Source of the DNA: an uncultured bacterium
Lineage (GTDB): Bacteria; Patescibacteriota; Minisyncoccia; Phycocordibacterales; UBA9973
Direction of reading: 5' to 3'
Assembly (NCBI GenBank): GCA_903825255.1
Contig: CAIJZZ010000003.1
Location: forward strand, 1-39,528
DNA length: 39,528 nucleotides
Positions 1-39,528 of the stretch are shown one piece after another. The position numbers and the translations under genes were made by a program. Within the stretch, counting starts at the first letter, position 1; each line of letters begins with the position of its first letter. The notes below the pieces were generated by a model, which was given only the letters and a program-made list of their open reading frames with translations, made no database searches and was not told the origin of the DNA.

Positions 1-236
1 GCCCAAATACCTTGCGCTTCGCCTTTTTCCATTCGCTCAACCATCTCCTTAAACACGGGTCGCCCTGGTATTTTGGCGGTCTGCTTTTCGACAAAGACAT
101 CAATTATTTCTAAACTTTCTTTTATCGCTAACTCTTTTAACTCAGAAAGTTGATCAGAAATACTGCGGACTTGTCTGTCTTTGTCGTCTGTGGACTTGCG
201 AGTATATATGAAAAACTTTTTGGTTGGATTATTCAT
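1..236 (-). CDS. Serine site-specific recombinase (resolvase/invertase family), N-terminal part, truncated by window edge
   Basis: Reverse complement from ATG at 236 reads MNNPTKKFFIYTRKSTDDKDRQVRSISDQLSELKELAIKESLEIIDVFVEKQTAKIPGRPVFKEMVERMEKGEAQGIW...; YTRKSTDD...SISDQ fits the catalytic-Ser N-terminal motif of serine recombinases. Not in the ORF track because it is open at the edge. Confidence 0.85.
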   Translation of the reverse strand, partial: MNNPTKKFFIYTRKSTDDKDRQVRSISDQLSELKELAIKESLEIIDVFVEKQTAKIPGRPVFKEMVERMEKGEAQGIW

Positions 237-395
237 AATGTTCAATATTACCTTTCAATATTTTGTATTGGCTACGAGGAGCCACGCGGAGCGTGGAAAA
301 TCTTGGCGGGGTTTGGGTTTGGCGGGAATTCAGCCCAATCATCGGCGCTTCGCGCCGACGCATTTTTTGGCGGGAATGCTCTAACCCAGAATTTG

Positions 396-486
396 CGGAG
401 ACGGCGGGATTCGAACCCGCGAGGAGGATATAAAGCCCCCTACCTCTTTAGCAAAGAGGCACGTTAGACCACTCTGACACGTCTCC
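396..486 (-). tRNA. tRNA-Ser(GCT)
   Basis: Reverse complement GGAGACGTGTCAGAGTGGTCTAACGTGCCTCTTTGCTAAAGAGG...CGGGTTCGAATCCCGCCGTCTCCG; 7-bp acceptor, anticodon loop TTGCTAA, long variable arm; 3' CCA not encoded. Confidence 0.95.
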
Positions 487-576
487 ATTTTTATTTAATA
501 ACTCTAACATATTTTTTCACTTTTTTCTTTTTTATGTTATATTAATTTCATCACTCTAAGGCGAGGAGACGTGGAT

Positions 577-604
577 ATGAAATATAAACTGCTTTATATT
601 TCAT
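577..604. repeat. Perfect 12-bp inverted repeat (ATGAAATATAAA-CTGC-TTTATATTTCAT)
   Basis: Direct reading of the sequence. Confidence 0.9.
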
Positions 605-692
605 CCGTTCAGCTTTAGCTGACAAGCTTTTACGAAGTAAGCTTGAGGGAAGAGCCCGAGAGGGCACGAAGACATGACGACGAACGAAGTGA

Positions 693-782
693 GGAGGCGT
701 GGATGAGTGGTTTAAATCAGCGGTTTACTAAACCGCCGAACCTTAATCGGTTCCGTGAGTTCGAATCTCACCGCCTCCGCCA
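693..782 (+). tRNA. tRNA-Ser-like gene, anticodon ACT, encoded 3' CCA
   Basis: GGAGGCG...GCGGT-TTACTAA-ACCGC...variable arm GAACC/GGTTC...GTGAG-TTCGAAT-CTCAC-CGCCTCC-G-CCA; anticodon positions 34-36 = ACT. Confidence 0.85.
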
Positions 783-1083
783 ACAAGAGCTAGCACGAGA
801 TGCCTAGTTTTTAAGGGTATTTTTTAGGTTAAAAAAATGACCCACTTGAGACACCCGAACTTTATTAAATTTGTAATTCCTAAAATTGGGAACGGCTTTT
901 TATTTACTCACTCTCTCACTTTACTTTTATCTTAAATTAGTATCTAATTTAATTGAAATCAGTTTTTTAACAATTTATTGAGAAAAAAATAGCTAAAAAG
1001 GAGGTACCGGCTATTCCCTTAATATAACACTATTAAATAAAATAAAATTTTCAATTTTTTCTAAACTTTAAAAATATTCTGAT

Positions 1084-2562
1084 ATGAAAAAGATTAAAAT
1101 TTTAATAGTTATACTGCTAATGCAGTTGGTGTGTTTTAACACCTTAAAATTAAATGCTCAGGATTATTATCCAATAGTTGATACCACAATAAATAAAATG
1201 TGGTGTAACCTTGGAATATGTACTGGCTGTGGACCGGGTGATCAGGATAGTGCAATATACTTTTATAAACTCAGCGGGGATACGGTAATCAATAGTAAAA
1301 CTTATAAAAGAATACTCCATTTGGATACCAAACATCACAACAATAGATACGATTGGTTCAGTGATGGTTTTATGAGAGAAGAAAATAAAAAGGTGTATTA
1401 CACCGATAAATTTTCCAAAAGAGAATGGCTTAACTATGATTTCAGCAAGCAGGTTGGTGATACGTTCCTAAGTGGAATACGCAAGGTTAGCGCAATAGAT
1501 GAGGTAATGATTTATAATAAATTGAGAAAACATTATTACATTGTCGATGATAATGGTCACGCCTGCGATGAATGGATTGAAGGAATAGGAAGTATAACAT
1601 TCCAACTACTAACTCCAAATTCATGCGGTACAGTTGGTTCTATGAATGTAGTCCTCTGTTATTCTGAAGACAATGTTGTGAAGTTCACAAATCCTAGATT
1701 TAATTTATGCTATTCTAAAAACCCTGATGCACTGATAAATACCAACAAACTTTGGAGTATGCAACGAATTACTGTTGCAAATCCATCTTCTTATTGGTCA
1801 TATTATTTAAAAATAATTGACCAAGATACTACTATAAACAATAAAATTTATAAAAAAGTTCTTAGATCCGATGATGAATTTCATTTGAAATGGGAATATT
1901 ATTGTTGTCTCCGTGAGACTTTTGATAAAAAAATCTATCGAATAGGAGGACCAACAGGGATAGATAAGGGCAATGACACAATTGAATACCTTATTTATGA
2001 CTTTAATCTTAAAAAGGGAGATAAATTTGTGGTAGGAAAAGTTGATTCTGTGAAGGATGTTATTATTGGTGATAGATCCCGTAAATGCTTATACTTTGGA
2101 AATAATTATTGGGTAACTGATACTTGGATTGAGGGTATAGGTAGTCTGTGTGGATTACTTAATGTCGGTTTGTGTTCTTGGATGGGTGGTGAATGCTCCT
2201 TGTTGTGCTATTTAGAAAATGACACAATTAAATATCATAATTCCGAATACAATTATTGTTTTTATAAAAAATCAGTAAATATTGAAGAATTAGAAAGAAC
2301 TAATTTAGGAATTAAAATATATCCAAATCCAGCAAACATTCAATCTGTTATTAGCTATGATCTATCTGAAAAATCCAATGTAATCTTTACAATTTACGAC
2401 ATGATGGGTAGAGAAGTTGATAAACTTATAAAAATAAATGAAGATGTAGGTGAACATAAAATCACCTATAATGTAGAAAAATTAAGAAATGGAACTTATT
2501 TTTATAGGTTAACAGCAGGAGCACATAGTTCTTATAACAAAATCATTGTAATTAAAAATTGA
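1084..2562 (+). CDS. Secreted protein with C-terminal T9SS type A (Por) sorting domain
   Basis: Signal peptide MKKIKILIVILLMQLVCFNTLKLNAQ; C-terminus IKIYPNPANIQSVISYDLSEKSNVIFTIYDMMGREVDKLIKINEDVGEHKITYNVEKLRNGTYFYRLTAG...KIIVIKN matches the YPNP...IYDxxGR...G.H...LxxGxYxxxL pattern. Confidence 0.85.
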   Translation: MKKIKILIVILLMQLVCFNTLKLNAQDYYPIVDTTINKMWCNLGICTGCGPGDQDSAIYFYKLSGDTVINSKTYKRILHLDTKHHNNRYDWFSDGFMREENKKVYYTDKFSKREWLNYDFSKQVGDTFLSGIRKVSAIDEVMIYNKLRKHYYIVDDNGHACDEWIEGIGSITFQLLTPNSCGTVGSMNVVLCYSEDNVVKFTNPRFNLCYSKNPDALINTNKLWSMQRITVANPSSYWSYYLKIIDQDTTINNKIYKKVLRSDDEFHLKWEYYCCLRETFDKKIYRIGGPTGIDKGNDTIEYLIYDFNLKKGDKFVVGKVDSVKDVIIGDRSRKCLYFGNNYWVTDTWIEGIGSLCGLLNVGLCSWMGGECSLLCYLENDTIKYHNSEYNYCFYKKSVNIEELERTNLGIKIYPNPANIQSVISYDLSEKSNVIFTIYDMMGREVDKLIKINEDVGEHKITYNVEKLRNGTYFYRLTAGAHSSYNKIIVIKN

Positions 2563-2584
2563 ATCATTTAAATTTTAAACTATT

Positions 2585-2620
2585 AAAAAGGTTTACTGAA
2601 TTCTAGTAAGCCTTTTTCTT
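2585..2620 (+). terminator. Rho-independent terminator
   Basis: AAAAAGGTTTACT-GAATTCT-AGTAAGCCTTTTT followed by T-rich tract. Confidence 0.75.
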
Positions 2621-2711
2621 TTTTCACCATATCATTAAACCATTACGACGCAATTGACAGCCTACTTTTTAAGTAGTAATCTCAAGTTAGAATTCACTAC
2701 TTTAAATATAA

Positions 2712-2974
2712 ACCAGAACCGAATTTGGTTCATTAAAAATATTATATATTTGGATTGAATGTTTTATAGTAGATGATGCAACCAATGTTTGTGTATGTCG
2801 TAGCGGTCCATTTTATGTTGGGTTTAGAGAAAAACCTGAGGATGAATTAATTAATTAAAAAAATATATGAAAATAATTTAATGCTCTATAAATAACAAGT
2901 TTTTTGATGACGGAAAAGAAAGAATTGACTTTGTGGTCCAAGAAACAGAAAGGTATAAATATTCAAGTTATTAA
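2712..2974 (+). pseudogene. Possible decayed gene remnants
   Basis: Start-less frames: ...FIVDDATNVCVCRSGPFYVGFREKPEDELIN* (stop 2856-2858) and ...NNKFFDDGKERIDFVVQETERYKYSSY* (stop about 2974); protein-like composition without intact ORF. Confidence 0.3.
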
Positions 2975-3131
2975 AAGGAATGGTACAGTTAGGTGTAACA
3001 TTTAAGGTCTATCCTGTGTCACTTTCGTCACTTTTTAGTTCGCACGAGGTGCGTCGTTGTGGTAAGATTAATTTATTAAAAATAACATTACAGGGCTTGT
3101 CCGTGATAAGTCCTGACACGAGGATCTCCGC

Positions 3132-4661
3132 ATGATAATAATTTTAAATTTTGGTAGTCAGTTTGCACATTTAATAGCCCGCAGAGTCCGTGACTTGGGA
3201 GTCAAAGCTGAAATACTCCCCTTTGATGCGCCTATCTCAAAAATTAAAGAATACAATCCTGTAGGCATTATTCTCTCCGGTGGGCCAGCATCGGTATTGG
3301 AAAAAGGTAGTCCAAGGCCTGATAAAAAAATATTTGATTTAGATATTCCTATTTTAGGTATTTGTTACGGGCAGCAAGTAATAGCTCAAATGCTTGATGG
3401 AAAAGTCGCCAAAGGTAAACACCGAGAATTCGGCAAAGAAATTTTAAAAATAAAAAAAAGTGAAAATATTTTTAAAGATCTATCACCTGAGGAGATAGTA
3501 TGGTTTTCTCATGGCGATCAAATCTCAAAGCTACCTAGAGGATTTACAACGACAGCTTCGACTCCCACTTGCAAATATGCTGGCTATGAAAACAAAAAGA
3601 AAAACTTTTATGCTATTCAATTTCACCCCGAAGTAACCCATACAAAAAATGGAATAAAAATAATTTCCAATTTTATTTTCTCAATTTGTCAGGCTAAAAA
3701 AAACTGGCAAATAGATTCTATCGCTAAAAAAACTATTAGTGAACTAAAAGAAAAAATTGGTAAAGATCATATTATTGTTGGTATTTCTGGTGGAGTGGAT
3801 TCATTGGTTGCTGGTACCCTACTTCATAAAGCTGTGGGCGAACAATTGCACGCAGTCTTTGTCGATACTGGAATGCTCCGTAAAAATGAAGTAGAAGACG
3901 TAGCCAAAGTTTTAAGAAAAAGAAAATTTGATTTGCATATTGTAGATGCTAAAGAATTATTTTTAGGTAGATTAAAAGGTATTACCGATCCAGAACAAAA
4001 ACGTAAAATAATCGGCCATACTTTTATTGAAGTTTTCGAAGACACTATAAAAAATAAATTAAAAAAATATCCGATTAAATATTTTGCTCAAGGCACGATT
4101 TATCCAGACCGCATTGAATCTGCTGAAGCTTCTAAGCATGCCTCTAAAATCAAAAGCCATCACAATCTTACGCTACCTGAAAAATTTGGTTTTGAAATAA
4201 TTGAACCAATTAGAGATTTATACAAAGATGAAGTTAGAAAATTGGGAGTAGTGCTTAATTTACCCAAAGAACTTTTGTGGCGACACCCCTTCCCGGGTCC
4301 AGGACTCGCTATCAGAATAGTCGGAGAAATTACCCTAGAAAGACTCCATATTTTACAAGAAGCAGATGCTGTTTTTATTGAAGAATTAAAAAAAGCGAAA
4401 GAATATGAAAAAATCTGGCAAGCTTTTGCAGTACTTTTACCCTTGAAAACCGTTGGTGTAATGGGAGATTCAAGAACTTATGAATATATCTTGGCCCTAC
4501 GAGCCGTAGATTCAGTCGATGGAATGAGTGCTGATTGGCATAAAATACCAAACGAATTGTTAGAAAAAATATCTAGTTCAATAGTTGGAAAAGTACGAGG
4601 CGTAAATAGAGTCCTCTATGATATAACCCAAAAACCACCCGCTACAATTGAATATGAGTAA
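3132..4661 (+). CDS. guaA: GMP synthase (glutamine-hydrolysing)
   Basis: Class I GATase GICYGQQ, HxE motif FHPEVTHT, PP-loop IVGISGGVDSLVAG, C-terminal DITQKPPATIEYE; GAGGA upstream of ATG. Confidence 0.97.
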   Translation: MIIILNFGSQFAHLIARRVRDLGVKAEILPFDAPISKIKEYNPVGIILSGGPASVLEKGSPRPDKKIFDLDIPILGICYGQQVIAQMLDGKVAKGKHREFGKEILKIKKSENIFKDLSPEEIVWFSHGDQISKLPRGFTTTASTPTCKYAGYENKKKNFYAIQFHPEVTHTKNGIKIISNFIFSICQAKKNWQIDSIAKKTISELKEKIGKDHIIVGISGGVDSLVAGTLLHKAVGEQLHAVFVDTGMLRKNEVEDVAKVLRKRKFDLHIVDAKELFLGRLKGITDPEQKRKIIGHTFIEVFEDTIKNKLKKYPIKYFAQGTIYPDRIESAEASKHASKIKSHHNLTLPEKFGFEIIEPIRDLYKDEVRKLGVVLNLPKELLWRHPFPGPGLAIRIVGEITLERLHILQEADAVFIEELKKAKEYEKIWQAFAVLLPLKTVGVMGDSRTYEYILALRAVDSVDGMSADWHKIPNELLEKISSSIVGKVRGVNRVLYDITQKPPATIEYE

Positions 4662-4672
4662 AAATAAAATGT

Positions 4673-4678
4673 TATAAT
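4673..4678 (+). promoter_or_regulatory. -10 element TATAAT 6 nt before the start codon of the kinase gene
   Basis: TATAAT-ATACTT-ATG. Confidence 0.6.
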
Positions 4679-4684
4679 ATACTT

Positions 4685-5449
4685 ATGAATCAAGAAATAA
4701 ATTTGGTGAAATTACAGGAGGAAAATAAAAGATTAACAGAATTATCTTCTAAGAAAGATGAGACGGTCTCAATCAGCGCACATCAGATCAGAACCTCTCT
4801 TTCAGCTATAAAATGGATTATGAAAATGTTCATAGACGGTGATCTAGGAAAATTATCCGGAGAGCAAGAAAATCTAATAAAAAAAGTTTATGAAAATAAT
4901 GAACGTGCGATCAGCATTATAAGTGAATTACTTCTTATAAATAAAACTGAAGATATAGTTGAAAAAAAATATATATATTCTAAAGTTGACATTACTGAAA
5001 TAATCGATGGCGCTATTTTTAATTTTTTTGGTGAGGCACATAAAAAAGGAATCGAAATAATTTTATTACCTCCTGAAAAAAAAATTGAAGATGTCCGAGC
5101 TGATAAAGAAAAGATTAGAGTTGTTTTAGAAAATCTTTTAGAAAATGCTATTAAATATAGTGAAGTAAATGGAAAAATATTTATTAATTTGAAACAAATA
5201 GAAGAACCGTCAAAAACTTTAGAAATATCAATCAAAGACACTGGTATAGGAATTTCTGAAGAAGGCAAAAATAAAATCTTTGAAAAATTCTTTCGTGACA
5301 TAACTGCTAAGAAAAAAGAACCAATGGGTTCAGGTATTGGTCTTTTTACTGTTAGAAAAATAATTGAGACACATGGAGGTAAAATATGGTTTGAAAGTAA
5401 AGAAAAAGAAGGTTCAACCTTTTTCTTTACTATCCCCATTTTCAACTGA
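4685..5449 (+). CDS. Sensor histidine kinase (HisKA + HATPase), no transmembrane sensor region
   Basis: H-box SAHQIRTSLSAI; N-box LLENAIKYSEV; DTGIGIS; GSGIGLFTVRKIIETHGGKIWFES. Confidence 0.93.
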   Translation: MNQEINLVKLQEENKRLTELSSKKDETVSISAHQIRTSLSAIKWIMKMFIDGDLGKLSGEQENLIKKVYENNERAISIISELLLINKTEDIVEKKYIYSKVDITEIIDGAIFNFFGEAHKKGIEIILLPPEKKIEDVRADKEKIRVVLENLLENAIKYSEVNGKIFINLKQIEEPSKTLEISIKDTGIGISEEGKNKIFEKFFRDITAKKKEPMGSGIGLFTVRKIIETHGGKIWFESKEKEGSTFFFTIPIFN

Positions 5450-5503
5450 AATTCCTAAATAATGTTTAACTGTACATATATTTGCATTCATTTTAAGCAG
5501 TAG

Positions 5504-5509
5504 TATAAT
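5504..5509 (+). promoter_or_regulatory. -10 element TATAAT 6 nt before the response regulator start; -35 TTTGCA at 5481-5486
   Basis: TTTGCA-17 nt-TATAAT-ATAGAT-ATG. Confidence 0.65.
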
Positions 5510-5515
5510 ATAGAT

Positions 5516-5890
5516 ATGGCAAAAACAATACTTATAATAGAAGATGACGCTTTCTTACAAGGGCTTGAAGCAACAAAACTTAAAAAGGAAGGTTATGAAA
5601 TTTTAACCGCTTCTAATAGCGTTGAAGCTTTTAAAATAATTGATGCTAAAACTAAACTTGATTTAATTTTACTTGATTTACTATTACCAGAAGTAGATGG
5701 TTTTATGATTCTAGAAAAAATTAGGCAAAACAAAGATTTACTGACTATTCCTGTCATCGTATTTTCAAATCTTTCTGAAGATAAAGATATTAAACGAGTT
5801 ACAAAGCTCGGCATAAGTGAATTTATGATAAAATCCAACTTTACTTTAGACGAACTCGCCCGTAAAGTGAAAGATTTAATTGGTCAATAA
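5516..5890 (+). CDS. Response regulator (receiver domain only)
   Basis: ILIIEDDAFLQ...LDLILLDLLLPEVDGF...VIVFSNLS...K-containing C-terminal part. Confidence 0.93.
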   Translation: MAKTILIIEDDAFLQGLEATKLKKEGYEILTASNSVEAFKIIDAKTKLDLILLDLLLPEVDGFMILEKIRQNKDLLTIPVIVFSNLSEDKDIKRVTKLGISEFMIKSNFTLDELARKVKDLIGQ

Positions 5891-8293
5891 ATGGAACTAA
5901 AAGATAGGCTAGAACTAAAATTTCGCCTAGATGAAAATCAAAAAAAAGCTTTAAGGAAACTGAAGCTTTTTTCTGTTCATGACCTACTCTTTCACTTCCC
6001 TGTTCGCTACTCAGACATAAGTGAAGTAAAACAAATAGATGAATTGATTCCTGGAGAAGTAGCCACCATCTATGGGAAAATTTCCAAATTGAAAACAAAA
6101 AAAAGTTTCCGTACCAAAATCCCAATGGGCGAAGCAGAGATAGAGGATATTACTGGAAAAATAAAAATCCTTTGGTTTCATCAAGCCTACTTAGCCAAGA
6201 TGATCCATGAGGGACAAAATGTAAAACTCACCGGGAAAGTCACCGAAGGTAAACAAGGAAAATATCTCACTAATCCTGAATTTGAAAAGACACCTGATTT
6301 ACCGATTGATGCACACAATACTTTATTTGCGAAAGACGGAGTACAAATAGATAATTCTGGTTTTTCCTACCCAATTTATCATGAGACTAAAGGTATCACC
6401 TCTAAATGGTTTTATCACGCGATAGAAAAAATTTTAAAAGATAAAACATTGGAGAAAATCGAAGATTATATCCCTACAGAAATTTTAAAAAAATATAATT
6501 TACCAACTTTAAAAACCTCCCTCATCTGGATTCATAAACCAAAAAATAAAAAAGATGCCGAGTCTGCTCGCAAGCGTTTTGCTTTTGAAGAAGTTTTTTG
6601 TATTCAGCTTGAACGCCAACATGACAAAACAGAATATCGTAAAAATAAATCATTTCAAATAATCCCCAATGAAAAGGAAATGTCAGAATTTTTAAAACGC
6701 TTCCCTTTTACCCCAACTAAATCTCAAATAAAATCTATCAATACCATCCTAGAAGATATGGCTAAAACTTTTCCCATGTCTCGCCTTCTTGAAGGCGATG
6801 TGGGCTCTGGTAAAACAGCTGTCGCTGCGACAGCCACATATATAGCTACCAAACAAAGACCCTTCGACTTCGCTCAAGGCAAGCCTCAAAGTTTTGGGAA
6901 TCTTCAGGTCGCTTACATGGCTCCAACAGAAATCCTAGCTACCCAACACTTTGAATCCTTTATTCAATATTTTAAACATTTACCAATAAACATTGCTCTC
7001 ATTACTGGCTCAGGTTGTCGTAAATTCCCTTCTAAAGTTGCTTCAAAAATTTTAAAGCCAAAGGATATGTCTGTAGGAGCCTTCGCAACAAACAAATCTA
7101 ACTTGCCCTTCCAGGACGGAGTGCAAGCGACGGAAGACATATCTTTGGCGGAACAAAATTGGACAAATATTTCTCGCTCTCAACTTTTAAAATGGGTCGC
7201 AAATGGCGAAATACCAATTTTAATCGGCACTCACGCCCTCATCCAAAAAACAGTTAAATTTAAAAATTTAGCACTCGTCGTTATTGATGAACAACATCGC
7301 TTCGGTACTGAACAGCGTAGAAAATTAGTAAGAAAAGATAATATCGCTCCACATTTACTTTCCATGACCGCTACCCCTATTCCCCGCACTCTCGCTCTCA
7401 CTATTTATGGAGACTTAGATTTATCACTTTTAGATGAAATGCCGGCTGGGCGTAAAGAAATAATCACTGAAATTATTACCCCAGATAAACGAGCGGGAAC
7501 ATATGAAAAAGTTCGGGCAGAAATACAAAAAGGCAGACAAGTTTATATTATTTGCCCGAGAATTTTTGAAGCTGAGGAGACGGGCGAAGAGATGTTTGTT
7601 TCAGAGAGCCTTGGTAGGAGCGACGGCGACGGACAGAGAAAATTTTTAACAAAAAATTTTCGTGCTCTCGGAAATAAACATCTTGAAGCGGATCGTGTCC
7701 AACTTGAATTAAGGTCAGTTACAGCAGAAGCGAAACGTTTAAAAAAAGAAGTTTTTCCTGAATATGAAATCGGGGTACTGCATTCCAAAATGTCCAAAGA
7801 AAAAAAAGAAAAAGAGATGGAAAAATTTACTAAAGGATTTTTAAATATTTTAGTAGCTACTTCGGTAATAGAAGTCGGAGTCAATGTCCCGAATGCTACC
7901 GTTATCATCATTGAAGGTGCAGAACGTTTTGGACTTGCTCAACTGCATCAGCTTCGCGGCAGAGTTATAAGAAGTACTCATCAGGCTTATTGCTATGTTT
8001 TTGCTGAAGCTAAAAGCCAAAAAACAATAGATAGATTAAAAGCTTTAAAAACCGCTAAAAATGGTTTTGAATTAGCGGAATTAGATTTAACCCTAAGAGG
8101 TGCTGGAGAATTAGGTGGCACGAAACAATGGGGTATCACTGATTTAGGAATGGAAGCAATAAAAAATATTAAAATGGTAGAAGCCGCCCGCACCGAAGCT
8201 ATCCGCCTGATTTCGGAAAATTCCGAACTTTCTAAATATCCTTTGTTAAAAAGTAAAGTTAAAGAAAAGGTTTCTGAATTCCATTTCGAATAA
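5891..8293 (+). CDS. recG: ATP-dependent DNA helicase RecG, with several in-frame insertions
   Basis: OB wedge domain, Walker A LLEGDVGSGKTAVA, MAPTEILATQHFE, DEQHRFGTEQR, MTATPIPRTLAL, IEGAERFGLAQLHQLRGRV. Confidence 0.95.
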   Translation: MELKDRLELKFRLDENQKKALRKLKLFSVHDLLFHFPVRYSDISEVKQIDELIPGEVATIYGKISKLKTKKSFRTKIPMGEAEIEDITGKIKILWFHQAYLAKMIHEGQNVKLTGKVTEGKQGKYLTNPEFEKTPDLPIDAHNTLFAKDGVQIDNSGFSYPIYHETKGITSKWFYHAIEKILKDKTLEKIEDYIPTEILKKYNLPTLKTSLIWIHKPKNKKDAESARKRFAFEEVFCIQLERQHDKTEYRKNKSFQIIPNEKEMSEFLKRFPFTPTKSQIKSINTILEDMAKTFPMSRLLEGDVGSGKTAVAATATYIATKQRPFDFAQGKPQSFGNLQVAYMAPTEILATQHFESFIQYFKHLPINIALITGSGCRKFPSKVASKILKPKDMSVGAFATNKSNLPFQDGVQATEDISLAEQNWTNISRSQLLKWVANGEIPILIGTHALIQKTVKFKNLALVVIDEQHRFGTEQRRKLVRKDNIAPHLLSMTATPIPRTLALTIYGDLDLSLLDEMPAGRKEIITEIITPDKRAGTYEKVRAEIQKGRQVYIICPRIFEAEETGEEMFVSESLGRSDGDGQRKFLTKNFRALGNKHLEADRVQLELRSVTAEAKRLKKEVFPEYEIGVLHSKMSKEKKEKEMEKFTKGFLNILVATSVIEVGVNVPNATVIIIEGAERFGLAQLHQLRGRVIRSTHQAYCYVFAEAKSQKTIDRLKALKTAKNGFELAELDLTLRGAGELGGTKQWGITDLGMEAIKNIKMVEAARTEAIRLISENSELSKYPLLKSKVKEKVSEFHFE
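6859..6899 (+). repeat. In-frame insert in recG encoding RPFDFAQGKPQSFG
   Basis: CCCTTCGACTTCGCTCAAGGCAAGCC lies between the Walker A helix and the VAYMAPTEILATQHFE motif, where RecG proteins normally have a short linker; short CCTT...AAGG inverted repeat. Confidence 0.6.
7057..7149 (+). repeat. Second in-frame palindromic insert in recG (outer arms GCCAAAGGATATGTCT / AGACATATCTTTGGC)
   Basis: Inverted repeat with a single bulge flanking about 60 nt with nested CTTGC...GCAAG; encodes PKDMSVGAFATNKSNLPFQDGVQATEDISLA between ITGS and NGEIPILIGTHALIQ. Confidence 0.7.
7590..7683 (+). repeat. Third in-frame palindromic insert in recG (copy 1 of the SLG-DGDGQR element)
   Basis: Outer arms AGATGTTTGTTTCAGAGAGC / GCTCTCGGAAATAAACATCT, 28-nt core, inner hairpin GAAAATTTTT-AACA-AAAAATTTTC. 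Confidence 0.85.
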
Positions 8294-8294
8294 A

Positions 8295-8891
8295 CTATTT
8301 TAAAAATAACTTTTTTTTATTTCTTGTAAGTTCTTGGAGAAGCTCCTGCCAATATTTATTTATCATTGGAGATAAATCAATCTTTCCTTTTTTTATTTCA
8401 ATAACATCTTCTAATGAAAAATTCTTTTCCTTAAACAATTTTCCATCTTCTAAATAAATTTGAATCGGGGGGATGAGTTTGTCGAGCGCATAGATGAAAA
8501 TACTTTCTTCATCATCCTTCTTTTCATACTTTTCGATTACTTTAATTAGACTTTTAAAGCTAGAAAATCTTTTTTTTATTTTTAATAAAGCCTCTTTTTC
8601 TCTTTTAATTTTAGAAAGTCTATGATTCTTATCGAAAACATAAGTATCCCCGGCATAGACTTCCACCAAGTCATGTGCGAGTGCATACATAAAACAAAGT
8701 TCTTTATTCAACTTTAATTTTTCTTGATCAATTAAAAACCAAGCTACCATTGCTAATTGATAACTATGTTCGGTATCATTTTCAAATCTTTCTCCATTTG
8801 GAGTTCGAGCAACTCTAATTATTTCTCGAAATTCATGAGTAAACTCTACAAAATCTATCAACTGCTCAAATTTTTTTGAAAACTTTTTCAT
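8295..8891 (-). CDS. HD-domain hydrolase (YfbR/5'-nucleotidase-like)
   Basis: RNDTEHSYQ-like NDTEHSYQLAMVAW, AHDLVEVYAGDTYVFDK, later D in YALDKLIPPI. Confidence 0.85.
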   Translation of the reverse strand: MKKFSKKFEQLIDFVEFTHEFREIIRVARTPNGERFENDTEHSYQLAMVAWFLIDQEKLKLNKELCFMYALAHDLVEVYAGDTYVFDKNHRLSKIKREKEALLKIKKRFSSFKSLIKVIEKYEKKDDEESIFIYALDKLIPPIQIYLEDGKLFKEKNFSLEDVIEIKKGKIDLSPMINKYWQELLQELTRNKKKLFLK

Positions 8892-8894
8892 TTG

Positions 8895-8968
8895 TCCGTC
8901 CTCTAGGATTCGAACCTAGGACCCCAGAGGTATAAGCTCTGTGCTCTAACCAGCTGAGCTAAGGACGG
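8895..8968 (-). tRNA. tRNA-Ile(TAT)
   Basis: Reverse complement CCGTCCTTAGCTCAGCTGGTTAGAGCACAGAGCTTATACCTCTGGGGTCCTAGGTTCGAATCCTAGAGGACGGA; anticodon loop CTTATAC gives TAT. Confidence 0.93.
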
Positions 8969-9009
8969 TAACTGGTACTAATAACTATAACAAAATAAGA
9001 CTAAAACGC

Positions 9010-9045
9010 AATTAAGCAAGGAGAATCCTTGCTTAATTTTTTTTA
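9010..9045. terminator. Terminator hairpin downstream of ftsH
   Basis: Perfect 13-bp stem AATTAAGCAAGGA-GAA-TCCTTGCTTAATT. Confidence 0.7.
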
Positions 9046-9062
9046 CTAATTTAAATTAAAAC

Positions 9063-10982
9063 TTAAGCTATTTTTTCTTCCTCAATCTTTTTTGGAATTA
9101 TTCCATTGGTAATGATTATTTGATTGTAGTCTTCTTGTTCTAGTGTCTCAACTTCAATTAATTTATCAGCAATAGCCTTGAGTGCTTTTTTATTTTCAGT
9201 CAAAACCTTTTCGGCAGATTTTATACCTTCATCTATTATTTTTCTAACCTCGGAATCTATTTTTGTAGAAATAGTTTCTGAATATTCTTTTTCTGCTACT
9301 TCTCCCATACCAAAATGAACTCTACCTCCATCCCCTACGAGTGAAACCGGTCCGATAGCGTCTGACATTCCCCAACGAGTCACCATCGCTTTAGCAATAT
9401 TCGTGGCTACCTGTAGATCACTTGATGGTCCCGTAGTAATATCACCAAAAATCATTTTTTCTGCCACGTAGCCACCCAAAGACATCGCAATATCATCAAT
9501 AAATTCTTTCTTGGACTGCAAGCGTCTTTCTTCTAATGGCAATTTTAAAGTATACCCACCAGCATTACCTCGAGCCACAATTGAAACTTTGTGCACCGGA
9601 TCAGCATAAGGCAAAACAGAAGCCACGAGTGCATGCCCGGCTTCGTGATAAGCAGTAATTTCTTTTTCCTTTTTAGAAAGCAAATGACTTTTTCTCTCAG
9701 GACCAAGCATGACTTTTTCTATTGCCCGAATTAAATCAAATTGAAAAACTTTCTTACGATTTTCCCGTGCGGCGAGTATCGCTCCTTCATTCATTAATGA
9801 ATATAAATCAGCCCCTGAGAATCCAGGTGTACGCTCAGCAATTAATTTCAAATTAATATCTTCCGCTAATGGTTTTCGAACAGCATGAATTTTTAAAATC
9901 TCTTCACGGTCCGCTCGATCAGGCAAATCAAGAATTACTTTTCGATCAAAACGCCCTGGACGAACAAGTGCCGGATCCAATACATCTGGTCGGTTAGTTG
10001 CAGCCATTACAATCACTTTTTCATTTGGCTCAAAACCATCCATTTCCACAAGTATTTGGTTTAAAGTTTGTTCCCTTTCATCATTGCCTCCACCGAAACC
10101 ACCTCCTCGAGTACGCCCGATGGCATCTATCTCATCCATGAAAATTATAGCTGGGGCGGCTTTTTTGGCCATTTTAAATAAATCTCGTACTCGGGAAGCA
10201 CCAACGCCCACAAACATTTCCACAAACTCAGAACCGGAAAGATGGAAAAATGGCACACTCGCCTCTCCTGCTACTGCTCTAGCCAATAAGGTTTTACCCG
10301 TGCCTGGAGCTCCAGTCAAAATCACACCTTTGGGAATTCTCGCACCAATATCTAAAAACTTTTTTGGATTTTTCAAAAAATCTACAATTTCTTTTAACTC
10401 TTCTTTAGCTTCCTTACAGCCAGCCACATCTTTGAAAGTTACTTTATTATTTTTATCATTCGGATCGGTAATGCGGGCCTTGGATTGACCGAAGGTAAAA
10501 GCTTGCATCCCCGCCCCTTTTACCTGACGAGATAAATACCAAAAGAAAAAGACGATAAATAAAATCGGTAATAAAAACGGCCAAATATTTCCCAACCAAT
10601 AAAAGAAGCCTGTATCTTGTTTTACTTCAATCTGTGTACTTGCTAACGCGTCTCCTTTCACTCCATAATTAAATAAGGTTTGAGATAAAGAAGCTTCTAA
10701 TTCTTTTTTGGCTTTTTTTACATCACCATTTTGATAAGTAATAGTAAGATCCTCACCAATTACATCAATTTTTTTCACATCGCCTATTGAGACACTTTTA
10801 GCTAAATCAGAAAGCGAGACCTGGGGCACTGGTTTTGAAGTATCAGAAATTACTAAATAAAGGGCAGTAATAACCATAAAAATTAAAATTGCTCCAGTAA
10901 TACTACCGGAAAACTTTGAACCATTTTTAGGTGCTCCAACTTTTTTCTTATCTTCTTTTTTATTTAAAAAATTTAAATCCAT
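9063..10982 (-). CDS. ftsH: ATP-dependent zinc metalloprotease FtsH
   Basis: [58 protein letters not shown] zinc site, two N-terminal TM segments. Confidence 0.97.
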
Positions 10983-11057
10983 AAGTAAAACAATAGCATA
11001 AAAAGACTAAAAAGTAAAAATAAACTCAAGAGCTTTTTTATTTACTAAATAAAATAA

Positions 11058-11087
11058 AATAGTCGGAATAAATTTATTCCGACTATT
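11058..11087. terminator. Perfect 30-bp palindrome downstream of the 11.1 kb gene
   Basis: AATAGTCGGAATAAA/TTTATTCCGACTATT. Confidence 0.6.
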
Positions 11088-11103
11088 ACATATATTTTAT
11101 TAT

Positions 11104-11436
11104 TTAGTTAATAACTAAAATTATAAAACAAAATTCTGCTCCCCAAATTATACTGGCAAGCATTAAACTAGAAAATATTTTTTTTAATGAATCAAAAGTG
11201 CTTTTCACATATGTAAATAAAAACATTCCTACTGCAAACGTTACACAATTAAGTAAGATTACAGCATAATCCTGTTTTGTAATAATTGAATAAAAATTCA
11301 TTAAGTAATTTAAAACAATATATAATAATTTATATTGCTTAAAATATTCAGGATTAATAAATGAAATTGACAATGCGCAAGAGATCGCGGAAATTGTCAG
11401 TAAGAAACAAGCAAAAATAATTAAAAATCTTTTCAT
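11104..11436 (-). CDS. Small membrane protein, hypothetical
   Basis: 110-aa ORF with about three hydrophobic segments; has own downstream hairpin. Confidence 0.6.
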   Translation of the reverse strand: MKRFLIIFACFLLTISAISCALSISFINPEYFKQYKLLYIVLNYLMNFYSIITKQDYAVILLNCVTFAVGMFLFTYVKSTFDSLKKIFSSLMLASIIWGAEFCFIILVIN

Positions 11437-11656
11437 AATTTATAAAAGTTTAAAAGTGTTAGTTAAATTAATTTTTTGAATTTCTTTCTACGTAAAGGAA
11501 CTCAAGAAATTAATTTAACTATTTAATTTTAAAACTGGCTGTCAAAAAACTATACTTATTAATAAAATATCATACTTATGATTTTTTGTCAAAAACCCCG
11601 TCTCGCGCCGTCGCGCTCCGACTATTCAATTTCCCTCTTATATAACCAGCAAATAA

Positions 11657-11687
11657 AACAAAAACTACCATTTAGGTAGTCTTTGTT
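11657..11687 (-). terminator. tmRNA terminator
   Basis: On the minus strand AACAAAGACTACC-TAAAT-GGTAGTTTTTGTT followed by a T-rich tract. Confidence 0.8.
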
Positions 11688-11694
11688 TTATTTG

Positions 11695-12096
11695 TGGAGA
11701 TGGGGGAAATTGAATCCCCGTGCAGAAGGATATTGTGAGGAAGTCTACATGCTTAGCACGCTTTTTGTTTTAAATTAAAAAATTCTGAAGCGGGCCAAAT
11801 ATTTTTTAATCGATTCTTTAAGGTTTTCTAGAAAGAGTCAAGAAATTCTCCTTCCCTATCCCGATAATATTATGCCTCAGCTTATATATCGGAAGTCTAT
11901 AAGTGAGACACCAGCTAGTCGCTTACGCGAGAGCTGGAACAAAAGAGAAGTTTGCCATACTGAAGTATGGAGAAACTAAGGCTTTTGCTTTAGCAGTCAA
12001 TTTTGCAATTAACATTTGAGCGAATATTTACGAGATTACGCTCATGCTCGGCATGCATCAATGACAAAAGACCAACTGTCTATGCCTGGCATCCCC
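11695..12096 (-). ncRNA. ssrA: tmRNA (5' end approximate)
   Basis: Minus strand 3' end CTAAGCATGTAGACTTCC...GGGGATTCAATTTCCCCCATCTCCA; PK1 region GCATGCCGAG...ATCTCGTAAA; tag ORF GCAAAATTGACTGCT...CCAGCTCTCGCGTAA; H5 stem CCAGCT...AGCTGG. Confidence 0.92.
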
Positions 12097-12107
12097 AAAT
12101 TTTATTA

Positions 12108-12575
12108 TCAACGTCCATGCCTACCGGCAGGCAGGTCTTTGTATTCTCGCCTAATAGTGCGATCAGTTTCGCGTTCTTTGATACTTTCTCTTTTATCAAA
12201 TTTCTTCTTGCCTTTCACTGAAGCAATATTTATTTTAATTTTCCTTCCTTTATTATACACTGAAAGTGGCACTATAGTCAACTTCTTATTTTTCTCATTT
12301 CCTGCAAGTTCAGTGATTTCTTTTTTAGTTAAAAGTAGTTTTCGATTTTGCAGTGGATCATAATCTTTCGGCGCATTAGCCAGCTGAAAGGGTGGAATAC
12401 TGGCATTGATTAAAAATACTTCCCCGCCCCGCACCACGACGAATGCCCCGTCGAGTGACATTTGCCCCCCTCGCACTGATTTGACTTCCGTCCCTAAAAG
12501 CTCAATACCCGCTTCGTATTTTTCTAGAATTTCATAATTAAATCTCGCTTTTCGATTTTCTGCATAATTAGCCAT
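12108..12575 (-). CDS. smpB: SsrA-binding protein SmpB
   Basis: NRKARFNYEILEKYEAGIELLGTEVKSVRGGQMSLDGAFVVVRGGEVFLINASIPPF; C-terminal basic tail ends LPAGRHGR. Confidence 0.96.
   Translation of the reverse strand: MANYAENRKARFNYEILEKYEAGIELLGTEVKSVRGGQMSLDGAFVVVRGGEVFLINASIPPFQLANAPKDYDPLQNRKLLLTKKEITELAGNEKNKKLTIVPLSVYNKGRKIKINIASVKGKKKFDKRESIKERETDRTIRREYKDLPAGRHGR
12119..12135. repeat. Palindromic repeat at the smpB 3' end (GCCTACCGGCAGGCAGG)
   Basis: Near-palindrome GCCTACCGGCAGGC; encodes LPAGR on the minus strand. Confidence 0.6.
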
Positions 12576-12581
12576 ATTAAT

Positions 12582-12587
12582 ATCTTA
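12582..12587 (-). promoter_or_regulatory. -10 element TAAGAT 6 nt before the smpB start
   Basis: Minus strand TAAGAT-ATTAAT-ATG. Confidence 0.5.
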
Positions 12588-12638
12588 GCATTTGATAGAA
12601 TGTTATCAAAAGTTTTTCCCAATAAAAGATTCTTATGA

Positions 12639-12644
12639 TAAAAT
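12639..12644 (+). promoter_or_regulatory. -10 element TAAAAT 6 nt before the phosphomannomutase start
   Basis: TAAAAT-AAGGCT-ATG. Confidence 0.5.
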
Positions 12645-12650
12645 AAGGCT

Positions 12651-14075
12651 ATGACAATACAACCAAAACTCCAAGTAACTGGCTACCGTGGTATCTGGGG
12701 AGAGACATTAACTGAAGAAATAATTAGAAAATTTGTTGGTGCTTACATAAGTTTTATAAAAGAAGATGTAAAAAAAAATAATCCAACGATTTTAATCGGC
12801 CGAGATGGTCGTGAAAGTGGGCTCGAAATAAAAAAAATAATTATTGATAAACTGTCTAAAACAGGTGTCAATCTAATTGACGGAGATATCTTACCTACCC
12901 CGACCATTTTATTTGCCGTACGAAAGCACAAATATGACGGAGCAATTATTATTACTGCATCGCACAATCCAAAAGAATACAATGGCATTAAATTTGTGAC
13001 AAATCAGGCACTTTTGACAAATGAAGCACAAGTGGAAATAATAAAAAAATATTGTGAAGAAGAAAATATCCAGGATGTTGTTTTTGGAAGCCTTGGAAGT
13101 CGCGACGGCGACGGACAGAGAGAATTTTCAACAGAAAATTCTCGTGCTTCTAAAAACAACATCCTGGATATCCCTCCTTTCCCTAAAGAACATGCAGATG
13201 CAATCATTTCTAATATTAATCTTGAGGCAATAAGAGCTAGAAAATTTAAAGTGGCAGCTGATATGATCAATGCTTCTGCTTGTGTGATTGATCCATATTT
13301 ATTTGAACAATTAGGTGCAGAATTAATTCCTCTTAACAATATTCCGGATGGAAAATTCGCCCACAGACCAGAACCAGCCGTAGAAAATCTTGAAGATATA
13401 GGTCACCTAGTTAAAGAATCAGGAGCTGACATTGGTTTTGCTCACGACCCAGATGCAGATCGACTTGTCATAGTAGATGAAACTGGAAAAGTTATTTCCG
13501 AAGATTATACTTTAGCTTTCGGAGTAAAAAACATACTTTCAAAACATCCGGGAGAAAATGTAGTCATGAATCTATCCACTTCCAGTATGGTCTCAGATAT
13601 TGTAGAAAAATATCATGGTAAATGTTTCCGAACAAAAGTCGGGGAATCAAATGTTTTAGAAGGAATTCAGAAAAACAAGGCAATCATCGGAGGTGAAGGC
13701 ACAAGTGGAGTTATTTACCCCGCTATCAATACGAGCCGAGACGGTTTTGTCAGTTTATCTTTTGCCCTAGAGCTTTTAGCTGAAAGAAAACAAACTGTCA
13801 GTGAATGTGTCGCTACACTACCTAAATATTATATGAAAAGAGATAAATGGCCAGTTAGTGAAAACTTAAATGATATTTATCAAAAATTAAAAACTCATTT
13901 TAAAGATGCAGAAGTAAATGAACTAGATGGACTACGCCTAGATTTTAGTGATAAATCTTGGCTTCATATCAGACCTTCAATAACTGAACCGATTATCCGA
14001 CTTTTCGGTGAAGCAAAAACACCTGAACGTGTAGAAGCCTTATTTAATGAAGCAAAGTTGACTTTAAACTCGTAA
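12651..14075 (+). CDS. Phosphomannomutase/phosphoglucomutase, with an in-frame insertion
   Basis: GRDGRESG, active-site TASHNPKEYNGIK, DPDADRLVIVDE, GEGTSGV, C-terminal RPSITEPIIRLFGEA. Confidence 0.94.
   Translation: MTIQPKLQVTGYRGIWGETLTEEIIRKFVGAYISFIKEDVKKNNPTILIGRDGRESGLEIKKIIIDKLSKTGVNLIDGDILPTPTILFAVRKHKYDGAIIITASHNPKEYNGIKFVTNQALLTNEAQVEIIKKYCEEENIQDVVFGSLGSRDGDGQREFSTENSRASKNNILDIPPFPKEHADAIISNINLEAIRARKFKVAADMINASACVIDPYLFEQLGAELIPLNNIPDGKFAHRPEPAVENLEDIGHLVKESGADIGFAHDPDADRLVIVDETGKVISEDYTLAFGVKNILSKHPGENVVMNLSTSSMVSDIVEKYHGKCFRTKVGESNVLEGIQKNKAIIGGEGTSGVIYPAINTSRDGFVSLSFALELLAERKQTVSECVATLPKYYMKRDKWPVSENLNDIYQKLKTHFKDAEVNELDGLRLDFSDKSWLHIRPSITEPIIRLFGEAKTPERVEALFNEAKLTLNS
13066..13171 (+). 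repeat. In-frame palindromic insert in the phosphomannomutase (copy 2 of the SLG-DGDGQR element)
   Basis: Outer arms ATATCCAGGATGTTGTTTTTGGAAGC / GCTTCTAAAAACAACATCCTGGATAT (25/26), core CTTGGAAGTCGCGACGGCGACGGACAGA, inner hairpin GAGAATTTTC-AACA-GAAAATTCTC. Confidence 0.9.
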
Positions 14076-14097
14076 TACGCTATTATCTAACAGTCTA

Positions 14098-14121
14098 CCC
14101 CGTCACTCGCGAGCGACAGGG
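14098..14121. repeat. Intergenic palindrome CCCCGTCACTCGCGAGCGACAGGG
   Basis: Related to elements at 15296 and 16593. Confidence 0.7.
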
Positions 14122-14144
14122 TCAAAGTATTTTTATAACATCAA

Positions 14145-14651
14145 TTGCGAGAAAGAATAAACAATCAAATAAGAGCTAAAGAACTACGAGTGATCGATAG
14201 TGAAAACCAAAACATTGGTATTTTGAGCATTAAGGAAGCGCTCGAATTAGCTCAAAACAAAGGTTTAGATTTGATTGAAATATCCCCGAACGCAAATCCA
14301 CCAGTAGCGAAATTAATGGATTTTGGTAAATATCAATACGAGGCCAGTAAAAAATTGAAAAAGGCTCGAGCTGGAGCAAAGCCCACTGAAACCAAATCAG
14401 TCCAAATAAAAGTAGGCACTGGGGATCATGACTTAGAGCTCAAAGCCAAAACTGCTTCTAAATGGCTTAAAGAAGGACACCGTATCAAAATCGAACTTTT
14501 CTTGTCTGGACGTGCTAAATTTATGGATGAAAAATTTTTAAGAGAACGATTGGATAGAGTATTACATCTAATCACTGAAGAGTATAAAATATCTGATGCA
14601 TATAAAAGAGGTCCTAAAGGTTTATTTATAACAATAGAAAAAACAAAATAA
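14145..14651 (+). CDS. infC: Translation initiation factor IF-3 (apparent TTG start)
   Basis: RINNQIRAKELRVIDSENQNIGILSIKEALELAQNKGLDLIEISPNANPPVAKLMDFGKYQYEASKK. Confidence 0.96.
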   Translation: MRERINNQIRAKELRVIDSENQNIGILSIKEALELAQNKGLDLIEISPNANPPVAKLMDFGKYQYEASKKLKKARAGAKPTETKSVQIKVGTGDHDLELKAKTASKWLKEGHRIKIELFLSGRAKFMDEKFLRERLDRVLHLITEEYKISDAYKRGPKGLFITIEKTK

Positions 14652-14655
14652 TTTT

Positions 14656-14850
14656 ATGAAAGGAATGAAAACAAACAAATCGTATTCAAAGAGATTAAAG
14701 CTAACTAAAAATGGCAAAGTTCTTTCTCGTAAGCCAGGCTTTAATCATTTCAATGCAAAACAATCACGCAATACCCAGCTTGCTGGTAAAAAAGGTCAGA
14801 ATTTTACAATTAAAAACAAACCAAAAAGTCACTTATTGCCTTTCAGTTAA
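14656..14850 (+). CDS. rpmI: 50S ribosomal protein L35
   Basis: MKTNKSYSKRLKLTKNGKVLSRKPGFNHFNAKQS, between infC and rplT. Confidence 0.92.
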   Translation: MKGMKTNKSYSKRLKLTKNGKVLSRKPGFNHFNAKQSRNTQLAGKKGQNFTIKNKPKSHLLPFS

Positions 14851-14875
14851 TATTTGATAATTTTTAAATAATAAA

Positions 14876-15220
14876 ATGACAAGAGTTAAAAAAGGAGTAC
14901 ATGCGTTAAAAAGAAGAAGAAGTGTTTTAAAACAAACCAAAGGTTTTCGTCATGGTCGCGGTTCTAAGGAACGTCAAGCAAAAGATGCCTTATTACATGC
15001 AGGCAATTATTCTTTTGCTCACCGTAAAGACAAAAAATCACACAATCGTAAACTTTGGAATATTAAAATCAATGCTGGTTCCCGTGAACTAGGAATGTCC
15101 TATTCAAAAATGATCGGTGCCTTAAAGAAAAATAAAATTGAATTAGATCGCAAAATTCTCGCTGATCTCGCTGAACATCATCCAGAAACTTTCGCTAAAA
15201 TCTTAGCTAAACTAAAATAA
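14876..15220 (+). CDS. rplT: 50S ribosomal protein L20
   Basis: MTRVKKGVHALKRRRSVLKQTKGFRHGRGSKERQAKDALLHAGNYSFAHRKDKK. Confidence 0.97.
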   Translation: MTRVKKGVHALKRRRSVLKQTKGFRHGRGSKERQAKDALLHAGNYSFAHRKDKKSHNRKLWNIKINAGSRELGMSYSKMIGALKKNKIELDRKILADLAEHHPETFAKILAKLK

Positions 15221-15231
15221 ACTCACTTTTT

Positions 15232-15256
15232 AAAACCCCCTTAAAAAGGGGTTTTA
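15232..15256 (+). terminator. Terminator of infC-rpmI-rplT
   Basis: AAAACCCC-CTTAAAA-AGGGGTTTT. Confidence 0.8.
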
Positions 15257-15295
15257 CTTGAAAAATAAGGGTATATTTATTATTAAGAAACTTGA

Positions 15296-15320
15296 CCCCC
15301 GCCCTTCGCGAGCGACGGGG
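15296..15320. repeat. Intergenic palindrome CCCCCGCCCTTCGCGAGCGACGGGG directly before a promoter
   Basis: Related to the elements at 14098 and 16593. Confidence 0.7.
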
Positions 15321-15349
15321 TTGACATTTATATTCAAAAGTGCTATACT
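15321..15349 (+). promoter_or_regulatory. Sigma70-type promoter TTGACA-17-TATACT
   Basis: -35 at 15321-15326, -10 at 15344-15349, start codon at 15358. Confidence 0.85.
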
Positions 15350-15357
15350 CTTCTAAT

Positions 15358-16203
15358 ATGATAAAGATCAGCAATAATAAATTAATATTAAATTTTCTGG
15401 GAATATTAGCCTTTTTTCTTTTAAATATTAATTTCCTTTTACCACTATCCGTTCAAGGCTATACCATATCTGATGGTACTTATGCAGGTAATGCTGGTTA
15501 TTTTTTAAACGGAGGTGGTGTTTCTTATGATAATTCTTCTACTTATAATAATAGCAATTACCCTTATTACAATAATACAAACAATACAACCTATTGTAAT
15601 CCTATCCCAGTTATCTATGCTATTTCGCCAAATTCAGTAAATGGAGTTAGTGGTAATTTGGCAGTAGTTTTAACTGGCGCAAATTTTACAGTTAATTCTC
15701 TAGCTGAATTTAATAATTCTTATCGACCGACTACTTTTATGAATTCAAATCGCTTGACTGTGATTTTAAATGCTTCTGATCTTACAACAAATGGAATTTA
15801 TCCTGTCATGGTTTTTAATCCACAACCTTGTGGTGGTAATTCTAATGGAATTTATTTTAGAGTGGATAATACTATTATTAATCCTCCCGTCATCGCTCCT
15901 AATCCAACTCCCCCAACTACAACCACAAAAACAGTTAGCACCACAACCAAAACTACTCCAAAGGTAGCAGTAATTAAAAAAACAACTACGCCTACTAGTA
16001 CTCAAGTAGCTTGTGCTCCTACGACCGGTGATGCTAATAATCAAAGTTTGACAGCTAGTGCTATTTTTGGAGCTAATGGTTTTATGCCTTCAAATATAAT
16101 TCAATGGTTAGTTTTCAGTATTCTAATTCTTTTGGCAGTCATCTTATGGAGAAAAGTTTATGTGAGTGAAAAGGATAAATCGAAACCATTAAAACATCCT
16201 TAA
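15358..16203 (+). CDS. Surface-anchored protein with IPT/TIG-like domain and C-terminal TM anchor
   Basis: Signal peptide, NAGYFLNGG motif, IPVIYAISPNSVNGVSGNLAVVLTGANF..., Thr/Pro-rich linker, C-terminal TM. The ORF-track start at 15340 lies within the promoter, so 15358 is preferred. Confidence 0.7.
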   Translation: MIKISNNKLILNFLGILAFFLLNINFLLPLSVQGYTISDGTYAGNAGYFLNGGGVSYDNSSTYNNSNYPYYNNTNNTTYCNPIPVIYAISPNSVNGVSGNLAVVLTGANFTVNSLAEFNNSYRPTTFMNSNRLTVILNASDLTTNGIYPVMVFNPQPCGGNSNGIYFRVDNTIINPPVIAPNPTPPTTTTKTVSTTTKTTPKVAVIKKTTTPTSTQVACAPTTGDANNQSLTASAIFGANGFMPSNIIQWLVFSILILLAVILWRKVYVSEKDKSKPLKHP

Positions 16204-16213
16204 AAAAAATAAA

Positions 16214-16555
16214 ATGGAAACAAATAATAATTACACATCAAACGCAGGCTATTTTATAAATGGTGGTTATATGACAAATGGTGGCTATATAATAGCGATG
16301 AAAGGAACTACCAGAGAGATACCCGCTAAAAGTGCTCCAGTTGATTGTACGACTACCACTTCTACTATTAGCTGTACTAATCAAAATCTAACTGCTAATG
16401 CCTTATCTGGTAATAATGGCCTTTTATCTCTAAATTTGATTCAATGGACTGCATTATTGCTACTAGTCTTGACCATAATTACCCTCTGGAAAAGAGCTTA
16501 TCCGGGCAAAACAGAAAAGAAAGAAGAACATTCAAGCTTTGCTCCACAAGCCTAA
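16214..16555 (+). CDS. Short paralog of the preceding surface protein
   Basis: SNAGYFINGGYMTNGGY at the N-terminus and LTANALSGNNGLLSLNLIQWTALLLLVLTIITLWKRAY at the C-terminus. Confidence 0.7.
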   Translation: METNNNYTSNAGYFINGGYMTNGGYIIAMKGTTREIPAKSAPVDCTTTTSTISCTNQNLTANALSGNNGLLSLNLIQWTALLLLVLTIITLWKRAYPGKTEKKEEHSSFAPQA

Positions 16556-16592
16556 AACGCAAAATAACTAATAAAAAAGCCGAAAAGTCAGT

Positions 16593-16615
16593 CCTGCCAC
16601 TCGCTAGTGACGGGA
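16593..16615. repeat. Intergenic palindrome CCTGCCACTCGCTAGTGACGGG directly before a promoter
   Basis: Third member of the intergenic palindrome family. Confidence 0.65.
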
Positions 16616-16644
16616 TTGACTTTTTGGTTTAAATATGATACAAT
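16616..16644 (+). promoter_or_regulatory. Sigma70-type promoter TTGACT-17-TACAAT
   Basis: -35 at 16616-16621, -10 at 16639-16644. Confidence 0.8.
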
Positions 16645-16651
16645 GTATAGG

Positions 16652-16801
16652 TATAACAGCTTTTTGAAAAACAGTTAGGAGTTAGGATTAAATTGTTTAT
16701 TTTGAAGGTCAAATCCCCTTTTGACACCTTGTGGTCTTTTAAATAAACAATTTAATTTCTAATTAATAACTAATAAAGCCGTTAAGAGCGGCACTAATAA
16801 A
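16652..16801 (+). ncRNA. Structured leader RNA / candidate cis-regulatory RNA
   Basis: Long stem TTAG-G-ATTAAATTGTTTATTT / AAATAAACAATTTAAT-TT-CTAA, internal hairpin GGTCAAA...TTTGACACC, then GCCG-TTAAGA-GCGGC just before ATG 16802. Confidence 0.5.
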
Positions 16802-17653
16802 ATGAACGGAGAATTTTTCGAAAGATTTATTTTAGGTTTTACAGTAAAAGTTTTACCTTATTGGATTATTACTTTTATTGTAATTAATTTTTTTGCTTTG
16901 CAAATATGGTCAGATTGCCCACTTTGGTTAGTCTTGATTATTTGTGTGATTATCTTCTGGTCTACAATGAAGCATTTTGAATTGGAAGTAGACCCCAATT
17001 CATGTAAAGTAACGAAGCATTTTTTATGGGGTAACTTATATCCATACTGGCCAGGGTTCAACTTTGTATCAATCTTTGAAAAAATTATGTACATAATTGA
17101 TACCCAAAAACACAATTCCACAACTGATGAAGGTGATTGGGATACTCTAGATGATAAAATGAAAGGGAAATGGAAGGTATTGTGGAGACCCGACATAAGG
17201 AATCACAAAACTAGAAACAAAAACATGCTCGCTTATGTTCTAACAACAATCAGTAATATCGATAATGACATTAAATTAACAGTAAATGAAAAAGTTACTG
17301 ACTATTGTTTACCTAAAACTTCAAAAGAAGCAAAAGAACAAAGAAATACAGCCATCAAAAAAGAAGAATTGCAGGGAGAAGACTTCAGTAGAGGATACGG
17401 ACTAGAAATAATTAATTCTGGTCTTGAAGACCTTGATTATTCTGACGAAACAGAAAAAGCAAGAAAAGCTAAAAAAGCAATGCTAGAATTTCAGGATTCT
17501 GTAAATGTTTTAATGAAAAGTCCTACAAATCCACATGGTTGTGAAACTGTGGCTGAAGCCCAAAAAATAGTTAAAGCAAAAATGCTAGAAGGAAATTATA
17601 AGCAAATTGAAGTAACAAATCCTGGTAATGTTCCAGTAGTAATTAATCCATAA
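16802..17653 (+). CDS. Membrane protein with SPFH/band-7-like region
   Basis: Two N-terminal TM segments; GYGLEIINSGLEDLDYSDETEKARKAKKAMLEFQ...EAQKIVKAKMLEGNYKQIEV resembles SPFH/prohibitin-like sequence. Confidence 0.5.
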   Translation: MNGEFFERFILGFTVKVLPYWIITFIVINFFALQIWSDCPLWLVLIICVIIFWSTMKHFELEVDPNSCKVTKHFLWGNLYPYWPGFNFVSIFEKIMYIIDTQKHNSTTDEGDWDTLDDKMKGKWKVLWRPDIRNHKTRNKNMLAYVLTTISNIDNDIKLTVNEKVTDYCLPKTSKEAKEQRNTAIKKEELQGEDFSRGYGLEIINSGLEDLDYSDETEKARKAKKAMLEFQDSVNVLMKSPTNPHGCETVAEAQKIVKAKMLEGNYKQIEVTNPGNVPVVINP

Positions 17654-17668
17654 AAAACAAGGAGGAAT

Positions 17669-18085
17669 ATGTTAAGAAAAATAATCTTTTCAAGTTTATT
17701 ACTTTTAATTATGGTATTTATGGTAATACCTGAAATTAAAAAAGGCTATGCTGAACATCAAGCTGAGAAAAAGGAGAAGGAAAAAATTGAGAAAGAAAAG
17801 CAAGAGCAACAGGCTCAGCAAACAATAAAAACTGGTAAAACTAAAACCTTATATTTGTTTGCAAATTACAAAGACGGAATAATTTCCGTCTATCTCAGTA
17901 AAAATCCTGAATGGTACCCTAAGGGTGGCACCATAAAAATAGTAAAACCCTCTGGAAGGGTTCAGTATGATGTACCTGGGACTGCAATAATTGCAGACCC
18001 AGAAAATTCTGGAATATTCTATTTCTCAACCTCAGATCTGAAAAATTCGGATCCAAAGGGTTGGGGAGTTGAAATCTGGGAATAA
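17669..18085 (+). CDS. Hypothetical membrane-anchored protein
   Basis: N-terminal TM, Lys/Glu/Gln coiled stretch, GGAGG SD; likely co-transcribed with the preceding gene. Confidence 0.6.
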   Translation: MLRKIIFSSLLLLIMVFMVIPEIKKGYAEHQAEKKEKEKIEKEKQEQQAQQTIKTGKTKTLYLFANYKDGIISVYLSKNPEWYPKGGTIKIVKPSGRVQYDVPGTAIIADPENSGIFYFSTSDLKNSDPKGWGVEIWE

Positions 18086-18098
18086 TTTTAAGTGTTTT

Positions 18099-18130
18099 AA
18101 AGCGGTTAATTAAATTAACCGCTTTTTTAT
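18099..18130 (+). terminator. Terminator
   Basis: AAAGCGGTTAAT-TAA-ATTAACCGCTTT + T-run. Confidence 0.8.
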
Positions 18131-18148
18131 TTTATCTAATACAACCTA

Positions 18149-18181
18149 AAAGGCAGTTCGTTTTCACGAGCTGCCTTTTTC
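18149..18181. terminator. Terminator between convergent operons
   Basis: AAAAGGCAGTTCGT-TTTC-ACGAGCTGCCTTTTT. Confidence 0.7.
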
Positions 18182-18208
18182 TTTTCAAAATTATTCTTTT
18201 TTAATCTC

Positions 18209-18556
18209 TTATGGAGTAAGACCTGGAAGTTGAGGATCATATGGAGGTAAATCAACTGTACCCTCCTGTGGCTTAATGCCAGTAATATTGAAAGTATTCA
18301 TGACAATATTAAGGATCCCCCAAACACTAATCATAATCGCAATTCCGACAATACCCCAAAGCATGTGATTTTTACCCGCTGTTTTTTTCTCTTCATTATC
18401 TCCATTCGCTAGAAACTGCACGACTCCATAAATGAAGTAAAGCGTAGCTAAAGCAAAAAGTAAGATAATAAGCGGGTTGATAATCAAACCATTTACACTC
18501 TTGATGAAAGTATCAACATCAGCATAAGCGACATTAGCAAAGAATAGATCTATCAT
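18209..18556 (-). CDS. T4SS-pilin-like (VirB2/TrbC-like) two-TM protein
   Basis: Signal/TM plus LYFIYGVVQFLANGDNEEKKTAGKNHMLWGIVGIAIMISVWGILNIVMNTFNI. Confidence 0.65.
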   Translation of the reverse strand: MIDLFFANVAYADVDTFIKSVNGLIINPLIILLFALATLYFIYGVVQFLANGDNEEKKTAGKNHMLWGIVGIAIMISVWGILNIVMNTFNITGIKPQEGTVDLPPYDPQLPGLTP

Positions 18557-18562
18557 AGTGAA

Positions 18563-18964
18563 TTATGGACAGGTATTTCCTGGTGAAGGGATACAAGGAA
18601 CATTTATTTGACCTGCATTAGCTGCATCATTTACTCCAAAAGTTCTCTGTAAAATACCTACTAGACCCCAGATGGAGACGATCACCAAAATAGCAATCAA
18701 ACCCCAGATCATAGCACCACGGCCTTTAGTCTTAGCTTCTTCGTCTTTTGCGATTGCATAACTGATTACTCCCCAGATGAAGTAAACGACACCTAGAGTG
18801 ATGAGTATTGGTACAGCTGAATTGATGAACACACCAATACGACAAATAATCAAACCGATACCAAAACTAGTACTGGCAGTAGCCGCACATGCATCTACTT
18901 GAGCCAAAGCAAAAAATGGCAAAACTGTTGCTAACCCCCCTAATAAAAATATTTTCTTTTTCAT
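18563..18964 (-). CDS. T4SS-pilin-like (VirB2/TrbC-like) two-TM protein
   Basis: VVYFIWGVISYAIAKDEEAKTKGRGAMIWGLIAILVIVSIWGLVGILQRTFGV. Confidence 0.65.
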   Translation of the reverse strand: MKKKIFLLGGLATVLPFFALAQVDACAATASTSFGIGLIICRIGVFINSAVPILITLGVVYFIWGVISYAIAKDEEAKTKGRGAMIWGLIAILVIVSIWGLVGILQRTFGVNDAANAGQINVPCIPSPGNTCP

Positions 18965-18978
18965 AAATTTTTCAAACC

Positions 18979-19021
18979 TAAATCCGACTTTCTGTCGGGT
19001 TCCGACTTATAGTCGGATTTA
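18979..19021. repeat. Nested inverted repeat TAAATCCGACT...AGTCGGATTTA with two internal CCGAC/GTCGG hairpins
   Basis: Direct reading. Confidence 0.85.
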
Positions 19022-19120
19022 AACTAATAATAACGACCTTAATAATAAACTAATAATGTTTGCCTAAATATTTTAAGCTTCTTTAATTATATCAATATCT
19101 AATATATAAAGTAAATAGCA

Positions 19121-19531
19121 TTATTGTGGAAGTAGTGGAATGCTAAAACTTATATTAAAGGTACTAGTCAAGATATGTACTAGACCCCAGATAGAGACGA
19201 TGACAGTGATCGCAATGATACCCCAGAGCATAAATTGCTTACCTTTGGCCTTTTTCGCCTCTTCGGCGTCATTTAGCACATATTGGATAACGCCCCAGAT
19301 AAACATCGCTATCGCTAAAGCAATCAATAAAGGAATAATTGAATTATAAATCATACAAGTGCCATAGTTGAATACATCGGCAATTGTCGGATTATTTGCA
19401 GTAAAAGTACAACCAATAATAGCATTACCAGTAGAAGTGGTAGGAGTCGCGGGAACTCTTTGTGCAAAAGCAAAAAAAGGTAAAAGTAATGAAATAAATC
19501 CTGATGAAATAATAGCTAATCTTTTTTTCAT
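19121..19531 (-). CDS. T4SS-pilin-like (VirB2/TrbC-like) two-TM protein
   Basis: Start reassigned to MKKRLAIISSGFISLLLPFFAFAQ (signal peptide); AMFIWGVIQYVLNDAEEAKKAKGKQFMLWGIIAITVIVSIWGLVHILTSTFNI. Confidence 0.7.
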   Translation of the reverse strand: MKKRLAIISSGFISLLLPFFAFAQRVPATPTTSTGNAIIGCTFTANNPTIADVFNYGTCMIYNSIIPLLIALAIAMFIWGVIQYVLNDAEEAKKAKGKQFMLWGIIAITVIVSIWGLVHILTSTFNISFSIPLLPQ

Positions 19532-19535
19532 AAAA

Positions 19536-19916
19536 TTAATATTTAATTTGTGTAATTGTATTAGAAATAAGCTGAGCGATCGCCCAAGCGCCCAGGAGCA
19601 AGGCTGCTCCAATCACAGTGTATAATAATGCATCTTTCGCTTTTTTAAGTTCATCGGGTTTACCCTGAGCTTTCACAAAAAGAAAACCACAGTAAATAAT
19701 AGCAAGCGCAATAACTGGCAAACCAATTTTTATCACCCCAATTAATATAATTCTAATAAAATCAGTAATATTCTGTGGACCATCTTTGCCTAGTGGATTA
19801 ATGATTAATGTATTATCGTTAATTGGTTGTACTGTATCAGCAAAAGTAAAAATTGGTAAAATAATAAGCGATACTAAAAAAAATAATACATATAATTTTT
19901 TCTTTAAAAAATTCAT
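19536..19916 (-). CDS. T4SS-pilin-like (VirB2/TrbC-like) two-TM protein
   Basis: Signal peptide; IKIGLPVIALAIIYCGFLFVKAQGKPDELKKAKDALLYTVIGAALLLGAWAIAQLI. Confidence 0.7.
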   Translation of the reverse strand: MNFLKKKLYVLFFLVSLIILPIFTFADTVQPINDNTLIINPLGKDGPQNITDFIRIILIGVIKIGLPVIALAIIYCGFLFVKAQGKPDELKKAKDALLYTVIGAALLLGAWAIAQLISNTITQIKY

Positions 19917-19965
19917 TTTATTTTAACTTTCAATTAATAATTCGTAATTTAATAATTATAGCACT

Positions 19966-22266
19966 TTATAAGCCAAAAGCATTGCCTCCAGCAGCTGTAA
20001 AACCAGTAATCACCAATATTACATGCACGATAAGCCACGCCGCCGCACAGATGACTAAACCCCAAACTACAGCCAAAAATATTTTTTTGGCTTTTTCTCT
20101 TTTTGAGGTCTCACCGCCTGAGGATATAAGCAGAAAACCAGCATAAGCAAAAGCAATCGCAGCTATAGGTACTACTAAATTTTTAAAAGTAAAATTAATA
20201 AAATTATTAATTAATTGCAATAAATAATTAAAAGTACACATATTTTCCTTTTTTATTTGACCACTCACATCGATGTTTGGCTTACCATCGGTTGTTTTAT
20301 CAGCAGTATAACTTCTAGGATCATTCGCATCTTTGTCGTAAATCAAATATGTCCCTGCTGCATAACGCTCCGTTCCGCAAGGAACTAAATTAACCGACTT
20401 CGTATGTACTGATTCAGGTGGTGGAGTAGGTCCTTTAGAAGGAATTTTCACTGGTATAGGAGTTACTGCCACTTTTTTTGTATAGTCATTTGTTACTGGA
20501 TCATATTGTTTAACTGAAAAATTATAAGTAACATTTGAATCTAACTGAACAGGAGAAGTAAAAGTGCCATCACCATTAGTCGTAAATGGAACTTGCACAT
20601 AAACCACATTTCCACCGTCAATAATTTGATTTCCTGCTGTATCTCCAGTAGAGAAAATATATGGAGTATTAGGATCTAAATTAGAAACTGTAAAAATAAC
20701 TGGATCTGAATTTATATCAGTATATGAAATCTGTCCTTTATAATCTGGATTACTTGAGTCACCTAAATTAGTATCACAATTTAAAATATTACCGTAAAAA
20801 ATATTGTCAGGAGTGGCATTATAATAACCCACTGCTTGATAATAATAATTTGTATTCAGATTTAAAACTGGATTTGCTTCAAATGAACCACTTCTAGTAG
20901 TATTTTCGGTACGAGCATATTCAGTAGTTTTTTGTCCATCATGAGTAAAGTCTGCATCCTCAGCTTTATATAAAAAATAAGTAGTAAACGGTTTTTGTGA
21001 ATCATTTAAAAATGACCCTTTCAGGGAATAATCTACACCACTTAAAGAACAATCAGCTGTAGTAATAGTTAAAGACTGCTTAGAGACAGGAATATCATTA
21101 GCAATAAATGTTTTTACTGCACCCATAAGAGGCGCATCCATGCTAGGTAATTTTAAATATGCACAATAATAATAGGTAGTTCCAGGAATAAGATTTTGAA
21201 GGTAAGTTCCAAAATCTGTAGAACCAGCATAATATCTATATTGTTGAGTTCCTAATTTATCGCAAGCTAAATTTGAAGTTGAATATCTAAAATTTAAATA
21301 AGGAGCAATATCATCTCTCGTTAAAGTCTTACTGGTAAATTTACCCGCCAAAAGTGTCGCCGGAATAGTAGAAACATAAGTAGCAGAAATTGTGGTCACT
21401 GCCGTTTCAGACGGATTATATAAATCAGTGGTAAATGATTTTACTTCACCATATTTATTTAAAGATTGGTCTGTCGGATGTTTTAAATAAGCACAATAAT
21501 AATAAGGGGTATTTGATTTAAGATTATATATTTGTACCACATAATTCTTGGAATCAGAGGCCGCTTGAGCAGTAAGCCCTGCATTCTCACTTGTTTGATT
21601 GAGATTTTGACAAGTGCCATCTGAAGTTGAGTATTTAAAAATAAAAGAGTAAGGAGAAATATTTACTCCGGGATAATAAACCGACCCATAAAGATAAGCC
21701 TCAGAAACATCCTCTGTATTACTTGTCCATTCCACATTATTGCCTGTTACCACAGGGTTATTTGTCGTAAATGATTTTATCTCACCATATTTATTCAAGG
21801 TCGTATCATTATAATAAATACCTTCTTGATCATCAGTACGAACATCTTTTAAATAAGCACAATAGTAATATGTAGTACCAGAAAGAAGCCCAGTAATATT
21901 TGCTGAAAAAGGTTTTGAAAAATCACTCGATACTATTTTCGATCCTAATTCTTCTTTACTATTATTTAGTATAAGACAAGAAGTAGCTTGTTTGGTTGAA
22001 TATTTAAAAATAGGATAATATCCATCAAGGGCATTAATAGTAGCAGTTGAGGCTGTGGTTGAACCATTTAAAGTAACAGAAGCAAAGTTTATATTTGTAA
22101 CTGCTTCAGTAGTAACGCTAAAACTTTTATTAATAACAACATCTATTGTATTAACAACAATACCAAAAGCATTAGGTAAATATAGAATGAAAAAGGTAAT
22201 AATTATAATCAAAGCTGGTATTATTTTCTTGATATTCTTTTTAAACTTCTCAATAATAATTTTCAT
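19966..22266 (-). CDS. Large surface protein with Fn3-like repeats fused to a C-terminal T4SS-pilin-like module
   Basis: At least three TYYYCAYLK...YGEVKSFTT repeats; C-terminus NLVVPIAAIAFAYAGFLLISSGGETSKREKAKKIFLAVVWGLVICAAAWLIVHVIL. Confidence 0.7.
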   Translation of the reverse strand: MKIIIEKFKKNIKKIIPALIIIITFFILYLPNAFGIVVNTIDVVINKSFSVTTEAVTNINFASVTLNGSTTASTATINALDGYYPIFKYSTKQATSCLILNNSKEELGSKIVSSDFSKPFSANITGLLSGTTYYYCAYLKDVRTDDQEGIYYNDTTLNKYGEIKSFTTNNPVVTGNNVEWTSNTEDVSEAYLYGSVYYPGVNISPYSFIFKYSTSDGTCQNLNQTSENAGLTAQAASDSKNYVVQIYNLKSNTPYYYCAYLKHPTDQSLNKYGEVKSFTTDLYNPSETAVTTISATYVSTIPATLLAGKFTSKTLTRDDIAPYLNFRYSTSNLACDKLGTQQYRYYAGSTDFGTYLQNLIPGTTYYYCAYLKLPSMDAPLMGAVKTFIANDIPVSKQSLTITTADCSLSGVDYSLKGSFLNDSQKPFTTYFLYKAEDADFTHDGQKTTEYARTENTTRSGSFEANPVLNLNTNYYYQAVGYYNATPDNIFYGNILNCDTNLGDSSNPDYKGQISYTDINSDPVIFTVSNLDPNTPYIFSTGDTAGNQIIDGGNVVYVQVPFTTNGDGTFTSPVQLDSNVTYNFSVKQYDPVTNDYTKKVAVTPIPVKIPSKGPTPPPESVHTKSVNLVPCGTERYAAGTYLIYDKDANDPRSYTADKTTDGKPNIDVSGQIKKENMCTFNYLLQLINNFINFTFKNLVVPIAAIAFAYAGFLLISSGGETSKREKAKKIFLAVVWGLVICAAAWLIVHVILVITGFTAAGGNAFGL

Positions 22267-22298
22267 ACGATTTTTTTGAATAAATTGATAATAATCAA

Positions 22299-23591
22299 TT
22301 ATTTATTTAATAATAAACTAAGCTTCCCATTAGCGTCATTAATAGCAAAATATGCTGTCACACTATTAGAAAGTACTTCATCAATCATATTTTTAAAAAT
22401 ACTATCAGTATCTGCCGGTGAAGGATCAAGCCAAGCTTTGGCAAAAAGAGCGGAATCATAGAAAACTGGAAGATTTGCATCAGTTGGTTTTTGAGCTAAT
22501 AAATCACGCCTAGCTGGAACAACTCCAATAGCTTTGGCAAACTGATTAGCGAAATCCCCACCTGCCATTAAAGTAGCGGCTTTTAAAGCGGTAGTAATAT
22601 TTTTTGAAAAAGAAGACACAGCAATACCCGTAACTCTACCTGTAGTCAATTTAAAATTACTATTTTTAAATTGAGGCATTGGTGCTACTGAAAAATTTTC
22701 ATTTGGATTTTTATTTGTTAATGACTGCAACTCACTAGCATAGCCAAAATAAAAAACTAAATCTTCTGATGAAAAGGCTTCAGTAGAATTTGGTAATCCT
22801 CTATTCCATGAATAGACTTTATTTGCTGGGTCAGAAAAACTAAGATAAAAAGACAAAGTAGAGGCTAAATCTTGTGTTTTGTCATTATTACCCAAGGTAG
22901 GTGAAAAAAAACCATTACTTTCAGTGACAATAGAACTGCCTATTTGCATAAATAAAGTAGAAAGAATATCTTTAGCATGCGTAATATTAGAAAATTGACC
23001 TAAGGCTACAGTGCTTATTGAAATATTCCCATTATTTCTTTTAGTCAAAATCGGGGCTAAATTACTTAAATCGTCCCAATATTGTGGAGGATAAACAACA
23101 GAATTAGTATCTAAAATACTGCGATTATAATACATCACTAATGGATCGACAGCCAACGGAAAAGCTAAAATTCCTTTAGAATTCAAAAAAACTTCTCCAG
23201 CACCAGCAAAAGTATTTTTAAAAGAAGCAGTAGAATAGCTAGTATATGGAATAGGGAAAATTTTATTTTTATAACTTAAAATTAAATTGTCAGGCAAAAA
23301 GAACATATCTGGTCCATTTCCAGTTGCTAATGCCTCAAGCAAGTCTTTATCAAAAGTCACTGGATCTTTTTCTACATATTTGACGATAAAAGTAGGATTA
23401 ATAGAATTAAAATCCTGTACTGCAACCTTAATCGATTCCGCTTTTACTGTTCCCCATAAAACAACTGTGCCTAGACTTCCTGCTTGGTCTTTATTACTGC
23501 CGAGAGGAATAATCCCAGCAAAAACTAAAACACCTAAAATGCCTAAAATGATAAATACACCAATAATTACAATTTGAAAATTTATTTTCAT
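22299..23591 (-). CDS. Extracellular solute-binding protein (ABC family 1-like)
   Basis: N-terminal TM; VVLWGTVKAESIKVAVQDFNSINPTFIVKYVEKDPVTFDKDLLEALATGNGPDMFFLPDNLI and later VAPMPQF...GVVPARRDLL. Confidence 0.8.
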   Translation of the reverse strand: MKINFQIVIIGVFIILGILGVLVFAGIIPLGSNKDQAGSLGTVVLWGTVKAESIKVAVQDFNSINPTFIVKYVEKDPVTFDKDLLEALATGNGPDMFFLPDNLILSYKNKIFPIPYTSYSTASFKNTFAGAGEVFLNSKGILAFPLAVDPLVMYYNRSILDTNSVVYPPQYWDDLSNLAPILTKRNNGNISISTVALGQFSNITHAKDILSTLFMQIGSSIVTESNGFFSPTLGNNDKTQDLASTLSFYLSFSDPANKVYSWNRGLPNSTEAFSSEDLVFYFGYASELQSLTNKNPNENFSVAPMPQFKNSNFKLTTGRVTGIAVSSFSKNITTALKAATLMAGGDFANQFAKAIGVVPARRDLLAQKPTDANLPVFYDSALFAKAWLDPSPADTDSIFKNMIDEVLSNSVTAYFAINDANGKLSLLLNK

Positions 23592-24127
23592 TTTTTTTCT
23601 ACAGGATTATTATTTAATATCATACCATAATGGTATTCTCCGACTTTAATTTCTCTATCATAAATAAATCCTTTGGCTTCAAAAAGTTCTCGAGCTTTCA
23701 CTTTATCAAAAATTTTTACCGAACCAGAGCCAACGGGAGGTAAACCATCAAGCCAATCAATCAAAAGGATTTTCCCAACCGGTTTCAAAATTCTTTTAAT
23801 TTCTTCAATAAATCTATCTTTATTCTCAATTTGAAAAAGAACGTCAGAAATAACTACTGCGTCTAATACTTCATCTTTAATATTAGTACCTCCTCTTTTT
23901 TCAATATTTCCCCAAAGAAATTCTATATTATTTAAATATGCATCTTTTGCTTTATTTTTAATTGTCGTTAAAAAATCTTTTTGTATTTCAATAGCATAGA
24001 CTTTCCCTTTTGGAACCATCTCAGCTAAGGGAATAGAATAATAGCCGGTCCCGGCTCCAAGATCCGCTACTATCATATCTTCTCTCAACCCAAATTGTTT
24101 TAAATTTTTAGTCGGATCCGCAAACAT
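23588..24127 (-). CDS. Class I SAM-dependent methyltransferase
   Basis: VADLGAGTGYYSIPLAEMVPKGKVYAIEIQKDFL...LDAVVISDVLFQ...EIKRILKPVGKILLIDW. Confidence 0.88.
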   Translation of the reverse strand: MFADPTKNLKQFGLREDMIVADLGAGTGYYSIPLAEMVPKGKVYAIEIQKDFLTTIKNKAKDAYLNNIEFLWGNIEKRGGTNIKDEVLDAVVISDVLFQIENKDRFIEEIKRILKPVGKILLIDWLDGLPPVGSGSVKIFDKVKARELFEAKGFIYDREIKVGEYHYGMILNNNPVEKK

Positions 24128-24133
24128 AATTTA

Positions 24134-24139
24134 ATTATA
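24134..24139 (-). promoter_or_regulatory. -10 element TATAAT 6 nt before the methyltransferase start
   Basis: Minus strand TTGTAA-16-TATAAT-TAAATT-ATG. Confidence 0.6.
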
Positions 24140-24198
24140 CCGCGTAGTGAAATTTTTACAAAACTATACTATTGATAGTAGTATCTTTAAACAAAAAA

Positions 24199-26658
24199 CT
24201 ACGAACAAGTGAGCGAGGCAATATTGTCACCAGCACGAAGACGCATTATGGTCACTCCTTGAGTTTGTCGTCCTAAAGATGGAATATCTTTTAATACTGT
24301 TCTAATCACTTGTCCTTTTTTGGACATAGCAATCAATTCTTCTTCTTTTCCAGTCAATACTTTTGCTACGATTAATTTACCAGTTTTGGGGGTCACCTTT
24401 GCCGTTTTAATACCTGAACCACCTCTTTTTTGTACTTTATATTCCTTAAGGGCTGTTTTTTTACCAAGGCCATTAGCACTCATAGTCAAAAATGCTCCAT
24501 CTCTATAATCTTTTTTTACTACATCTACACTGATTACCTCATCACCTTTACTCAATTTTATTCCACGAACTCCACCAGCCGTACGGCCCATTTCTCGAAT
24601 ATCAGATTCTTTAAAACGAATTGACTGCCCACCTGAGGTTGCAATCATTACTTCATCCCCCTTATCAGTTAAAAGAGCTGAGATAAGACTGTCACCTTTA
24701 TCTAGCCGAATAGAAATGATGCCGCTACGACGAACATCTTTAAAACTCTCGCCAGACATTTTTTTCGCCGTACCATTTTTGGTAATGAGCATTAGGGATA
24801 CTGCAGAATTTTTTGCGCCTTTAGGCATCGTCAAAATTGAAGTCACTTTTTCATCTCCCGCTAAAGAAAGGAAATTCATTATGGATTTACCTTTTGTTGC
24901 TCTACGTCCTTCAGGTAAATCATACATTTTCATTTGATAAGCTTTACCTAAATTAGTGAAGAAAAGTAAATCACTGTGTGTAGAGCCAGAAACTAACATC
25001 GTCACAAAATCTTCTTCTTTAGTTTCTAGATCTACTACCCCAACTCCGCCACGTTTTTGTGAATGATATTCAGACGGGTCAGAACGTTTTACATAGCCCC
25101 CTGCTGTAAAGACGAGCATTGTTTCTTTATCAGGGATTAAATCTTCATCTGAAATCTCTTTAATGCCACCTTTAAAAATTTTGGTTCGGCGCTCATCCGC
25201 ATATTTCTCACGAATTTCTTTTAACTCATCTGAAATTACTTTTAACATCTTTTTAGGGCTAGCTAATAAATCCTTTATTTCTTTGATAAATTTTTGTTTT
25301 TCTTCCAACTCATTTTCGACTGCTTTTCTCTCGAGCCCTGCCAACTTTTGTAATTTCATTTCGAGAATTGCCGCTGCCTGTAAATCAGAGAACTTGAATT
25401 CTTTCATTAAATTAGTTTTTGCGATTTGAGCATCTTTCGATCCACGAATGACAGTGATCACTCGATCGATTTTATCTAATGCCTTTTTCAAACCAAGCAA
25501 AATATGTTCACGTTCTTCCGCTTTGCGTAAATCATAAAGTGAACGTCTTTTGACTACGTCTTTACGGTGTCCGATAAATTCAGAAAGAATTGATTTTAAA
25601 GAAAGTGTTTGTGGTACGCCATCGACTAAGGCAACAATATTGAAATTAAAATTGGATTCAAGTTGAGTATTTTTATAAATATAATTTAAAACTTTTTCTG
25701 GATGCGCTCCGTTTTTCAAATCAATTACTATTCGAATATCACGAGTCGATTCATCGCGTAATCCCTTGATACCGTCGATTTTCTTTTCTTGCACCAATTC
25801 AGCAATCGCAATAATTAAATTTGATTTATTTACTCGAAAAGGAATAGAGGTAATTATTATTTGAAACATTCCTCCTTTTTGTTCGATGATTTCTGCTTCA
25901 CCTCGGCACACGACTCCACCTCGGCCTGAGGAATAAGCATGTAACATATCTTTATAGCCATAGGCTACTCCTCCAGTCGGGAAGTCCGGTCCTTTCACAA
26001 ATTGCATCAAATCTTCAGTCGTGGCTTCATCATTTTCAATTAAATAATTTGTGGCATCTATCACCTCAGCTAGATTGTGCGGAGGAATATTGGTAGCCAT
26101 ACCGACAGCAATACCGAGTGTTCCATTCAAAAGGAGCCCTGGCACAGCCGTAGGAAAAACAACTGGTTCTTTTCGAGTCTGGTCGTAGTTCGGACGAAAA
26201 TCAACTGTTTCTTTTTCTAAATCTCGCAAAAGTTCATTGGAAATTTTAGACATTTTTGCTTCAGTGTAACGCATAGCCGCCGCATTATCGCCATCAATCG
26301 AGCCGAAGTTTCCTTGCCCTAGGACTAATGGATAACGGTAAGAAAACTCTTGGGCCATACCCACCATTGAATCATAAACTGCCGTATCACCATGTGGATG
26401 ATATTTTCCAAGCACATCTCCTACTACCAAAGCTGATTTTCGAAAACGAGAAGATGAGGTAAGCCCGAGCTCATTCATCGCATACAAAATTCTACGGTGC
26501 ACTGGCTTTAATCCATCTCTTACATCGGGTAATGCACGAGCAGTAATGACAGACATTGAATATGCCAAATAGGACTCTTTCATTTCGGTCACTATATCTA
26601 CTGGTAAAATATTTTTTGAAACAAAATTTTCTTCAGTTGGTTCTGTTTTTTTTGCCAT
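24199..26658 (-). CDS. gyrA: DNA gyrase subunit A
   Basis: [53 protein letters not shown], catalytic Tyr in [10 protein letters not shown], GyrA-box-like QKRGGVGV. Confidence 0.95.
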
Positions 26659-26666
26659 ATTATATA

Positions 26667-26909
26667 TTATTGATTAGAATTTTTATCTGAGACACTATTG
26701 TAACCACCGACAATATTATCTTTTAAAACTGTAAAGGGTTTTAAATCTTGCTGCATTTTTATTTTCGCGTCCTTATTGGAAAAACTTATACTTAAAGAAA
26801 AAACCCATAAAGCTAACATTATGATAACTACTATAATCATTAAAAGATTTAAAATATGTCTTCTTTCTGCTTCTGGTCTTTTTCTTAATTTATGAATTAT
26901 TTTTTTCAT
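26667..26909 (-). CDS. Small single-TM protein, hypothetical
   Basis: 80-aa ORF with hydrophobic segment, closely upstream of gyrA on the same strand. Confidence 0.55.
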
Positions 26910-26937
26910 TTTTTTATTTGTCTACTTTTACAAAAAA

Positions 26938-27564
26938 TTAAATTGGTTTTAAAACGACCACTTCTCCTTCCTTACCTTCTAATTCCTTACGTTTTAAAGT
27001 TAATTTATCGACTACTTCGGCTTTTTCTTCTCCTATTTCTTTCAAAAAAGCTTTTAAGGAAGTATTGTCATAATCCATCGGAATTATCATTTTCGGTTCA
27101 AGAGAGGAAGCGATTTTGGCTGATTGTTTAGCATCGAGCAAGCCTTTGTCGCCAACGGGAATAAAAAGAATATCTACGTCTTCTATGGCCTCACGGGCTT
27201 CTTTAGAAAATTCTGTATTGGACAAGGCTCCTAAGAAAACAATATTGATACTGTCCACGGTCAAAATATAAATTGTATTAATATATTTTTTACCAGCAAT
27301 TTCTGCATTGGACATTACTCCTTTTATAAAAATTTCTTTTACTTCATAATCCCCTGGACCAGATATCACAAAAGGTACTCTATCTCCGTGAGAGAGTTGA
27401 TCTACTCCATTGTAATCAGGATGATTGGTAGTAATGAGTGCAATATCCGCTCCAAAGTGAGCTGAAATACCAGTTTTAGAATTTTTACTGACTGGATTAA
27501 AAGCCAAAACCATCTCCCCTTGCCCAATCTTGAAAAACTGTTTGCCGAAATATGTGATTATCAT
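26938..27564 (-). CDS. MBL-fold metal-dependent hydrolase
   Basis: MIITYFGKQFFKIGQGEMVLAFNP...ALITTNHPDYNGVDQL...GPGDYEV...LFIPVGDKGLLDAKQSAKIASSLEPKMIIPMDY. Confidence 0.8.
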   Translation of the reverse strand: MIITYFGKQFFKIGQGEMVLAFNPVSKNSKTGISAHFGADIALITTNHPDYNGVDQLSHGDRVPFVISGPGDYEVKEIFIKGVMSNAEIAGKKYINTIYILTVDSINIVFLGALSNTEFSKEAREAIEDVDILFIPVGDKGLLDAKQSAKIASSLEPKMIIPMDYDNTSLKAFLKEIGEEKAEVVDKLTLKRKELEGKEGEVVVLKPI

Positions 27565-27702
27565 TGTTTATATTATAGCAAATTTAAGAGAAAAAGAAAA
27601 CAAAAAAAGTTAGTTATTCACAGTAATTTCTTTAAATTTATGTAAAAAAATGCTATATTTAATCTAAATTATTTTCATAGTTATTAACTAATACTTTATT
27701 TT

Positions 27703-27783
27703 ATGAAAAAAACAACATTGTTCATGTTTAAAGCTGCTGGTCAAAAAGTAAGATTGCTAAGTTTTCCAAAAGATGAAGGTTAA
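27703..27783 (+). CDS. Candidate small ORF (26 aa) MKKTTLFMFKAAGQKVRLLSFPKDEG
   Basis: ATG-to-TAA frame followed by a terminator hairpin at about 27818-27842; too short for the ORF track. Confidence 0.35.
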   Translation: MKKTTLFMFKAAGQKVRLLSFPKDEG

Positions 27784-27817
27784 AAGTAAGTGAAGTCTTT
27801 TGAAAAATATTTTGAAA

Positions 27818-27842
27818 AAGGGTTCCCATTGGAGCCCTTTTT
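27818..27842 (+). terminator. Terminator
   Basis: AAAGGGTTCC-CATT-GGAGCCCTTTTTTT. Confidence 0.75.
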
Positions 27843-27966
27843 TTATTTGACTTTTGGGGTAAATAAGGTAATATTTTAAATGAAAGAACAAAACCGTACT
27901 TTCCTATTTTTTTACCAAATCGGTTTAAAATCACAAATTATTTTAAAACTTAATATACTTAAAATT

Positions 27967-28623
27967 ATGGAAAAGACTAAAAAATTTTCAGCAACAGAAT
28001 TTCTTTTAGATTTTGAATTTGAAAGAAAAAAAGAATTTAATTTAATCATTTCATCTGTTTTTACCATATTAGCAATATTTAATATGGTATACTCTTTCCT
28101 CGCATTTGGATTGGGTTTAATGTTCCTATTTGCTTTCATACTTTTAATTTTTGCAATTTATCTTGATTTTATTTTTTCGTTTCCTACTGACTTTGAAAAC
28201 CCAGAAAGTTTAAAAAACTATTATGGGCTAAATGTAAAAAAGACTGTAAAAAAAATAAATGAATTAATTACAAACTTAAACGAACAAATAAAAGAAAGGT
28301 TAGAAAAATTTAGAGAAAATAACCCTGTATATAAGGAATACAGCGAACTTTTTAAAAAAAAGAACATAGATTTCTCAGATTTTTTTAAGAACATCAATCT
28401 GGAAACATTCAATGTTTTAAAAGATTGTGAAGGTCATAATGCAGAAATACTTAAACTTCAAATCGAAGTTGATAACTATGAAGATCAAAGATGGATTTTA
28501 AAACATCTTAAAGAACAAAATTTTTGGCAATATTTAAAAAGAAGATTAATAAATTTTCCAAAAAATGTAATAAAAAAAATACATCAATTGAAAGAATTTC
28601 TAACTGTACAATTAATTGGTTAA
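27967..28623 (+). CDS. Membrane protein, hypothetical (start reassigned)
   Basis: MEKTKKFSATEFLLDFEFERKK... with TATACT 7 nt upstream of ATG 27967; two TM segments, charged C-terminal part. Confidence 0.55.
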   Translation: MEKTKKFSATEFLLDFEFERKKEFNLIISSVFTILAIFNMVYSFLAFGLGLMFLFAFILLIFAIYLDFIFSFPTDFENPESLKNYYGLNVKKTVKKINELITNLNEQIKERLEKFRENNPVYKEYSELFKKKNIDFSDFFKNINLETFNVLKDCEGHNAEILKLQIEVDNYEDQRWILKHLKEQNFWQYLKRRLINFPKNVIKKIHQLKEFLTVQLIG

Positions 28624-28636
28624 AAATACCATAAAC

Positions 28637-28679
28637 AAAAGACAATAAAAAAGACAAAATTTTTTATTGTCTTTTTTAT
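28637..28679 (+). terminator. Terminator
   Basis: Perfect 16-bp AAAAGACAATAAAAAA / TTTTTTATTGTCTTTT + T-tract. Confidence 0.8.
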
Positions 28680-28724
28680 TTTTTACTTGCTTTTATTGTG
28701 TTTTATAGTAAGATGTTTATATAT

Positions 28725-28811
28725 TATTAAAAGCCAGGATTTAGGGTAACCTTTCGATATTCGGTCGAAAAACCTAAGCCTTATATCCGCTTTACGCGGA
28801 TTTTATTTTTT
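28725..28811 (+). promoter_or_regulatory. Candidate attenuator / riboswitch-like leader of the S1-domain gene
   Basis: GGATTTAGGGTAACC-TTTCGA-TATTCGG-TCGAAA-AACCTAAGCC followed by ATCCGC-TTTAC-GCGGAT + TTTTATTTTTT immediately before ATG 28812. Confidence 0.6.
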
Positions 28812-29897
28812 ATGAATAAAGAAGAAACAATAGTAATAGAAGAAAATTTAGTTTTAAAATCAATCGTCGACCGAAGTTTAAATAAACCAGAAATTGATTC
28901 CTTAGTAGAAGGTCCAGTTATTTTGGTACAAAAATCTTCAGTCTATGTGGACCTTTCTCCTTTCGGAACTGGTATCATTTACGGACGAGAATTTATTAAT
29001 GCGAAAGATGTTATTAAGAAAATAAACTTGGGCGACATCATTAAAGCCAAAGTTGTAGATATTGAAAATAAAGACGGTTATGTAGAGCTTTCCTTAAAAG
29101 AAGCTAAACAAGCTCTAACTTGGAGCGAAGCCGAAAAAGCCATCAAGGCCAAGACTGTTATGGATCTTGAAATCAAAGATGCCAATAAAGGCGGTTTGAT
29201 CCTAGAATGGCAAGGGATTCAAGGATTCCTCCCAGCTTCTCAGCTCAAAGCGGATCACTATCCTCGTGTAGAAGACTCAGATAAAGATAAAATCTTAAAA
29301 GAATTGAAAAAATTAATCGGCCAAAAAATCTCTGTAATGATTATTTCTACTCTACCAAAAGAAGGTAAACTTATCTTCTCAGAAAAAGACAATAACCCAG
29401 AAGAAAAGAAAGAAATTTTGAGTAAATACAACGTCGGAGATGATCTTGATTGCACGATTGCCGGTATTGTGGACTTCGGTATCTTCCTTAAATTAGAAGA
29501 AGGCTTAGAAGGACTCGTACACATCTCAGAGCTTGATTGGGGTCTAGTGGACGATCCACGTAGTATGTTTAAAGTCGGAGATAAAATCCGAGCCAAAGTA
29601 ATTGAAATCAAAGATGGTAAGATTTCCCTTTCCGTCAAAGCCCTCAAAGAAAATCCTTGGAAGGAATATGAAGGTAAATTAAAGAAAGGAGACATTATTA
29701 CAGGCGTAGTTATTAAATACAACAAACACGGTGCGCTTGTTTCTATCAAAGAAGGTGTCGCTGGACTTGTCCACAACTCCACTTTTGGTGGCGAAGCGAA
29801 ACTTCGTGAAAAGTTAGAACTAGGAAAGAATTACAATTTCCAAATTACTCTCTTTGAACCAAAGGATCACAAAATGACCTTAATGTATTTGGAATAA
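28812..29897 (+). CDS. rpsA: S1 RNA-binding domain protein, ribosomal protein S1-like
   Basis: About four S1 repeats, e.g. GDDLDCTIAGIVDFGIFLKLEEGLEGLVHISELDWG and GDIITGVVIKYNKHGALVSIKEGVAGLVHNSTF. Confidence 0.9.
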   Translation: MNKEETIVIEENLVLKSIVDRSLNKPEIDSLVEGPVILVQKSSVYVDLSPFGTGIIYGREFINAKDVIKKINLGDIIKAKVVDIENKDGYVELSLKEAKQALTWSEAEKAIKAKTVMDLEIKDANKGGLILEWQGIQGFLPASQLKADHYPRVEDSDKDKILKELKKLIGQKISVMIISTLPKEGKLIFSEKDNNPEEKKEILSKYNVGDDLDCTIAGIVDFGIFLKLEEGLEGLVHISELDWGLVDDPRSMFKVGDKIRAKVIEIKDGKISLSVKALKENPWKEYEGKLKKGDIITGVVIKYNKHGALVSIKEGVAGLVHNSTFGGEAKLREKLELGKNYNFQITLFEPKDHKMTLMYLE

Positions 29898-29941
29898 AAA
29901 AATAAATACAACCCCCTAAATCCTCCTTATCAGTGGGACAC

Positions 29942-29971
29942 AAAAAATCCCCTATTAAGGGGATTTTTTTA
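29942..29971. terminator. Bidirectional terminator between convergent genes
   Basis: AAAAAATCCCC-TATTAA-GGGGATTTTTTT. Confidence 0.85.
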
Positions 29972-29977
29972 ATTTTA

Positions 29978-30487
29978 TTATTTTGTAATAGGAGTTGTGT
30001 CGGAAACTTTTTTTACGTATCTCAAAGGAACACGTGTATTTGAACCATTTTCTAACCCGATTCCCCACCCAGTATCAGAACCTTCATCTTCATATAACGC
30101 GAAACAAGAATTGACTACATCGCCTTTATACCAAGGAATAGTAGTTATTGGAATTGATTTATCACAACCAGGAAAATCTCCTCCCCAAGACTTACCTATA
30201 CACTTAAATCCATCCTGCTTAAAATCTAAGATAAATTGGTATTTTCCAGGAAGCGGTTTTCCATCTACCGTTGACGCTTGCTGTGAAGTTAATGTTGGAC
30301 AAGTATCATCATTTTTTGTTTTTGAATCTGTTCTTACAACAGTTTTGGTATCATTTTGAGTTACTGGCTGATAATTATTTGCTGGCGGATTTTGTGTAGG
30401 AGCTTTTGAACTCTTGCCTACGTAGTATGCTCCACCACCGAGAATAATTAAAATTCCGATTAACCCAAAACCTTTATTTTTTTTCAT
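29978..30487 (-). CDS. Hypothetical secreted/membrane-anchored protein
   Basis: N-terminal TM with Gly-rich segment, Gln/Asn/Pro linker, C-terminal folded region. Confidence 0.6.
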   Translation of the reverse strand: MKKNKGFGLIGILIILGGGAYYVGKSSKAPTQNPPANNYQPVTQNDTKTVVRTDSKTKNDDTCPTLTSQQASTVDGKPLPGKYQFILDFKQDGFKCIGKSWGGDFPGCDKSIPITTIPWYKGDVVNSCFALYEDEGSDTGWGIGLENGSNTRVPLRYVKKVSDTTPITK

Positions 30488-30552
30488 ACAAATTAATTTT
30501 TTAACTTTTAATAATACTTTATAATATAAACTAATATAACATATTTAAAGCA

Positions 30553-30585
30553 AAGCCCCGCCGATTTTAATCGGCGGGGCTTATT
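30553..30585. terminator. Strong hairpin terminator
   Basis: Perfect 14-bp AAGCCCCGCCGATT-TT-AATCGGCGGGGCTT. Confidence 0.8.
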
Positions 30586-31221
30586 TTAGGCTTTGTTATT
30601 ATTCATATCTGGTGTTACTACTAAATAATTATCAATAGTATCCATTATATGCATAACTTGTTTTGTATAGTTACGAACTACATAAGGAGGATTATAAGTA
30701 TCTAAAATTTGTTTAGTATCTTTGTCGGCATAATGTCTAGCGGTACTAGGGTTATTACCTCCTAAATTTTTAGCCACTGTATCAATCGCTTCTTTATCAG
30801 ACTTGAAACCAATATGGCATGAACCCCAACCGAAAAAGTTATGATCAACATTTTTACAATCTTGCTTACCTCCAGTTGATTCACGGACAGCAATCGCCGG
30901 CAATAAACGCCAATCTAGATCGTTTCTTTCTGCCGCTAAGACCATTTCCTCACCTAATCCCTCAATCGGCATATCATGCTCTTTTAAATAGGCATCGATA
31001 GCATCTGCTTTAGCCTTTAAGTCTTTAGTTTTCTGGTCTACGACTTGATTAAGAGCCATTAGATCAGTAACTCCAATATTTAGTTTTTGTGATAATACAA
31101 TCTGGGAAGTCGAGATAATCGGTGTACCAGAATTTGGAAGGTTTCCAAAGGATACTGGGGTAACGATTATCGGTAAAAATAGGAAGGACTGCGCAAACTG
31201 TATTAATTTTTTATTATTCAT
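30586..31221 (-). CDS. Secreted glucosaminidase/lysozyme-like protein
   Basis: Start reassigned to MNNKKLIQFAQ...; EMVLAAERNDLDWRLLPAIAVRESTGGKQ...HNFFGWGS resembles lysozyme-fold glucosaminidase sequence. Confidence 0.6.
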   Translation of the reverse strand: MNNKKLIQFAQSFLFLPIIVTPVSFGNLPNSGTPIISTSQIVLSQKLNIGVTDLMALNQVVDQKTKDLKAKADAIDAYLKEHDMPIEGLGEEMVLAAERNDLDWRLLPAIAVRESTGGKQDCKNVDHNFFGWGSCHIGFKSDKEAIDTVAKNLGGNNPSTARHYADKDTKQILDTYNPPYVVRNYTKQVMHIMDTIDNYLVVTPDMNNNKA

Positions 31222-31493
31222 ATTTGAGCGGTTTAGCTCCGCCAACTTGAAGACTATTTAAGCCTTAACTGAAAAGCCCTTATTTTTAAGTGTTTATACC
31301 TATAAATAAGGACCTACTTATATACTATCATTTTAGAGAGGAAAAGTCAATAGTTAAGCAACATTTTCCCTGTATGTCAAATAGAAAATACCTTGATAAA
31401 TAAGGGTATTTTATCACTAGCTCATTGACAAATAAGGCTAAAATAGGGATAATTAAGAGGTTGTGGACAAGAGAAAAGTGAAAAGGTTAATTT

Positions 31494-32804
31494 TTAATTA
31501 AACTTAAAAACCTTATCAGCCACTTTGTAGGCCTCTCCCGCCCCCATTGTCACTAAAATATCATCCTTGCCAAAATTTTCACTCTTTAAAAAGTTTTCTG
31601 CTAATTCAAAATCAGTAAAAGCGATAGCTCTTTCCCCAGCCAAGCAAATAGCCTCAGCTAATTTGCCACTCGAAATAGTTGGATCAGGATTTTCTCGGGC
31701 AAAATAGATCGGTAAAAGAATAACCCTGTCTGCTCCTTTAAAACATTTAGCAAAATCATTAAAAAAGGCTTTGGTTCGACTATAGAGATGTGGTTGGAAG
31801 ACAACTGTAATCTTTTTCTCTCCCATCTTATAAAGCTCGAGTAAGGCTTCTAGGCTGGCCTTAATCTCAGTCGGGTGATGCGCATAATCATCATAAATGA
31901 TTGTACCAGCTCCAGTGACTCCTCTTTTTTCTAATCTACGCCAAGTACCAGAGAATTTTTGTAAAGCTTCTTTGGCTTTTTCTAAATCAAGTTCTAATTC
32001 AATAGCGACACCTAAAGCACAAGCAGCATTTTTGCGATTATGTTCGCCGGGGATGGAAAGTTTAGGTAAAAGATTAATAAATTTTGAATAATCAATAATT
32101 CTGATATTCTTTGCATTAATTACTTTTAAAACAGAGATATCTTTTGGATCACAAATCACCACACTCTTCGTTTGTCTGATTAATTCACTAAAAGCATCTT
32201 CAATATCCGCTAAATCTTTATAATAATCAAGATGGTCTGGTTCAATATTTGTTATTACTAATATTTCAGGCTTTAAATTTAAAAAATGCCGCATATATTC
32301 ATCTGCCTCGACTACGAGCCACTCGCTTTTACCTTTTTTGAAATTACTGCCAAATTTTTTTACAAAAGAACCGACAACTACAGTCGGATCGATCCCGACT
32401 TCAATTAAAACATCTGCTATCATAGCTGTCGTCGTCGTCTTACCATGCACTCCTGAGATGGCTATGACTTTATAGTCTTTGGCAAAAATTCCAAGCGTTT
32501 CAAAATAGCTCAAGGTAGGTTTCCCACTTTTTTTTGCTAATTCTAAAATTTCTGGACCTCGATGTATCCAAGCATCACTATAAACATACATATCGGCTTC
32601 TGGTAATTCCTTAAATTCATTTTTAAAAGTTATTTTTACACCCTTTTCAGATAAAGGTAAAAGTGTCGCTGGGCTATCTTCATCATTCACTCCCCCAACC
32701 TCCATTCCACGCGACAAAGCAAACTGCGCTAAAGCAGAAATCCCTATCCCTCCAATACCGATGAAATATACCTTTTTAATTTTTGATAAGTCTAAATCTA
32801 TCAT
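31494..32804 (-). CDS. murC: UDP-N-acetylmuramate--L-alanine ligase
   Basis: KKVYFIGIGGIGISALAQFALSRG, ISGVHGKTTTTAMI, EADEYMRHFL, YDDYAHHPTEIKA. Confidence 0.95.
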   Translation of the reverse strand: MIDLDLSKIKKVYFIGIGGIGISALAQFALSRGMEVGGVNDEDSPATLLPLSEKGVKITFKNEFKELPEADMYVYSDAWIHRGPEILELAKKSGKPTLSYFETLGIFAKDYKVIAISGVHGKTTTTAMIADVLIEVGIDPTVVVGSFVKKFGSNFKKGKSEWLVVEADEYMRHFLNLKPEILVITNIEPDHLDYYKDLADIEDAFSELIRQTKSVVICDPKDISVLKVINAKNIRIIDYSKFINLLPKLSIPGEHNRKNAACALGVAIELELDLEKAKEALQKFSGTWRRLEKRGVTGAGTIIYDDYAHHPTEIKASLEALLELYKMGEKKITVVFQPHLYSRTKAFFNDFAKCFKGADRVILLPIYFARENPDPTISSGKLAEAICLAGERAIAFTDFELAENFLKSENFGKDDILVTMGAGEAYKVADKVFKFN

Positions 32805-32805
32805 T

Positions 32806-34194
32806 TTATTTTAGCTTCTTCACTATTTTCATAAATAAATCATTGCGTTCATATTCATTTTTAAAATATTTACCAAAAGAAGAAAAACCTGGGCTATATA
32901 AAATAGTCTCGCCTTTTTTAGCCACTGTTACAGCTTTTTTGACAGTATTTTCTAGACCTTCTTCTTCATAGACTAGAATTCCTTTTTTTTGAAAAGCAAA
33001 AACCTTGTCTCGAATCATATCTGTTCCCCTTTCTTTAAATAAGACAACTTTAGAGCACCATTTTGGTATCTCCGCTACTAATTTCGACATATCGAGTTTT
33101 TTATCATCTCCTCCTACTATCAAAACTACTTTCCTGCCTCGCGTCGACAAGTCACCACGAGTCGAGGCGGGTCTTTTTTTAGCGTCTCCAACAGCCCGAA
33201 GCCCCGCAATCGTTGCCTCGGGCGTAGTAGAATTATTATCATTATAAATTTTAACTCCTTTGAAGGTTCTTAAATATTGAAGCCTACCCTCTAGTCCCTT
33301 AAAATTTTTAACTGCTTTTTTTATTTTTTCTATTGAAATATTGAATTGTTTAGCCACTTCATATGCACAAGCGAGATTATTCCTCTGATGTTCACCTGGA
33401 ACATTGAATAGCCAATTTTCCACATTCTTCTTATCAGCAATAATTAATTTACTTTTAACTGCACTTTTTTTTATTAATTTTTTCATATCAGGCAAGATAA
33501 TTAATGCATCATTTTTATTTTGATATTTAAAAATATTCATTTTATCCGCAAAATAATCTTCCATATTATTTTTATAATAATTCATATGATCCGGCATAAA
33601 GGTCGTAAACACAGAAATATTTGGTGACATTTTGTCTTCACCGAAACCCTGCAATTGCCAAGAATCTAATTCACAAACTAAAATATCATCTTCTTTTATT
33701 TTTTTAAGAAGTGGTAAGGTCGCTACTCCGCGGATATTTCCACCCAAAAAGACATTTTTATCTTTTATGTTTTTAGAAAGAATCTCATAAATCAAAGTAG
33801 TGGTCATGGATTTGCCTCGAGTACCTGTTACCCCCACGACAGTTATTTTTGGCGCTGATTTAATAAATAAAGATACATCCATTTCTATTTGAGCACCCGT
33901 TTTTCTAGCCTCCTCTATATAAATAGAATCTTTCGGTACTCCTGCCATTTTCATCACAATATCCCTTCCTCTAAAATCCTCTAACTTATGTTCACCGAGA
34001 GTGTATTTTATATTCTTGAATTTGGAAAGAACTTTTAAAGAAGTTGCTAACTGCTCTTCTGACTTCAAATCAGTCACAATCAAATCCGCCCCGCATAGAG
34101 CTAAAAATTTTGTATAACCCAATCCACGCCCCAAAAGCCCAAGTCCCATAATGGTAATCTTCTTGTCTTTAAATTGTGCTTTATAATTCTGCAT
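32806..34194 (-). CDS. murD: UDP-N-acetylmuramoylalanine--D-glutamate ligase, with an in-frame insertion
   Basis: MGLGLLGRGLGYTKFLALCGADLIVTDLK, GVTGTRGKSMTTTLI, YNDNNSTTPEATIAGLRAV, LIVGGDDKKLD. Confidence 0.93.
   Translation of the reverse strand: MQNYKAQFKDKKITIMGLGLLGRGLGYTKFLALCGADLIVTDLKSEEQLATSLKVLSKFKNIKYTLGEHKLEDFRGRDIVMKMAGVPKDSIYIEEARKTGAQIEMDVSLFIKSAPKITVVGVTGTRGKSMTTTLIYEILSKNIKDKNVFLGGNIRGVATLPLLKKIKEDDILVCELDSWQLQGFGEDKMSPNISVFTTFMPDHMNYYKNNMEDYFADKMNIFKYQNKNDALIILPDMKKLIKKSAVKSKLIIADKKNVENWLFNVPGEHQRNNLACAYEVAKQFNISIEKIKKAVKNFKGLEGRLQYLRTFKGVKIYNDNNSTTPEATIAGLRAVGDAKKRPASTRGDLSTRGRKVVLIVGGDDKKLDMSKLVAEIPKWCSKVVLFKERGTDMIRDKVFAFQKKGILVYEEEGLENTVKKAVTVAKKGETILYSPGFSSFGKYFKNEYERNDLFMKIVKKLK
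33133..33171. repeat. Palindromic in-frame insert in murD encoding RPASTRGDLSTRGR
   Basis: CCTGCCTCG...CGAGGCGGG arms; sits between GLRAVGDAKK and KVVLIVGGDDK. Confidence 0.65.
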
Positions 34195-34230
34195 TACCTT
34201 TTTAATATAACATAAAAAACCATAATAAAT

Positions 34231-34270
34231 AAAAAGTCCTCGTTGATAAATCTAACGAGGACTTTTTTAT
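34231..34270. terminator. Terminator
   Basis: AAAAAGTCCTCGTT-GATAAATCT-AACGAGGACTTTTT. Confidence 0.8.
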
Positions 34271-34273
34271 AAA

Positions 34274-34456
34274 TCAATCAGCAAACGCTGTTTCTGATGG
34301 TTCCCATTCAATAATTTCAACCATCTCTTTATTTATACCGAAGGACATTTTACCTTGCCCTTCATAGTTTCCTAGGTGTTCTAACCCAAGATGGTCAAAT
34401 CCATATATGGCCTGACCAATAGTTGGTTCTGTTTTAGTAATATCTACTCTTTCCAT
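34274..34456 (-). CDS. Small hypothetical protein (60 aa)
   Basis: Acidic, non-repetitive ORF ending just before a terminator on the same strand. Confidence 0.45.
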   Translation of the reverse strand: MERVDITKTEPTIGQAIYGFDHLGLEHLGNYEGQGKMSFGINKEMVEIIEWEPSETAFAD

Positions 34457-34556
34457 ATTAAATAAAATTAAATTGTGTATATTTAAATTTTTTTAATTAA
34501 TCTATATTTAAATATACTTTACTATAAAGTAAGCAATAAATCAAAAATATACAATA

Positions 34557-35786
34557 CTACTTTAAAGCCTTCTGTAATTCCTCCATATCATTAAAATGAT
34601 GCTTCACGCCTTTTATTTCTTGATATGTTTCGTGACCTTTGCCGGCACAGAGAATGATGTCTCCTTTTTGAGCAATTTCTATTGATCGTAAAATTGCCTG
34701 ATGCCTATCTGGAATTACTTCTACTTTTTTTAAATCATTCATAGATAAATCTGTCTTCATTTCAATAATAATTTTTTCGGGATCTTCACTACGTGAATTA
34801 TCTGATGTGAGAATCGCTACATCAGATAAATTAACTCCAATTTTTCCCATTATTCTACGCTTCAATGGATCTCTATCCCCACCACAACCAAAAACAGTGA
34901 TTAATTTACCATTAACTGGTTTTATTTCCTTAATTGCTAAAAGTATTTTTTCTAATGAATCAGGACTATGCGCAAAGTCCACAATTCCCAAAACACCTTT
35001 AGCCGACATAAAATGATCAAAACGCCCTTTCGGTGGTTCAATATTTTCTAAAATCTTTTTTACTTTTTTCATATCAAAACCTAATAGACTACAAGCACTC
35101 CAAACTGCAAGTAAATTATAAGCATTGAATTTACCTAATAATTTTGACTCTATTTTTTCATTATTAAATTGTAAATTAAGTCCAGAAAAATCTAACTTTA
35201 AAATATTTCCATGGAAATATTCCATATCAGTAAAACCATATAAAAAGTTACGGGCTTTAATCCCTTCAAGTATTTGTTTACCGTGCTCATCATCATTATT
35301 AGATAAAGCAAAAGCGTCCTTCGACAAACTTTGGAAAAATTTCTTTTTAGTTAAAAAATAATTCTCCATACTTTTATGATAGTCTAGGTGATCTTGTGTC
35401 AGATTCGTGAAAATTCCACCGATAAATTCAACTCCAGCAATACGCCTCTGATCTATCCCATGCGAAGAAACTTCCATAAAAACATATTCACAACCTTCTT
35501 CAACCATTTCTGAAAGTAATTGATTGAGCATCATTGGCCCTGGAGTAGTATTCACCGTCGGGCGCTTTTCTGTGCCGACAATATTTTCCACTGTGCCAAT
35601 AAGCCCTGCTTTATAGCCAAGCTCCGTCGCAATTTTATATAAAAGAGTGGCTGTGGTTGTTTTGCCATTCGTGCCCGTGACTCCTACAATTTTTAACTTC
35701 GCGGAAGGATTACCGTAAAAATGCAATGCTGCCAAGCTCGCAATCGCCCGTCTTTTGATCTTTAAATTTTTAACAATATTTTGCAT
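34557..35786 (-). CDS. murE: UDP-N-acetylmuramyl-tripeptide synthetase (MurE), short N-terminus
   Basis: GVTGTNGKTTTATLL, NTTPGP, EVSSHGIDQRR, TNLTQDHLDYHK, DNSRSEDPE, GKGHETYQ. Confidence 0.92.
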   Translation of the reverse strand: MQNIVKNLKIKRRAIASLAALHFYGNPSAKLKIVGVTGTNGKTTTATLLYKIATELGYKAGLIGTVENIVGTEKRPTVNTTPGPMMLNQLLSEMVEEGCEYVFMEVSSHGIDQRRIAGVEFIGGIFTNLTQDHLDYHKSMENYFLTKKKFFQSLSKDAFALSNNDDEHGKQILEGIKARNFLYGFTDMEYFHGNILKLDFSGLNLQFNNEKIESKLLGKFNAYNLLAVWSACSLLGFDMKKVKKILENIEPPKGRFDHFMSAKGVLGIVDFAHSPDSLEKILLAIKEIKPVNGKLITVFGCGGDRDPLKRRIMGKIGVNLSDVAILTSDNSRSEDPEKIIIEMKTDLSMNDLKKVEVIPDRHQAILRSIEIAQKGDIILCAGKGHETYQEIKGVKHHFNDMEELQKALK

Positions 35787-35789
35787 AAT

Positions 35790-36032
35790 TTATTTTTTAC
35801 TTGGTTTAATTAAAATCTTTTGGTTTATTTTCTTAAATCTAGCAACTTTTTTACCATCGATTTTTATTATTTCTAAAAACATCTTTTTGGGTCTTGCCCA
35901 CATTACTCCATCCTCTAAATGTATATAAATAACCAAAGTCTCTCCCGTCTCACTATGAATTGCCTCACTCAAAACTTTCGCTTTGGTTCCTTTATAATGC
36001 TGATAAATCCCTCCAATTTCTAATTTTTGCAT
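35790..36032 (-). CDS. DUF1653-like protein
   Basis: GGIYQHYKGTKAKVLSEAIHSETGETLVIYIHLEDGVMWARPKKMFLE. Confidence 0.7.
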   Translation of the reverse strand: MQKLEIGGIYQHYKGTKAKVLSEAIHSETGETLVIYIHLEDGVMWARPKKMFLEIIKIDGKKVARFKKINQKILIKPSKK

Positions 36033-36034
36033 AA

Positions 36035-36520
36035 TTATAACTCAATTACTTCTTCTAATTTTTCTTCCAAAATAATACTCACTTCTTCTTTGGTTGAAGG
36101 TTTATCAAATAAAAATCTTCCTTTAAACTTTTTACCAGCCAAAAACATCGGCATCCAAAGTTTATCATCCGGCCACATTTGGTCAAATGGAATTTCGTTT
36201 TCTGAAAACCACTCCGGCTTCATTTCTTCACTCTCTTTCGGTTCTCCCTTAAAATTTTTTACTTTGAAAAAATGCGCATCAAGTGCCTGTGCATCATTTT
36301 TAAATTCAAAACTTATAATTCCAATTTTTTCTAAATCAAGAATTTCAATTCCTGCCTCTTCCATAATCTCCCTTTTAACTGCTTCTGCAATAGTCTCACC
36401 TTCCTCCACTTTTCCCCCAAATCCATTCCATCTACCCACACCAAAACCGCGCTTTTTCATACCAAGCAAAACCTTAGGAGATTGGTGAACTATACAAACT
36501 GTCGTCTGTAATCTTTTCAT
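36035..36520 (-). CDS. NUDIX hydrolase (MutT/MTH1-like 8-oxo-dGTP diphosphatase)
   Basis: Nudix box GKVEEGETIAEAVKREIMEEAGIE; FGVGRWNGFGGK. Confidence 0.9.
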   Translation of the reverse strand: MKRLQTTVCIVHQSPKVLLGMKKRGFGVGRWNGFGGKVEEGETIAEAVKREIMEEAGIEILDLEKIGIISFEFKNDAQALDAHFFKVKNFKGEPKESEEMKPEWFSENEIPFDQMWPDDKLWMPMFLAGKKFKGRFLFDKPSTKEEVSIILEEKLEEVIEL

Positions 36521-36528
36521 ACTTTTTA

Positions 36529-39144
36529 TTAATTAATCAAAGACTTCCGGTGTTGCGGTGCATTGATCATTCCGCATTTTTTCCATTTATAGACTTCACC
36601 AGTTGCTGGGTTGATGGCTCCACAAGGGCAAGGATCATTACGCCCAATATCAAGTTCATTTTTTGTTTCATTATTTACTTGCACCTTCTTAGTATCTGAA
36701 AATTCAGAAGGCTCTGCGTGGCTCGTCACCAAAGTCTGCTTTGGTCCACTTTCTTCTACTTGAATATTTGGCCTATTTTCAGTATTTATCGTACTAATTA
36801 AAGAAAGTGTTTGCTCTTTAAAAACTTCTTCCATCTGTTTAAACATCTGTAAGCCCTCTTTTTTGTATTCTACAATAGGTTCTCGCTGACCATAAGCACG
36901 TAAGTTCACTGAAGAACGTAGATAATCCATCGCTTCTAAGTGCTCCATCCAAAGAGTATCCGTGGTATATAGCGCAATCCTTCGCACCGTCTCCAAAAAT
37001 GATTCTTCGCCTAATTTTTCTCTTTTTTCTTTAATAATTTTTTCTTGTTTTTCCCTCGGCCATAGCCCTACGGGCGAGGCTTTCTCCCCGCCCGAACTAC
37101 TGGAGTCGTCCAGTAGGGCAGGCTCTCTATTTTCAACAATTTCAATTAGTAGCTTTTCAATTTCAGCCTTATCTGCACGCAACATTTTTTGACGTCTTTC
37201 ATAGATAGATTGACGTTGGTGATTCATCACGTCATCATATTCCAAAGTATTTTTTCGAGCATCAAAATGAAAACCTTCGATTTTTGCCTGAGCACCTTCT
37301 AATGCTCGACTAATAAAACCATTTTCAATCGGCTGATCTTCTGGAATACCGAAACGTCCCATCATTGTTTTAATTCTATCTGAGCCGAAGACACGCATTA
37401 AATCATCTTCAAGTGAAACAAAAAATTGTGTCTCACCTGGATCACCTTGTCGGCCGGAACGACCTCGAAGTTGATTATCTATTCGGCGTGCTTCATGTCG
37501 CTCAGTGCCCAAAACAAAAAGTCCTCCAGCATTTTTTACAAATTCATATTCTTCCTGCACGATAGGATTCCCTCCGAGTTTAATATCGATTCCACGGCCA
37601 GCCATGTTAGTAGCGATTGTTACTCCGCCTCTTTTACCTGCTTGTGCAATTATTTCTCCTTCTTTTTCATGATTCTTTGCATTCAATATTGTATGTGGCA
37701 CACCTTCTTGTTTTAAATAAGCCGAAAGTAATTCATTTTTTTCAATAGAAATCGTACCGATCAAGACTGGCTGACCTTTTTCATTTAATTCCTTGACTCG
37801 CTTAGCAATAGCACGAAACTTTCCTTTTTCTGTTTGAAAAATTGAATCAGGATGATCAGTACGAATTGTCGGCTTATTGGTTGGTATGACTAATACATCA
37901 AGTCCATACACTTTTAAAAATTCTTCGGCTGAAGTTAGAGCCGTACCAGTCATTCCAGAGAGCTTCTTATAAAAGCGAAAATAGTTCTGAAAAGTAATAG
38001 AGCCAGACGATCTTGTTTCTTTTTCAATTTTAACCCCTTCTTTGGCTTCAATCGCTTGGTGAATCCCTTCAGACCAGCGTCTACCTGGCTGAAGGCGACC
38101 AGTAAATGGATCAACAATTATAACTTCACCTTCTTTCACTACATAATCTTTATCTTTTTCAAAAATTGCTTGGGCTTTCACGGCTGTTTCCAGATGATGT
38201 ACATATTTAATACCTTTTTCTGTATAGATATTTGGAATACCAAGTAAATTTTCAGCTTTAGTAATACCTTCATCAGTCAGTGAAATCGCTCGTAATTTTT
38301 CGTCGACTGTATAATCCGTATCTTTTTTGAGTTGTTTAGCAATTTGATAAAACTTAATATAAAAATCTTCTGAATCTGAAGAAGCCGAAGAGATGATGAG
38401 CGGTGTTCGCGCTTCATCAATCAAAATAGAGTCCACCTCATCTACGATCGCAAAATTGTGCTCTCTTTGCACAAGATCATTTATTGAAGTAACTAAATTG
38501 TCGCGTAAATAATCAAAACCATATTCATGATTTGTTCCATAAGTAATATCTGCGTCATAAGCTTCACGTCGGGAACATGGTTTTAAAAATTCATATAAAA
38601 TTTTAAATTCTGATTCTTTTACCTCTTCTTCATCTTCTGTATGCGCTTTATCATATAAATAAGAAACATTTTGAGAGTTAATAACACCAATCGTTAAACC
38701 TAAAAAATTATAAATCTCTCCCATACGCACAGCATCACGACGAGCTAAATAATCATTTACAGTGACTACATGCACTCCTTTTCCAGTGAGTGCATTCAAA
38801 TAAACCGGCAAGGTCGCGACATTGGTCTTACCTTCACCAGTTTTCATCTCGGTAATATTACCCTGATGTAAGGCTATACCTCCGATTATTTGAACATCAT
38901 AGAGTCTTTCATTTAGACACCTTTTACCGGCTTCGCGTACGAGTGCAAATACCTCAGGCAAAATATCATCTAAAGTCTCGTCTTTGGCTAATCTTTCTTT
39001 AAATTCGGCTGTTTTTTTAGGAAAATCAGCATCCGCCAACTTGGAAATATCAGCCTCTAAGGAGCCTATTTTATCTACTATTTCTTTAGCTTTTTTGATG
39101 AATTTTGAACTCTCATCACCGAACATTTTATTAAACAATGTCAT
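36529..39144 (-). CDS. secA: Preprotein translocase subunit SecA, with an in-frame insertion
   Basis: EMKTGEGKTNVATLPVYLNAL, VDEVDSILIDEARTPLIIS, TNMAGRGIDIKLGG, C-terminal SEC-C-like DPCPCGAINPATGEVYKWKKC. Confidence 0.97.
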   Translation of the reverse strand: MTLFNKMFGDESSKFIKKAKEIVDKIGSLEADISKLADADFPKKTAEFKERLAKDETLDDILPEVFALVREAGKRCLNERLYDVQIIGGIALHQGNITEMKTGEGKTNVATLPVYLNALTGKGVHVVTVNDYLARRDAVRMGEIYNFLGLTIGVINSQNVSYLYDKAHTEDEEEVKESEFKILYEFLKPCSRREAYDADITYGTNHEYGFDYLRDNLVTSINDLVQREHNFAIVDEVDSILIDEARTPLIISSASSDSEDFYIKFYQIAKQLKKDTDYTVDEKLRAISLTDEGITKAENLLGIPNIYTEKGIKYVHHLETAVKAQAIFEKDKDYVVKEGEVIIVDPFTGRLQPGRRWSEGIHQAIEAKEGVKIEKETRSSGSITFQNYFRFYKKLSGMTGTALTSAEEFLKVYGLDVLVIPTNKPTIRTDHPDSIFQTEKGKFRAIAKRVKELNEKGQPVLIGTISIEKNELLSAYLKQEGVPHTILNAKNHEKEGEIIAQAGKRGGVTIATNMAGRGIDIKLGGNPIVQEEYEFVKNAGGLFVLGTERHEARRIDNQLRGRSGRQGDPGETQFFVSLEDDLMRVFGSDRIKTMMGRFGIPEDQPIENGFISRALEGAQAKIEGFHFDARKNTLEYDDVMNHQRQSIYERRQKMLRADKAEIEKLLIEIVENREPALLDDSSSSGGEKASPVGLWPREKQEKIIKEKREKLGEESFLETVRRIALYTTDTLWMEHLEAMDYLRSSVNLRAYGQREPIVEYKKEGLQMFKQMEEVFKEQTLSLISTINTENRPNIQVEESGPKQTLVTSHAEPSEFSDTKKVQVNNETKNELDIGRNDPCPCGAINPATGEVYKWKKCGMINAPQHRKSLIN
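37052..37126. repeat. Palindromic in-frame insert in secA encoding EPALLDDSSSSGGEKASPVGLWPREKQ
   Basis: Perfect CTACTGGA-GTCG-TCCAGTAG hairpin (37097-37116), GCCC-TAC-GGGC (37065-37075) and CCTCG...CGAGG. Confidence 0.65.
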
Positions 39145-39169
39145 AGATAATATATTAGCATAAAAACTA

Positions 39170-39198
39170 AAAACTTCCGATTTTCATCGGAAGTTTTT
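39170..39198. terminator. Terminator
   Basis: AAACTTCCGAT-TTTC-ATCGGAAGTTTTT. Confidence 0.8.
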
Positions 39199-39207
39199 AA
39201 GAGAAGA

Positions 39208-39285
39208 CTATGCTCGCTTTTTGGTTGTCTTCTTTGCTCCTTTCTTTACTACTTTCTTTGCTTTTGCTTTCTTTTTTGCTGCCAT
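39208..39285 (-). CDS. Very small Lys/Ala-rich basic protein (25 aa), histone H1-tail-like
   Basis: MAAKKKAKAKKVVKKGAKKTTKKRA*, with its own terminator hairpin at 39170-39198. Confidence 0.6.
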   Translation of the reverse strand: MAAKKKAKAKKVVKKGAKKTTKKRA

Positions 39286-39452
39286 AATATTTGTCGCTTG
39301 CGCGAAATTATTTTTTTAAATTAGTTTGCAATAAATACGACCTCAAAATATTTTCAAAATAAATTCTAAAAATATTTAAAAATAATTATTGCAAAGTACT
39401 AAGTTAATTATCTCGCATAATAAAATATAAAACAATACTTTTTACACAAAAC

Positions 39453-39461
39453 TGTGGATAA
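39453..39461 (-). promoter_or_regulatory. DnaA-box consensus match (TTATCCACA on the minus strand)
   Basis: TGTGGATAA in an AT-rich noncoding stretch; function unproven. Confidence 0.35.
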
Positions 39462-39528
39462 CTTTTTATTTAAAAAAAATATTTTAATCAAAAATTAATC
39501 TTCAAAATTTATTTTTGTAAAAAATTTA

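Follow-up and report, generated by a model that had tools for sequence, protein, structure and literature searches.

The recG gene and its palindromic insert

The window (the whole stretch of DNA analysed here, 39,528 nucleotides from an uncultured member of the Patescibacteriota) includes a recG gene whose reading frame is open through a palindromic insert, and a phosphomannomutase/phosphoglucomutase (PMM) gene that harbours a second copy of the same element. The features on which the text relies are as follows.

5891..8293, + strand: recG, 800 aa, frame open through the insert (ORF list; Pfam; 1GM5 alignment)
7590..7683, + strand: palindromic element in recG, spanning both outer arms (covariance model R1)
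7590..7609, + strand: recG copy, P1, 5' outer arm AGATGTTTGTTTCAGAGAGC (18/20 pairs with 7664-7683)
7611..7636, + strand: recG copy, P2 hairpin (RNAalifold and pair counts from 48 copies; own fold)
7638..7661, + strand: recG copy, P3 hairpin GAAAATTTTT-AACA-AAAAATTTTC (perfect 10 bp)
7664..7683, + strand: recG copy, P1, 3' outer arm GCTCTCGGAAATAAACATCT (18/20 complementary to the 5' arm)
12651..14075, + strand: PMM gene with the second copy (ORF list; Pfam PGM_PMM I-IV)
13066..13171, + strand: palindromic element, PMM copy (R1 111 bits; fold z = -10.9)
13093-13118: PMM copy, P2
13120-13143: PMM copy, P3

An earlier reading, made from the sequence alone, had described 20-nt outer arms matching at 18 of 20 positions and a perfect 10-bp hairpin with an AACA loop. 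Both are found exactly, with 54 nt separating the two arms (7590-7609 and 7664-7683) and the hairpin at 7638-7661. The remaining hairpin, P2, consists of a UUG/CAG stem, a G-N-A/G-G-A internal loop, a tandem G.A and the loop GACG at 7622-7625. Arms of this length, match and spacing occur once in recG and in none of its 60 codon shuffles, and the RNA folding that the same reading had called for is likewise favourable, the 121-nt recG region giving z = -4.5 relative to dinucleotide shuffles. The window contains two instances of the 18-nt core GACGGCGACGGACAGAGA, at 7622 in recG and at 13104 in the PMM gene, against 0 expected. Judged by core count, codon shuffles and fold z-scores, the recG and PMM copies are beyond chance.

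The recG product is intact, with the Pfam domains RecG_wedge, DEAD, Helicase_C and RecG_dom3_C. By alignment to 1GM5, the RecG structure of T. maritima, the insert occupies the loop after YPLIEESDK, with FIVYPLIEESDK before it and LNVKSAVEMYEYL after it, at a point where the T. maritima protein is uninterrupted (YPLIEESDK-LNVKSAVE). The proposal that RecG homologs are normally continuous here is thus borne out by T. maritima, and also by approximately ten congeneric RecGs recovered with an empty loop (e.g. CPRIFEPDPEKELALNVKSA). Among 16 congeneric RecGs (~80% identity), this same loop is the stretch free of conserved columns. An AlphaFold model of the motor half of the protein is poor overall (mean pLDDT 55) and is lowest in the insert (25-40).

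The window recG has two other inserts of interest. A second palindromic one at 7058-7148 (aa 390-419) has the arms CCAAAGGATATGTCT (7058-7072) and AGACATATCTTTGG (7135-7148), and the segment that houses it (aa 382-430) is missing from T. maritima RecG. A further in-frame, repeat-like insert, CCCTTCGACTTCGCTCAAGGCAAGCC (RPFDFAQGKP; 6850-6904, aa 321-338), is also absent from the T. maritima protein. Elsewhere in the window, at 12016-12575, a GC-rich LPAGR-type palindrome, CCTACCGGCAGGCAGG, adjoins the tmRNA and lies at the end of a short smpB-like ORF.

A dispersed family with a three-way-junction fold

An exact search for the core in 85,488 species genomes returned 43 loci. Approximately 33 of these carry the whole element and belong to Nomurabacteria, Taylorbacteria, other Paceibacterota and a few MAGs labelled 'uncultured bacterium', while the other ~10, in other phyla, match the 18-mer only by chance. 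A covariance model of 107 positions built from 48 copies (R1) scores the recG copy at 95 bits (7588-7688). Of 80 genomes in the genus to which the window belongs, 68 have R1 matches, and the 72 strong matches come from 38 of these. The weaker matches, where inspected, belong to related subfamilies that fold alike (CTTGGGAGCGC-GACG-GCGCGAGCACGAG..., CTTGCGCAGG...). When the search was extended to 388 genomes sampled from the class, 19 gave R1 matches at E <= 1e-9, spanning several families, and the distant copies that were folded form the same three stems. An additional family found in recG and uvrD (family b) is not matched by the R1 model; it folds like the main family, has identical GACG and AGCA loops, and likely shares descent with it. 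The kinship that had been proposed between the recG element and its PMM sister is therefore upheld, and now extends to dozens of congeneric copies, located within genes and between them and in either orientation.

The single-stranded consensus of the 48 copies adopts a three-way junction of ~95-110 bp in which an outer stem of variable sequence (P1) encloses two hairpins. The consensus for P2 is CUUGG-N-AG[GAGC-GACG-GCGAC]GGACAG, where most copies have the tandem G.A and others have a Watson-Crick GUCGC/GCGAC instead. P3 has the consensus GAAAAUUUUC-AGCA-GAAAAUUUUC, from which the AACA loop of the recG copy differs. Standard pairs fill 88% of the paired cells, compared with 68% in shuffled and 40-52% in slid controls, and changes on both sides are observed at 20 of the 21 P1 pairs.

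Similarity among cores is no greater within genomes than between them (p = 0.36), and thus we see no trace of a recent burst. The genome bin from which the window derives is 96% complete with 6% contamination, but many independently assembled genomes underlie the finding.

Copies within genes appear to be translated

All 38 copies that lie in the sense orientation within genes are in the same frame relative to the element (frame 0, LGRSDGDGQRKF..), and this frame is open in every one; frame 1 is free of stops in just 23 copies, and frame 2 is never open. Among intergenic copies, frame 0 is open in 6 of 21 and interrupted by stops in the other 15 (p = 1e-9). The compact, structured nature of the insert and its presence in essential genes might bring to mind an intervening sequence that is removed from the RNA or bypassed, whether intron-like, byp-like or excised by RNase III. 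A removed sequence would need no frame discipline, however, and the single open frame of the sense copies argues that the element is translated. No Rfam 15 family matches at its gathering score, the sub-threshold matches being microRNA hairpins only, which likewise speaks against such a sequence and yields no known RNA family. We consider an intervening sequence hardly credible, and reject splicing and bypass on the frame data. From the same data we infer that sense copies add a loop of ~30-40 residues (LGRSDGDGQRKF...NFRA) to the host protein.

Antisense copies are found in uvrD (L004, L098), tsaD (L008), uvrC (L023) and a tRNA-dihydrouridine-synthase-like gene (L018, L104). Apart from recG and PMM, the genes are named from our reading of their translations.

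The same loops are filled repeatedly

Across congeneric species, the recG loop is either empty or holds one of at least five different palindromes, which besides the main family include SPRGSRFEPKAPKEG, YPYPTSPYIGGG, two palindromes that each occur in a single case, and family b, inserted either way round. The fmt gene, for methionyl-tRNA formyltransferase, has a comparable hot spot in the loop before FIVVAYGKI (L196-L225), which again is empty or carries different palindromes; three of its occupants (L207, L212, L217) are simple near-perfect palindromes unrelated to the three-way-junction family. The second site in uvrD (L242-L271) is occupied by a palindrome of some family in nearly all of the congeneric genomes fetched. 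Subfamilies sf1 and sf3 and family b are all represented there, in both orientations, and three loci (L249, L259, L263) have nested or adjacent palindromes. The PMM site behaves in the same manner as those in recG, uvrD and fmt. Because the same loops are empty in some species and hold differing palindromes in others, we conclude that they have been filled repeatedly. An unrelated, non-palindromic segment shared by the RecGs of the whole lineage, which the sequence-only reading had named as the pattern that would contradict it, is absent, and empty sites and several different palindromes are present instead. The RecG comparison that it had recommended was productive for empty sites and not for target duplications, of which we found none that is clean or consistent. 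Short direct repeats (e.g. TGAAGC, CGAAGCT) flank other recG palindromes (L173, L174) in an inconsistent fashion, and no strain-level pair of empty and filled sites was found.

It is also conceivable that each site received a single ancient insertion that was inherited vertically and diverged in place into the present families, with little or no mobility. Cores at the same site are slightly closer than expected (p = 0.015), as this history would predict, and the sf1 and sf3 copies in fmt are alike in arm length and position. The authors of a study of Rickettsia palindromic elements RPE-4, RPE-6 and RPE-7 likewise left undecided whether shared sites are hot spots or one old, diverged insertion (PMC3767692). 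However, a single family can be found in opposite orientations at one site (L004 and L098 versus L003 and L017 in uvrD, and family b both ways), and clearly different families (a, b and d) also share a site, which together make simple divergence of one insertion impossible. Moreover, insertions are nested in the three uvrD loci noted above, many sites are occupied in a single species, and an inversion of the core would leave the arms in place, yet the wobble polarity of the arms goes with the core (see below). We therefore regard a single ancient insertion per site as unlikely.

Outer arms covary, and their wobble pairs follow the element strand

The outer arms change in sequence while they retain their complementarity. 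For family b in uvrD, ~0.88 of the aligned arm positions pair within the hairpin (as computed by gapped alignment), whereas left arms are only 0.52-0.54 identical between species. At orthologous sites, the columns that are paired in both species fall into 763 without change, 192 with double transitions and 90 with double flips, and the last of these cannot be produced by a single G-U step.

P1 mismatches read on the element strand are strongly biased, with 82 G-U versus 11 A-C (p = 1e-14). A recurrent T-G-T context accounts for 32 of the 82 G-U cases and may reflect inheritance from a founder; without it the ratio is 50:11, which is still significant. The bias on the element strand is seen in every class of copy (34:5 in sense, 14:3 in intergenic and 9:1 in antisense copies), where the A-C counts for each class take AG+CT only. 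When the same mismatches in recG, uvrD and fmt are read on the host mRNA strand, sense copies give 34 G-U to 12 A-C and antisense copies 6 to 13 (p = 0.002), a split with some label noise, since families were labelled only roughly: the tag 'sf23' includes several copies of family b in both orientations, and the antisense set may contain two 'other' palindromes.

These observations bear on whether the hairpins have a role in the host transcript, such as slowing ribosomes as they pass from one domain to the next, with selection for the fold yielding the covariation of the arms. Such a role would accommodate the massive covariation, the retention of GACG and AGCA apical loops across divergent subfamilies, and the presence of some hairpin at one site in most of the uvrD genes fetched. 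However, wobble polarity tracks the strand of the element and is reversed on the mRNA in antisense copies, which disfavours selection for host mRNA structure. Furthermore, the same sites accept either orientation as well as unrelated palindromes, many copies are intergenic, and several congeneric recG and fmt genes are hairpin-free. We judge host-selected mRNA structure to be decidedly unlikely.

The suggestion that the outer arms are part of the element and evolve under a pairing constraint is borne out, with two qualifications. Their co-evolution is evident in the two-sided changes at P1 pairs and in the greater likeness of arms within a hairpin than between species, but the constraint need not be selection, and selection on the host mRNA is disfavoured by the wobble strand. 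Beyond ~20 bp from the inner end, moreover, the G-U preference is lost and the arms enter the flanking host codons. The element proper therefore probably extends to approximately 20 pairs, although its outer edge is not sharply defined where arms run into host codons.

Template switching, or quasipalindrome correction, is known to create and maintain perfect stems and to cause multi-base compensatory changes (PMC8794818). It is a mechanism and not an element, and we invoke it here for the pairing of the arms. As far as the pattern of substitutions can indicate, switching at the DNA level would explain this pairing at least as well as selection does.

The search for a mover and a proposed mechanism

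RAYT-like Y1 transposases are common in the genus (Y1_Tnp matches in 55 of 80 genomes), with up to 14 genes per genome in these very small genomes, and short palindromes of their own (e.g. CATGTCAAAGACGGTCTTTGACATG, AATAAACAGGCAAGGCCTGTTTATT) flank several of the RAYT genes. REP sequences are 20-40 bp long and mostly extragenic, and GTAG REPs can flank RAYT genes. Some REPs are found within replication or repair genes (PMC3733652). Like GTAG- or CGTC-tagged REPs, the element is a hairpin repeat in a genus that has RAYT genes, and thus it could be a REP-type element mobilised by these enzymes. Several attributes do not conform. The element has three stems and is 95-110 bp in length, and in place of the unpaired tetranucleotide tag at the foot of a REP hairpin the position preceding P2 varies as G-N-A-G. 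The numbers of Y1 genes and element copies per genome are uncorrelated (rho = -0.05, p = 0.66), Y1 matches are lacking from 12 of the 38 genomes that carry strong copies, and the element was beside the gene in none of the 15 RAYT neighbourhoods inspected. A RAYT/REP origin is largely refuted by the copy-number test and these neighbourhoods, and we consider it very unlikely. The element was also not found in the phage, plasmid and viral records searched, and so they offer no match to a carrier of this type. Between the Y1/RAYT comparisons and these records, no transposase or other mover was identified.

With these results in mind, we favour the interpretation, to which we assign a probability of roughly three in four, that the recG insert is a short, non-autonomous mobile palindromic element of Nomurabacteria/Paceibacteria that works in the manner of Rickettsia palindromic elements. 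The element's own strand would move as a single-stranded hairpin form; that this form matters for spread is suggested by the wobble polarity, which follows the element strand. A putative enzyme supplied in trans would drive this movement. The element enters the same permissive loops, in recG, uvrD, fmt, tsaD, PMM and other genes, that other palindromes also fill. In-frame copies in surface loops would then persist because the host enzyme keeps working. The P1 arms would remain complementary mainly through hairpin-templated copying of one arm onto the other by template switching, and such homogenisation in place is suggested by the pattern of changes rather than by a tree.

A bolder version of this mobile-element interpretation, which we present as a tentative and somewhat doubtful possibility, is that a superfamily in Paceibacteria transposes as a single-stranded three-way junction. 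In such a scheme the recognised core would comprise the P2 hairpin with its GACG loop and the P3 hairpin with its AGCA loop, and the outer stem, unconstrained in sequence, would be formed anew at each site by inverse copying of one flank; the habit of residing in genes would have arisen independently of Rickettsia.

Relation to known palindromic elements

Rickettsia palindromic elements (RPE) were reportedly described by Ogata et al. in 2000, and translated palindromes within genes are known mainly from Rickettsia and Wolbachia. RPE and their Wolbachia counterparts (WPE) are ~100-150 bp palindromic repeats that occur as several families per genome in reduced genomes, are inserted in-frame in housekeeping genes and translated as solvent-exposed segments, and can share a site between families (PMC10969869; PMC3767692). 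The elements reported here resemble them in being dispersed palindromes within or close to this size range (38 of 80 genomes have strong copies, 72 in total), in lying in-frame in genes (an open frame in all sense copies, with empty recG orthologs), in populating reduced genomes and in having families that share sites. They differ in belonging to another phylum, in forming a three-way junction with fixed GACG and AGCA loops, in having outer arms that are highly variable yet complementary, in taking both orientations at one site and in sharing their loops with many unrelated palindromes. The Rickettsiales are a distant lineage, and hence homology is not expected. Our best reading is a likeness of behaviour, with no claim of homology, in which these in-gene palindromes seem to parallel, independently, the selfish palindromes of Rickettsia.

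Another precedent is provided by the mitochondrial genes of Nematomorpha, in which translated genes contain near-perfect inverted repeats (PMC6649704). The element shares with these the location of an inverted repeat within a translated gene, but both arms of the nematomorph palindromes encode conserved protein, whereas the element belongs to a dispersed repeat family and supplies an additional loop. Elements of this kind in Patescibacteria were not found in the open-access subset of the literature, where absence is not proof of novelty, and an RPE-like system is apparently new to this group.

Across ~80 congeneric genomes, single loops of recG, uvrD, fmt and PMM are variously empty, filled in either orientation, occupied by different families or host to nested copies. 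This variety makes the hot-spot question directly answerable and favours repeated insertion. The arms also offer a large natural data set for the upkeep of stems by template switching, and the in-frame copies illustrate one route by which minimal genomes acquire protein segments.

The phosphomannomutase copy

The outer arms of the PMM copy are longer than those in recG, at 26 nt (13066-13091 and 13146-13171), and are 96% complementary. Within the window, the element links domains I and II of the enzyme in a single ORF. A near relative (G099; 84% identity over 140 aa) and at least five other species have a PMM without the element that is encoded as two overlapping ORFs broken at the insertion point, and in other species PMM is one ORF with a short, plain linker. 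The window gene is 110 nt longer than that of G099 at this point, a length of the form 3n+2, and the insert thus bridges the two frames. The element may have fused a split PMM, or its loss may have split a fused one. The split genes (L292, L295, L296, L297, L299, L301) have ORFs of ~141 and 308 aa whose overlap is a conserved ATG...TAA. Alternatively, the split PMM could represent a programmed frameshift near a run of seven A residues (A7).

Follow-up and report, generated by a model that had tools for sequence, protein, structure and literature searches.

Two genes of an uncultured bacterium of the Patescibacteria, encoding a phosphomannomutase (PMM) and the helicase RecG, each contain a similar long palindrome within the reading frame, which raises the question of what this sequence is and how it came to lie inside two unrelated proteins. 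Both genes are located in the stretch of DNA analyzed here, 39,528 nt of contig CAIJZZ010000003.1, hereafter the window. A sequence-only reading of the window had interpreted the palindromes as a mobile element that tolerates translation, analogous to the Rickettsia palindromic elements (RPE) and not known to belong to a named family.

The window contains two copies of one ~102-nt element (Table 1). The layout originally described for the PMM copy, with 26-nt outer arms matching at 25 of 26 positions, a 28-nt core and a perfectly paired 10-bp hairpin whose loop is AACA, was confirmed exactly, as was the presence of the same layout and loop in the recG copy. By direct reading, the two 28-nt cores are identical at 25 positions and differ at three, and the two differences in the inner stem are both paired (G-C to A-T and C-G to T-A). 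The arms are 26 nt long and 96% complementary in the PMM copy and 20 nt long and 90% complementary in the recG copy, with the same 54-nt spacing, and the stems of the right inner hairpin (13120-13129/13134-13143 and 7638-7647/7652-7661, respectively) are 10 nt long and 100% complementary. One part of the description had to be refined: the left part of the presumed core folds as a second hairpin (13099-13112), and the element is therefore a three-way junction, in which an outer stem of ~24 bp with a copy-specific sequence leads into a junction bearing two small hairpins, whose loops are GACG and AGCA. The window has exactly two occurrences of an 18-mer from the core, which was absent from all 100 shuffled versions. 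The RNA folding z-scores are -10.1 for the PMM copy and -5.6 for the recG copy, with no shuffled sequence being as stable. Scans with the Rfam 15 covariance models, both at the gathering thresholds and at E<=5, produced no match at the element.

Table 1. Coordinates of the two element copies, their parts and their host genes in the window
Feature	Position	Strand	Evidence
Palindromic element, PMM copy (whole)	13066..13171	+	Inverted-repeat check, RNA fold; covariance-model match of 109.5 bits, the best in the genome
5' outer arm, PMM copy	13066..13091	+	25/26 complementary to 13146-13171
Left inner hairpin, PMM copy, GTCGC-GACG-GCGAC	13099..13112	+	MFE fold; covariation at several pairs in 60 copies
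Right inner hairpin, PMM copy, GAGAATTTTC-AACA-GAAAATTCTC	13120..13143	+	100% complementary; 96.8% of cells paired in 60 copies
3' outer arm, PMM copy	13146..13171	+	Complementarity to the 5' arm
Palindromic element, recG copy (whole)	7590..7683	+	Inverted-repeat check, fold; covariance-model match at 7586-7687, 90.1 bits
5' outer arm, recG copy	7590..7609	+	90% complementary to 7664-7683
Left inner hairpin, recG copy, GC-GACG-GC plus closing G-C pair	7617..7630	+	Alignment to the PMM copy; 60-copy pairing test
Right inner hairpin, recG copy, GAAAATTTTT-AACA-AAAAATTTTC	7638..7661	+	Complementarity
3' outer arm, recG copy	7664..7683	+	Complementarity to the 5' arm
Host gene, phosphoglucomutase/phosphomannomutase (PMM)	12651..14075	+	Pfam PGM_PMM I-IV; single open frame
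Host gene, ATP-dependent helicase recG	5891..8293	+	Pfam; single open frame; alignment, in which the loop holding the element is short in relatives

The structure was tested on a gap-free alignment of 60 copies (A1) and a 102-nt model with 39 pairs. In this alignment, 88.9% of structure cells are paired, as compared with 67.1% for shuffled and 38-51% for slid alignments; doubly changed cells number 528 versus 156, and 34 of the 39 pairs change on both sides. The left inner hairpin is less complete, with two of its five pairs unpaired in most copies. The form observed class-wide is arm - CTTGCGCAG - GCGC GACG GCGC - GAGCAGAGCA - AATTTTC AGCA GAAAATT - ATGCGTG - arm.

Searches of related genomes with the core and with a covariance model revealed many further copies. 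The core, with at most three mismatches, was found in 42 of the 147 genomes of the taxonomic family, whereas a reversed control pattern gave a handful of hits. Of 80 genomes of the genus, 70 were positive with the covariance model built from the 60 copies, which gave 320 matches in total, eight of them in the source genome. In a sample of the class Paceibacteria, matches were present in 41 of 384 genomes and 28 of 293 genera, and in a phylum-wide sample of 380 a single genome outside this class had a match. When 84,980 species in a whole-genome collection were scanned with a degenerate pattern of the family-A core, 42 stretches were retrieved; wherever a record title gives a taxon, it is Nomurabacteria, Taylorbacteria, Parcubacteria, Paceibacterota or Patescibacteria, the remaining records carrying no taxon name. 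None of the named hits in this collection, searched with the family-A core pattern only, belongs to the Rickettsiales. The family is large and apparently undescribed. We found no account of such elements in Patescibacteria in the literature searched, which was restricted to open-licence papers.

Comparison of orthologous sites provided both filled and empty versions. Most RecG relatives have a short loop reading ICPRINEPDPEKEMAV... at the position where the recG of the window contains the element, and two relatives have different inserts at this loop in the alignment. The clearest case is the atpD-atpC spacer, read by eye from the sequence: G133 holds the whole palindrome including the arms, whereas the corresponding spacers are AATTTT in G121 and AAAAT in G068 (87% and 85% DNA identity to G133, respectively), neither with a hairpin. 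A copy at the same place in G112 brings the number of filled species to two; several further species have short spacers, and others have different palindromic families in the gap. The surface loop of Fmt has at least six unrelated in-frame palindromic inserts across species (L133-L182), as well as short empty versions and nested or half-deleted remnants of the element family (e.g. L135, L171, L172); the fmt gene of the source genome (L148) contains a sister family with a different core. Replacement of one element family by another at one site was seen at several sites, including fmt and atpD-atpC. These comparisons show that the complete palindrome, with its arms, is what inserts, and that its targets are short intergenic gaps and the surface loops or linkers of proteins. 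No transposition event was caught among the genomes compared, all of which are separate species and mostly metagenome-assembled genomes (MAGs). The A/T-richness of the insertion sites prevents any clean target-site duplication from being seen; the candidate repeats ATATCC (PMM) and TAAAAAT (atpD-atpC) are both ambiguous. In a second genus, the empty-site comparison was limited to two genomes with differing synteny. The atpD-atpC spacer (L274-L303) is also a hot spot, with palindromic inserts of several unrelated families in about half of the 30 species sampled and very short spacers in others.

The arms and the core follow different courses. At orthologous sites, pairwise comparisons of arm pairs gave 233 changes on both sides that still pair and 27 that are broken, together with one-sided changes of which 73 still pair and 60 break pairing; these figures are pairwise counts, and the changes are not independent of one another. 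Arms of different species are 65% identical when they come from one site and 40% identical when the sites differ, as opposed to 86-89% for the core. The two uvrD copies of G074 have identical cores and arms that are only 32% identical; therefore, cores undergo homogenization or copying, whereas arms are specific to the locus. Similar arms nevertheless recur across genes, GGRCAAAATRTTCTCGAGCG in uvrD, ksgA, uvrC and recG, and AGTTCTTGAGAAAAGCC at atpD-atpC and dus. Because of this recurrence and the absence of hairpins at empty sites, our inference is that the element brings its arms along, and that these subsequently drift but are kept complementary. Orientation is also variable, with opposite orientations at the orthologous PMM (in G133), tsaD, uvrD and dus sites; the dus copy of G124 (L032/L037) matches the whole-inverted dus copy of G074, arms included, and is in frame. 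Between species at one site, arms change yet stay complementary, orientation differs, and the core differs while the site keeps an element. Template switching has been proposed for the maintenance of other palindromes (PMC6649704), and correction by template switching would be a natural mechanism for the upkeep of these arms.

All of the approximately 40 genic copies of family A, the family closest to the element, are stop-free and in frame; their hosts are recG, PMM, uvrD (two sites), uvrC, fmt, ksgA, tsaD and dus. The sense copies use a single frame (..LGRSDGDGQRKFSAENFRGE..), although two antisense frames are equally open in the 60 copies (42 and 41, versus 41 for the frame used). Antisense genic copies are few, with in-frame examples in tsaD, dus and uvrD, and intergenic copies between co-directional genes have no orientation bias (7 same, 10 opposite). 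The equal openness of the antisense frames and the lack of an intergenic bias suggest that the sense bias within genes reflects selection on the hydrophilic peptide. From the open reading frame through genic copies we infer that they add a hydrophilic and probably disordered loop to the host protein, SLGSRDGDGQREFSTENSRAS in the case of PMM, where the element encodes the linker that connects domains I and II (around residues 139-174). In the AlphaFold model of PMM (mean pLDDT 84.6), residues 139-169 of this linker score below 50; both the translation and the disorder of the insert are predictions.

The PMM site has a further peculiarity. In many palindrome-free relatives, PMM is encoded by two overlapping ORFs, domain I and domains II-IV, which are split precisely at the linker (L072-L078, L087-L094) and joined there by a ATTATGAACATTCCTAA-like sequence. 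In the source genome, G097, G068 and G133, an element spans this junction and PMM is one continuous frame. Some relatives have a single-frame PMM without a palindrome, so that the change may have gone in either direction.

No mobilizing enzyme could be assigned. Proteins with the Y1_Tnp domain number from 0 to 13 per genome in the genus, and a RAYT/Y1 transposase was rejected as the mobilizer: the copy number of the element is not correlated with that of Y1_Tnp (Spearman -0.02, p=0.84, 80 genomes), and the 25 genomes lacking Y1_Tnp have a mean of 3.8 element copies. As a separate observation, up to 13 RAYT-like matches is a load carried by genomes of about 1 Mb or less, e.g. G092, G101 and G109. 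The sampled intergenic copies have no transposase beside them, being flanked by ordinary housekeeping genes, and two scans of viral contigs for a phage carrier, with exact patterns only, gave no match. With regard to the GTAG or CGTC tag that accompanies the 20-40 bp hairpin of REP/REPIN sequences, GGTAGGA is common at the junction, with GGGAGGA or GGAAGTC in its place in many copies. Intergenic copies often lie 3-30 nt from the end of a neighboring gene, and convergent gene pairs look enriched for them (12/30 versus 24/130 background pairs); an apparent avoidance of divergent promoters disappeared against the background of neighboring pairs (1/30 versus 7/130). T-runs are rare (8 and 7 of 56 copies), and therefore most copies are not intrinsic terminators.

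We consider it likely that the element is a non-autonomous mobile palindrome of about 102-110 nt, and that the superfamily to which it belongs is endemic to Paceibacteria (Patescibacteria). In the proposed mechanism, the conserved two-hairpin junction would be recognized by an unidentified trans-acting enzyme, probably on single-stranded or cruciform DNA; the arms would be kept matched by arm-to-arm correction, either through template switching during replication or through conversion within the hairpin; and gene-breaking copies would be purged, leaving only intergenic and in-frame ones. The initial proposal of an RPE-like mobile palindrome tolerating translation is supported by the empty orthologous sites, the copies in unrelated genes, the in-frame genic copies and the absence from Rfam. 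The refuting outcomes that it had named did not materialize: no distant phylum was found to have the element, and alignments do show an insertion. Beyond the reach of that reading were the class-wide spread, the copy-specific arms that remain complementary, the sharing of sites by several families, the core swaps and inversions, and the frequent split of PMM at this point in palindrome-free relatives. A bolder reading, which we regard only as a possibility, is a class-wide modular superfamily of hairpins with interchangeable cores and self-maintaining, copy-specific arms, where an unknown trans-acting enzyme would read the folded three-way junction rather than a terminal sequence, and where essential proteins in reduced genomes would be repeatedly remodeled and sometimes fused, as in the joining of the two split-PMM ORFs.

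Several alternatives to a mobile palindrome were weighed. A functional structured RNA, either a cis-acting mRNA element or a 3'-end stabilizer, that is tolerated in genes without being selfish DNA would account for the strongly conserved structure and loops, for the proximity of copies to gene ends and for the apparent enrichment in convergent pairs. We find this explanation unlikely given the lack of an orientation preference between co-directional genes (7 versus 10), the antisense in-frame copies in tsaD, dus and uvrD, the T-runs in only 8 and 7 of 56 copies, and the patchy presence at any given gene; still, an as yet unrecognized function could also underlie the strong class-wide conservation of the core. 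It is similarly improbable that the core alone moves, entering pre-existing hairpins with locus-specific arms. Copies of one genome with identical cores and unrelated, well-paired arms favor this idea, but the empty atpD-atpC and recG sites are free of hairpins and similar arms recur across genes, so that it is contradicted at two sites, although it could still hold at some terminators.

Even less credible is a spliced, bypassed or self-excised element, such as a mini-intron or a translational bypassing element, whose peptide is never made. By analogy with the mitochondrial byps, the long stem would juxtapose the flanks; however, the genic family-A copies are all in frame and stop-free and mostly use one frame though others are open, which would be needless if the insert were removed, and no intron or ribozyme of Rfam matches. 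An immobile feature, whether an ordinary conserved protein loop or a chance palindrome, would fit the two stop-free, in-frame copies of the window but is practically ruled out, because the sequence recurs far beyond chance, not only in many unrelated genes but also between genes, and in either orientation.

Among known systems, the closest kind to the Paceibacteria element is represented by the Rickettsia and Wolbachia palindromic elements, whose in-frame insertions of 100-150 bp extend the products of unrelated genes by a peptide (PMC3767692, PMC10969869); the Paceibacteria element shares the size class, the in-frame insertion into unrelated genes and the added peptide. It differs in the two-hairpin junction core, the unrelated host lineage, the reuse of sites by several families, and the arms: the repeats of RPEs reportedly become less alike with time (PMC6649704), whereas the Paceibacteria arms change sequence and keep pairing (233 kept versus 27 broken). 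We do not class the element as an RPE because the host lineage differs and the reported arm decay is not seen, with the reservation that no RPE sequences were aligned. REP/REPIN sequences with RAYT (Y1) are likewise small dispersed palindromes near gene ends, and Y1_Tnp proteins are present in the genus; however, the Paceibacteria element is longer, forms a three-way junction, is frequent inside genes, has a copy number independent of Y1_Tnp and is not flanked by RAYTs. MITEs, including ERIC and the enterobacterial RU elements, are also non-autonomous, have inverted repeats and are sometimes intragenic with an open frame (PMC2759123, PMC10969869), whereas the Paceibacteria arms are copy-specific rather than shared terminal repeats, no clear target-site duplication was found, and no parent transposon was found in the flanks of the sampled intergenic copies. 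Coding palindromes in the mitochondria of Nematomorpha are long inverted repeats within genes whose complementarity is actively maintained, with template switching proposed (PMC6649704). They resemble the Paceibacteria element in lying within coding genes and in the upkeep of complementarity; they differ in being perfect repeats in mitochondrial genes, and a dispersed shared core and multi-gene mobility are apparently not part of that description. The byps of Magnusiomyces capitatus mitochondria are palindromic inserts in protein genes that are not translated (PMC6649704), whereas the genic family-A elements are always in frame.

Protein-coding mobile palindromes were previously known chiefly from Rickettsia and Wolbachia, and Patescibacteria provide a second case that is both independent and broad. 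Since the copies number in the hundreds and filled, half-deleted and empty versions of many orthologous sites are available, the old question of whether new protein segments are built by selfish DNA becomes directly testable, and the same sites constitute a natural experiment on how the arms of a palindrome stay matched. Genome annotation is also affected, in that Nomurabacteria proteins contain element-derived loops such as LGRSDGDGQRKFSAENFRGE.

Several structural variants were observed in the course of these comparisons. At the uvrD N site, L018, L035 and L064, an extra hairpin is present inside the left inner hairpin (e.g. AGAAATGTGCTGGGAGCACATTTTC), in frame where the copy is genic. At the uvrD N site of L048, the core is deleted, whereas the arms retain perfect complementarity and the reading frame (GCAATCTTGC...GCAAGATTGC). 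L268 (G336) is another long palindrome between genes, built on a different core (TCGGAAAAATCAGAAAAACC...), suggesting that more element families exist in Paceibacteria.
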